Source: Anaerolinea sp.
Lineage (GTDB): Bacteria; Chloroflexota; Anaerolineae; SpSt-313
Assembly (NCBI GenBank): GCA_020725765.1
Contig: DYEI01000039.1
Span: 1 to 34,670 of the forward strand
DNA: 34,670 nt
Direction of reading: 5' to 3'
The notes below the pieces were generated by a model. That model made no database searches. It had not been told where the DNA came from and saw only the letters and a list, made by a program, of their open reading frames with translations. Within the stretch, counting starts at the first letter, position 1. Every line of letters starts with the position of its first letter. Positions 1 to 34,670 of the stretch are shown here, piece after piece. A program made the position numbers and the translations under genes.

Positions 1-379
1 CTGTCCCCCAGATCAACGTACGAAAGCTCCTCTGCAGCCCACGACTCCACGCTCCACCCATTTCCAGATGGCCAACAAGGGAGCATGAGTGTAGCACGAA
101 TCTGACTTGACATCCACTTATGGGTAATGCATAGGCCGCCGAGGCGGCGGGGAAGGGGAACTGGGGATGGGGTACCCTCCGGCAAGGGCCAAGGGACGGG
201 GGCTAAAGCAGCCTGTCCGCCCCTGAACCTCAGGCGGGCACGACGCGCCCGCCCGAGGGAGGGGTATCCCGGATGCAGCATGCCATGGCTGGAGGTCATC
301 TCGGCGAGTTCTGGACGGCACCGCGGGTTGCGCTCCGAGAGGCCAGAGTCGAGGAGAGCTTGCTTCCAATCGGCCTGCT
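1..379. other. Region without a recognisable gene
   Basis: I see no convincing protein gene here. It lies downstream of the leftward transporter/UroD operon. It contains a GC-rich dyad around 132-152 (GCCGCC and GGCGGC arms) and one copy of a short sequence that recurs inverted near the other end of the window (see repeat at 114). Confidence 0.4.
114..136 (+). repeat. Short dispersed repeat, copy 1
   Basis: The sequence CCACTTATGGGTAATGCATA and three more bases matches, in inverted orientation, 34583-34605 at 20 of 23 positions. Both copies are intergenic and next to GC-rich dyads, as expected of a REP-like dispersed intergenic repeat. Two copies are too few to define a family. Confidence 0.4.
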
Positions 380-1459
380 TCACTTCACTTCGGCAGGCTG
401 CTGCCTCTCCCGCAGGCTGCCGATGGCCCGGTACATCTCCAGCACGTTCTCCACCGGCGTCCGTGGCTGAATCTGGTGCGTGGGGCCGATGATCAGACCG
501 CCGTCGCGGAAGAGCTCCTGGCGGAGGGCCACCTCGCGCCGCACGTCCTCACGTGTGCCGAAGGGCAGGGTCGATTGCACGCTCATCGTGCCGCGGAAGG
601 CGATGTGGCCATAGTACTCGCGATGCAGCTCGCGGATGTCCATGTCGGCAGCGTCCACCTGCACCACGTCCAGGATGTCCAGCCCCATGTCGATGAAGCG
701 GGGGATCAGAGCACGGACGCTGCCGCAGCTATGAAGCATGGCCTTGGCCCCATACCTGTGCGCCAGGTCAATGTACTCCTGCAGGAAGGGGCGGAAGAGT
801 CGGTCGAACTTGGCCGGACTGATGAGAAGGCCGCGCTGGCTGCCATAATCCTCGCCTAAGGCGAGGATGTCGATCATCCCTGGAGCCGCTTGAAAGGTTC
901 GTTCGAGCCAGGTGTATAGAAACTCGTGTCGCTTCTCCATCAGCTTGAGGTAGACGGGATCCTCGGCACCGATGTCCAGGAGCACCTGCTCCACCCCCCG
1001 GCAGCGGGCGATACCGTTGATAAAGTCGGGCGTGCCGGCGTTGCCGATGACGACGGCAAATCCGGCTACCTCTCGGCACCGCTCGCTGACCGTGGAGTAG
1101 TCGAACCAGTCAGCAGAGGGGAAGCGCAGGTTGGCCAGTTCGTCCACGCTGGTCACGTCCGCGTAGGGCAGGTAGACGGCCTCGGGGTAGGTGCCCGTCT
1201 CGTGCGGGATGTTGGCATAGCGCTCGCCGAAGAGGCCCTCCCAGCTGCCATCCGGGAAGCGCCGAAGCTCGGGGCCAGTGTAGCGTGGGCTGACCTCCTT
1301 CATATCTACCCCTAGAGTTGCCTCGAGTGCCGCATCGTCCACGATGCCCAGGTGTGCCTTGAGCTCCTGGTCGAACTCGGGCGTGCACTGGTAAAAGGTC
1401 GGCAGGCGGTCGTAGCCACGGCGGGCGAGTGCGCTCAGTGTGCGCTCCTTGGAGGTCAT
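380..1459 (-). CDS. UroD-superfamily protein (MtaA/CmuA-like)
   Basis: A 359-residue protein with the TIM-barrel fold of uroporphyrinogen decarboxylase and corrinoid methyltransferases, inferred from family-typical segments. The HSCG motif at residues 243-246 corresponds to the His-x-Cys zinc site of MtaA-type methyltransferases, but the C-terminal segment GPTHQIQ (325-331) has no Cys at the usual third-ligand place. The ATG start was chosen over longer in-frame extensions because the homologous part (TSKERTLSALARRG) begins there; an AGGAG lies about 10 nt upstream. It is the last gene of the leftward sugar-transport operon. Location next to a CUT1 transporter suggests a catabolic or methyl/decarboxylation role rather than haem synthesis. 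The substrate is unknown. Confidence 0.85.
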   Translation of the reverse strand: MTSKERTLSALARRGYDRLPTFYQCTPEFDQELKAHLGIVDDAALEATLGVDMKEVSPRYTGPELRRFPDGSWEGLFGERYANIPHETGTYPEAVYLPYADVTSVDELANLRFPSADWFDYSTVSERCREVAGFAVVIGNAGTPDFINGIARCRGVEQVLLDIGAEDPVYLKLMEKRHEFLYTWLERTFQAAPGMIDILALGEDYGSQRGLLISPAKFDRLFRPFLQEYIDLAHRYGAKAMLHSCGSVRALIPRFIDMGLDILDVVQVDAADMDIRELHREYYGHIAFRGTMSVQSTLPFGTREDVRREVALRQELFRDGGLIIGPTHQIQPRTPVENVLEMYRAIGSLRERQQPAEVK

Positions 1460-1688
1460 CACGGGCCGGCTCCTGATCCTCTCTGTGCGAGGCGTGTCTG
1501 GCAGCAATGGCGCTCCAGTAGGGCACCCCCTGGGGGACGCAGAGAGGCGCACGAGGGCCGAGAACCGCATTGGCCATGTTGGGGGCGTGCCTCGCGTCCC
1601 TCTGCGGCTCCCTGCTGCTCCGCGACCTCTTGCATCCCCGACGCCGGGCAGTGAGCACTGGCTGCGCCTTGCTCCAGGGACGTTGGGG

Positions 1689-2720
1689 CTAGTATACACC
1701 GTACGTCTGGGCGGTGTCCACCATCGCCAAAAAGTTCTCCGGGCGGACGTTGGCGGTGATACTGTGGCACGATGCCAGCACAAAGCCACCGTCTCGCCCC
1801 ACGTCGTCGATCAGCTCTCGGGCCTCGGCCCGCACCTGGTCTGGCGTGCCGTGGCTCAGCGCGCCGCCTACATCCATGTTGCCGATAAGGGCCAGACGTT
1901 GGCCGTAACGCCGCTTGATGGCGCGGATGTCCATGCCATAGGGTTCGATCGGGTTCAGGGCGCAGATGCCCATCTCCAGCAGATCCGGGATCAGCGCCTC
2001 GATGTTGCCATCGCTGTGAAAGACGATCGGTATGCCCCGGCGCAGCGCCGGCTCGAAGACGCGGCGCATCCGCGGCACCCAGACCTCCCGCAAGAGCTGA
2101 GGCCGCACGAGGGTGCTGGTCCTGTAGGCCAGGTCATCTCCTACATAGAAGAAGGTCAAGGGGTAGCGCACGACCCGCTCGGCCAGCGCGGCGCAGTAAG
2201 CCGCATAGCGCTCCAGCACCTCTTCGACGAGGGGACGGTCCTCCTGGATGAGGACCATGAACTGCTCAAAGCCAAAGATGGAGGTGTAGGTGTCGGTGAA
2301 GAAGGAGCCGAGCAGGACAAACAGGCCCACGCTGGTGCCCTCTACTGTGCGGGCGTACCGATCAAGGAGTGCAAACCGGGGCTCCAGATGGCTCAGATCG
2401 GCCACCTCCAGGCGAGCGAGATCCTGCCCGGAGGCAATGTGGAAGTCAAGCGGAAGCAGCCTCCCCTCTGCATCACGGTAGCGGAAAGGGTTGTCGTAGA
2501 AGCACATGCCGACCACATCCTGCCCGATGCGGTTGACGAACTCGATATAGTCAGAGGGGTCAATGTTGGCCAGCGTGTGTCCGCCAGGCACCTCGCGCCC
2601 CATCACATAGCGCAGGGTAGGGTTGTCGACGAGCACCTCAAAGTTGGGCACGCGGTCCGGCAGGTCGCCATTGAGCACGGCAGCTATGCGTTCCTTGTTG
2701 GGTCTGCGGTAGTCGGGCAA
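1689..2720 (-). CDS. UroD-superfamily protein, second copy
   Basis: A 343-residue UroD-like TIM-barrel protein. The start is taken as TTG because AAGGAG lies six bases upstream; a longer ATG form would add 28 non-conserved residues. At the usual zinc-site position it has HSDG (235-238) instead of HSCG, while the C-terminal segment does carry a Cys in SCHS (317-320). It therefore shows the reverse ligand pattern to its neighbour at 380. The two are clearly divergent, not a recent duplication. About 230 bp separate them; I see no gene in that gap. Likely co-transcribed with the upstream permease genes. Function could be corrinoid-dependent methyl transfer or a decarboxylation; I cannot tell which. 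Confidence 0.83.
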   Translation of the reverse strand: MPDYRRPNKERIAAVLNGDLPDRVPNFEVLVDNPTLRYVMGREVPGGHTLANIDPSDYIEFVNRIGQDVVGMCFYDNPFRYRDAEGRLLPLDFHIASGQDLARLEVADLSHLEPRFALLDRYARTVEGTSVGLFVLLGSFFTDTYTSIFGFEQFMVLIQEDRPLVEEVLERYAAYCAALAERVVRYPLTFFYVGDDLAYRTSTLVRPQLLREVWVPRMRRVFEPALRRGIPIVFHSDGNIEALIPDLLEMGICALNPIEPYGMDIRAIKRRYGQRLALIGNMDVGGALSHGTPDQVRAEARELIDDVGRDGGFVLASCHSITANVRPENFLAMVDTAQTYGVY

Positions 2721-2819
2721 GGGACACTCCTTGGGGTTGCAGGCTGCGCAAGCAGTGGCAGATCGTAGGGGCCGTTCGCGGCCCGCCCGGGCCGCCATGG
2801 GCACCCAATCCCCACAACC

Positions 2820-3647
2820 TCACGCCTTGATGGCCCCAGAAGTCAGACCGGCGATAAAGTACCGCATCGTGAATATGAAGAGCACGATCAGCGGCAGAGA
2901 CGCCAGAACATAGCCTGCGTACATTGGCCCCCAGCTCTCGGTGCCCATATACTGGCTGCCAAAGCTGACAATTCCTACTGATATGGTCCAGAGCCGGCCG
3001 TCGGCGATGGTTACGAGCGGCCAGATGTAGTCGTTCCAGGTGCTCAGGATGTTCATGATGGCGATGGTGACCAGGATGGGCTTGGACAGCGGCAGACAGA
3101 TCTTGCTGTAGAGGTGAAAGGTGTGCGCCCCATCGATCCGCGCCGATTCGAAGAGCTCTTCGGGCAAAGAGGCGAAAAAGCTACGCATGATAAAGATGGC
3201 AAAGATCTGCCCCCCAGCGATATAGGGCAGGATGAGAGCCCCGTAGGTGTTCATGAGCCCCAGGTTCTTGACCAACAGAAAGGCGGGAACCAGGGTCAGG
3301 ATGCCCGGGATCATCAGGAGGGCCAGGAGCATCAGAAAGAGCACTTCGCGGCCGGGGAAGTGGAAGCGGGCAAAGACGAATGCCGAGATGCTGCCGATGC
3401 ACAGCACCCCCGCTGCAGAGGTTGTTGAGACAACCAGGCTATTGATCACATAGCCCCGGATGCGCGTCCAGGCGTCGCTATAGTTCGAGAGCTGAATCCA
3501 CTGCGGCAGCCCCCAAAAGTTGTGCTGAAAGTCCGGCGTGGCCTTGAACGACGTCATAGCCATGAAGAAGAAGGGGTAGAAGGTCAGGATTGCCGCAAAG
3601 ATCAGGAAGATGTGGATTGGCAGGTCGTGCTTCAACGTCTTGCTCAT
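2820..3647 (-). CDS. CUT1 sugar ABC transporter permease, MalG/UgpE type
   Basis: A 275-residue inner-membrane permease with six predicted membrane segments. The first is at about 12-30 (IFLIFAAILTFYPFFFMAM). The EAA loop that contacts the ATPase is at 162-190 (EELFESARIDGAHTF...LPLSKP), and the protein ends with the short basic tail usual for MalG-type subunits. It follows the partner permease by 12 bp, so the two are almost certainly co-translated. Together with the binding protein at 4732 they form a carbohydrate importer. No nucleotide-binding subunit is in the window, as is common for CUT1 systems that use a shared MsiK/UgpC-like ATPase encoded elsewhere. Confidence 0.93.
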   Translation of the reverse strand: MSKTLKHDLPIHIFLIFAAILTFYPFFFMAMTSFKATPDFQHNFWGLPQWIQLSNYSDAWTRIRGYVINSLVVSTTSAAGVLCIGSISAFVFARFHFPGREVLFLMLLALLMIPGILTLVPAFLLVKNLGLMNTYGALILPYIAGGQIFAIFIMRSFFASLPEELFESARIDGAHTFHLYSKICLPLSKPILVTIAIMNILSTWNDYIWPLVTIADGRLWTISVGIVSFGSQYMGTESWGPMYAGYVLASLPLIVLFIFTMRYFIAGLTSGAIKA

Positions 3648-3659
3648 CGCCTCGCCCCC

Positions 3660-4604
3660 CTATATCCCGGTGTATTCCACGCTGGAACGGAGGTAGCGCA
3701 TGTTGAGGTAGGTCAGCGTCAGCGTGATGGCAAAGAGTGCCGTACCGATGGCGCAGGCATAGCCCATCTTGTTGTAGTACATGGCGTTGCGATAAAGCCA
3801 GAGGCCCGGCACCATGGTGACCGTTCCGGGGCCGCCGTTGGTCATCACCATGACGGTCGAAAAGTTCTGCATCGCCCCAATGACGGTGAGGATCACGATC
3901 AGCTTGATCTGCGACATGACCAGCGGGATCTCCACCTGCCAGAAGCGCTTCCAGGTGCCTGCACCGTCGATGGATGCCGCATCCAGCAGTTCGCTCGGGA
4001 TGGCCTGAAAGCCCGCCAGGTAGATGAGCGTGGACATGCCCGCGACCCAGGGGAAGCCGATGAACATGATCGCATACAGCGCCAGCTTAAAGTCCCCCAA
4101 CCAGGGGCGCGCCATGTGGCCCAGTCCGGCAACCTTGAGCAGCGCGTTAAGCAGGCCGATGTGCGGCGCGTAGATCGACTTCCAGATGCCCAGCACTACC
4201 ATGGTCGGCACCACGAGGGGGATCACAAAGAGCACGCGATACACGTAGGCCAGGCGCAGGTCGCGCAGGTGAAAGATCAGGGCGCCCGCCAGCAACGGGA
4301 AGGTCAGATTGACTGCCAGCGAGAAGAGGGCCAGCCTCACCAGGTTGGCCACCGAGCCCATCAGGGTCGGGTCTTTCAGCATGGCGGCAAAGTTACCGAG
4401 TCCGATGAAGCGCTGAACGTTGGCCCCGTTCCACTCGAAGACACTGTGGAAGAGCGCCGATGCCGCCGGATAGTAGTTGAAGATGAACACCAGCGCAAAG
4501 CTCGGGAAGAGGAGCAGGTAGGCCTCCTTTCTGCGCAGGATGTTGCGCAGGAGGCCGACGCCCGGCTCCCTGGGCGCTCCAGATGCGATGGTGGACTGTG
4601 CCAT
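3660..4604 (-). CDS. CUT1 sugar ABC transporter permease, MalF/UgpA type
   Basis: A 314-residue permease. After a short cytoplasmic N-terminus the first membrane segment is at about 28-46 (YLLLFPSFALVFIFNYYPA), then a periplasmic loop with FIGLGNF, and five further segments. The EAA loop is at 203-230 (SELLDAASIDGAGTW...). The reading frame is open for about 100 codons upstream, but that part has no family similarity and includes the hairpin at 4628-4716, so I take the ATG of MAQSTIAS as the start. It pairs with the permease at 2820. Confidence 0.92.
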   Translation of the reverse strand: MAQSTIASGAPREPGVGLLRNILRRKEAYLLLFPSFALVFIFNYYPAASALFHSVFEWNGANVQRFIGLGNFAAMLKDPTLMGSVANLVRLALFSLAVNLTFPLLAGALIFHLRDLRLAYVYRVLFVIPLVVPTMVVLGIWKSIYAPHIGLLNALLKVAGLGHMARPWLGDFKLALYAIMFIGFPWVAGMSTLIYLAGFQAIPSELLDAASIDGAGTWKRFWQVEIPLVMSQIKLIVILTVIGAMQNFSTVMVMTNGGPGTVTMVPGLWLYRNAMYYNKMGYACAIGTALFAITLTLTYLNMRYLRSSVEYTGI

Positions 4605-4627
4605 TTGACCCCCCACACCTGTCGGAA

Positions 4628-4716
4628 CCTTGCGAAAGCTCCGACCCTCACGGGCCGATGGGCCGCCTGCGACGACGACGAGGACCAGTGGGGCCTGTCG
4701 GGGAGCTTTCGCAAGG
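4628..4716. repeat. Long inverted repeat between binding-protein and permease genes
   Basis: Perfect 15-bp arms, CCTTGCGAAAGCTCC at 4628-4642 and its complement at 4702-4716, enclose 59 nt. Three more bases pair beyond a 2-nt bulge (GAC/GTC). It sits just after the stop of the solute-binding gene. Such intercistronic stem-loops often protect the abundant binding-protein mRNA and reduce permease expression. There is no U-run, so it is not a simple terminator. Confidence 0.7.
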
Positions 4717-4731
4717 CTCGCAACTGCATGG

Positions 4732-6288
4732 CTACTTAACCCACTCGGGATGCTCCGCTGCCAGCGCCTCGGCCGCCTTGACCATCTCTTCCTGCATCTT
4801 GTTGGCCATAGCCTCCAGCTCGATCTGGCCGGCGAGGAACTGCTGTAGCTGGTTCCACAACAGGTCGACCCACTCGCGCGTGAGCATGGAGTCGAAGGGC
4901 TCCATGCGCTCACATCCGTATTTGACCATCATGTCGGTGTAGACCGACAGCGACGGATCAGCACCGGTGGTGTCTACCACTCCAGGGGCGAAGCCACCAT
5001 GGTCGTTGAGCAGGGCGACGAGGTTCTTGGGCGCCGTGATAAAGCGCATCCAGTCGATGGTCTCGTTCAGCACGCCCCGCTTCTCGGACTCGGCCGCGAT
5101 GGCGTACTGGAACACGCCGCCCACGCCGGCCATCGCCGGAAAGTCGACGCCGCCGAAGGGCGAGCTTTCCTCGGTGATGGTCGGGATCTTGGGAAAGATT
5201 CCCCACTCGAACGCGATGAGCGGGTCGTTGCGGATGGGCTTGTTCATCCAGCTGCCCTGCCAGGCCATAGCCGCATCGCCGTTGGCCCACAGCTTGTACA
5301 CATCGCCGGGCGGGAAGGCCCAGAAACCTTCAGGCCAGTGCTGCGACCAATCCTTGAGAATGCGGAGCATTTCCTTCCATTCGGGGTCGGTCGCCCCGTA
5401 GCGCTTCTCAAGGATTGCCTTGACCATGACCGGTGGACCCAGGTTCTCGCCGGGCTTCCAGGTGCGTGGCACGGGCTGGTTCGTGCCCTTGATCATGCCC
5501 ATCTTCTTGTCGTAGAGCACATCCTGGATGATACGCGTGGACCAGCTGCCATAGAGCTGGACGCCCCCCGCCAGATCCATGCTGAAGGAGACGGGGATCT
5601 TCCCAGCTTCTCGGATGGTCCTCTGGACGACGTCAAAGTCCTTCCAGGTCTCCGGCACCTTGAGCCCCAGTTGGTCGAAGAGGCTCTTGTTGTAGAAAAA
5701 GCCGGTGCCGACGATGTCCCCGGTGATCATGTAGATGTGGCCGTCAGGTCCTTTGCCGCTCTCGATGCATGGTGCCTGAAAGGTCTCCTTCCAGGAGGAG
5801 TAGCCCTCGACGTAGGGATTGGGCTCGGCCAGGTACGGGTCGAGATTGACGAACCAACCCTTCGCATAATCGCGGGCAATGTAGCCGCGCTGGTACCAGA
5901 CGATCTCAGGCGAGGTGCCGCCAGCCATCTGGGTGACCAGCCACTCCTCGTACCCCTGAGCAAGTTGCGGAACCAACTCGATGGTCACGCCGGGATGGGC
6001 AGCCTCGTATTCCTCCTTGAGTGTGTTCATGTACTTGGGTGGATCCCAGCGGTCATCGGCGGTGCGCTCGCGCGGGGTCAGTGCCTGGGCGTAATGCTTG
6101 ACCGTCTTCTTGACGGCAGCCGGGGCTGCCTTGGTGGGCTCTGGCTGCTGGGCCGCCTGAGTCGGCCCGGCCGGCTCCGCCGGCGAAGTGGGTTGAACGG
6201 GGGGACGGCAGGCCGCCAGAAAGGCTCCGACCGCCGTCGCCCCTGCCAGCTTGATGAACCCGCGGCGCGATAGAGATTGGCCGGACAT
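4732..6288 (-). CDS. CUT1 extracellular solute-binding lipoprotein, Tat-exported
   Basis: A 518-residue family-1 solute-binding protein. The N-terminus has a twin-arginine motif (SRRGFIK, residues 7-13), a hydrophobic stretch and a lipobox LAAC with Cys27, followed by a low-complexity Pro/Ala/Glu/Gln linker. The mature domain carries typical binding-protein segments, including the end of the first lobe (GGTSPEIVWYQRGYIARDYAKG) split by the hinge. The ATG start is supported by AGAGGAGG eight bases upstream; an earlier in-frame ATG lies before that ribosome site. It is probably anchored to the cell surface and delivers a carbohydrate to the two permeases downstream. The ligand cannot be read from sequence. 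First gene of the leftward operon. Confidence 0.92.
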   Translation of the reverse strand: MSGQSLSRRGFIKLAGATAVGAFLAACRPPVQPTSPAEPAGPTQAAQQPEPTKAAPAAVKKTVKHYAQALTPRERTADDRWDPPKYMNTLKEEYEAAHPGVTIELVPQLAQGYEEWLVTQMAGGTSPEIVWYQRGYIARDYAKGWFVNLDPYLAEPNPYVEGYSSWKETFQAPCIESGKGPDGHIYMITGDIVGTGFFYNKSLFDQLGLKVPETWKDFDVVQRTIREAGKIPVSFSMDLAGGVQLYGSWSTRIIQDVLYDKKMGMIKGTNQPVPRTWKPGENLGPPVMVKAILEKRYGATDPEWKEMLRILKDWSQHWPEGFWAFPPGDVYKLWANGDAAMAWQGSWMNKPIRNDPLIAFEWGIFPKIPTITEESSPFGGVDFPAMAGVGGVFQYAIAAESEKRGVLNETIDWMRFITAPKNLVALLNDHGGFAPGVVDTTGADPSLSVYTDMMVKYGCERMEPFDSMLTREWVDLLWNQLQQFLAGQIELEAMANKMQEEMVKAAEALAAEHPEWVK

Positions 6289-6328
6289 GGTATGCTCCTC
6301 CTCTCGCATAGGATAGCCACGGACGAAG

Positions 6329-6358
6329 CAGATACCACAGTCTCCACGATCCGGTCAG
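6329..6358 (-). promoter_or_regulatory. Possible promoter of the sugar-transport operon
   Basis: On the leftward strand, CTGACC and TATCTG are separated by 18 bp, and the -10 is preceded by TGTGG, giving the TGTGGTAT form seen at other promoters in this window. The implied leader to the binding-protein start is about 35 nt. The hexamers are weak matches. Confidence 0.35.
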
Positions 6359-6491
6359 CTTTTCTCGATACCCCCTCCTCTCTCGCTCTCTCTGTGGCCT
6401 CGGAGGCTCCGCTCTTGCCGATGAGAGCTCCCCCTGGCGCTGGATAGACCGCATGCAAGGCCGCAGCTATGCCGGCACGGACAGTCGCTTA

Positions 6492-6520
6492 TTGCCTGCT
6501 GGCTGCTGCTTGGCTATAAT
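6492..6520 (+). promoter_or_regulatory. Sigma-70-type promoter for the HTH/receiver gene
   Basis: TTGCCT, a 17-bp spacer and a perfect TATAAT on the rightward strand. Transcription would start near 6527, about 65 nt before the TTG start at 6591. It is divergent from the transporter operon. Confidence 0.6.
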
Positions 6521-6590
6521 CCACTATACTACGGAATGAGCATGGGATGGGTGCTTTCCGGCCTGTGTGTGGCCAGAGTGAGGACAGGAT

Positions 6591-7817
6591 TTGGACTCCT
6601 CGAAACTCGGTGTATGGCAGAAGCACATCCGCAAAGCCCTCAACCACCTGCATGACCCAGACTACCTGCGTAAGAGCCCTCTGGCCGCCGTGCTCGGCGT
6701 CTCCAGGCGCTTTGACACACCAGCAGCGGTTCGCCGCATTCTGGTCGATGCCATCACGGCGCTCGAACCTCAACCAGACGAGCCCCCAGGCTCCCGCGCC
6801 TGGGAGGTGTTCCAGTCCCTGCACTACCGCTATGTGGAGCAGTTCAGCCAGGCCGAAGTGGCCCACCAAATGGGCGTCAGCCTGCGCCAGCTCCGGCGCC
6901 TGCAGCGCTCCGCGCTGGAGGCGTTGGTCTACCACCTGGCCGAGCGGTATGACTTGCAGAACGGCGCCAGCCCATCGGACGAGCCTCCGGCTGATGAATG
7001 GGCGGCCGACGCCTGGGAGGACCTGGAGTGGCTGAGGACGAGCCCCCCGGAGGAGACGACTGACCTGAGCGAGGCGCTTCCGGCGGTGGTGGCGCTGTTG
7101 CGACCGCTGGCCACGCAGCGATGCGTGTCGGTCGAGGTGGCCGTGGCGAGGGAGCTGCCCGGCATCGCCGCCCATCCCACCGCCGTGCGGCAGGCGCTCC
7201 TCAATGCGTTGACCGAGGCTCTTCTCAGTGCCGGGCCGACGCCCGGTGCCGTGGTGCGTGTTTCGGCTGATGCGCTCCGCGGCCAGGTCCGCATCACGAT
7301 TCGTTGGCAGGCCGCAGAGCCACCGGCACTCGAAAGCTCCAGCGAAGACCAACACAAGATCAGGTTCGCCCAAAGGCTGGCCGGGCTTTGCGCAGGCAGC
7401 CTCCACGTTGAGGGGCAGGGCCAAAGGCGGAAAGCTGTATTCACCTTCTCGGCCCTCGCCCAGCGGCAGGTGCTGGCCATCGACGACAATGCACAGGCCC
7501 TGCAGCTCTTGCAACGCTATGTGGCGGGAACACGGTATCGGGTTGTCTGTGCACGCGATGCAGCTGAGGCGCAGGCGCTGCTCGAGGGCAACGCCTTCGA
7601 GGCCATCGTTGTCGATGTGATGATGCCCCATGTGGACGGCTGGACCGTCCTGGCAGACCTGCGGCAGAACCCGCTCACGGCGGAGATCCCCATCGTCGTC
7701 TGCACCGTCCTGCCGCAGCGCGAGTTGGCGCTATCGCTGGGCGCGAACGGCTTTCTTCAGAAGCCCTTCAGCCGAGAGGCCTTTCTCGAGGTCCTCGATC
7801 AGTTGATGGAGCACTGA
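6591..7817 (+). CDS. HTH / ATPase-remnant / receiver fusion protein
   Basis: A 408-residue protein with three parts. Residues 1-120 hold an all-helical region with a sigma-70 region-4-like HTH (about 84-107, FSQAEVAHQMGVSLRQL). Residues 150-285 look like a histidine-kinase-type ATPase fold without a phospho-acceptor His; an N-box-like segment (QALLNALTEALLS) is at 201-213, but clear G boxes are absent. Residues 293-408 are a complete receiver domain, with acidic pair D298/D299, phospho-acceptor D342 in VVDVMMP, T372 and K391 in QKPF. Start is TTG with AGGA upstream. Probably a phosphorylation-controlled regulator. It converges on the hybrid kinase at 8052, a plausible partner, and is divergent from the sugar-transport operon, which it may control. 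Confidence 0.75.
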   Translation: MDSSKLGVWQKHIRKALNHLHDPDYLRKSPLAAVLGVSRRFDTPAAVRRILVDAITALEPQPDEPPGSRAWEVFQSLHYRYVEQFSQAEVAHQMGVSLRQLRRLQRSALEALVYHLAERYDLQNGASPSDEPPADEWAADAWEDLEWLRTSPPEETTDLSEALPAVVALLRPLATQRCVSVEVAVARELPGIAAHPTAVRQALLNALTEALLSAGPTPGAVVRVSADALRGQVRITIRWQAAEPPALESSSEDQHKIRFAQRLAGLCAGSLHVEGQGQRRKAVFTFSALAQRQVLAIDDNAQALQLLQRYVAGTRYRVVCARDAAEAQALLEGNAFEAIVVDVMMPHVDGWTVLADLRQNPLTAEIPIVVCTVLPQRELALSLGANGFLQKPFSREAFLEVLDQLMEH

Positions 7818-8051
7818 TCCCAGTTCCCCGCCTCGGTCCGGCAGCGAGGTGACGCGACCTCCGGGCACGCTGTCGCCCAACAGTGACTGGGGCGGCTGCT
7901 CCGTCGCCAGCGCTCCGCTACACGTACCCTCACCGTCGCGTGTACTTCCTGGCGCTGAAGCCCGGCTGGTTCCACGGGGTGCACACCAGGCCACGCTTGC
8001 GGGCGGAGGCTCCAACGCCTATCCGCTCCACACCGCACCAGAATCCTGCCA

Positions 8052-10301
8052 TCAGACCTTGCGCGGTACGGCATCGGCCTCGCGGCCAATCCCCGCCACA
8101 ATCCGGACGCAGGCGAGCAAGTCGGCCAGTGGCACGCCACCATATGATGTGATGGCGATTCTGTCGGACCGCATCGGCCCGGCGCTCAGCCCCTTGGCTG
8201 AGACCGCAATGACGGGGATTCTCTCGATGGCAGGGTCCTCAGCCTTTTCGTGCAGCAACTGGAGTCCATCCACCTCCGGCATGACCAGGTCGAGGATCAC
8301 GACGTCGGGCTTCTCGCTGCGCAGCAGGTGTAGCGCTCTGGCGCCGGTCGTGGCTCGCAGCACACGATATCTCCTCTCGCCGCTGTACAGCATGCGCGTG
8401 AACAGCCGGAGGACCTCGGGCTCATCGTCCACCAGGAGGATGGTCCGCACGGGGGTGCCTATGGCCTCGATTGAAGACAGGAGCTGCCGGCGCGTCACCG
8501 GCTTGGGCAGGTAGCGGGCGATGCCCAGATCGCGGGCGACGAGATCATCGCCTGCCAGCCAGCAGGTTATGACGGGAGGTGCCCCGGGGAGCCGCGCCAA
8601 CCCCCTGTCCAGTGATGGCAGATCGCCGTCGCAGAACCCATTGACCAGGACCGCGCTGACCGGGACTTCCCTGACCATCTCGAGAGCCTGCCGAGTGCCC
8701 TCGATGCGCTCTACCTGGACGTCCTCCAGGTAGCGCTTGAGGAGCCGGCTCAGCTCCTGCCCCCTCTCGACGACTACAAGGCGCGGCATAGACTGGGGCA
8801 GGGGTGCCTTGAATCGCCGCGTGCGTACGCGAAACTCCGCCTCGGCACTGAGGAAGCGCGTCGCCGCAGCATCCTCCGCGGCTGGCTCGGCGAGGGGCAG
8901 CCCCGTTGGCAGGCTGAAATGAAATGTGGTGCCTTTCCCCAGCTCGCTCTCCAGCCATATCCGACCACCGTGCATCTCAACGAACTGCTTGCTGATACAG
9001 AGGCCCAGGCCACTGCCGGCGTGGCGGCGGCGGATCGACCCGTCAAGCTGGGAGAAGGGTTGGAAGAGACGCGAGACCTCTTCGGCCGGAATTCCGGGGC
9101 CCGTGTCGCTGACGCTGACCACAACCTGGTCCGGCTCCCACTCTGCCCGGATATGGGCGCCGCCATGCTCCATGAAGCGGCCGGCGTTGCTCAACAGGTT
9201 GAGCAGCACCTGCCGTATACGCGTAGCGTCACAGTACACCTGCGGTGCATCGGCCGGGACGTCGACGCGCACATAAAGTCGCTTCGAGTCGTAGAGGGGC
9301 CGCACCTCGTGCACCGCTTCCTCGATGATAGCGGTTAGCGAAGCCCACGCTTTGCTCAGCGCCATCCGACCGGCCTCAACCTGGCTGAGGTCCAGGATGT
9401 CGTCCACCAGCCGCGCAAGGTGCTGGGCGTTGGCGTGGATGGCGTCGATATCGGCCAGAAGCGTGGGCGGCAGGCTGCGACCGTAAACGCGCGGCGCATT
9501 GGTCATCAACTCGGCAAAGCCGATGATCATGTTCAGCGGCGTACGCAGCTCGTGACTGACGTTGGCAACAAACTCGGCCTTGGCCTGCCGTGCCTCCTGG
9601 GCGATCTGCCACATCTGCTTGAGCTTGTCGGAAAGCCGGCTCAGCTCCTGGTTGGCCAGAATGAGGTCCTCCTGGACCTGCTTCATCTCGAGCCTTTGGT
9701 TGCGGACCTCTTCGGTGGTGGCACACGCCTGGTCCCAACTGCGCACTGCCCAATGGACAATCCGGGCCATGGCCTGCGCCGTGCCCCATCCCAGGGCCGC
9801 ACTCAGCGCGCCTGCGACGGTCACCACAGCAGGGAACGAGCCGACTGAGGTAGAGGCCTGGCTGGCGAGCCCCACGAGCGGCGACCAGGCCAGCACTGCA
9901 ACGGCCGCCTCGACCAGGACCGCAGCAGGCCAGCCGATGGTCAGCGCCGCAGCCATGGGGACCAGAACGAGCAGGATCGCCACGGCGGGGGCGTGATGGA
10001 TATTCGCAGACAGAGCCACCGAGAAAGTCAGGCCGGCGAGCCAGACGGATTGAGCGGCGAGGATGCTCCGGGGAAGCAGTCTGAGCGCAAGCAGGCACGT
10101 TGCGCCGTAGCAGATGCAGGTGAGCCAGATGCCGGGTACATGCGCCGTCCACCACGGGGTGACGGCGATCAGGCCGTAGCAAGCGATGCACACCGCGCAC
10201 GTCCCGAGGATCAGCAGGCGCGTCGTCTCGTGAAGCGCCTCCTCTGCCTGGGCCGCCAGGTCGCTACGCGACGCCAAGAGTACTCGCAGACCGAGCCACA
10301 C
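8052..10301 (-). CDS. Membrane-bound hybrid sensor histidine kinase with two receivers
   Basis: A 749-residue protein. Six or so membrane segments fill residues 25-185, followed by a coiled coil (about 195-240). The HisKA domain has H250 in FVANVSHELRTPLN; the ATPase domain has the N-box near 368-373 and G boxes DTGPG (399-403) and GSGLGL (429-434). Two receivers follow. The first (about 507-612) has Asn554 where the acceptor Asp should be but keeps LPKP. The second (about 620-735) keeps the DD pair (625/626) and D671 but has GGVP where the conserved Lys-Pro should be. Start is GTG, with AAGGAGG five bases upstream; a longer GTG form adds 28 residues. Its signal is unknown. Confidence 0.88.
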   Translation of the reverse strand: MWLGLRVLLASRSDLAAQAEEALHETTRLLILGTCAVCIACYGLIAVTPWWTAHVPGIWLTCICYGATCLLALRLLPRSILAAQSVWLAGLTFSVALSANIHHAPAVAILLVLVPMAAALTIGWPAAVLVEAAVAVLAWSPLVGLASQASTSVGSFPAVVTVAGALSAALGWGTAQAMARIVHWAVRSWDQACATTEEVRNQRLEMKQVQEDLILANQELSRLSDKLKQMWQIAQEARQAKAEFVANVSHELRTPLNMIIGFAELMTNAPRVYGRSLPPTLLADIDAIHANAQHLARLVDDILDLSQVEAGRMALSKAWASLTAIIEEAVHEVRPLYDSKRLYVRVDVPADAPQVYCDATRIRQVLLNLLSNAGRFMEHGGAHIRAEWEPDQVVVSVSDTGPGIPAEEVSRLFQPFSQLDGSIRRRHAGSGLGLCISKQFVEMHGGRIWLESELGKGTTFHFSLPTGLPLAEPAAEDAAATRFLSAEAEFRVRTRRFKAPLPQSMPRLVVVERGQELSRLLKRYLEDVQVERIEGTRQALEMVREVPVSAVLVNGFCDGDLPSLDRGLARLPGAPPVITCWLAGDDLVARDLGIARYLPKPVTRRQLLSSIEAIGTPVRTILLVDDEPEVLRLFTRMLYSGERRYRVLRATTGARALHLLRSEKPDVVILDLVMPEVDGLQLLHEKAEDPAIERIPVIAVSAKGLSAGPMRSDRIAITSYGGVPLADLLACVRIVAGIGREADAVPRKV

Positions 10302-10398
10302 AGGGTCCTCCTTCGCCAGTAGCTGGCCAGAGCCTGTCCCCGTTCTGGCCTGGGCCTGTCCCCATAACCTGCACGTTCCCGGCACTCTGTGCTACCAT

Positions 10399-10427
10399 AG
10401 TATAGGGCCGGAGACACCAGCCCGCAA
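10399..10427 (-). promoter_or_regulatory. Promoter for the hybrid histidine kinase
   Basis: On the leftward strand TTGCGG and TATACT are separated by exactly 17 bp. The implied leader to the GTG start at 10301 is roughly 90 nt. Confidence 0.55.
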
Positions 10428-10594
10428 GATGCATAGCGTACGCGGCCCCCGCGATTGAGCTTGTGCGGTGGTTCTCGATGCCGAGGGCGCCGGCCTGGCG
10501 CGGCTACCGTCCGAGAGCCATTCGGGCGCATAGCCTGGGTCGAAAGGGCTTCCAGTTCTTGCGAAAGAGAATGCTTTCGGAGGGCAACTCAGGG

Positions 10595-13537
10595 ATGAGA
10601 TGGGCCTCGCGTATCCTGGCAGTCCTGATTGTCGCTGGCAGACGCCTGTTCGCGCGATGGAGCCTGGCATTGGCGGTTGCCGCCGGCCTGGCGGTGATCG
10701 TGGCCCTGGCGGCCAGTCTGCCTGCGTACTCGGAGGCGATCAACTATCGCATGCTCGTGACCGAGCTCGGTGCCACGCCGGGTACCGGAGGGCAGGTGTC
10801 AAGGCGCTCGCCCTTTGCTTTCATGTTTCGCTATCTGGCGGGGCAGCGCGACCCGCTAGGTTGGGACGCCGTCGAACGGGTGGACGGATATCTGCTGGGT
10901 CCAGCAGGCGCTGAGCTGGATCTCCCCCGCAAGCTGGCCGTCCGCTACCTGGCGACCGACAACCTGAAGCTCTTCCCCACGATCGGCTCCGGCTATGCCG
11001 ACACGCGGGAGCCACTGGGCTGGGTCTCCTTCGGCGCCATAACCGACCTCGAGCCGCACATCGTCCTGCTGGAGGGACGCCTGCCCGAGCCAGCAAGTGG
11101 CACGCCCGGCGGGCCCGTGGAGGTGCTGGTCAGTGAGGCCATGGCCACCAGGCTCGGCCTGCAGCCCGGTGAGGCCTATATCGTGTTTGACGCCAACCAG
11201 AGTCTGCAACGTGGCAGCGAGTTCCTCGAGGTGCCAGTTCGCATCGCCGGTATCTGGGCGCCAGCTGACCCGCAGGAGGCATTCTGGTTCTACGGCCCCT
11301 CAGCCCTGGCCGAAGTGCTGCTGGTGCCCACGGCAAGCCTGCAGAACGCGCTCGGCACCTCTGCCGACCGGCCCATCTACACGGCCCTGTGGTATCTGGT
11401 GACAGATGGTTCCGGGGTGCGCACCAGCGATGTCGAAGGACTGCTCGGCCGCATCGCGGGCGTGCGACAGCGGGCGAGCGAGCTCCTGCCCGGCATCAGC
11501 CTCGATGCCTCTCCGGTTGAGGCCCTGATGACCTACCGACTGAGAACGGCCTGGCTCTCTATCCTCCTCTATGCCTTCAGCATCCCGATCGTGGGTCTGG
11601 TCCTGGCGTTCATTGCCATGGTGTCTGGCCTGGCGGTGGAGCGCCAGCGCGGCGAGATTGCTGTGTTCCGCAGCCGTGGGGCCTCGATGATGCAGGTTTT
11701 CGGTATTACCCTGGCCGAGGGCCTGCTGCTCGGCACGATTGCCCTGGCGGTGGGCCTGCCGGCCGGACAGTGGCTGGCGGGACTGATAGGCCGCACGCGC
11801 GGTTTCCTGGATTTCGGTGGGGAGACCAGCTTGCGGGTCACCCTCACCAACGCGGCCTGCCGCCTCGGCGTGGGGATGCTTGCCCTGGCGGTTCTGGCAC
11901 AGGCTGCCCCGGCCCTCGGGGCGGCGCGCCGCACGGTGGTCAGCGCCAAGCAAGAGCGGGCACGCAGGCTGCAACCACCGTGGTGGCAGCGCGCCTGGCT
12001 GGACGCGCTGCTCCTGGTCCCGGCGGGCTACGGCGCCTACGTTTTGCGCAGGCAGGGCACCATCGTGCCCTCAATGGCAGGCCCGACTCTGGCAGCGTGG
12101 GCGGACAACCTCCTCCCCAGCGACCCGTTCGAGAATCCCCTGCTGCTCCTGGTGCCGGCACTGACTGCTCTGGCGCTGACCCTGGTCGTGTTGCGTCTCC
12201 TGCCGCAGATCATGGCGGCGGCGGCGTGGCTGGCCGGGCACACCGCGAGCGTGGGGGTCCTCCTGACGGCCCGCCATCTGGCGCGCACCCAAGGCTACTA
12301 TACGGCGCCCCTGACGCTCCTCATCCTGACGCTGAGCCTGTCTACCTACACGGCAACCCTGGCACAAACCCTCGACCGCCACACCTACGACCGGAGCTAC
12401 TATGAGGTGGGGGCCGATGTGTGCCTCGTCGAAAGCGGGTACCAGACGGCCCGCAGCGGGCTGGTGCTCTCGGGGCTCCCGGGAATGGGGGGCGGTAGCT
12501 CAACGACCAGCGAGGCCGAGGAGCCCGGCTGGGAGCCACTTCTGCCAATCGAAGAGCACCTGCGGGCACCCGGCGTGGTGGCTGCGACACGTGTGGGCCG
12601 CTACCCCGCCTCGATCTACCTGGGGGGCAGCAAGCCGACCGGTGTGCTCATTGGTGTCGACCGCACCGTGTTCCCACAGGTGGCCTACTGGCGGCACGAC
12701 TTTTCCGCAGCCAGCCTGGGTGCGCTGATGAACGCGCTGGCCCTCGCAGATGATGGCGTGCTGGTCTCGCGGCAAAGCATGGCCGAGTACGGTCTGCAGG
12801 TGGGCGACCGGCTGCGTGTCGACACCATTGTGCTAGGCCGAGAATGCGAGCTCAACGTGAAGGTGGTGGGCTCCGTGGAGTACTTCCCCTCCTGGTATCC
12901 CTCGCACGGCCCGCTGCTGGTCGGCAACCTGGAGTACCTGTTCGAGCGCTCTGGGGGCTACGCCCCCTACGACGTGTGGCTGCGCACCGCCCCCACCCAC
13001 AGTGCTGACGATGTTGCCGCCAGCGTGCGAGACCTGGGCTTCCAGGTCTCGTCGGTAGCGGATGCCACAGCGCAGGTACGACGCGAGCTGCGACGGCCCG
13101 AGCGGCAGGGCCTCTTCGGGTTGCTCTCGATCGGCTTTGGCGCGGCAGCGCTGCTCACTGTGCTGGGGTTCTTGTTCTACGCCCTCTTTTCGTTCCACCG
13201 CCGTTCTATCGAGTTGGGCGTCCTGCGCGCCATCGGTCTCTCGGAAGGGCAGATGGTCCGCGCGTTGGCCGCCGAGCTGGCCTTCCTGCTGCTCACCGGG
13301 TTGGCAGCCGGGACGGCAATCGGCGTCTGGATCAGCCGGCTGTTCATCCCCCACCTGCAGGTAGGCAACAGGCCGGCAGAGCTGATCCCACCGTACCTGG
13401 TAACCATCGGCTGGCCCACCATCGCCCGCATCTATGCGCTGCAGAGCTTGATGTTCCTCGTGACGCTGGCGCTCCTGACAGTGATGCTCTCCCACATGCG
13501 CATCTTTGAGGCCATCAAGCTGGGCGAGGCGGACTAG
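10595..13537 (+). CDS. Large FtsX/MacB-type ABC permease
   Basis: A 980-residue membrane protein with two FtsX-like halves. An N-terminal membrane helix (about 20-45, ending in SLPAYSEAI) is followed by a MacB-like extracellular domain. Then come a membrane cluster around 360-460 containing ERQRGEIAVFRSRGAS, another membrane segment near 540-580, a second extracellular domain (about 600-820), and a terminal three-helix FtsX core with RRSIELGVLRAIGLSEGQM. That is the usual plan of lipoprotein- or peptide-handling permeases of the MacB/LolCE class. No partner ATPase is adjacent, and the flanking genes are in unrelated units. I chose the ATG preceded by GGAGG at 11 nt; an ATG eight codons earlier is possible. 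Substrate unknown. Confidence 0.85.
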   Translation: MRWASRILAVLIVAGRRLFARWSLALAVAAGLAVIVALAASLPAYSEAINYRMLVTELGATPGTGGQVSRRSPFAFMFRYLAGQRDPLGWDAVERVDGYLLGPAGAELDLPRKLAVRYLATDNLKLFPTIGSGYADTREPLGWVSFGAITDLEPHIVLLEGRLPEPASGTPGGPVEVLVSEAMATRLGLQPGEAYIVFDANQSLQRGSEFLEVPVRIAGIWAPADPQEAFWFYGPSALAEVLLVPTASLQNALGTSADRPIYTALWYLVTDGSGVRTSDVEGLLGRIAGVRQRASELLPGISLDASPVEALMTYRLRTAWLSILLYAFSIPIVGLVLAFIAMVSGLAVERQRGEIAVFRSRGASMMQVFGITLAEGLLLGTIALAVGLPAGQWLAGLIGRTRGFLDFGGETSLRVTLTNAACRLGVGMLALAVLAQAAPALGAARRTVVSAKQERARRLQPPWWQRAWLDALLLVPAGYGAYVLRRQGTIVPSMAGPTLAAWADNLLPSDPFENPLLLLVPALTALALTLVVLRLLPQIMAAAAWLAGHTASVGVLLTARHLARTQGYYTAPLTLLILTLSLSTYTATLAQTLDRHTYDRSYYEVGADVCLVESGYQTARSGLVLSGLPGMGGGSSTTSEAEEPGWEPLLPIEEHLRAPGVVAATRVGRYPASIYLGGSKPTGVLIGVDRTVFPQVAYWRHDFSAASLGALMNALALADDGVLVSRQSMAEYGLQVGDRLRVDTIVLGRECELNVKVVGSVEYFPSWYPSHGPLLVGNLEYLFERSGGYAPYDVWLRTAPTHSADDVAASVRDLGFQVSSVADATAQVRRELRRPERQGLFGLLSIGFGAAALLTVLGFLFYALFSFHRRSIELGVLRAIGLSEGQMVRALAAELAFLLLTGLAAGTAIGVWISRLFIPHLQVGNRPAELIPPYLVTIGWPTIARIYALQSLMFLVTLALLTVMLSHMRIFEAIKLGEAD

Positions 13538-13718
13538 CCCGTGCTTGCTGGCCAGCCTGGGCGCCCCTCTTCCGACTTCCCACGCCACAGGGGCAGACGC
13601 GGGACGAAGGGGCGGGGATGCACCTGGCTATGCGCACTCAGGATGGGGGAGGCCCCCAACAGCGCGCTGCGCGCCAGGCGCTGGACGCGAGCCGGAACGG
13701 ATGCGGCTTTTCCCCTTG

Positions 13719-13747
13719 TTGACAAGCGCCGCCGTTCGTGGCATAAG
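13719..13747 (+). promoter_or_regulatory. Possible promoter in the 13538-13856 gap
   Basis: A perfect TTGACA is followed after 17 bp by CATAAG (4 of 6 matches to the -10 consensus). It would transcribe the three-gene unit beginning at 13857. I see no gene in the rest of this 320-bp gap. Confidence 0.45.
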
Positions 13748-13856
13748 GAACCAGTCTCTATCCGGCTCTTTCCGGAGACGCCCCCGCATTCGGCCTGAGG
13801 GTGACGACGCGGCGCGGGGGGCGCATGCCGTAAGGTGAAGACCGCGGAGGCGTGCA

Positions 13857-14072
13857 GTGTCCAGACCACCGAGGTTTGTCATCAAGGTCAGCGGCAGCGA
13901 CAATCTGGAAAGCGCGTTGACCCACTGTGAGGCGTGGTGCCGTTGCCTGCAGCTCTTCCGTCCGGGTGTTACCGTCACGTGCACCGATACCGAGCTCCGG
14001 CGCACCCTCGAGGAGGAGCAGCTGGCCGCGAGGCGCGCCAGTGCCGGCGGGGAGTTGCAATCTTCTTCATAG
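13857..14072 (+). CDS. Small hypothetical protein
   Basis: A 71-residue protein starting at GTG with GGAGG seven bases upstream. The N-terminal half (PRFVIKVSGSDNLESALTHC) looks like an alternating strand/helix segment. The middle has closely spaced cysteines (C24, C28, C30 and C42 approximately), and the C-terminus is a charged helix ending in Ser. I do not recognise a family. The ribosome site, the upstream promoter candidate and the 69-bp spacing to the next gene on the same strand favour a real gene. It could equally be a leader peptide or a mis-called ORF. Confidence 0.45.
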   Translation: MSRPPRFVIKVSGSDNLESALTHCEAWCRCLQLFRPGVTVTCTDTELRRTLEEEQLAARRASAGGELQSSS

Positions 14073-14141
14073 CGGGCCGAGGCACGCGCGACCGGGTCCG
14101 CCGCCCGGTGTGGGCCTGGTTCTGACGGCGGCCATGACGGC

Positions 14142-15515
14142 ATGAGCATCTGCAGTTGCAGACGGTCCTTCGCTTCGGCGCTTCGCTACGACTCCTATTA
14201 TGTCGAGCGCTGCGCCAAGGCTCTCGAAACGGCCCTCTACGCCACACCGGCATACAGACAATGGCGCGTCCGCGACCCGGGGCGCGAGCACCCGGTGTTC
14301 GTCCGCCTGGCGGCCCTGCCGGCACTGACCAAGGCCGATCTCCGCAGGCACGGGCCGGAAGGTTTTGTCCCCGAGGGCAGGGATATGGCCCGCGGGCTCG
14401 CTTCGGGCGAGATCGACCTGGCGGTGACCAGCGGCACGACCGGCGATCAGGTCGTGAACCTCTGGTATCAGCCCTGGTGGGATGCGACCGAGGCGGCCAC
14501 CTGGAAGCTCAACGCCCATGCCCGTAAAGTGGCTACCGGCTCGCACCGCGAGGCCATCCTCACCAGCCCCCTCTGCGTCGGCGTGCCCTGCGAGGAGGGG
14601 TACCTGTCCACTGCTCAGCGCCGGCTGGGACGATTCCTGTACCTGAGCGAGCGCTCCGACCCGAGCACCTGGTCCGAGGACCTCATGGACCGGATGGTTG
14701 GCGAGATCAACGCCTTCGCTCCGGTCATCCTGGAAGCGAATCCATCATTCCTGGCCAGGCTGTCGCGCCACATCTTCCGGAGGGGGCTGCGCGTCCACTC
14801 GCCCGGGCTGATCGTGCTGACCTACGAGAACCCTTCCCTCTTGCATCTACGGCAGATCAGACGGGTGTTCACGGCGCCCATCGCCAGCTCCTACGGCTCG
14901 ACCGAGGCAGGCCACATCTTTATGCAGTGCGAGGCGGGTCGGATGCATCAGGTAACCGCCTGCTGCCACGTGGATTTCCTCCCTTTCAGGCCAGAGCACG
15001 GCGGCCCGACTCTCGGGCGCATCCTGGTCACAACCTTCGACAATCCCTGGCGCGCCCTGCTCCGCTTCGATACGGGTGACGTCATCCGCCTGGACGAGGG
15101 TGACCCCTGCCCATGCGGGCAGCGGGAGGGCCTCACCCTCTCGACGATCGAGGGCCGCACCATCAACCTGACCCGCACGCCACGAGGGCAGGCGGTGACC
15201 CAGGGGGCGGTAGACCGCATCCTTGCTGCAGTGGACGGCCTCGTAGAGTACCAGCTCCTGCAGACCGCTGCGGCCGTCTACGAGGTGCGCTTTGTGGCCG
15301 AAGATGCCGGGCCCTCGCAGGTGGCCGGCGAGGTGTACGAGGCACTGAGGGGGCTCTATGGGCCAGAGGCGCAGATCCTCACGACCCCCGTAGCGGCAAT
15401 CGCGCCCGATCCGCCGGGCAAGTATCGCCTCTCTCGGACGCTGCAGCCCCCCGACGCCGACTCTCTGCTTGATGAGCAGTACGCTCCGACGGCGCTTTAC
15501 GAGGAGGGGCCATGA
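14142..15515 (+). CDS. PaaK-like adenylate-forming enzyme
   Basis: A 457-residue member of the phenylacetate-CoA ligase (PaaK) branch of the ANL superfamily. The phosphate-binding motif is TSGTTGD (96-102), the adenine-site motif YGSTEAG (251-257) and the ribose-binding motif RFDTGD (308-313), followed by a Cys pair CPCG (323-326) that is common in this branch. The C-terminal lid domain follows (about 345-440). PaaK-type enzymes activate a carboxylate with ATP to an acyl-AMP and then usually a CoA thioester. The acid is unknown here, and no aromatic-degradation gene is nearby. Its stop overlaps the start of the next gene in ATGA, so the two are translationally coupled. Confidence 0.85.
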   Translation: MSICSCRRSFASALRYDSYYVERCAKALETALYATPAYRQWRVRDPGREHPVFVRLAALPALTKADLRRHGPEGFVPEGRDMARGLASGEIDLAVTSGTTGDQVVNLWYQPWWDATEAATWKLNAHARKVATGSHREAILTSPLCVGVPCEEGYLSTAQRRLGRFLYLSERSDPSTWSEDLMDRMVGEINAFAPVILEANPSFLARLSRHIFRRGLRVHSPGLIVLTYENPSLLHLRQIRRVFTAPIASSYGSTEAGHIFMQCEAGRMHQVTACCHVDFLPFRPEHGGPTLGRILVTTFDNPWRALLRFDTGDVIRLDEGDPCPCGQREGLTLSTIEGRTINLTRTPRGQAVTQGAVDRILAAVDGLVEYQLLQTAAAVYEVRFVAEDAGPSQVAGEVYEALRGLYGPEAQILTTPVAAIAPDPPGKYRLSRTLQPPDADSLLDEQYAPTALYEEGP

Positions 15516-16249
15516 AGCCAGTCGCTTTGCGCGCACCCATCTACCTGCTGGCCGGGCGCCCGACAGGGCGCCGTGGAGACGCAGATCCCCTCCTGGTCAG
15601 GGCCCTGGCCAGCGCCGGCGCCGCAAGCCCGAGCGTGGCCTACATCGGCGCTGCAAGCGACGATAGCCGCTCCTTCTTCGTCATGCTCTCCGAGCATCTG
15701 CGCGCCTGTGGCGCCGGCCCAGTGACCCTGGCACCGCTGGCCGGGCGCCGGGCCGCAGTCGACAAGGCCAGGGCGATCCTCGAGGCGGCGGACGTCATCT
15801 TTGTGAGCGGGGGGGACGTGGTGGCCGGAATGGCCGTGTTGGGCGAGCAGCAGATCGTGCCCTACCTCCGGGAGCTGTATGAAACCGGCAAGCCTTTCGT
15901 GGGTGTATCGGCCGGCAGCATCATGCTGGGGCAGCAGTGGGTGCGCTGGGAGGACCCGGCCGATGACGGCTCTGCCAGCCTCTTCCCCTGCATGGGGCTC
16001 GCACCCCTCACCTGCGATACGCACGGTGAGGCGGATGGCTGGGATGAGCTGCGGGCACTGCTGCGGCTCTCGCCGGAAGGGACCGTAGGCTACGGCATTC
16101 CCGCGGGGGCTGGGCTGCTCGTGCACCCCGATGGCACCCTCGAAGCGCTGGGCGCGCCGGTGCAGCGCTTTGTGCGCACGGTGCGTGCCGTCGCGCGGAA
16201 GCGGGATCTCAGGCCGGGGGAGGCGGAGAACGTGATGCGTGAGACGTGA
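15512..16249 (+). CDS. Peptidase S51 / dipeptidase E-like protein
   Basis: A 245-residue protein of the class-I glutamine-amidotransferase-like fold. The nucleophile elbow is GVSAGS with Ser133, as in aspartyl dipeptidase and cyanophycinase, and is preceded by the conserved VIFVSGGD segment (95-102). The family generally cleaves Asp-containing dipeptides or cyanophycin; the actual substrate here is unknown. Its ATG lies inside the stop of the PaaK-like gene. The last codons (NVMRET and the stop) are encoded by the first three units of the heptamer array starting at 16231. The natural C-terminus may therefore have been replaced or trimmed by repeat expansion. Confidence 0.82.
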   Translation: MKPVALRAPIYLLAGRPTGRRGDADPLLVRALASAGAASPSVAYIGAASDDSRSFFVMLSEHLRACGAGPVTLAPLAGRRAAVDKARAILEAADVIFVSGGDVVAGMAVLGEQQIVPYLRELYETGKPFVGVSAGSIMLGQQWVRWEDPADDGSASLFPCMGLAPLTCDTHGEADGWDELRALLRLSPEGTVGYGIPAGAGLLVHPDGTLEALGAPVQRFVRTVRAVARKRDLRPGEAENVMRET

Positions 16250-16391
16250 GACGTGATGCGTGAAACGTGATGCGTGAAACGTGATGCGTGAAACGTGAGA
16301 CGTGAGGCGAGAAACGTGATGCGTGATGCGTGAGGCGTGAGGCGTGAGGCGCGAAACGTGAAACGTGAGGCGTGAAACGTGAGGCGTGAGC
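16231..16391 (+). repeat. Heptanucleotide tandem array, 23 units
   Basis: Twenty-three ungapped 7-bp units fit CGTGANN, nearly all being CGTGATG, CGTGAAA, CGTGAGA or CGTGAGG; units 12 and 18 have a substitution in the core. The first three units are the coding end of the S51-like gene and supply its TGA. The remainder is intergenic, before the element's left end. Such heptamer arrays occur dispersed in some Chloroflexota and cyanobacteria (recalled, not searched). Confidence 0.95.
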
Positions 16392-16510
16392 CGTGGGGGC
16401 TCGGGTCTTGGTGGAAGGCGTTTGGCGGGTTTTGGGCCCCCCTTCGCGCCCCCTTAGCGCTCTTTCGCGATCCCAGCACGCGGCCCGGGTGTGGCATTCC
16501 CGACAACTAC

Positions 16511-16544
16511 ATGATAGGGGCGGCTCGCAGGCCACCCCTATCAT
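16511..16544. repeat. Stem-loop downstream of the original tRNA
   Basis: Perfect 10-bp arms ATGATAGGGG / CCCCTATCAT enclose 14 nt. Before integration this would have lain just 3' of the tRNA-Arg gene and may be its transcription stop or processing hairpin, although no U-run follows on the leftward strand. Confidence 0.6.
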
Positions 16545-16552
16545 TGGACCCG

Positions 16553-16630
16553 TGCCTCAGCGCCCCTGGAGGGACTCGAACCCCCGACGACAGGGCTTAG
16601 GACGCCCTCGCTCTGTCCGCTGAGCTACAG
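16553..16630 (-). pseudogene. attL: tRNA-Arg fragment lacking its 5' end
   Basis: Identical to the tRNA-Arg(CCU) at the right end from its fifth base through the 3' end plus eight bases beyond. The first bases of the acceptor stem are replaced by element sequence (GTG instead of CCC), so the acceptor stem cannot form. This is the left attachment site. Confidence 0.92.
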
Positions 16631-16645
16631 CACAAGATGTTGTGC
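16630..16645. repeat. Dyad at the att core junction
   Basis: GCACAA-GATG-TTGTGC sits exactly where the 78-bp repeat ends and element sequence begins. It could be a binding site for integrase or an accessory recombination protein. This is inferred from position only. Confidence 0.4.
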
Positions 16646-16734
16646 CAGGGCCAGCACCCACCCACTACAGGTTGTGGTGCAACCTCGTCAGTTGACGACT
16701 CGCTTATGCCGAGTTCCTTGCGCTGATTCGGGCA

Positions 16735-16862
16735 AACAAAGAACCCGCCCAGGTGACTTGCACTCGGAGCGGGTCTCTGCTACACTACCACCGCTCAGGT
16801 GCGACCGCCACCTGGGCCACGCCTCGGGCTGTTCGAGCAGCGCCGAGGCTTCTTGTTGTCCT
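16735..16862 (-). ncRNA. Candidate structured small RNA with possible antiterminator
   Basis: The leftward extended -10 TGTGGTATAAT ends at 16869, giving a start near 16862. The predicted RNA folds into hairpin I (16821-16849, GCCTCGG arms plus a 4-bp inner stem), hairpin II (16796-16814, CAGGTG/CACCTG) and a terminator hairpin (16743-16774) followed by TTCTTTGTTT. The segment pairing in hairpin II can instead pair over nine perfect bases (16809-16817 with 16747-16755), which removes part of the terminator stem. No ORF of note is inside. It could be a regulatory RNA or an attenuator-like leader near the left end. I do not recognise a known family. Confidence 0.4.
16743..16774 (-). terminator. 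Intrinsic terminator
   Basis: ACCCGC/GCGGGT stem (plus two outer pairs across a mismatch) followed on the leftward strand by a U-rich tail TTCTTTGTTT. It would end the candidate RNA above and any read-through from the capsid gene. Confidence 0.55.
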
Positions 16863-16868
16863 AGCCCC

Positions 16869-16877
16869 ATTATACCA
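16869..16877 (-). promoter_or_regulatory. Extended -10 promoter
   Basis: TGGTATAAT on the leftward strand. No good -35 lies at 16-18 bp. A TTGACA is present but only 8 bp away, too close to act as its -35. Confidence 0.45.
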
Positions 16878-17049
16878 CAGCCTGTCAAGTGCTGCGCGCA
16901 CGGTCATTCTGGCCGTGGCGACGCTCCGCAGTTGTCCCAGGCGGACCGTCGACACCCCCCTACCCCAATTTCGCGGTCATACGAGCGCGATTGCCCGCCC
17001 AGTCTGCGACGCTCGTCGCTTGAGCGATTTTGACGCCCCTCCGAGTAGC

Positions 17050-17116
17050 GTGACGCCCCGGAGGAGGCAGCCGGGGCGTCACACCGGGAGGCAATCACCA
17101 CCGGAGCAGTGGTGAT
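17050..17116. repeat. Tandem perfect stem-loops 3' of the capsid gene
   Basis: Two hairpins lie 17 bp after the capsid stop. One has 8-bp arms ATCACCAC/GTGGTGAT (17094-17116). The other has 12-bp arms GTGACGCCCCGG/CCGGGGCGTCAC with a 9-nt loop (17050-17082). A further TGACGCCCC half-copy lies at about 17029. No U-run follows on either strand, so they are more likely mRNA-stabilising, protein-binding or packaging structures than simple terminators. Confidence 0.6.
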
Positions 17117-17132
17117 CATCGTAAGGAGCGCG

Positions 17133-18701
17133 TTACGAGCCCGCGCTCAGTTCGATCTCAACGATGGCAGCGGGCCGGAAGACTGCCAGCGCCCAGCGGC
17201 CTTCAGCGCGCCACCGGGTCAGGTTGCGCTCAAAGTCGGTAGCGCCGGCACTCGCGTCAAACACGTTCTCGGACCAGCTCAGGGTCACCTGCTCCCGCTC
17301 GTACTTGCGCACGGCTCTCAAGTCGAACGCCAAGCCGGTGCCCTCGGCGATCCGCGTCGACAACGTCACACGTGTCCCCCAAAGTTGGCGCCGAGCCCGG
17401 TCGACCGGCAAGGCCTGCCCGGGAGCGCCCAGCATGTACTGCCCGTCAGCGACGGTCATGAGCTCGATGGCTTCCCAGTCGTAAGGATGCAGCACAAAGA
17501 CGGCGCGGCTCGCCGGGATGCCCTGCGTCTCCAACGCCGTCAACGCCTTGCGGCAGGTGACGATGCGATCGGTGTCAAACTCCTGGATCAGGTGCCCGGA
17601 CACCTGCAGCAGCCCCTCCAGGTGGGGCGCCACACCGCTGCCGTTGAGGATTTCGTCCTCCAGGGCCAGCTCCAGCCCTTGTCGCAGGACTTCATCCAGG
17701 TAGCGCCGGAGATTGGCCACGTCGCTCAGCCACTGGCGTGGGATCGGCTCACTCAGGTGCGCGATGGTCTGCGCCTCCGCGACCACCTCGACGAGCTCGT
17801 AGGTGGAAGTCGGCTTCTTGGCCCCAAGTGCGACAGCAGTCGCGGCATGGGTCCGCTGCACCTCACGCAGGTACTTCACAGATGGCGAGGACAACCGCTC
17901 GTGCGGGATCGCCTGCAGGACGGTCTCGATGACCTCGCCGACCGCCGGGATGTACGAGGCCAAGCTCGGCACAGCCACGATCCCCGACGGCGTTAGTAAG
18001 TCCTTGCGCCCCCAGTCACGCCCAGCCATGAATGCTTGGGACCACGCGCCACCCTTGCCACGCTGGGAGGCTGCAAAGTCCAGGCCCTCCGACAGCTCCA
18101 TGATCTGGCGGCGGAGCGCCTCTTCGTCGTCAGTCTTCACCTGCTCCTTGACCTCTGTCTCCATTGCCATGTTTCCTTTCGGTTCGGGCGGCTCAACATC
18201 CGCCTCGCCGGCATGGCTCGGCAGCTGAGTGCGCCCGCTTTTGATCGCGACGGTCCGGGTGTCGATGCCGGCGCCACGCTGCACTGGGGCCACACCCCAG
18301 ACGTCCAGCTTCTTCAGGTAGCGCACGGATCGCCCGTCATGCTTCCCGTATTCCGAGTCGAGGATCTCGAACGTGTAGGACCACTCTTGTAGCGGGCCGA
18401 GCGCCTTCACGACGCGGTAGTGCTCCAGCCCGCCGGCGGTGTCGAGGAAAAACTGCCCCTCGACCACCGCCTTGCCGTCACGCTCGCGGATCACGCCCTT
18501 GCCGACCGGCAGGGAGCCGTAGTTGTGGTTCCACGCCTCGATCAGTGTCTCCTGCCCGTCGGTGAAAGCGCCCTTGAGTGTAACATCACCATCGTGGTCG
18601 ACCACGCCGAGGGTCGCAAACTCGGCGAGGAACTGGCCCGTTTCGTCGGCATCCGCCTTGAATTCCAGTGAAGCGTGGTATGTCTTGTGTTTTGGCATCA
18701 T
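17133..18701 (-). CDS. HK97 prohead protease-major capsid protein fusion
   Basis: A 522-residue protein. Residues 8-155 are an HK97-family prohead protease (S78-like) with the expected His59 (WNHNYG) and Ser108 (EWSYTF) and the conserved ending VAPVQRGAGIDTR. Residues 165-245 are a charged, Glu/Lys-rich linker resembling a scaffold or delta domain. Residues 245-522 match an HK97-fold capsid protein (PSLASYIPAVGEVIE early, the VFVLHPYDWEAIE segment later, and the terminal RAEGRWALAVFRPAAIVEIEL). The start ATG has GGAGG eight bases upstream. Inside, AAAGGA precedes ATG codons for residues 178 and 180, so a separate capsid protein of about 343 residues could also be made. No portal or terminase adjoins it. 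Confidence 0.9.
   Translation of the reverse strand: MMPKHKTYHASLEFKADADETGQFLAEFATLGVVDHDGDVTLKGAFTDGQETLIEAWNHNYGSLPVGKGVIRERDGKAVVEGQFFLDTAGGLEHYRVVKALGPLQEWSYTFEILDSEYGKHDGRSVRYLKKLDVWGVAPVQRGAGIDTRTVAIKSGRTQLPSHAGEADVEPPEPKGNMAMETEVKEQVKTDDEEALRRQIMELSEGLDFAASQRGKGGAWSQAFMAGRDWGRKDLLTPSGIVAVPSLASYIPAVGEVIETVLQAIPHERLSSPSVKYLREVQRTHAATAVALGAKKPTSTYELVEVVAEAQTIAHLSEPIPRQWLSDVANLRRYLDEVLRQGLELALEDEILNGSGVAPHLEGLLQVSGHLIQEFDTDRIVTCRKALTALETQGIPASRAVFVLHPYDWEAIELMTVADGQYMLGAPGQALPVDRARRQLWGTRVTLSTRIAEGTGLAFDLRAVRKYEREQVTLSWSENVFDASAGATDFERNLTRWRAEGRWALAVFRPAAIVEIELSAGS
18161..18178 (-). promoter_or_regulatory. Internal ribosome-binding site for free capsid protein
   Basis: On the leftward strand AAAGGA precedes in-frame ATG codons at 18170 and 18164 (spacing 3 and 9 nt) within the protease-capsid gene. 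The site falls at the protease/linker boundary, where a nested capsid start would be useful. Confidence 0.5.
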
Positions 18702-18922
18702 GAAAAAAACCTCCACGCGCGTCACATGGCCCTCGCCGCCGGGCGCAACTTACCGCATGGCTCTCGCCTTCGGCCTCGTTCACCTTTGGGCGCGGGCTGC
18801 TCGCCCTGGAGGCTCTCCTACTTACGGCGGGACTTACCGGTTGCCCGGCCTCGTCGCCGCCGCCTCGTGGGTCGCCCCACACTCTTCGGTTACCTCCAGT
18901 CTATGACAGACGGACGCCGTAG

Positions 18923-19075
18923 TCAAGTGCCGCGCCGCCAGAGGCGCAGGTCCCAGTGGGTCGCGGCCTCGGCGCTCTCGCAGGCGACGCGCCGCCGAGG
19001 CTTCCCGCTCAGGCTCTGCTCCACGACGGCCAGCGGCGCTTCTGTGGCGGGCTCGGCCTGGTCCTCGTCGTGCAC
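18923..19075 (-). CDS. Small hypothetical protein
   Basis: A possible 50-residue acidic-then-basic protein whose GTG start overlaps the TAG stop of the preceding gene, suggesting coupling. A longer form from an ATG at 19123 is possible. The C-terminus is Arg/Trp-rich (THWDLRLWRRGT). I do not recognise it, and there is no clear ribosome site. The 220 bp between it and the protease-capsid gene hold no clear gene. Confidence 0.3.
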   Translation of the reverse strand: MHDEDQAEPATEAPLAVVEQSLSGKPRRRVACESAEAATHWDLRLWRRGT

Positions 19076-19338
19076 TACATCCGCACTGTCACCGTCTGGC
19101 ACTCGTCCCCGTTCTGGTAGCATGTGATCTCCGCTCCATCGTCCGTCGAGCGCCACCGCCAGGCCAGGCGGTCGCGCAGGATGTAGGTGCAGCCGGTACG
19201 CAGCACGTATACCATCAAGTGCCCATCGGCGTCGGTCCTGAACCGGACCGGCTCATCCTCGTGCACCTCACCGGGAGGCAGGTGCGCGAAGAGCTGTCGC
19301 GCCTGCTGCGCCAGGACTTCGCTCAGGTCATCATCCAT
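19075..19338 (-). CDS. Small hypothetical protein of the element
   Basis: An 87-residue protein starting at an ATG preceded by AGAGGAAGAGGG. It has a helical, acidic N-terminus (MDDDLSEVLAQQARQLFAHL) and then a beta-rich part (VRFRTDADGHLMVYVLRTGCTYILRDRLAWRW). Its start overlaps the stop of the upstream gene by a few bases. No family recognised. The fold of the second half could be a small beta-barrel or barrel-sandwich domain, which is speculation from strand alternation. Confidence 0.65.
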   Translation of the reverse strand: MDDDLSEVLAQQARQLFAHLPPGEVHEDEPVRFRTDADGHLMVYVLRTGCTYILRDRLAWRWRSTDDGAEITCYQNGDECQTVTVRM

Positions 19339-19609
19339 CCCTCTTCCTCTTTCTGTGATCGACCGCGCCCGTCGCCAACCATCGCTCCAGACTGTCATCC
19401 AAGTCCAGCGCCGCCGCCAGCAGTCGCGCCTCGGGGCTCTGCAGCCACTCACGGGCCTCGGAGGGGCTGCCGGGGCCGTGCCAGGCCGGCCAGGGCCGCG
19501 TCTCCGCTGCATCCTTGACTGCCTGGGCCAAGATCGCGGCGGCGAGACGGCGCACCCCCGGCGAAGGCTCCTCGGCTGTGTCCTCAGAGCTCACCCGGCC
19601 GTAGGACAT
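19331..19609 (-). CDS. Small hypothetical protein of the element
   Basis: About 92 residues, helical, with repeated Trp (RPWPAWHG, EWL, RWL) and a basic tail (DHRKRKRDG). It overlaps the nuclease gene upstream and the 87-residue gene downstream, as expected in this compact operon. An earlier ATG at 19630 is also in frame; the two candidate starts lie in a short direct repeat (GGTTTGGCAT). Not recognised. Confidence 0.55.
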   Translation of the reverse strand: MSYGRVSSEDTAEEPSPGVRRLAAAILAQAVKDAAETRPWPAWHGPGSPSEAREWLQSPEARLLAAALDLDDSLERWLATGAVDHRKRKRDG

Positions 19610-19908
19610 CGCCAAACCATGCCAAACCATGCCTCGAAGTCTTGCAAGGTCATGAGTACCAGGTCACCGTCGTGGCGCTGGCCCATCTCATGGAGGATCA
19701 CCAGCGGCAGCCGGTGCTCAGGGCACCCGACACGGGCCTGGGCCAGTGCGCCCCGCAGCCATTGCGGCAGGGATCGGCGGCACTTCACTTCGACCGCCAG
19801 CCAGTCGGACACAACGTCCGGCCCAGACCGGCCACTCGGACCGGTCCGGCGGCCCTGAAGCCGGCCGGCCACGGCACGCTCGACGGCTTTCCAAACCGGT
19901 TCAGTCAT
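19591..19908 (-). CDS. PD-(D/E)xK-like small nuclease
   Basis: A 105-residue protein. The segment PDVVSDWLAVEVKCRRSLP (about 30-48) contains an acidic residue followed by E-V-K, the catalytic pattern of PD-(D/E)xK nucleases such as small Holliday-junction resolvases in phages. A Gln/Ala-rich helix (WLRGALAQARVG) and a strand (LPLVILHEMG) follow, in the usual order. It probably acts on element DNA during replication, recombination or packaging. It lies just after the iteron-like array and the replication ATPase. Family assignment rests on motif order only. Confidence 0.65.
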   Translation of the reverse strand: MTEPVWKAVERAVAGRLQGRRTGPSGRSGPDVVSDWLAVEVKCRRSLPQWLRGALAQARVGCPEHRLPLVILHEMGQRHDGDLVLMTLQDFEAWFGMVWRCPTAG

Positions 19909-19966
19909 CGCTCCCGCTCCATTCTCACTCCCTCAGAGGCAAGGCTGCCAACACGATTCCGAAAAT

Positions 19967-20047
19967 CTTGGCAGCCTTGGCAGCCTTGGCAACCTTGCCA
20001 AGGCTGCCAAGAATGTCAAGACTGCCAAGAATGCCAAGGCTGCCAAC
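19967..20047. repeat. Iteron-like nonamer array with 17-bp inverted repeat
   Basis: Nine contiguous 9-bp units with TTGGCA or its complement as core. Read leftward, the units are of the TTGGCANNC type, then switch to TGCCAAGG-type units in the opposite sense. The switch creates a perfect 17-bp inverted repeat (19976-19992 and 19995-20011) separated by 2 bp. Further isolated copies lie at 19941-19952 and 20060-20074. The array starts immediately after the stop of the replication-type ATPase. It could be the element's origin with Rep-binding iterons. On the leftward strand the big hairpin is followed by ATTTTC, so a terminator role is also possible. Confidence 0.7.
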
Positions 20048-21235
20048 TTACTCGCTATTTTGGCAGTCTTGCCCTGGGCGTTCGTCCTCGCCATCCAGGC
20101 GCCACCACCATTCATTGAAGGCGCGGCGCGACTCGACGCACAGCGTGTCCTTGACGCGCCTCAGCGTCCGCTCGGGGATGCCCTCGCGCTCGGCGGCGGC
20201 CACCACCTCGCTAGCCTTGACGGGTCCGTTGGCGAGCACCCTGCGCACAAAAGACGCGGCGCGTTCGCTTGCATTTTCCTTCGTGGGCGGCTCGGGCGCC
20301 TCGCCGAAGGTGACGCGCCCATCATCCTCGATGCCCATGCCCAGGGGCGCGGGGAAGCGGCTCAGGTTGCTCTTGAGCACCTGCAGCCGCAGCCGTGACG
20401 GGTGTGCCGGGTCCGGTGTGTCTAACGCCCACACAAGCCGCGCCGTCTGCAAGATCGCACTCGAACCGCGTAGCCTCTCAAGGTTAACCTCCTCGTTGCC
20501 GTCGAGGAGGCTGCGCTTGCGCAAGTGGTGCAACACCAAAAGCGGCTTACTTGTGTTACGGGCCAACTCGGCCAGCCACTTCGTTGATGCTAGGGCCCGG
20601 CTGTCGTTCTCGTCGGCACTGGCCCGGGCGCCAGACAGCGAATCGAGCACGATCAGCTTCACCTGCGGGTCCCGCGCCGCCTCTTCTGCCGCCTCCCGAT
20701 GCTTTCTGTTGAGGAGGCTAAAGTCCTCAAGCGGGTCAGGCAGACAGGTGCGGATGGCGGCCAGAGGCAGGCCCCATCGCGTTGCCCGGTCAACGTTGAG
20801 AGCGTGAGCGGCCTCGCTCTCAAGCCAGAGCACCGCGCCGGGCTCGCCCTCGAAGCGGCGCCCATCGGGCCAGGGCCAGCCCATCAGGTAGCAGGCTGCG
20901 ACACGCAGGGCCAGCGTGCTCTTGCCCAGGCCGGTGCGTGCTGCGAGAATGTGCAGGAAGCCGGGTGCAAGCCATCGCTCCCAGTGCCAGGTCACCGGGC
21001 CAAGGGTCGCGGCAGCCTGGGCCCAGGTTGAGAAGCCCGGTGTCTCCGCCTCGGTCGTCTCCCTGCGCCTTGCCGCCGCTGCGCGCAGCGCCTCGGCCTG
21101 GACGCGCTCCGGCGCGACCTCCCCGTTGTCCCGTGGCCAGTTATGGCCCAGTTCGCACTTATAGCCGGTCGGACCGGCCACGTCCGGCGGCCGGCCACAA
21201 ACGGGGCATACCAGGCGCGTCGTCACACTAACCAT
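20048..21235 (-). CDS. Zinc-ribbon AAA/RecA-like replication ATPase (RepA-type)
   Basis: A 395-residue protein. The N-terminus holds a zinc-binding site CPVC...C..GH (C10, C13, C27, H31). A RecA-like core has Walker A ARTGLGKST (99-107) and Walker B LIVLDS with D198, followed by LLVLHHLRK (sensor-like). A winged-helix-like tail (about 340-380, PVKASEVVAAAEREGIPERTL) completes it. This plan fits the RepA/AAA_25 helicase group of plasmids and phages, often with a primase-like zinc ribbon. It probably loads at or unwinds the element's origin, for which the adjacent nonamer array is the candidate. The ATG start has GGAGGAGG eight bases upstream. It overlaps the previous gene by 8 bp. Confidence 0.82.
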   Translation of the reverse strand: MVSVTTRLVCPVCGRPPDVAGPTGYKCELGHNWPRDNGEVAPERVQAEALRAAAARRRETTEAETPGFSTWAQAAATLGPVTWHWERWLAPGFLHILAARTGLGKSTLALRVAACYLMGWPWPDGRRFEGEPGAVLWLESEAAHALNVDRATRWGLPLAAIRTCLPDPLEDFSLLNRKHREAAEEAARDPQVKLIVLDSLSGARASADENDSRALASTKWLAELARNTSKPLLVLHHLRKRSLLDGNEEVNLERLRGSSAILQTARLVWALDTPDPAHPSRLRLQVLKSNLSRFPAPLGMGIEDDGRVTFGEAPEPPTKENASERAASFVRRVLANGPVKASEVVAAAEREGIPERTLRRVKDTLCVESRRAFNEWWWRLDGEDERPGQDCQNSE

Positions 21236-21572
21236 GATGTGGCCTCCTCCGGCGTCGCGCGATCTCCTCATCGAGGCGCCGCTTGCGCTCACGCAGCCAT
21301 TCAGCGTCAGGATCGTTGTCGAGGATGGCGAGCGCCATCGACACTCGGGTGTGTTCCAGGCGCAGGTGCTCGTCCGCCATCGTGGGCAGGTCTGCGTGGC
21401 CCCAGCGCTGCGCCCTCTCCCAGGACGTCGTCGGATTGGCGGCCAGCGACCGCGCCCACGCCACCAAGTCCGCGCCGCCCGGCCGGGCCTCAGCGGACCA
21501 GCAGGGCGGACGGTACAGCCGGTCCCGCCATTCCCGCGACCTAACTCGTTCGAAGGGAGGGGCGGACCTCAT
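21228..21572 (-). CDS. Hypothetical protein upstream of the replication ATPase
   Basis: A 114-residue, strongly charged protein. The C-terminal half is a long amphipathic helix (ADEHLRLEHTRVSMALAILD, then EWLRERKRRLDEEIARRRRR) with a basic end, suggesting coiled-coil or nucleic-acid contact. It starts in ATGA overlap with the gene before and ends inside the ATPase gene, so all three are probably translated together. It could be a helicase-loader-like accessory, from position only. Not recognised by sequence. Confidence 0.65.
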   Translation of the reverse strand: MRSAPPFERVRSREWRDRLYRPPCWSAEARPGGADLVAWARSLAANPTTSWERAQRWGHADLPTMADEHLRLEHTRVSMALAILDNDPDAEWLRERKRRLDEEIARRRRRPHHG

Positions 21573-21895
21573 AGCCGCACCCCCTCAAACAGCGTTAGCT
21601 GCCCCCATGTGGGGCTCACCTGCGGCTGTCGCTCGGGCGCGGCGCCGTCGACGGACCAGTAGGCCAGGGGCAGAAAGCGCTGTGGCCCGAAGCCGCGTTC
21701 TAGCGGCACCGAGAACGCGACAAAGGTGGCCCACGGCGTCGTGTACGTATGCCCTTCGCACTCCACTTGGAGGCACCTCACGCCCGCCGCTTCGAGCTGC
21801 TCCAACACCTCCGTGTGAAACGACCACCCCGGTGGCCGCCGCAGCATCTCGCCAGGCTTCGCTCGGCGAACGCCTACGCCGTTGCAAACGAGCAT
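21569..21895 (-). CDS. Hypothetical protein of the element
   Basis: A 108-residue protein if it starts at the ATG with AAAGGGG upstream. A longer form beginning at 22015 in ATGA overlap with the ribbon-helix-helix gene would add a low-complexity Gly/Ala-rich stretch that coincides with a candidate antisense RNA, so I prefer the short form. The core has a predicted alpha/beta pattern (EVLEQLEAAGVRCLQVECEG, then TTPWATFVAFSVPLERGFG). It ends LTLFEGVRL. No family recognised. Confidence 0.6.
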   Translation of the reverse strand: MLVCNGVGVRRAKPGEMLRRPPGWSFHTEVLEQLEAAGVRCLQVECEGHTYTTPWATFVAFSVPLERGFGPQRFLPLAYWSVDGAAPERQPQVSPTWGQLTLFEGVRL

Positions 21896-21905
21896 GACGA
21901 CCCCT

Positions 21906-21933
21906 TTGCCGCGCAAACGGATGCTGGTATAAT
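21906..21933 (+). promoter_or_regulatory. Rightward promoter inside the element
   Basis: TTGCCG, a 16-bp spacer and TATAAT with the extended form TGGTATAAT. It points against all the protein genes of the element. The same TTGCCG and TGGTA parts occur in the promoter at 22926. Confidence 0.6.
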
Positions 21934-21939
21934 GTGCGG

Positions 21940-22003
21940 CAGGGGAGTTAGGTCGGCCCCCCTGCCCTTGGCCGGTCGCCGCGCCCACGGCGCCGGCCTT
22001 TGT
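21940..22003 (+). ncRNA. Candidate antisense small RNA
   Basis: From the promoter at 21906-21933 the transcript would be about 64 nt. It ends in a strong GC hairpin (21970-21998: GGCCGG and CGCCG paired with CGGCG and CCGGCC, one bulged T, 6-nt loop) followed by TTTGT. It runs antisense to the leader or 5' part of the gene at 21569 and ends just before the stop of the ribbon-helix-helix gene. The geometry suits control of the downstream replication genes by antisense pairing, as in many plasmid copy-control circuits. Function not shown. Confidence 0.4.
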
Positions 22004-22011
22004 CCTCTCGA

Positions 22012-22197
22012 TCATCTCTCCTGCACCTCCGCGCTTTGCCTCCCGCCCTCGTGCTCGCTCTGTAACAGGCCGCGCCTTTCGAGCTCACGACGCAGCACGA
22101 GCGCCGCTTGCTCGCGCGGGTCGCGGCGCTGCCGGGCGGCCCATCGGACCAGTGCTTCCCGCTCCTCCGGTCGCAGATTGATGACCAGTCGCAGCAT
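22012..22197 (-). CDS. Ribbon-helix-helix-like small protein
   Basis: A 61-residue protein starting at ATG with GAGGAGG five bases upstream. The pattern is a short strand (LRLVINL), then RPEEREALVRWAARQRRDP, then EQAALVLRRELERRGLL. This is the strand-helix-helix plan of Arc/CopG-type DNA-binding proteins. Such proteins often repress replication or the integrase, or act as antitoxins. No toxin partner is obvious. It lies directly downstream of a strong terminator, so it needs its own promoter, which I cannot identify clearly. Confidence 0.65.
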   Translation of the reverse strand: MLRLVINLRPEEREALVRWAARQRRDPREQAALVLRRELERRGLLQSEHEGGRQSAEVQER

Positions 22198-22213
22198 CGG
22201 ACCCTCCTCAAAC

Positions 22214-22242
22214 AAAAAAGGCTGTGCCTCATCGGCACAGCC
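22214..22242 (-). terminator. Strong intrinsic terminator
   Basis: Perfect 9-bp stem GGCTGTGCC/GGCACAGCC with a 5-nt loop, followed on the leftward strand by TTTTTT. It ends transcription of the HTH gene at 22311 before the ribbon-helix-helix gene and so splits the element into separate transcription units. Confidence 0.85.
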
Positions 22243-22260
22243 ATCATAGCACACCCGCTG

Positions 22261-22298
22261 CCGAAGAAACCCGATTTTTCGAGTTTCTTCGGTTTATT
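22261..22298 (+). terminator. Intrinsic terminator on the rightward strand
   Basis: Ten-bp arms CCGAAGAAAC/GTTTCTTCGG with a further CGA/TCG inner stem around TTTT, followed by TTTATT. It would stop any rightward transcript, such as read-through from the candidate RNA at 21940, before it enters the HTH gene antisense. Confidence 0.65.
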
Positions 22299-22310
22299 CG
22301 GCAAACTCGG

Positions 22311-22904
22311 CTAGTCCATGTAACCGGCCCGTCTGGCCCAATTGCGCAGCGTGTCTACGTGGTAGCCCTCCCGATGCGCCGCCGCTTCCTGCGTCGTGCG
22401 GCCCGACTTCCATGCCTGCACCCAGCGTTCGGCAATCTCGCGCTTGTGCGCCCAGTCCTCGCGCTGCTCTAGTCTCCGCGCGCCGCCTCCACGAGTACGG
22501 TCGGAGGACTCTTGGCCTTCTGCACAGGTCGGGCCGCTCACGTCAGTGGCTCCCAGTGTCTGCCGCAGTTCCTCGATTAGCGCCTCATACAGTGGCCATT
22601 CCTCGTGTTCTTTGCCGGCTTCCCACGCGGCCTGAACTCGGCATGCGCTGGGCGAAAGCTCGAACACCCTGAAAGTAGCCCGGCACTCCAGGTCCTCGTC
22701 GTCCACATCGTCATACGGCCAGTCTCGATCGCTATTGTACCCGAGTGCACTCAGGTGTGTGACCGGACCGTCCTGCTGTTCCTTGCAGCGCACTCCCGGC
22801 GCTCTGCCCTTGATGTACCAGATTACTGTGGCCGCCGAAACGGGGACTCGTAGTTCTGTGCGCTGGCAAGTTGGCCGGCCTAGAAAGGCACATAATTCGC
22901 ACAT
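22311..22904 (-). CDS. HTH protein, possible regulator or small-terminase-like
   Basis: A 197-residue protein. An N-terminal segment contains Cys residues and an ATVIWYIKGRAPG stretch, and the middle is acidic (DDVDDEDLE). The C-terminal 48 residues form a clear helix-turn-helix (ERWVQAWKSGRTTQEAAAHREGYHVDTLRNWARRAG). I take the ATG at 22904 because upstream codons run through a perfect dyad and lack protein character. It could be a repressor controlling the divergent rightward promoter next to it. A packaging-redirecting small terminase, as in phage satellites, is conceivable because of the HTH type. That is conjecture. Confidence 0.6.
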   Translation of the reverse strand: MCELCAFLGRPTCQRTELRVPVSAATVIWYIKGRAPGVRCKEQQDGPVTHLSALGYNSDRDWPYDDVDDEDLECRATFRVFELSPSACRVQAAWEAGKEHEEWPLYEALIEELRQTLGATDVSGPTCAEGQESSDRTRGGGARRLEQREDWAHKREIAERWVQAWKSGRTTQEAAAHREGYHVDTLRNWARRAGYMD

Positions 22905-22909
22905 ACCAG

Positions 22910-22943
22910 AAGACCGCCTCCCTTCTTGCCGACAGGCGGTCTT
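22910..22943. promoter_or_regulatory. 34-bp dyad operator candidate
   Basis: Perfect 9-bp arms AAGACCGCC/GGCGGTCTT enclose 16 bp. The dyad covers the -35 and part of the spacer of the rightward promoter at 22926-22954 and lies six bases upstream of the start of the leftward HTH gene. It is a natural place for a dimeric repressor to act on both directions. As leftward RNA it would also sequester the GGGAGG near the HTH gene start. Confidence 0.55.
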
Positions 22944-22954
22944 TGTGGTACGAT
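22926..22954 (+). promoter_or_regulatory. Rightward promoter overlapping the dyad
   Basis: TTGCCG, a 17-bp spacer and TACGAT, with extended TGTGGTACGAT. It shares TTGCCG and TGGTA with the promoter at 21906. Confidence 0.5.
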
Positions 22955-22960
22955 GGTGTT

Positions 22961-23020
22961 GTCGGACCGCCTGCCCCGGTTCGACCGTGGCCCCAGGTGC
23001 TCGCACACCGTGGGGCTTTT
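22961..23020 (+). ncRNA. Candidate small RNA divergent from the HTH gene
   Basis: About 60 nt from the promoter at 22926. It ends with a hairpin (22990-23016: GCCCC and GGTG paired with CACC and GGGGC around a 6-nt loop, small asymmetric bulge) followed by TTTT. No ORF with a ribosome site is contained. It lies in the 190-bp gap between the integrase-side genes and the HTH gene. It may be a regulatory RNA or the leader of a rightward early transcript. Confidence 0.35.
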
Positions 23021-23064
23021 CCTTCGAGAAGTCTACTACTTTCGCCGCCCATTGCAAGTGCCTC

Positions 23065-23088
23065 GGGGGCGGGTGCCAGCCCGCCCCC
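23065..23088. repeat. GC stem-loop after the integrase operon
   Basis: Perfect arms GGGGGCGGG/CCCGCCCCC with a 6-nt loop, 7 bp after the stop of the 68-residue gene. No U-run. It is probably a transcript 3' end or barrier structure for the integrase-side genes. Confidence 0.55.
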
Positions 23089-23090
23089 TG

Positions 23091-23106
23091 TGCCTCAGCG
23101 CTCCTG
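23091..23106. repeat. Partial att-like sequence inside the element
   Basis: TGCCTCAGCGCTCCTG matches the first 16 bases of the 78-bp att repeat at 15 of 16 positions and is in the same orientation. It overlaps the stop of the 68-residue gene. Whether it is a relic of an older att site or chance cannot be decided from one copy. Confidence 0.4.
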
Positions 23107-23301
23107 CCGTCCTGGGAGGGGTCCGACCAGTAGCAACGCTCCGGCCCGGATCACCTCGGCGGGCTCACGCCCGTACTTCTCTCGGAAGCGTGCCCTTGCC
23201 TGGGCGGGTGGTGTGTCCGGATCGAACGCCAGCCACCAGCCGTACACTCGACGTAGCGGCTCGTTCAGCGCCAAAGTCCGCACGCTAGCTTTCGCCGTCA
23301 T
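23095..23301 (-). CDS. Small hypothetical protein near the integrase
   Basis: A 68-residue protein in ATGA overlap with the preceding gene. It has a conserved-looking core, WWLAFDPDTPPAQARARFREKYG, then PAEVIRAGALLLVGPLP. The pattern (Trp pair, Pro pair, FREKYG, then a hydrophobic strand ending GP) suggests a small compact fold. I do not know the family. It is probably co-expressed with the 128-residue protein. Confidence 0.65.
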   Translation of the reverse strand: MTAKASVRTLALNEPLRRVYGWWLAFDPDTPPAQARARFREKYGREPAEVIRAGALLLVGPLPGRQER

Positions 23302-23684
23302 TGCCGCTCGTCTCCAGGCACCAGTAGCCCCGTGCCACAGTCCTCGCCCACCTCCAGCGCCTCATCGAGGCTCAAGGGCCTCGCCAGGCCACACGCCCGC
23401 CCGAGCATTTCGAAGCTTCCGCCGACGTCCAGGTCCTCGGGCTGCACCTGGACCAGCTTCCGGGTGGTGGGCTCGCCCTGCCAGCGGGACCATGCCTCCA
23501 CGTAGACTACCAGCCTGTCGGCGCAGCGGTACAGCGTCTCGTCTACGCCCCGTGTGCCCCGCTCGTCGGTGTAGTAGCGACGGCTCCCGACCTCCTCGGC
23601 CTCGAACGTGACGGGGCGCAGGTTGTCCTGCTGGCGCCCGTCATAGACGACCGACGTTCCGATGTAGAGCGTGGTGGTTTTCAT
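23298..23684 (-). CDS. Hypothetical protein near the integrase
   Basis: A 128-residue protein starting at ATG with GGGAGG seven bases upstream. It is beta-rich at first (KTTTLYIGTSVVYDGR, then PVTFEAEEVGSRRYYTDERG), with a central Cys/Tyr segment (TLYRCADRLVVYVEAWSRW) and an acidic helical C-terminus. It lies 59 bp after the integrase stop. Longer versions of the frame would run into the integrase gene and are rejected. No family recognised. Confidence 0.65.
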   Translation of the reverse strand: MKTTTLYIGTSVVYDGRQQDNLRPVTFEAEEVGSRRYYTDERGTRGVDETLYRCADRLVVYVEAWSRWQGEPTTRKLVQVQPEDLDVGGSFEMLGRACGLARPLSLDEALEVGEDCGTGLLVPGDERQ

Positions 23685-23743
23685 CTCTGTGCCTCCCATG
23701 AGATGTATGCCAGCGGACCGGCGTCCGGCCGGCCCGGGGTCGC

Positions 23744-24676
23744 CTATAGGAGATTGTCCACGGGGCTGCCCCTCGCATGGGCAGCCCTCAAGTCCTCTTC
23801 CGTCTGGCGCAGGTAGCGCCGAATGACGCTCAAGTCCGCATGCCCCAGAAGCCGCTGCAGGCTTACCAGGTCCACGCCTGCGCGCAACGCTCCGATTGCA
23901 AAGGCGCGTCTGAAGGCGTGCAGCGCCGGCGCTTTCACACCGGCTAGGCGCGCCCGCTTCTGGGCGATGGCCCGTAGGCCGTTGTACGCCAGCCGTCTGC
24001 CCTCGGCGGTCACCCACAGGGGCGCCTCGCCGACGGGATTGCACCGGTGGCGCAGGTAGGCGAGCAGCGCTTTCCTCGCCCGGGCGCCGAGGAACGTCAC
24101 GCGGCTCTTGCCCCCCTTGCCGTGGCGGATGCGGAGCGCACCGGTCACCAGGTCCACGTCGCTCAAGTTCAGGGAGAGAAACTCGCTCGCCCGGGCGCCA
24201 CAGTCCAAGAGGCAGAGCAAGACGGCCCGGTCGCGGTCGCCGAGGAAGGTGCGGGGCTCGCAGGTGGCGAGCATGGCCCGCAGGCAGTCCAGGGAGATGG
24301 GAGGCAGCGGCTCCTGTGAGAGCTTGGGCGCCTGCACGCGGCTCATGGGATTGCGCCAGTCGTGGGGTTCGTACTCGCGTTCATACCAGCGGAAGAAGGT
24401 CTTCAGCACGCGGAAGGCGATGTGCTGGCCGCCTGCGTTGCGCGTCCTGCCAAGGTGCAGCAGGTAGCGACGCAGCAGGTCGGGCGTCACGGCCAGGGTG
24501 GTTGTGACGTCCTGCTCTTCAGCCCAGACGCGGAAGTAGCGGAGCTCGCGCCCATAGCGCTCGACGGTGCTGGGGGAGAGACGGCGCGCCTCGCAATCGA
24601 TGAGGAACGCGCGCACGTCTTGGAGGATGGGAGTTTGTGGGAGAATCGAAAGCCCTTGCGCTGCTGCAGTGTTCAT
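23744..24676 (-). CDS. Tyrosine recombinase / integrase
   Basis: A 310-residue site-specific recombinase. The N-terminal SAM-like core-binding domain spans about 15-115. The catalytic domain carries Arg162 (CGARASEFLSL), a basic beta-turn HGKGGKSR (185-192) with the catalytic Lys, H253-x-x-R256 (LHAFRRAF), His279 (LLGHADL) and the Tyr288 nucleophile (RRYLRQT). All catalytic residues are present, so it is probably active. It adjoins the 3' end of tRNA-Arg, its presumed target. The start is the second in-frame ATG, because the first would place a perfect hairpin inside the coding region. No excisionase is recognisable; the ribbon-helix-helix or HTH protein could fill that role. Confidence 0.93.
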   Translation of the reverse strand: MNTAAAQGLSILPQTPILQDVRAFLIDCEARRLSPSTVERYGRELRYFRVWAEEQDVTTTLAVTPDLLRRYLLHLGRTRNAGGQHIAFRVLKTFFRWYEREYEPHDWRNPMSRVQAPKLSQEPLPPISLDCLRAMLATCEPRTFLGDRDRAVLLCLLDCGARASEFLSLNLSDVDLVTGALRIRHGKGGKSRVTFLGARARKALLAYLRHRCNPVGEAPLWVTAEGRRLAYNGLRAIAQKRARLAGVKAPALHAFRRAFAIGALRAGVDLVSLQRLLGHADLSVIRRYLRQTEEDLRAAHARGSPVDNLL

Positions 24677-24684
24677 AGTGCGAA

Positions 24685-24720
24685 GTTCCCCCTGCCACCA
24701 CAAGCGGTAGTAGGGGGAAC
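24685..24720. promoter_or_regulatory. Dyad upstream of the integrase
   Basis: GTTCCCCCT/AGGGGGAAC arms of 9 bp enclose 18 bp, between the att site and the integrase start. The right place for an operator or recombinase arm site; as mRNA it includes the GGGGGA that may serve as ribosome site. Confidence 0.5.
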
Positions 24721-24740
24721 CTCGCCATACCACTACATCT

Positions 24741-24818
24741 TGCCTCAGCGCCCCTGGAGGGACTCGAACCCCCGACGACAGGGCTTAGGACGCCCTCGCT
24801 CTGTCCGCTGAGCTACAG
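24741..24818. repeat. attR: 78-bp direct repeat
   Basis: Perfect copy of 16553-16630. It covers all but the first four bases of tRNA-Arg(CCU) plus eight bases 3' of it. Such a long identity block means the element carries almost a whole tRNA to restore its target. Confidence 0.93.
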
Positions 24819-24822
24819 GGGC
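24749..24822 (-). tRNA. tRNA-Arg (anticodon CCU)
   Basis: A 74-nt cloverleaf: acceptor GCCCCTG/CAGGGGC with discriminator G, D-arm GCTC/GAGC, anticodon stem AGGGC/GCCCT with loop GTCCTAA (anticodon CCT), T-arm GGGGG/CCCTC with loop TTCGAGT. CCA is not encoded. It is the intact, element-restored copy at the right junction. Confidence 0.95.
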
Positions 24823-24838
24823 GATCGGACGCCACATA

Positions 24839-24867
24839 ATGATACCACAGGCGCCCCCTCCCGCCAA
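24839..24867 (-). promoter_or_regulatory. tRNA-Arg promoter
   Basis: On the leftward strand TTGGCG, a 17-bp spacer and TATCAT with the extended form TGTGGTATCAT. It lies 16 bp before the mature tRNA 5' end and outside the element, so the tRNA keeps its chromosomal promoter after integration. Confidence 0.65.
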
Positions 24868-24886
24868 ATCCGCCAGGCTCCGAAAC

Positions 24887-24916
24887 TTGACACCGCCTCG
24901 CCCGACACGGTATAAT
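24887..24916 (+). promoter_or_regulatory. rpmH promoter
   Basis: Perfect TTGACA and perfect TATAAT with an 18-bp spacer. Start expected near 24923, giving about a 90-nt leader before rpmH. It is back to back with the tRNA-Arg promoter. Confidence 0.8.
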
Positions 24917-25011
24917 ACCATGCTTGACAGGCCGCCCGCAGGCACGATCGTCGGGGGCGCCTGGCGCCATAGACGCTGAACACAGGACCCTTTACGTATA
25001 GGAGTTAGTTG

Positions 25012-25149
25012 ATGCCCAAGCGAACCTGGCAGCCCAAGGTACGCCGTCGACAGCGTGTGCATGGCTTCAGAGCCCGCATGAGCACGACCGGCGGGCGCAG
25101 AGTACTGAAGGCGAGGCGGCTGAAAGGCCGAAAGCGCCTGACCGTCTAG
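25012..25149 (+). CDS. rpmH: 50S ribosomal protein L34
   Basis: A 45-residue, highly basic protein that matches L34 throughout: it begins [18 protein letters not shown], then [22 protein letters not shown] and a short KRLTV end. The RVHGF and [12 protein letters not shown] segments are diagnostic. The ATG has AGGAG seven bases upstream. It is first in the conserved rpmH-rnpA-yidD-yidC-jag cluster and is driven by the strong promoter at 24887. dnaA, often next to rpmH in other bacteria, is not here; the upstream neighbour is tRNA-Arg on the other strand. Confidence 0.96.
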
Positions 25150-25275
25150 CATGTGGTGCAGCGCCAGGGGCACCGCGACCCCTTTCGCTGGCACGCCCCG
25201 CCGGGAGGCGCCCGTGCAACAGGCGTGCCCGGCATGGAGTGGTCGCAGCAGCCTGGCGGTCCCGGTGACATCGGG

Positions 25276-25632
25276 ATGAAGAGACAGCATCGCCTGCTGC
25301 GCAGCGCGGACTTTGCCCGTGTGCGCAGGCAGGGTCGCTCCTGGGCTCACCCGTTGATGGTCCTCTGGGCGGACCGCAACGAGTTGCCGGTGACGCGTTT
25401 CGGCTTTGTGGTCAGCCGCCGCATCGGCAAGGCGGTGGTGCGAAACAGGGTCAAGAGGCGCCTGCGGGAGGCCGCTCGCCGTCACCTCCACGAGGTGCCG
25501 CCCGGGTGGGACCTGGTTATCTTGGCCCGGGCGCCGATTGTGCAGGCGCGCTTTGCCGAGATCGAGAACGCTCTGACGCAGCTTCTCGCCCGTGCCCGAT
25601 CATGGATGGCAGAGCGCATGGCGGCAGCCTAG
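25276..25632 (+). CDS. rnpA: Ribonuclease P protein component
   Basis: A 118-residue basic protein beginning KRQHRLLRSADFARVRRQGR, the standard RnpA opening. It contains the FGFVVSRRIGKAVVRNRVKRRLRE segment, which includes the RNR motif that binds the RNase P RNA. It assists 5' processing of tRNAs. The frame is open upstream to 25153, but that part has no similarity, and the length from this ATG is typical. The ribosome site is weak. It lies 126 bp after rpmH, an unusually large spacing for this pair; I see no gene in that gap. Confidence 0.93.
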   Translation: MKRQHRLLRSADFARVRRQGRSWAHPLMVLWADRNELPVTRFGFVVSRRIGKAVVRNRVKRRLREAARRHLHEVPPGWDLVILARAPIVQARFAEIENALTQLLARARSWMAERMAAA

Positions 25633-25678
25633 CCGGCGTCGGAGAGCGCCACAAGCAGCGGGGTGGCCTGTCGGCGAT

Positions 25679-25689
25679 TGTGGTATGAT
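25679..25689 (+). promoter_or_regulatory. Possible extended -10 promoter for yidD
   Basis: TGTGGTATGAT just upstream of yidD. No -35 match at 17 bp. The implied leader is very short (under 15 nt) but still includes GAGGT. Confidence 0.35.
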
Positions 25690-25703
25690 GCTGAGGTAGC
25701 GCT

Positions 25704-25913
25704 TTGAAGCGAGTGTTGCTCTGGGCCATTCGGGCTTACCAGCATACCCTGTCCAAGGCTCTGCCTCCGGCCTGTCGGTTCCAGCCGACCTGCTCGGAGT
25801 ACGCCTGGCAGGCGATCGACCGCTACGGGGCCTGGAAGGGAAGCCTGTATGCCGTTCGACGGCTGCTGCGGTGCCATCCGCTTAACCCGGGCGGGTACGA
25901 TCCCGTGCCATAG
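25704..25913 (+). CDS. yidD: Membrane protein insertion efficiency factor YidD
   Basis: A 69-residue protein with the family signature CRFQPTCSEYAWQAIDRYG and the end RLLRCHPLNPGGYDPVP. It has the usual three conserved cysteines and an amphipathic N-terminal helix. YidD acts at the inner face of the membrane to aid YidC-dependent insertion. The start is TTG with GAGGT seven bases upstream. It sits between rnpA and a lipoprotein gene that precedes yidC. Confidence 0.93.
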   Translation: MKRVLLWAIRAYQHTLSKALPPACRFQPTCSEYAWQAIDRYGAWKGSLYAVRRLLRCHPLNPGGYDPVP

Positions 25914-25972
25914 GGAGCAGGGGCACCGGTCCCTTTGGTAACAGCTCTTATTCGTTGGGAGGAGATCAGGGG

Positions 25973-27079
25973 TTGCTCAAGAAAGCGTGGAAGGGCGGCA
26001 TAGCCCTTCTTCTTTTGCTTCTGGCCGTCGTCCTTGCCGGGTGCGCGGGGCCGATGGCCGGAGACCCGGGCTGGATGTCGATCGCGTCCGACGGGCAGCG
26101 AGTGTACATGGGCCAGCCCGGCGGCAAGTTCATAGCCGTAGACACCAACGGCCAGAAGGTCTGGGAGTTTCCCGGCGGCAAGGAGCACGTGGGTGGATTC
26201 TATGCGGCTCCGGTTTTCGTCGGCGACCGGGTGATCTTTGCGGCCTCCGATAGCAGCGACCCAAGCGGCCGCCGGGCCCGGGTCTACAGTGTGACCGCGG
26301 CCACGGGGGGCGAGCCCAGGGTCCTCAAGGAGACGCAGGGCATCATCGTGGGGACGCCGCTCCTGCACGACGGCACCCTCTACGTCACCTCTGCCGACAA
26401 GCACGTCTACGCGCTCGATCCCGTCACAGGCGAGGAGCGCTGGCCAGCCTTTGTGGCGGACGGACCCATCTGGGGAAGCGTGGTTGCCGAGGGCGACCGG
26501 CTCTTCTTTGGCACGATGGCCCACTCGGTGTACGCCATCAGTGCCAGGGATGGGCAGCAGCTCTGGCGAGTGTCGGTGAATGGCGCTGTGCCAGGGACGC
26601 CGGCCGTCGGCGGCGGCCGTGTCTTCGTCGGCGATGTGGACAGCAAGCTCTACGCCCTTGATGCCGCGACCGGCGCCGAGGTCTGGCGCTTCGCCGGGGC
26701 AAAGAACTGGATCTGGGGACAGCCCGTGCTGGTCGGTGACCTGCTGTACGTGCCCTCGCTGGACGGCAACGTCTACGTGCTCGACGCGGCGACCGGCGCA
26801 GAGCACGAGGAGTGGCGCATCAAGACGGCGGGCAGCGTCCGAGCGACACCAACGCTGGTCGGCGACACGCTCTACGTCGCGTCCGAGGACCAGTCGCTGT
26901 ACGCTGTGAACGTCACCACCCACAGGCTGGCCTGGGCGCCCTACAAGGCCAAAGGCCAGTTGCTGACCCCGCCGGCAGTGGTCAGCGACACGGTGTACGT
27001 GGTGGCCGCGAACGGGAACGCGTTCGCGGTCGATGCCCGGACCGGTAACGGGCGTCAGCTCTATCCAGAGCCAAAATGA
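25973..27079 (+). CDS. PQQ-like beta-propeller lipoprotein
   Basis: A 368-residue surface lipoprotein. The signal peptide LLKKAWKGGIALLLLLLAVVL ends in lipobox LAGC with Cys24. The rest consists of repeated blades of the PQQ/BamB type: strand patterns such as GTLYVTSADKHVYALDPVTG and SKLYALDAATGAEVW recur about every 40 residues, seven or so in total. BamB is a scaffold of outer-membrane protein assembly in Gram-negative bacteria. Whether this one has an assembly role or binds ligands is unknown. Its placement immediately before yidC suggests a part in membrane or secreted protein biogenesis. Start is TTG with GGAGGAG eight bases upstream. Confidence 0.87.
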   Translation: MLKKAWKGGIALLLLLLAVVLAGCAGPMAGDPGWMSIASDGQRVYMGQPGGKFIAVDTNGQKVWEFPGGKEHVGGFYAAPVFVGDRVIFAASDSSDPSGRRARVYSVTAATGGEPRVLKETQGIIVGTPLLHDGTLYVTSADKHVYALDPVTGEERWPAFVADGPIWGSVVAEGDRLFFGTMAHSVYAISARDGQQLWRVSVNGAVPGTPAVGGGRVFVGDVDSKLYALDAATGAEVWRFAGAKNWIWGQPVLVGDLLYVPSLDGNVYVLDAATGAEHEEWRIKTAGSVRATPTLVGDTLYVASEDQSLYAVNVTTHRLAWAPYKAKGQLLTPPAVVSDTVYVVAANGNAFAVDARTGNGRQLYPEPK

Positions 27080-27096
27080 CCTAAGAGGAGTACCGG

Positions 27097-27927
27097 GTGG
27101 GAGAGATTTTCAACCTGTTGCTGCTCAGGCCCGTTCTCAACGTATTGTTGTTCCTGTACTCGGTGCTGGGGCACAACTATGCGCTGGCGATTGTGGTCCT
27201 GACAGTGCTGCTGCGGCTGATCACGCAGCCCTTCATGAGCTCGCAGCTCAAGACGTCCAGGAAGATGGCTGATCTGCAGCCGCAGCTCAAAGAGATCGAG
27301 AAGAAGTACAGTGGCGACAAGGAGCGGATTGCCCAGGAGCAGATGAAGCTCTACCGGGAGCACGGCATCAACCCCATGGGTGGATGTCTGCCGATGCTGC
27401 TGCAGTTCCCGATCTGGATCGCGCTGTACCAGGCGATCATCCAGACGCTGGGGCACACCCCGATGAACCTGCTCTCACTCTCCAAGCACATCTACTCGGG
27501 CGGTGTATTCCAGCGGCTCGGGCTGCCGCTCCTGATCCCGCTTTCGAGTAGCTTCCTGGGCATCGACCTGGGGCTGCCCGGCGGCATCATCATCGCCGCG
27601 CTCGTGGGTCTGAGCATGTGGGTTCAGCAGAAAATGATGACGCCACCTACGGAGGGTGCGAGCGACTCCCCGCAGGCGGCATTCGGCCAGTCCATGAGCC
27701 TGTTCATGCCCGTGATGTTTGCCATGTTCACGGTGAACCTGCCGGCGGGGCTGGGCGTCTACTTCATCGTCTCTAACCTCATCGGTATCGTCATGCAGGG
27801 CTTTACGACCGGCTGGGGAGGGTTGACCAGCCTCCTCCCTCAGCGCCCGAGTCTTGCTGCGCCAGCGCAGCCGGCAGCCGCTCAGGAGAAGAGGACGAAA
27901 AGTGGACGCAGCAAGAAGAAGCGTTGA
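27097..27927 (+). CDS. yidC: Membrane protein insertase YidC/Oxa1
   Basis: A 276-residue insertase of the short Gram-positive-like type without the large periplasmic domain. It has five membrane segments. The conserved Arg40 (VLLRLITQPF) in the first core segment forms the positively charged groove. The cytoplasmic hairpin (QLKTSRKMADLQPQLKEIEK) is followed by the GGCLPMLLQFPIWIALYQ segment, and the tail is basic (KRTKSGRSKKKR). It inserts small membrane proteins alone and larger ones with SecYEG. Start is GTG with AAGAGGAG upstream. The jag start lies inside its 3' end. Confidence 0.95.
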   Translation: MGEIFNLLLLRPVLNVLLFLYSVLGHNYALAIVVLTVLLRLITQPFMSSQLKTSRKMADLQPQLKEIEKKYSGDKERIAQEQMKLYREHGINPMGGCLPMLLQFPIWIALYQAIIQTLGHTPMNLLSLSKHIYSGGVFQRLGLPLLIPLSSSFLGIDLGLPGGIIIAALVGLSMWVQQKMMTPPTEGASDSPQAAFGQSMSLFMPVMFAMFTVNLPAGLGVYFIVSNLIGIVMQGFTTGWGGLTSLLPQRPSLAAPAQPAAAQEKRTKSGRSKKKR

Positions 27928-28639
27928 AGGCCGTGGCAAGACGGTCGACGATGCCATACTCGATGCATTGACCAAACTGGGAGCCAGCCGCGAAGCGGTA
28001 GACATTGAGGTGCTGACCGAGGGCTCGCGGGGCGTGTGGGGGATCGGCGCCGAGGATGCCCGTGTGAGGGCCGTCCTCAAGGCCAGCCCCCGCCCCGCTG
28101 CCCCGCCGAGGCAGGCCCGCGTCGCAGTCGCCGAGCCGGAGATTCCCCCCGGAGCAAGCGAGGCTGAGATCGCCCGCCGCGTGGTCGCCACGCTGGTGAG
28201 CAAGATGGGCCTGCACGCCGATGTAGTCATCGCCGAGCCGCCCGAGAGCACCGCCTCGTCGGAAGAAACACAGGGCGAGCCCCCCATCGTGGTCGACATC
28301 CGTGGGGACGACCTCGGCATCCTGATCGGCCGGCGCGGCGAGACGCTCCGGGACCTGCAGTTCATCGCCCGCCTGATCGTCAGCCGCAAGGTCGGTCACT
28401 GGCCCAACCTGGTGGTTGACGTGCAGGCCTATCGGCAGCACCGTGAGCAGGCGCTGACGCAGCTCGCCCGGCGCATGGCCGACAAGGTCCGGCTCACGCG
28501 ACAGCCCGTATCGCTTGAGCCGATGCCGCCGAACGAGCGGCGCATTGTGCACCTCGCCTTGCGCGACGACCCTTACGTCATGACCCAGAGCACCGGCGAG
28601 GGAGAAGCGCGCAAGGTCGTGATCTACCCCCGCACCTGA
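27902..28639 (+). CDS. jag: Jag/KhpB-like RNA-binding protein
   Basis: A 245-residue RNA-binding protein: an N-terminal Jag domain (1-58, KTVDDAILDALTKLGASREAV...GVWGIGA), a variable linker, a KH domain with GRRG loop (143-146) and a C-terminal R3H domain with R213-x3-H217 (NERRIVHLAL). KhpB/EloR proteins bind RNA and influence cell elongation in Firmicutes. The gene follows yidC in very many bacteria. Start is GTG inside the last codons of yidC (26-bp overlap), with AGAGGA upstream, implying coupling. Confidence 0.93.
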   Translation: MDAARRSVEGRGKTVDDAILDALTKLGASREAVDIEVLTEGSRGVWGIGAEDARVRAVLKASPRPAAPPRQARVAVAEPEIPPGASEAEIARRVVATLVSKMGLHADVVIAEPPESTASSEETQGEPPIVVDIRGDDLGILIGRRGETLRDLQFIARLIVSRKVGHWPNLVVDVQAYRQHREQALTQLARRMADKVRLTRQPVSLEPMPPNERRIVHLALRDDPYVMTQSTGEGEARKVVIYPRT

Positions 28640-28744
28640 GCCCGGCACCGGGACCGCGAGGCCCGGCAGTGCCGGGGCCAGGCGAGGGCCACCCATGGCG
28701 AAACTGCGCGCGAGAGGGCCACGATCGGCCCGAGCAGGGAAACG

Positions 28745-29617
28745 GTGAAGGTACCCGACTATCTGGTAGTAGGGCACGTCACGTGCGACCTGGTGCCCGG
28801 GGGCTTCCGGGTCGGTGGGACGGCCACCTATGCGGCGATGACCGCCCGCGCCCTGGGCTACAGGGTGGCGGTCCTGACAAGCGCCGGCGACGATCTGCCC
28901 CTCGACACCACTTTTGCCGGCATTGACCTGCACGTCGTCCCTGCAGCCCGCAGCACGACCTTCGAGAACGTCTACCGCGACGGCTATCGCATCCAGTTCA
29001 TCCGTGCCACCGCAGCCAGGCTGAGTGCCCGCGACCTGCCCGAGGCCTGGCGCCGGGCGCGGATCGTACACCTCGGCCCGCTCGACCAGGAGGTTGACCC
29101 TGGTCTTGTGGATGCCTTCCCGGCGGCCACCTTCATCGGGGTAACCCCGCAGGGCTGGCTGCGGTGCTGGGATCGGGAGGGCCGGGTCAGTGCGCGGCCC
29201 TGGGAAGAGGCGCAGCACATCCTGCGCCGCGCCGATGCCATGGTGCTGAGTCGCGAAGATGTCGGCAACAATGAGGAGGAGCTCCGGCGCTACCTTTCGC
29301 TCGCTCGCCTCGCGGCCGTGACCCAGAGCTGGCAGGGCGCTATCCTGTATCATCAGGGGCGGAGCATCGTCTTCCCGGCCTACAACGTGCCAGAGGTGGA
29401 CCCGACAGGGGCCGGAGACGTCTTTGCAGCGGCGTTCTTCATCTACCTGGCCGAGACGGGCAACCCCGAGGAGGCGGCCCGTTTCGCCAACGCCGCAGCA
29501 TCTTTTGCCGTAGAGGGCGAAGGCTACAGCACCGTCGCCTCGCGGGCCGCTGTAGAGGAGCGGCTCCGCAGCGGCGTGTTGCGTGGCGGGCAAGATACCG
29601 AGGGCACCCATGGGTGA
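28745..29617 (+). CDS. PfkB-family carbohydrate/nucleoside kinase
   Basis: A 290-residue kinase with the PfkB fold. The N-terminal GG motif lies in GFRVGGTATYAAMTARALG (20-38), and the C-terminal signature DPTGAGDVFAAAF (219-231) contains the catalytic Asp in GAGD. It transfers ATP phosphate to a sugar or nucleoside hydroxyl; the substrate is not evident. The active-site layout is intact. Start is GTG with AGGGAAA upstream. It is located between jag and parA, and its stop overlaps the parA start by 8 bp, so it is in the chromosome-segregation operon. Confidence 0.87.
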   Translation: MKVPDYLVVGHVTCDLVPGGFRVGGTATYAAMTARALGYRVAVLTSAGDDLPLDTTFAGIDLHVVPAARSTTFENVYRDGYRIQFIRATAARLSARDLPEAWRRARIVHLGPLDQEVDPGLVDAFPAATFIGVTPQGWLRCWDREGRVSARPWEEAQHILRRADAMVLSREDVGNNEEELRRYLSLARLAAVTQSWQGAILYHQGRSIVFPAYNVPEVDPTGAGDVFAAAFFIYLAETGNPEEAARFANAAASFAVEGEGYSTVASRAAVEERLRSGVLRGGQDTEGTHG

Positions 29618-30380
29618 AGTCTATGCCGTCGCGAACCAGAAGGGCGGGGTCGGCAAGACGACCACCGCGGTGAACGTCGGCGCGTACCTCGCCGCCTTCG
29701 GCAAGAAGGTGCTGCTGGTGGACCTCGACCCGCAGGCGAATGCAACCAGCTCGCTCGGCTTTGACAAGAACGCGCTGCCCCGCTCCATCTATGACGTCCT
29801 GATCGACGACGTGCCTGTCATCCAGGTCGTGAACCTGACCCGGCGCGTCGGCCTGGACCTGGTGCCAGCCTCGCCTGAGCTGGCCGGGGCAGAGGTCGAG
29901 ATGGTCAGCTTTATCTCGCGCGAGTTCCGCCTGCGCAAGGCGCTCGCGCCCGTGCGGGACAGGTACGACTTTGTGTTGATCGACTGCCCGCCGAGCCTCG
30001 GACTGCTGACCATCAACGCCCTGACCGCCGCGGACGAGGTCCTCATTCCGGTACAGTGTGAGTTCCTGCCGCTGGAGGGGCTCTCACAGCTGCAGCAGAC
30101 CATCAACCTGGTGCGCGAGAACCTGAACCAGCGGCTGGGAGTGCGGGGTGTTATCCTGACGATGTACGATACCCGCACCAACCTGGCGCAGCAGGTAGTC
30201 GACGAGGTCCGCAGGTACTATGGCGTGCGGGTCTTCTCGACCATCATCCCGAGGAACGTCCGCCTGAGCGAGGCGCCAAGCTACGGCGAGCCGATCATCG
30301 ACTATGCGCCGGCTTCTTCCGGGGGCCTGGCCTACCGCTCGCTCGCGAGCGAGATTCTGGCCAACGCGGCGAGGGGCTAG
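29610..30380 (+). CDS. parA: Chromosome partitioning ATPase ParA/Soj
   Basis: A 256-residue ParA-family ATPase. The deviant Walker A KGGVGKTT (11-18) includes the signature Lys, the A' box is VLLVDLDPQANAT and Walker B is FVLIDCPPSLGLLT. A C-terminal segment IPRNVRLSEAPSYGEPI is typical of chromosomal Soj. Together with ParB it segregates the chromosome. ATG start with GAGGG upstream; the frame is open for nine more codons. Confidence 0.95.
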   Translation: MGEVYAVANQKGGVGKTTTAVNVGAYLAAFGKKVLLVDLDPQANATSSLGFDKNALPRSIYDVLIDDVPVIQVVNLTRRVGLDLVPASPELAGAEVEMVSFISREFRLRKALAPVRDRYDFVLIDCPPSLGLLTINALTAADEVLIPVQCEFLPLEGLSQLQQTINLVRENLNQRLGVRGVILTMYDTRTNLAQQVVDEVRRYYGVRVFSTIIPRNVRLSEAPSYGEPIIDYAPASSGGLAYRSLASEILANAARG

Positions 30381-30492
30381 GCCCGCGGGCGGCAGGCACA
30401 CGGGCAGCCTGCCGCATGGCGTTGGGTTCTCGCAGACCTGCAGCACCCGTCGGGCGAGCGTATCGCAGGCTGGAGAGCAGGAGGAGTAGGCG

Positions 30493-31386
30493 GTGCCGCC
30501 TGAACGCAGAGGTCTGGGTCGAGGGTTGGGAGCGCTCATCCCTGCAGGCACACCGGTGCCGGCACCTCCCGATACATCGGAGGCAGGGACGCTGACCGTG
30601 CCGCTCGACGACATTGCGCCGAACCCGCGTCAGCCCCGCCAGGCGATGGACGAGGGGCAACTGGAGGAGCTGGCAGCGTCCATCCGGGAGCACGGGCTGA
30701 TCCAGCCACTGGTCGTCGCCCCTTTGCCGGGTGAGCAGGCCGACGGCCAGCCACGCTACCAGCTTATCGCCGGTGAGCGTCGATGGCACGCGGCGCGGAG
30801 GGCGGGCCTCGCCCGCGTGCCGGTGGTCATCAAGAGCGTCACGCCGCGGGAGCTGTTGGAGCTGGCTCTCGTCGAGAACATCCAGCGCGCCGACCTGAAC
30901 CCGCTGGAGGAGGCCGCGGCCTACCAGCAGCTCATTCAAGAGTTCGGGCTGACGCAGGAGGAGGTCGCGACGCGGGTCGGCCGCAGCCGCGTCACCATCG
31001 CCAACGCCATCCGCCTGCTGCGCCTGCCGGAGGAGATCAAGGACGCCCTGCGACAGGGCCTCATCAGCGAGGGGCACGCCCGCGCTATCCTGGGGCTCGA
31101 TGACCCCAGCGATCAGCTCGCCGTGCTCAGGGCCGTCAAAAAGCGGGCGCTCTCGGTGCGGCAGACGGAAGAGCTGGTTCGGCACCTCGCCTCGGCGCGC
31201 GAGGCCGAGCCCCCGCGCCGGCCACCCTCGCCGCAAACGCGGGCCCTCGAGGACGCCTTCCGCAGCGCCCTCGGCACCAAGGTAGCGCTCAGCAAGGGCG
31301 AGCGCGGCGGGCGGCTCGTAATCTATTTCTACTCCGACGAGGAGCTGCAGAGCATCTACGAGCGCATCGTGGGCGACCATCAGTAG
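30493..31386 (+). CDS. parB: Chromosome partitioning protein ParB/Spo0J
   Basis: A 297-residue protein. The N-terminal tail RRGLGRGLGALIP is the ParA-stimulating region. The CTPase/ParB-N domain has IAPNPRQPRQ and GERRWHA (94-100), the Arg patch of the CTP site. An HTH (about 152-175, TQEEVATRVGRSRVTIANAIRLL) binds parS, and a C-terminal dimer domain ends FYSDEELQSIYERI. Start is GTG with AGGAG upstream. No perfect parS palindrome was spotted in the window. Confidence 0.95.
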   Translation: MPPERRGLGRGLGALIPAGTPVPAPPDTSEAGTLTVPLDDIAPNPRQPRQAMDEGQLEELAASIREHGLIQPLVVAPLPGEQADGQPRYQLIAGERRWHAARRAGLARVPVVIKSVTPRELLELALVENIQRADLNPLEEAAAYQQLIQEFGLTQEEVATRVGRSRVTIANAIRLLRLPEEIKDALRQGLISEGHARAILGLDDPSDQLAVLRAVKKRALSVRQTEELVRHLASAREAEPPRRPPSPQTRALEDAFRSALGTKVALSKGERGGRLVIYFYSDEELQSIYERIVGDHQ

Positions 31387-31405
31387 CGTCCCCGACGCGC
31401 ACCCT

Positions 31406-31472
31406 CTCAGCACTCGGCTCTCAGCGACGGGCCTGCAGTACCGCTCGGAAAGGCTGAGGTCCGAGTGCTGAG
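31406..31472. repeat. Long imperfect dyad upstream of prfA
   Basis: CTCAGCACTCGG (31406-31417) pairs perfectly with 31461-31472. An inner CTCAGC/GCTGAG (31420-31425 with 31453-31458) extends the stem across a 2-nt mismatch. The arms are built of degenerate 7-mers (CTCAGCA, CTCGGCT). It could end parB mRNA or form a leader structure for prfA. Confidence 0.6.
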
Positions 31473-31510
31473 TGCTTAGCACACAGGTTGCTTGCATGGA
31501 GCGCAAGCCT

Positions 31511-32587
31511 ATGATGATCGACAAAGTTGCCGCTATCGCGGCCCGATATGAAGAGCTGAATCAGTTGCTGGCCGATCCGGAGGTCATCGCCGACCCAGCG
31601 CGCCTCCGCGAGCTCGCGCAGGAGCAGGCCGACATCGCCGAGATCGCCGAAACCTACCGGCGATACAACGAGGTCCTCAAGGAGATCGACGACACGGAGC
31701 AGATGCTCTCCGGGGCGGTCGAGGAAGAGTTCGCAGAGATGGTCCGCGACGAGTTGGACAAGCTGCGCGCGAGGCGCGACGAGCTGTACGAGCGCATGAA
31801 GGTCCTCCTGCTCCCGACCGACCCACGGGACAAACGCAACGTCATCGTCGAGATTCGCGCCGGCGCAGGCGGCGAGGAGGCCGCTCTCTGGGCGGCAGAC
31901 CTCTTCCGCATGTACAGCCGCTATGCGGAGAACCACGGCTGGCGCGTGCAGGTGCTCAGCTCCAACCCAACCGGGATCGGGGGGTTCAAGGAGATCATCT
32001 TCCAGGTCACCGGGCGCGGCGCCTACTCGCGGCTAAAGTACGAGAGCGGGGTACACCGCGTGCAGCGCGTGCCGGTGACCGAGGCGGCAGGGCGCATCCA
32101 CACCTCCACGGCGACGGTGGCCGTCCTGCCGGAGGCGGAGGAGGTCGAGGTCGAGCTCCGGCCCGAGGACCTGCGCATCGACGTCTTCCGCTCGGCAGGC
32201 CACGGCGGCCAGAGCGTGAACACGACCGACTCTGCCGTCCGGATCACTCACCTCCCAACCGGCATCACCGTGTCCTGTCAGGACGAGCGCTCGCAGCTCC
32301 AGAACCGGGCGCGCGCCCTCTCTATCCTGCGGGCCCGGCTCCTCGACCTCGAGCAGCGCAAGCAGTGGGAGGAGTTGGACCGAACGCGCCGTCTGCAGGT
32401 CGGCGGCGGGGAGCGCAGCGAAAAGATCCGGACCTACAACTTTCCGCAGAACCGGGCCACCGATCACCGCATCGGCCTGACCAGCTACCGCCTCGAGGAG
32501 GTGCTGGCCGGCGAGCTGGACGAGTTCATCGACGAGCTGGCAACGACGGAGCAGGCCGAGCGGCTGCGGGCCCTGAGCGAGGCCTGA
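31511..32587 (+). CDS. prfA: Peptide chain release factor 1
   Basis: A 358-residue class-I release factor. The codon-recognition tripeptide is PVT (188-190), the RF1 type that reads UAA/UAG, and GGQ (232-234) triggers peptide release. Segments [11 protein letters not shown] and [14 protein letters not shown] are standard. Length equals that of typical RF1. I take the ATG of MMIDKV; an ATG five codons earlier is possible. It precedes prmC, whose product methylates the GGQ glutamine. Confidence 0.96.
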
Positions 32588-32590
32588 GCT

Positions 32591-34144
32591 GTGAGGTGGG
32601 GACACGACCCCGAGAGCCCTGACGTGCGCTCCGCCCTGCGGGAGGCCATACAGAGCCTCGCCGAAGCCGGCTGCGACCAGCCGCGGTTGGAAGCAGAGGT
32701 GCTCCTTGCCCACGTGCTCGGGATCGACCGCACACACCTCCTGGCCCATCCCGAGCGGCGCCTGGCGCCTTCCGAGCTGGATGCCTTCCGAACTCTCGTC
32801 GCCCGCCGTCGGGAGCGCGAGCCCCTCGCCTATATCGTCGGCCGGCGCGAGTTCTATGGGCTGGACCTCCTGGTCGACCGTCGGGTCCTGGTGCCGCGCC
32901 CGGAGACGGAGCTGATCGTCGACCTGCTGCTGGAGCACGCCGCGTACCGCCCCATCCGGACAGTGTGGGACGTGGGGACCGGCAGCGGTGCGGTAGCACT
33001 GGCCGTGGCGCACAGGCTTGCAGACGCCTGTGTCGTGGCCTCCGACATCAGTGCCGGGGCGCTCGCTGTGGCTGCAGCCAACCGGGCGCGCCTCGGCCTG
33101 ACGAAGCGGGTGGAGCTGGTTCGCACCGACCTCCTCTCCGCGGCACGGGGGCCGCTGGATGCGGTCGTGGCCAACCTGCCGTATCTGAGCAGCGAGGAGT
33201 ACCGTGCGGCAATGCCCGAGGTCTCCCGCTACGAGCCACGCCTCGCGCTGGACGCCGGCCCGACCGGCCTTGAGGTCGTCGCGCGGCTGCTTGCGCAGGC
33301 CGCCGGGCTGGAGCCAATGCCGGCGATCCTGCTCCTCGAGATCGGGGCCGGGCAGGGTGAAGCGGCAACAGCCCTGGCCAACCGCTTCTTCCCCGCACAC
33401 CGGGTAACCCTCCACAGGGACCTGGCCGGCTGGGACCGGGTGCTCGAGATCCAGGCGACGGGCGAGCCTCCGGGGCGCGCTGGCGAGGCCATCGCTCCGA
33501 TTCTGCCGGGGGACGTGGCCTCCGTTGCCCTTGCCGCTGAGGCGCTGCGCCGCGGCGAGGTCGTCGCCTTCCCGACCGACACCGTGTACGGCGTAGGCGC
33601 GGCCCTGTTCCACGAAAGGGCGATTCGTGCGCTCTACGAGATCAAGGGCCGCCCAGAGGCCAAGGCCATCCCCCTGCTCCTGGCCGATCCGACCGATCTC
33701 GAACGGGTGGCCGCCCGGGTCCCGCCCCTCGCAGAGCGCCTGATGCAGCGATTCTGGCCAGGAGGCCTGACCCTGGTCGTGGAGGCGAGGCCGGAACTGC
33801 CGGCGGTGTTGCTCGGCGGAGGGCGGACGGTGGCCGTGCGCGTCCCGGATCACCCCATTGCACGGGCACTCATCCGGGCGGTCGGCGCGCCCCTTGCGAC
33901 AACCAGCGCCAACCGCTCCGGGGACCCGGAGGCACTGACGGCAGCTGAGGTCATAGGGCAGCTGGGCCGCGGAGTACGCTGGGTGATTGACGGCGGACGG
34001 AGCCCGGGAGGAAAGCCTTCGACGGTGGTAGACCTCTCAGCAGACCCCCCGGTCATCAGGCGGATAGGAGCAATCCCTGCGGACGAGTTGCTGCCGGTGA
34101 TGATGGGTGGCGAAGGAGCGCCTCCCAGAGAGCGCGGAGGGTAG
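32591..34144 (+). CDS. prmC: PrmC-TsaC(Sua5/YrdC) fusion protein
   Basis: A 517-residue bifunctional protein. Residues 10-290 are PrmC/HemK, the release-factor glutamine methyltransferase, with SAM motif DVGTGSG (127-133). The substrate motif is NLPY (195-198) where NPPY is usual, and the N-terminal helical domain that holds RF is present. Residues 312-510 are a YrdC/Sua5-type domain with FPTDTVYGVGA (327-337) and KGRPEAKAIPL, which makes threonylcarbamoyl-AMP for tRNA t6A37. The two are joined by a short linker. Start is GTG three bases after the prfA stop. The genes for both halves are often neighbours, so this looks like a fusion of adjacent genes. Confidence 0.92.
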   Translation: MRWGHDPESPDVRSALREAIQSLAEAGCDQPRLEAEVLLAHVLGIDRTHLLAHPERRLAPSELDAFRTLVARRREREPLAYIVGRREFYGLDLLVDRRVLVPRPETELIVDLLLEHAAYRPIRTVWDVGTGSGAVALAVAHRLADACVVASDISAGALAVAAANRARLGLTKRVELVRTDLLSAARGPLDAVVANLPYLSSEEYRAAMPEVSRYEPRLALDAGPTGLEVVARLLAQAAGLEPMPAILLLEIGAGQGEAATALANRFFPAHRVTLHRDLAGWDRVLEIQATGEPPGRAGEAIAPILPGDVASVALAAEALRRGEVVAFPTDTVYGVGAALFHERAIRALYEIKGRPEAKAIPLLLADPTDLERVAARVPPLAERLMQRFWPGGLTLVVEARPELPAVLLGGGRTVAVRVPDHPIARALIRAVGAPLATTSANRSGDPEALTAAEVIGQLGRGVRWVIDGGRSPGGKPSTVVDLSADPPVIRRIGAIPADELLPVMMGGEGAPPRERGG

Positions 34145-34198
34145 TCGCGCAGCCGCGGGATTGCGCTCTCTGGGGCGCACGAAGCGACGCTTGCGGGA

Positions 34199-34411
34199 TC
34201 AGGCCTCTGCCTCGGGGGCCTGCTCCTCTTTCTTGGCCTCTTCCTTGGCGGCCGCTTTGGCCTTGTCGTCCTCGCCCTGTACGGCCTTCTTAAAGTCTCG
34301 GATGCTCCTGCCGAGCGCCCCGCCGACTTCGGGCAGGCGGCCGACGCCAAAGATGATCACGACAATGGCCAGGATGATGAGGAGCTCGGTCGGACCTACA
34401 CCCCTAAGCAT
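34199..34411 (-). CDS. tatA: Sec-independent translocase TatA
   Basis: A 70-residue protein. The single N-terminal membrane helix (PTELLIILAIVVIIFGVG) is followed by RLPEVGGALGRSIRDFKKAV, the hallmark hinge and amphipathic helix of TatA/TatE, then a charged Lys/Glu/Ala tail. It forms the pore of twin-arginine export. The Tat-type binding protein at 4732 is one expected client. ATG start with a strong AAGGAGG six bases upstream. It converges on the prmC-tsaC gene; tatC is not in the window. Confidence 0.95.
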   Translation of the reverse strand: MLRGVGPTELLIILAIVVIIFGVGRLPEVGGALGRSIRDFKKAVQGEDDKAKAAAKEEAKKEEQAPEAEA

Positions 34412-34455
34412 AGTCGTCCTCCTTGAACGCGACACCGAGTCGACTCGTGGTTCGG

Positions 34456-34483
34456 ATTATAGCACGAATGGCGGGCAGTACAA
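34456..34483 (-). promoter_or_regulatory. tatA promoter
   Basis: On the leftward strand TTGTAC, a 16-bp spacer and TATAAT. The leader would be about 38 nt. No gene is evident in the remaining bases to the window end. Confidence 0.6.
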
Positions 34484-34582
34484 ATTGGTAGATGATGGTG
34501 GCAGTCGAGACCTGCCTTCGGTGAGCCCTGGCTGCCAGGGCGCCCCTGCCCCCCTCCCCCTGGCGGACGCATCGCGTCCGCC

Positions 34583-34605
34583 GGCTATCCATTACCCACA
34601 AGTGG
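34583..34605 (-). repeat. Short dispersed repeat, copy 2
   Basis: Inverted relative to the copy at 114-136, matching at 20 of 23 positions. Just before it is a small dyad GGACGC-ATC-GCGTCC (34564-34578). Confidence 0.4.
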
Positions 34606-34670
34606 CCTGGGGGGAGCGTACGCGCGTGGCCTGCGCAGCATCTCGCGGAGCCGCCCCCCCCCCTCACCCC

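Follow-up and report, generated by a model that had tools for sequence, protein, structure and literature searches.

A tRNA-integrated, satellite-like element of Anaerolinea sp. carrying a prohead protease-capsid fusion as its only structural-type gene

The window, a stretch of 34,670 nucleotides from Anaerolinea sp. (contig DYEI01000039.1 of GCA_020725765.1, a MAG of 570 contigs), contained an element of approximately 8.2 kb with tRNA-Arg(CCT) as the target (Table 1). The element was bordered by an exact 78-bp direct repeat with a spacing of 8188 bp, most of the tRNA gene being present in the repeat, and the minus strand was the coding strand for every element gene. In a genome of the same genus, a related integrase started at the same tRNA (the contig ended there), with no match to the capsid gene; in a genome of the same family, the tRNA and the right flank were located, and the left-flank genes were absent. 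A clean empty integration site was seen in neither of these two genomes.

In addition to a tyrosine integrase, the element encoded an AAA_25/DnaB-like ATPase and a nuclease in which the PD..ExK motif was invariant (alignment A1). The 9-bp arrays located between the AAA and nuclease genes were genuine tandem and inverted repeats. Using peptide patterns, no close relative of the AAA protein was found in the viral and genome collections. The first-pass annotation of this DNA had claimed 78-bp flanking repeats, an integrase, a replication-type ATPase with iteron-like repeats, and a nuclease, and all of these were borne out: the repeats as two exact copies at tRNA-Arg(CCT), and the others by Pfam, PHROGs, repeat analysis, and alignment A1. 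On the other hand, its description of tightly overlapping genes applied to parts of the operon, but not to the capsid gene, the probable start of which was separated from the preceding ORF by 374 bp.

Table 1. Features of the element, with positions in the window.
Feature	Positions	Strand	Basis
Distal attachment repeat, truncated tRNA-Arg copy, 78 bp	16553..16630		exact match to 24741-24818
Two strong hairpins that directly follow the capsid gene and may end transcription	17040..17132	-	folding
Prohead protease (S78)-MCP (HK97 fold) fusion, 522 aa	17133..18701	-	PF05065 1.3e-27; PF04586 4.6e-5; phrog_10, phrog_80; HK97-fold model
Possible separately translated MCP, 345 aa	17133..18170	-	internal ATG, AAAGGA upstream; inference
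Promoter-like site 5' of the capsid gene (TTGACT-17-TAGACT, 9/12)	18898..18926	-	consensus scan, weak
87-aa ORF, unknown function	19075..19338	-	no PHROGs match
99-aa ORF, kept in siblings L029/L054 and L112	19331..19630	-	phmmer 4e-7, 8e-12
PD-ExK nuclease, RusA/Holliday-resolvase-like, lineage hallmark	19591..19908	-	phrog_244 7.5e-6; alignment A1; family search
Putative replication origin with 9-bp iterons in inverted arrays	19967..20046		recur 3' of AAA gene in relatives
AAA_25/DnaB-like replication ATPase (longest ORF from 21292)	20048..21235	-	PF13481 1.1e-28
114-aa ORF, kept in sibling elements	21228..21572	-	phmmer 4e-14 to L029
148-aa ORF, kept in many sibling elements	21569..22015	-	phmmer
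80-aa ORF, kept in sibling elements	22012..22254	-	phmmer
HTH protein, probable regulator	22311..22889	-	HTH_28 E 0.0069, under curated cut-off
68-aa ORF, unknown function	23095..23301	-	no match
139-aa ORF; homologue on viral contig L122	23298..23717	-	phmmer 9e-21
Tyrosine integrase, 329 aa	23744..24733	-	PF00589 2.6e-25; phrog_1 3.8e-37
Proximal attachment repeat, within the tRNA gene	24741..24818		repeat comparison
tRNA-Arg(CCT), target gene, remains intact	24748..24822	-	ARAGORN

PHROGs head/packaging matches among the element ORFs were confined to one gene, a fusion of a prohead protease and a major capsid protein (MCP), in agreement with the earlier claim that a protease-capsid fusion was the sole structural gene (PF05065 and PF04586). 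The longest ORF for this gene started at 18725 (530 aa), and GGAGG was found upstream of the probable start at 18701; all 522 codons from there were intact, with a coding-type base composition by codon position. Because of the gap before the start and the two strong hairpins after the end (-61 kcal/mol and z -5.43 for the fold of 17030-17140), the capsid gene resembled a separate expression unit. An internal ATG preceded by AAAGGA suggested that free MCP may arise besides the fusion. In the alignment, the protease retained His and Ser of the family (H67 and S116). The AlphaFold model was of high confidence for the protease and of medium to low confidence for the MCP (mean pLDDT 66), and Foldseek neighbours of the MCP model were the capsids of D3, phiXacJX1, and HK97, with which the sequence comparison agreed. 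An encapsulin was rejected because of the fused S78 protease and these closest folds.

No match to a portal, large terminase, or tail protein was found among the element ORFs using Pfam and PHROGs. The profile search for a hidden portal or large terminase, which had been named beforehand as the refuting check, thus found neither, and the claim that portal, packaging motor, and tail would have to come from elsewhere was supported. A weak PHROGs match to the terminase small subunit (E 0.023) fell within the fusion gene, and the best hit in the window of a profile built from three sibling proteins (E 0.17) lay outside the element; a hidden terminase small subunit was therefore rejected. Membership in the cf-PICI was also rejected because portal, terminases, and head-tail connectors had no match among the element ORFs (PHROGs and Pfam). 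The element contained no capsid-size gene other than the fusion. No helper phage was identified: the sole portal found in the same genome was that of a myovirus-like prophage on contig C108, which also had a distinct MCP of its own.

The two parts of the fusion differed in their divergence. The protease was 67-75% identical to those of Chloroflexota and viral-contig phages (61-75% across L057-L061 and L002-L006), whereas the MCP was only 33-36% identical to the same Chloroflexota phages; in phage pairs with 65-75% identical proteases, MCPs were 54-66% identical. No relative of the MCP half was found in IMG/VR, and matches in phage records showed only about 30% identity. The MCP kept 15 of the 21 phage-invariant residues and lost six, while the phages kept 91-100% when left out in turn. 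The (scaffold) segment before the conserved core of the MCP consisted of ~54 residues from the internal start or ~76 from the protease end, in contrast to 124-249 in the phages. In the MCP tree, the element had an end branch of 1.85 and did not group with the Chloroflexota phages; since its placement in one clade with them was not rejected (p-AU 0.176), the MCP may have diverged rapidly or may have been replaced by that of an unsampled phage. In related phages, the portal gene was directly upstream of the protease gene in every case where the available sequence reached that far, and the MCP gene was likewise adjacent to the protease gene. The AAA protein of the element was absent from five records or genomes of related phages, two of which were fragments, and one related-phage genome had a weak nuclease match elsewhere in the genome.

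A nuclease profile matched 21 of the 396 genomes of the class, and integrase and AAA searches added further ones. The search of relatives at tRNA sites that the first-pass annotation had proposed recovered the backbone as capsid-less elements of 5-10 kb in ~20 genomes. This lineage consisted of tRNA elements with an integrase, AAA protein or primase, iterons, and PD-ExK nuclease, and all of the marks tested were present in the element of this study. Both borders were found in nine elements (4.8-9.9 kb): 8188 bp in the window, 6053 bp in L043, 8067 bp in L054, 4751 bp in L105, 7018 bp in L107, 6404 bp in L108, 8852 bp in L109, about 9950 bp in L145, and about 7280 bp in L153. Four further elements (L041, L044, L045, and G421:C577) were incomplete. 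Genes for tRNA-Arg, -Gly, -Gln, or -Leu served as insertion sites. Most lineage elements shared an AAA or primase gene and the small ORFs around 21569-22254, and 9-bp iterons 3' of the AAA gene were found in the window, L041, L043, L044, L054, L107, and L112. A terminase-small-subunit-like gene, a hallmark of packaging hijack, was present in five relatives (L044, L107, L108, L145, and L153; PHROGs and profile). In the distal slot, where the window has the capsid gene, L054 carried a D12 methyltransferase and a SacI-like endonuclease, and L112 (from the same bacterial family) carried nothing; the element of this study was the only capsid-bearing member found. Since siblings hold terminase-small-subunit-like or restriction-modification genes, or an empty distal slot, the capsid gene is, judging from gene content, an occupant of a slot in a satellite-like backbone rather than what is left of a late operon. 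In viral contigs L119, L121, and L123, the same nuclease was located just upstream of terminase and portal genes (identified in L119 and L121 by reading translations, not by a profile match), which indicates, from gene order, that the backbone has a phage origin. No prior description of a small tRNA-integrated, satellite-like lineage of the Chloroflexota type was found in the literature searched on it.

A protease without a visible MCP was found in L041 and L062 (same class), the L041 contig ending 270 bp later, and protease-only versions were noted in L041, L068, and viral contig L122. An element of Pseudonocardia nigra at tRNA-Lys similarly had a protease without an MCP, plus a terminase small subunit. 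Provided that these protease-only cases are genuine, such elements may benefit from a protease even without an MCP.

Exact attachment repeats at a tRNA gene, the same backbone in other bordered tRNA elements, and terminase-small-subunit-like genes in five relatives supported the reading of the element as a phage satellite, which it probably is. The opposite reading, in which head genes left from a deleted prophage were retained by chance, could draw on the phage origin of the backbone (L119, L121, and L123) and on the six invariant residues lost from the MCP, but is quite improbable in the face of an intact coding-type ORF, a conserved protease site, identical attachment copies, and a backbone that recurs without late genes. 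The capsid-less family thus upheld the earlier view that this is not an obviously decayed prophage; a full prophage of which it would be a simple deletion was not found, and simple deletion of a known prophage was not supported because backbone relatives lacked late genes and the closest capsid-relative records (part of which were fragments) lacked the AAA gene.

The reading that we favoured, at a probability of approximately 0.5, was that the protease-MCP fusion co-assembles with and remodels the HK97-type capsid of a helper, similar to Ccm of SaPIbov5, because a sole structural-type gene, strong divergence, and a truncated scaffold are all found in Ccm. The integrase would integrate and excise the element, and the AAA protein would replicate it from the iterons, as expected from their families, while a helper phage would supply portal, terminase, and tail. 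The fusion may have been acquired from a local HK97-type phage, followed by strong divergence; it would enter the helper procapsid as Ccm does, with the MCP part filling capsomer positions. The shortened scaffold segment would favour a smaller shell, which the attached protease would mature, and the resulting small heads would fit 8 kb and starve the helper. The gap in identity between MCP and protease, the 15 invariant residues kept, and the HK97 fold were consistent with Ccm-like remodelling. It was weakened by several points: no helper was found, with the only portal in the genome on the C108 prophage; the element has neither a terminase small subunit nor a further capsid-size gene; Ccm has no protease, which leaves the fusion unexplained; L041 has a protease without a visible MCP before its contig ends; capsid conservation within the lineage cannot be shown from a single capsid-bearing member; and the same-genus genome, in which a related integrase starts at this tRNA, gave no capsid match.

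Two other functions were considered. An accessory anti-phage gene, in which a dominant-negative capsid and protease poison the assembly of rival phages without any role in the packaging of the element, is unlikely: its appeal lies in the distal slot, which holds methyltransferase and endonuclease genes in L054 and is empty in L112, in the own leader and hairpins of the gene, and in the protease-only versions in L041, L068, and L122, but a defence-library scan gave no match, and capsid interference in Ccm systems is small-head formation itself, such that this reading overlaps with remodelling. Its extension to a weapons slot, in which a stand-alone fusion poison would be swappable with restriction-modification genes (L054) and the proteases of L041, L068, and L122 would mis-mature procapsids, is doubtful. 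The first-pass annotation had proposed that the satellite supplies its own shell, perhaps to set head size. A complete small shell built by the fusion, for which the helper would contribute no more than portal, terminase, and tail, would be compatible with the presence of both protease and MCP, the conserved H67/S116 site, the HK97-fold model, and an internal start yielding free MCP beside the fusion; however, the scaffold segment is under half of the phage length, six invariant residues are lost, and the similarly truncated Ccm is unable to form shells alone (PMC8569155). An own shell by this divergent MCP is, therefore, hardly likely, while the size-setting part of the proposal fits better. 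An own-shell satellite would stand between the classical PICI and cf-PICI.

Known satellites either redirect the size of a borrowed helper head or, as cf-PICI, encode a full head/packaging set (PMC12409344 and PMC10690885). Ccm of SaPIbov5, the one experimentally solved case of a capsid homologue in a satellite, has an HK97 fold, is 24% identical to the helper capsid, and has a scaffold domain 44 residues shorter than that of the helper; it occupies pentamers and alone turns the helper capsid from prolate to small isometric (PMC8569155 and PMC5052747). Similar to SaPIbov5 and other cos-type Ccm SaPIs, the element of this study is small and integrated, has no portal or tail, and carries an HK97-fold capsid homologue as its sole structural-type gene, with an MCP strongly diverged from phage MCPs and a shortened scaffold (delta) domain. 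It differs in the fused prohead protease, absent from SaPIbov5 (PMC8569155), and in its phylum, and a change in capsid size has been proven for SaPIbov5 and is proposed for this element. In the Chloroflexota HK97-type phages (L057-L061 and L002-L006), protease and MCP are separate genes with a long scaffold, in contrast to the fused and short form here. If Ccm-like remodelling is correct, a capsid gene was captured independently as a capsid-size weapon in a phylum far from Staphylococcus, with a maturation protease attached, and satellites of HK97-type phages may use the Ccm strategy generally; the finding also points beyond this element, to a larger lineage in Chloroflexota-type bacteria of satellite-like elements that are small and integrated at tRNA genes.

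The first-pass annotation had drawn its comparison with cf-PICI only. The likeness in carrying an own MCP and head protease stood, but cf-PICI encode portal, both terminases, and connectors (PMC10690885 and PMC12409344), none of which is found here, and Ccm-type SaPIs and phiRv1/phiRv2-type elements were closer. The terminase-small-subunit-like genes of the siblings, beside a replication module at a tRNA gene, resemble the classical PICI with a terminase small subunit, unlike the element itself, which lacks one. Mycobacterial elements with an integrase and MCP, including phiRv1 and phiRv2, have been proposed as candidate PICIs (PMC10654092), and the element of this study, likened to them by description, shares the integrase and major capsid gene; members with a tyrosine integrase are located at tRNA genes, some with replication proteins, as is the case here, whereas phiRv1 has a serine integrase, and terminase or scaffold genes are additionally present in several members. 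With these mycobacterial precedents (PMC10654092), the mere presence of a capsid gene in a satellite-like element is not new.

The sibling element L054 of the same backbone, located at a tRNA-Gly site, encodes a D12 methyltransferase and a SacI-like endonuclease. Since an integrase and a second terminase-small-subunit-like ORF were found directly upstream, an adjacent second element is suggested. The 13.3 kb in L115, bounded by tRNA-Arg repeats and containing more than one integrase, possibly represents stacked elements. The repeat array (CGTGAGG-like; 21-bp unit in ~8 copies) next to the distal attachment repeat in the window is chromosomal.

The Pseudonocardia nigra element at tRNA-Lys encodes an integrase and a primase as well as a prohead protease and a terminase small subunit; neither MCP (major capsid protein) nor portal was found in it. 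Viral contig L122 encodes an S78 protease, PD-ExK nuclease, FtsK-like protein, AAA/DnaB protein, and both serine and tyrosine recombinases; no MCP was found in the stretch covered.

Coordinates of the features
Sequence	Positions	Feature
Window	16220-16395	7/21-bp repeat array
L006	2319-5486	Portal gene (1055 codons)
L054	186-704	Terminase-small-subunit-like ORF
L054	3177-11317	Sibling element
L068	2871-18465	P. nigra element
L115	1-13358	tRNA-Arg-bounded region
L122	92-10974	Viral contig

The portal gene of the close phage relative L006 appears to contain an intein (Cys at the start and His-Asn at the end). A myovirus-like prophage contig of the same genome as the window (G000:C108; L052, L053) carries terminase, portal, and a distinct MCP, and is a possible helper.
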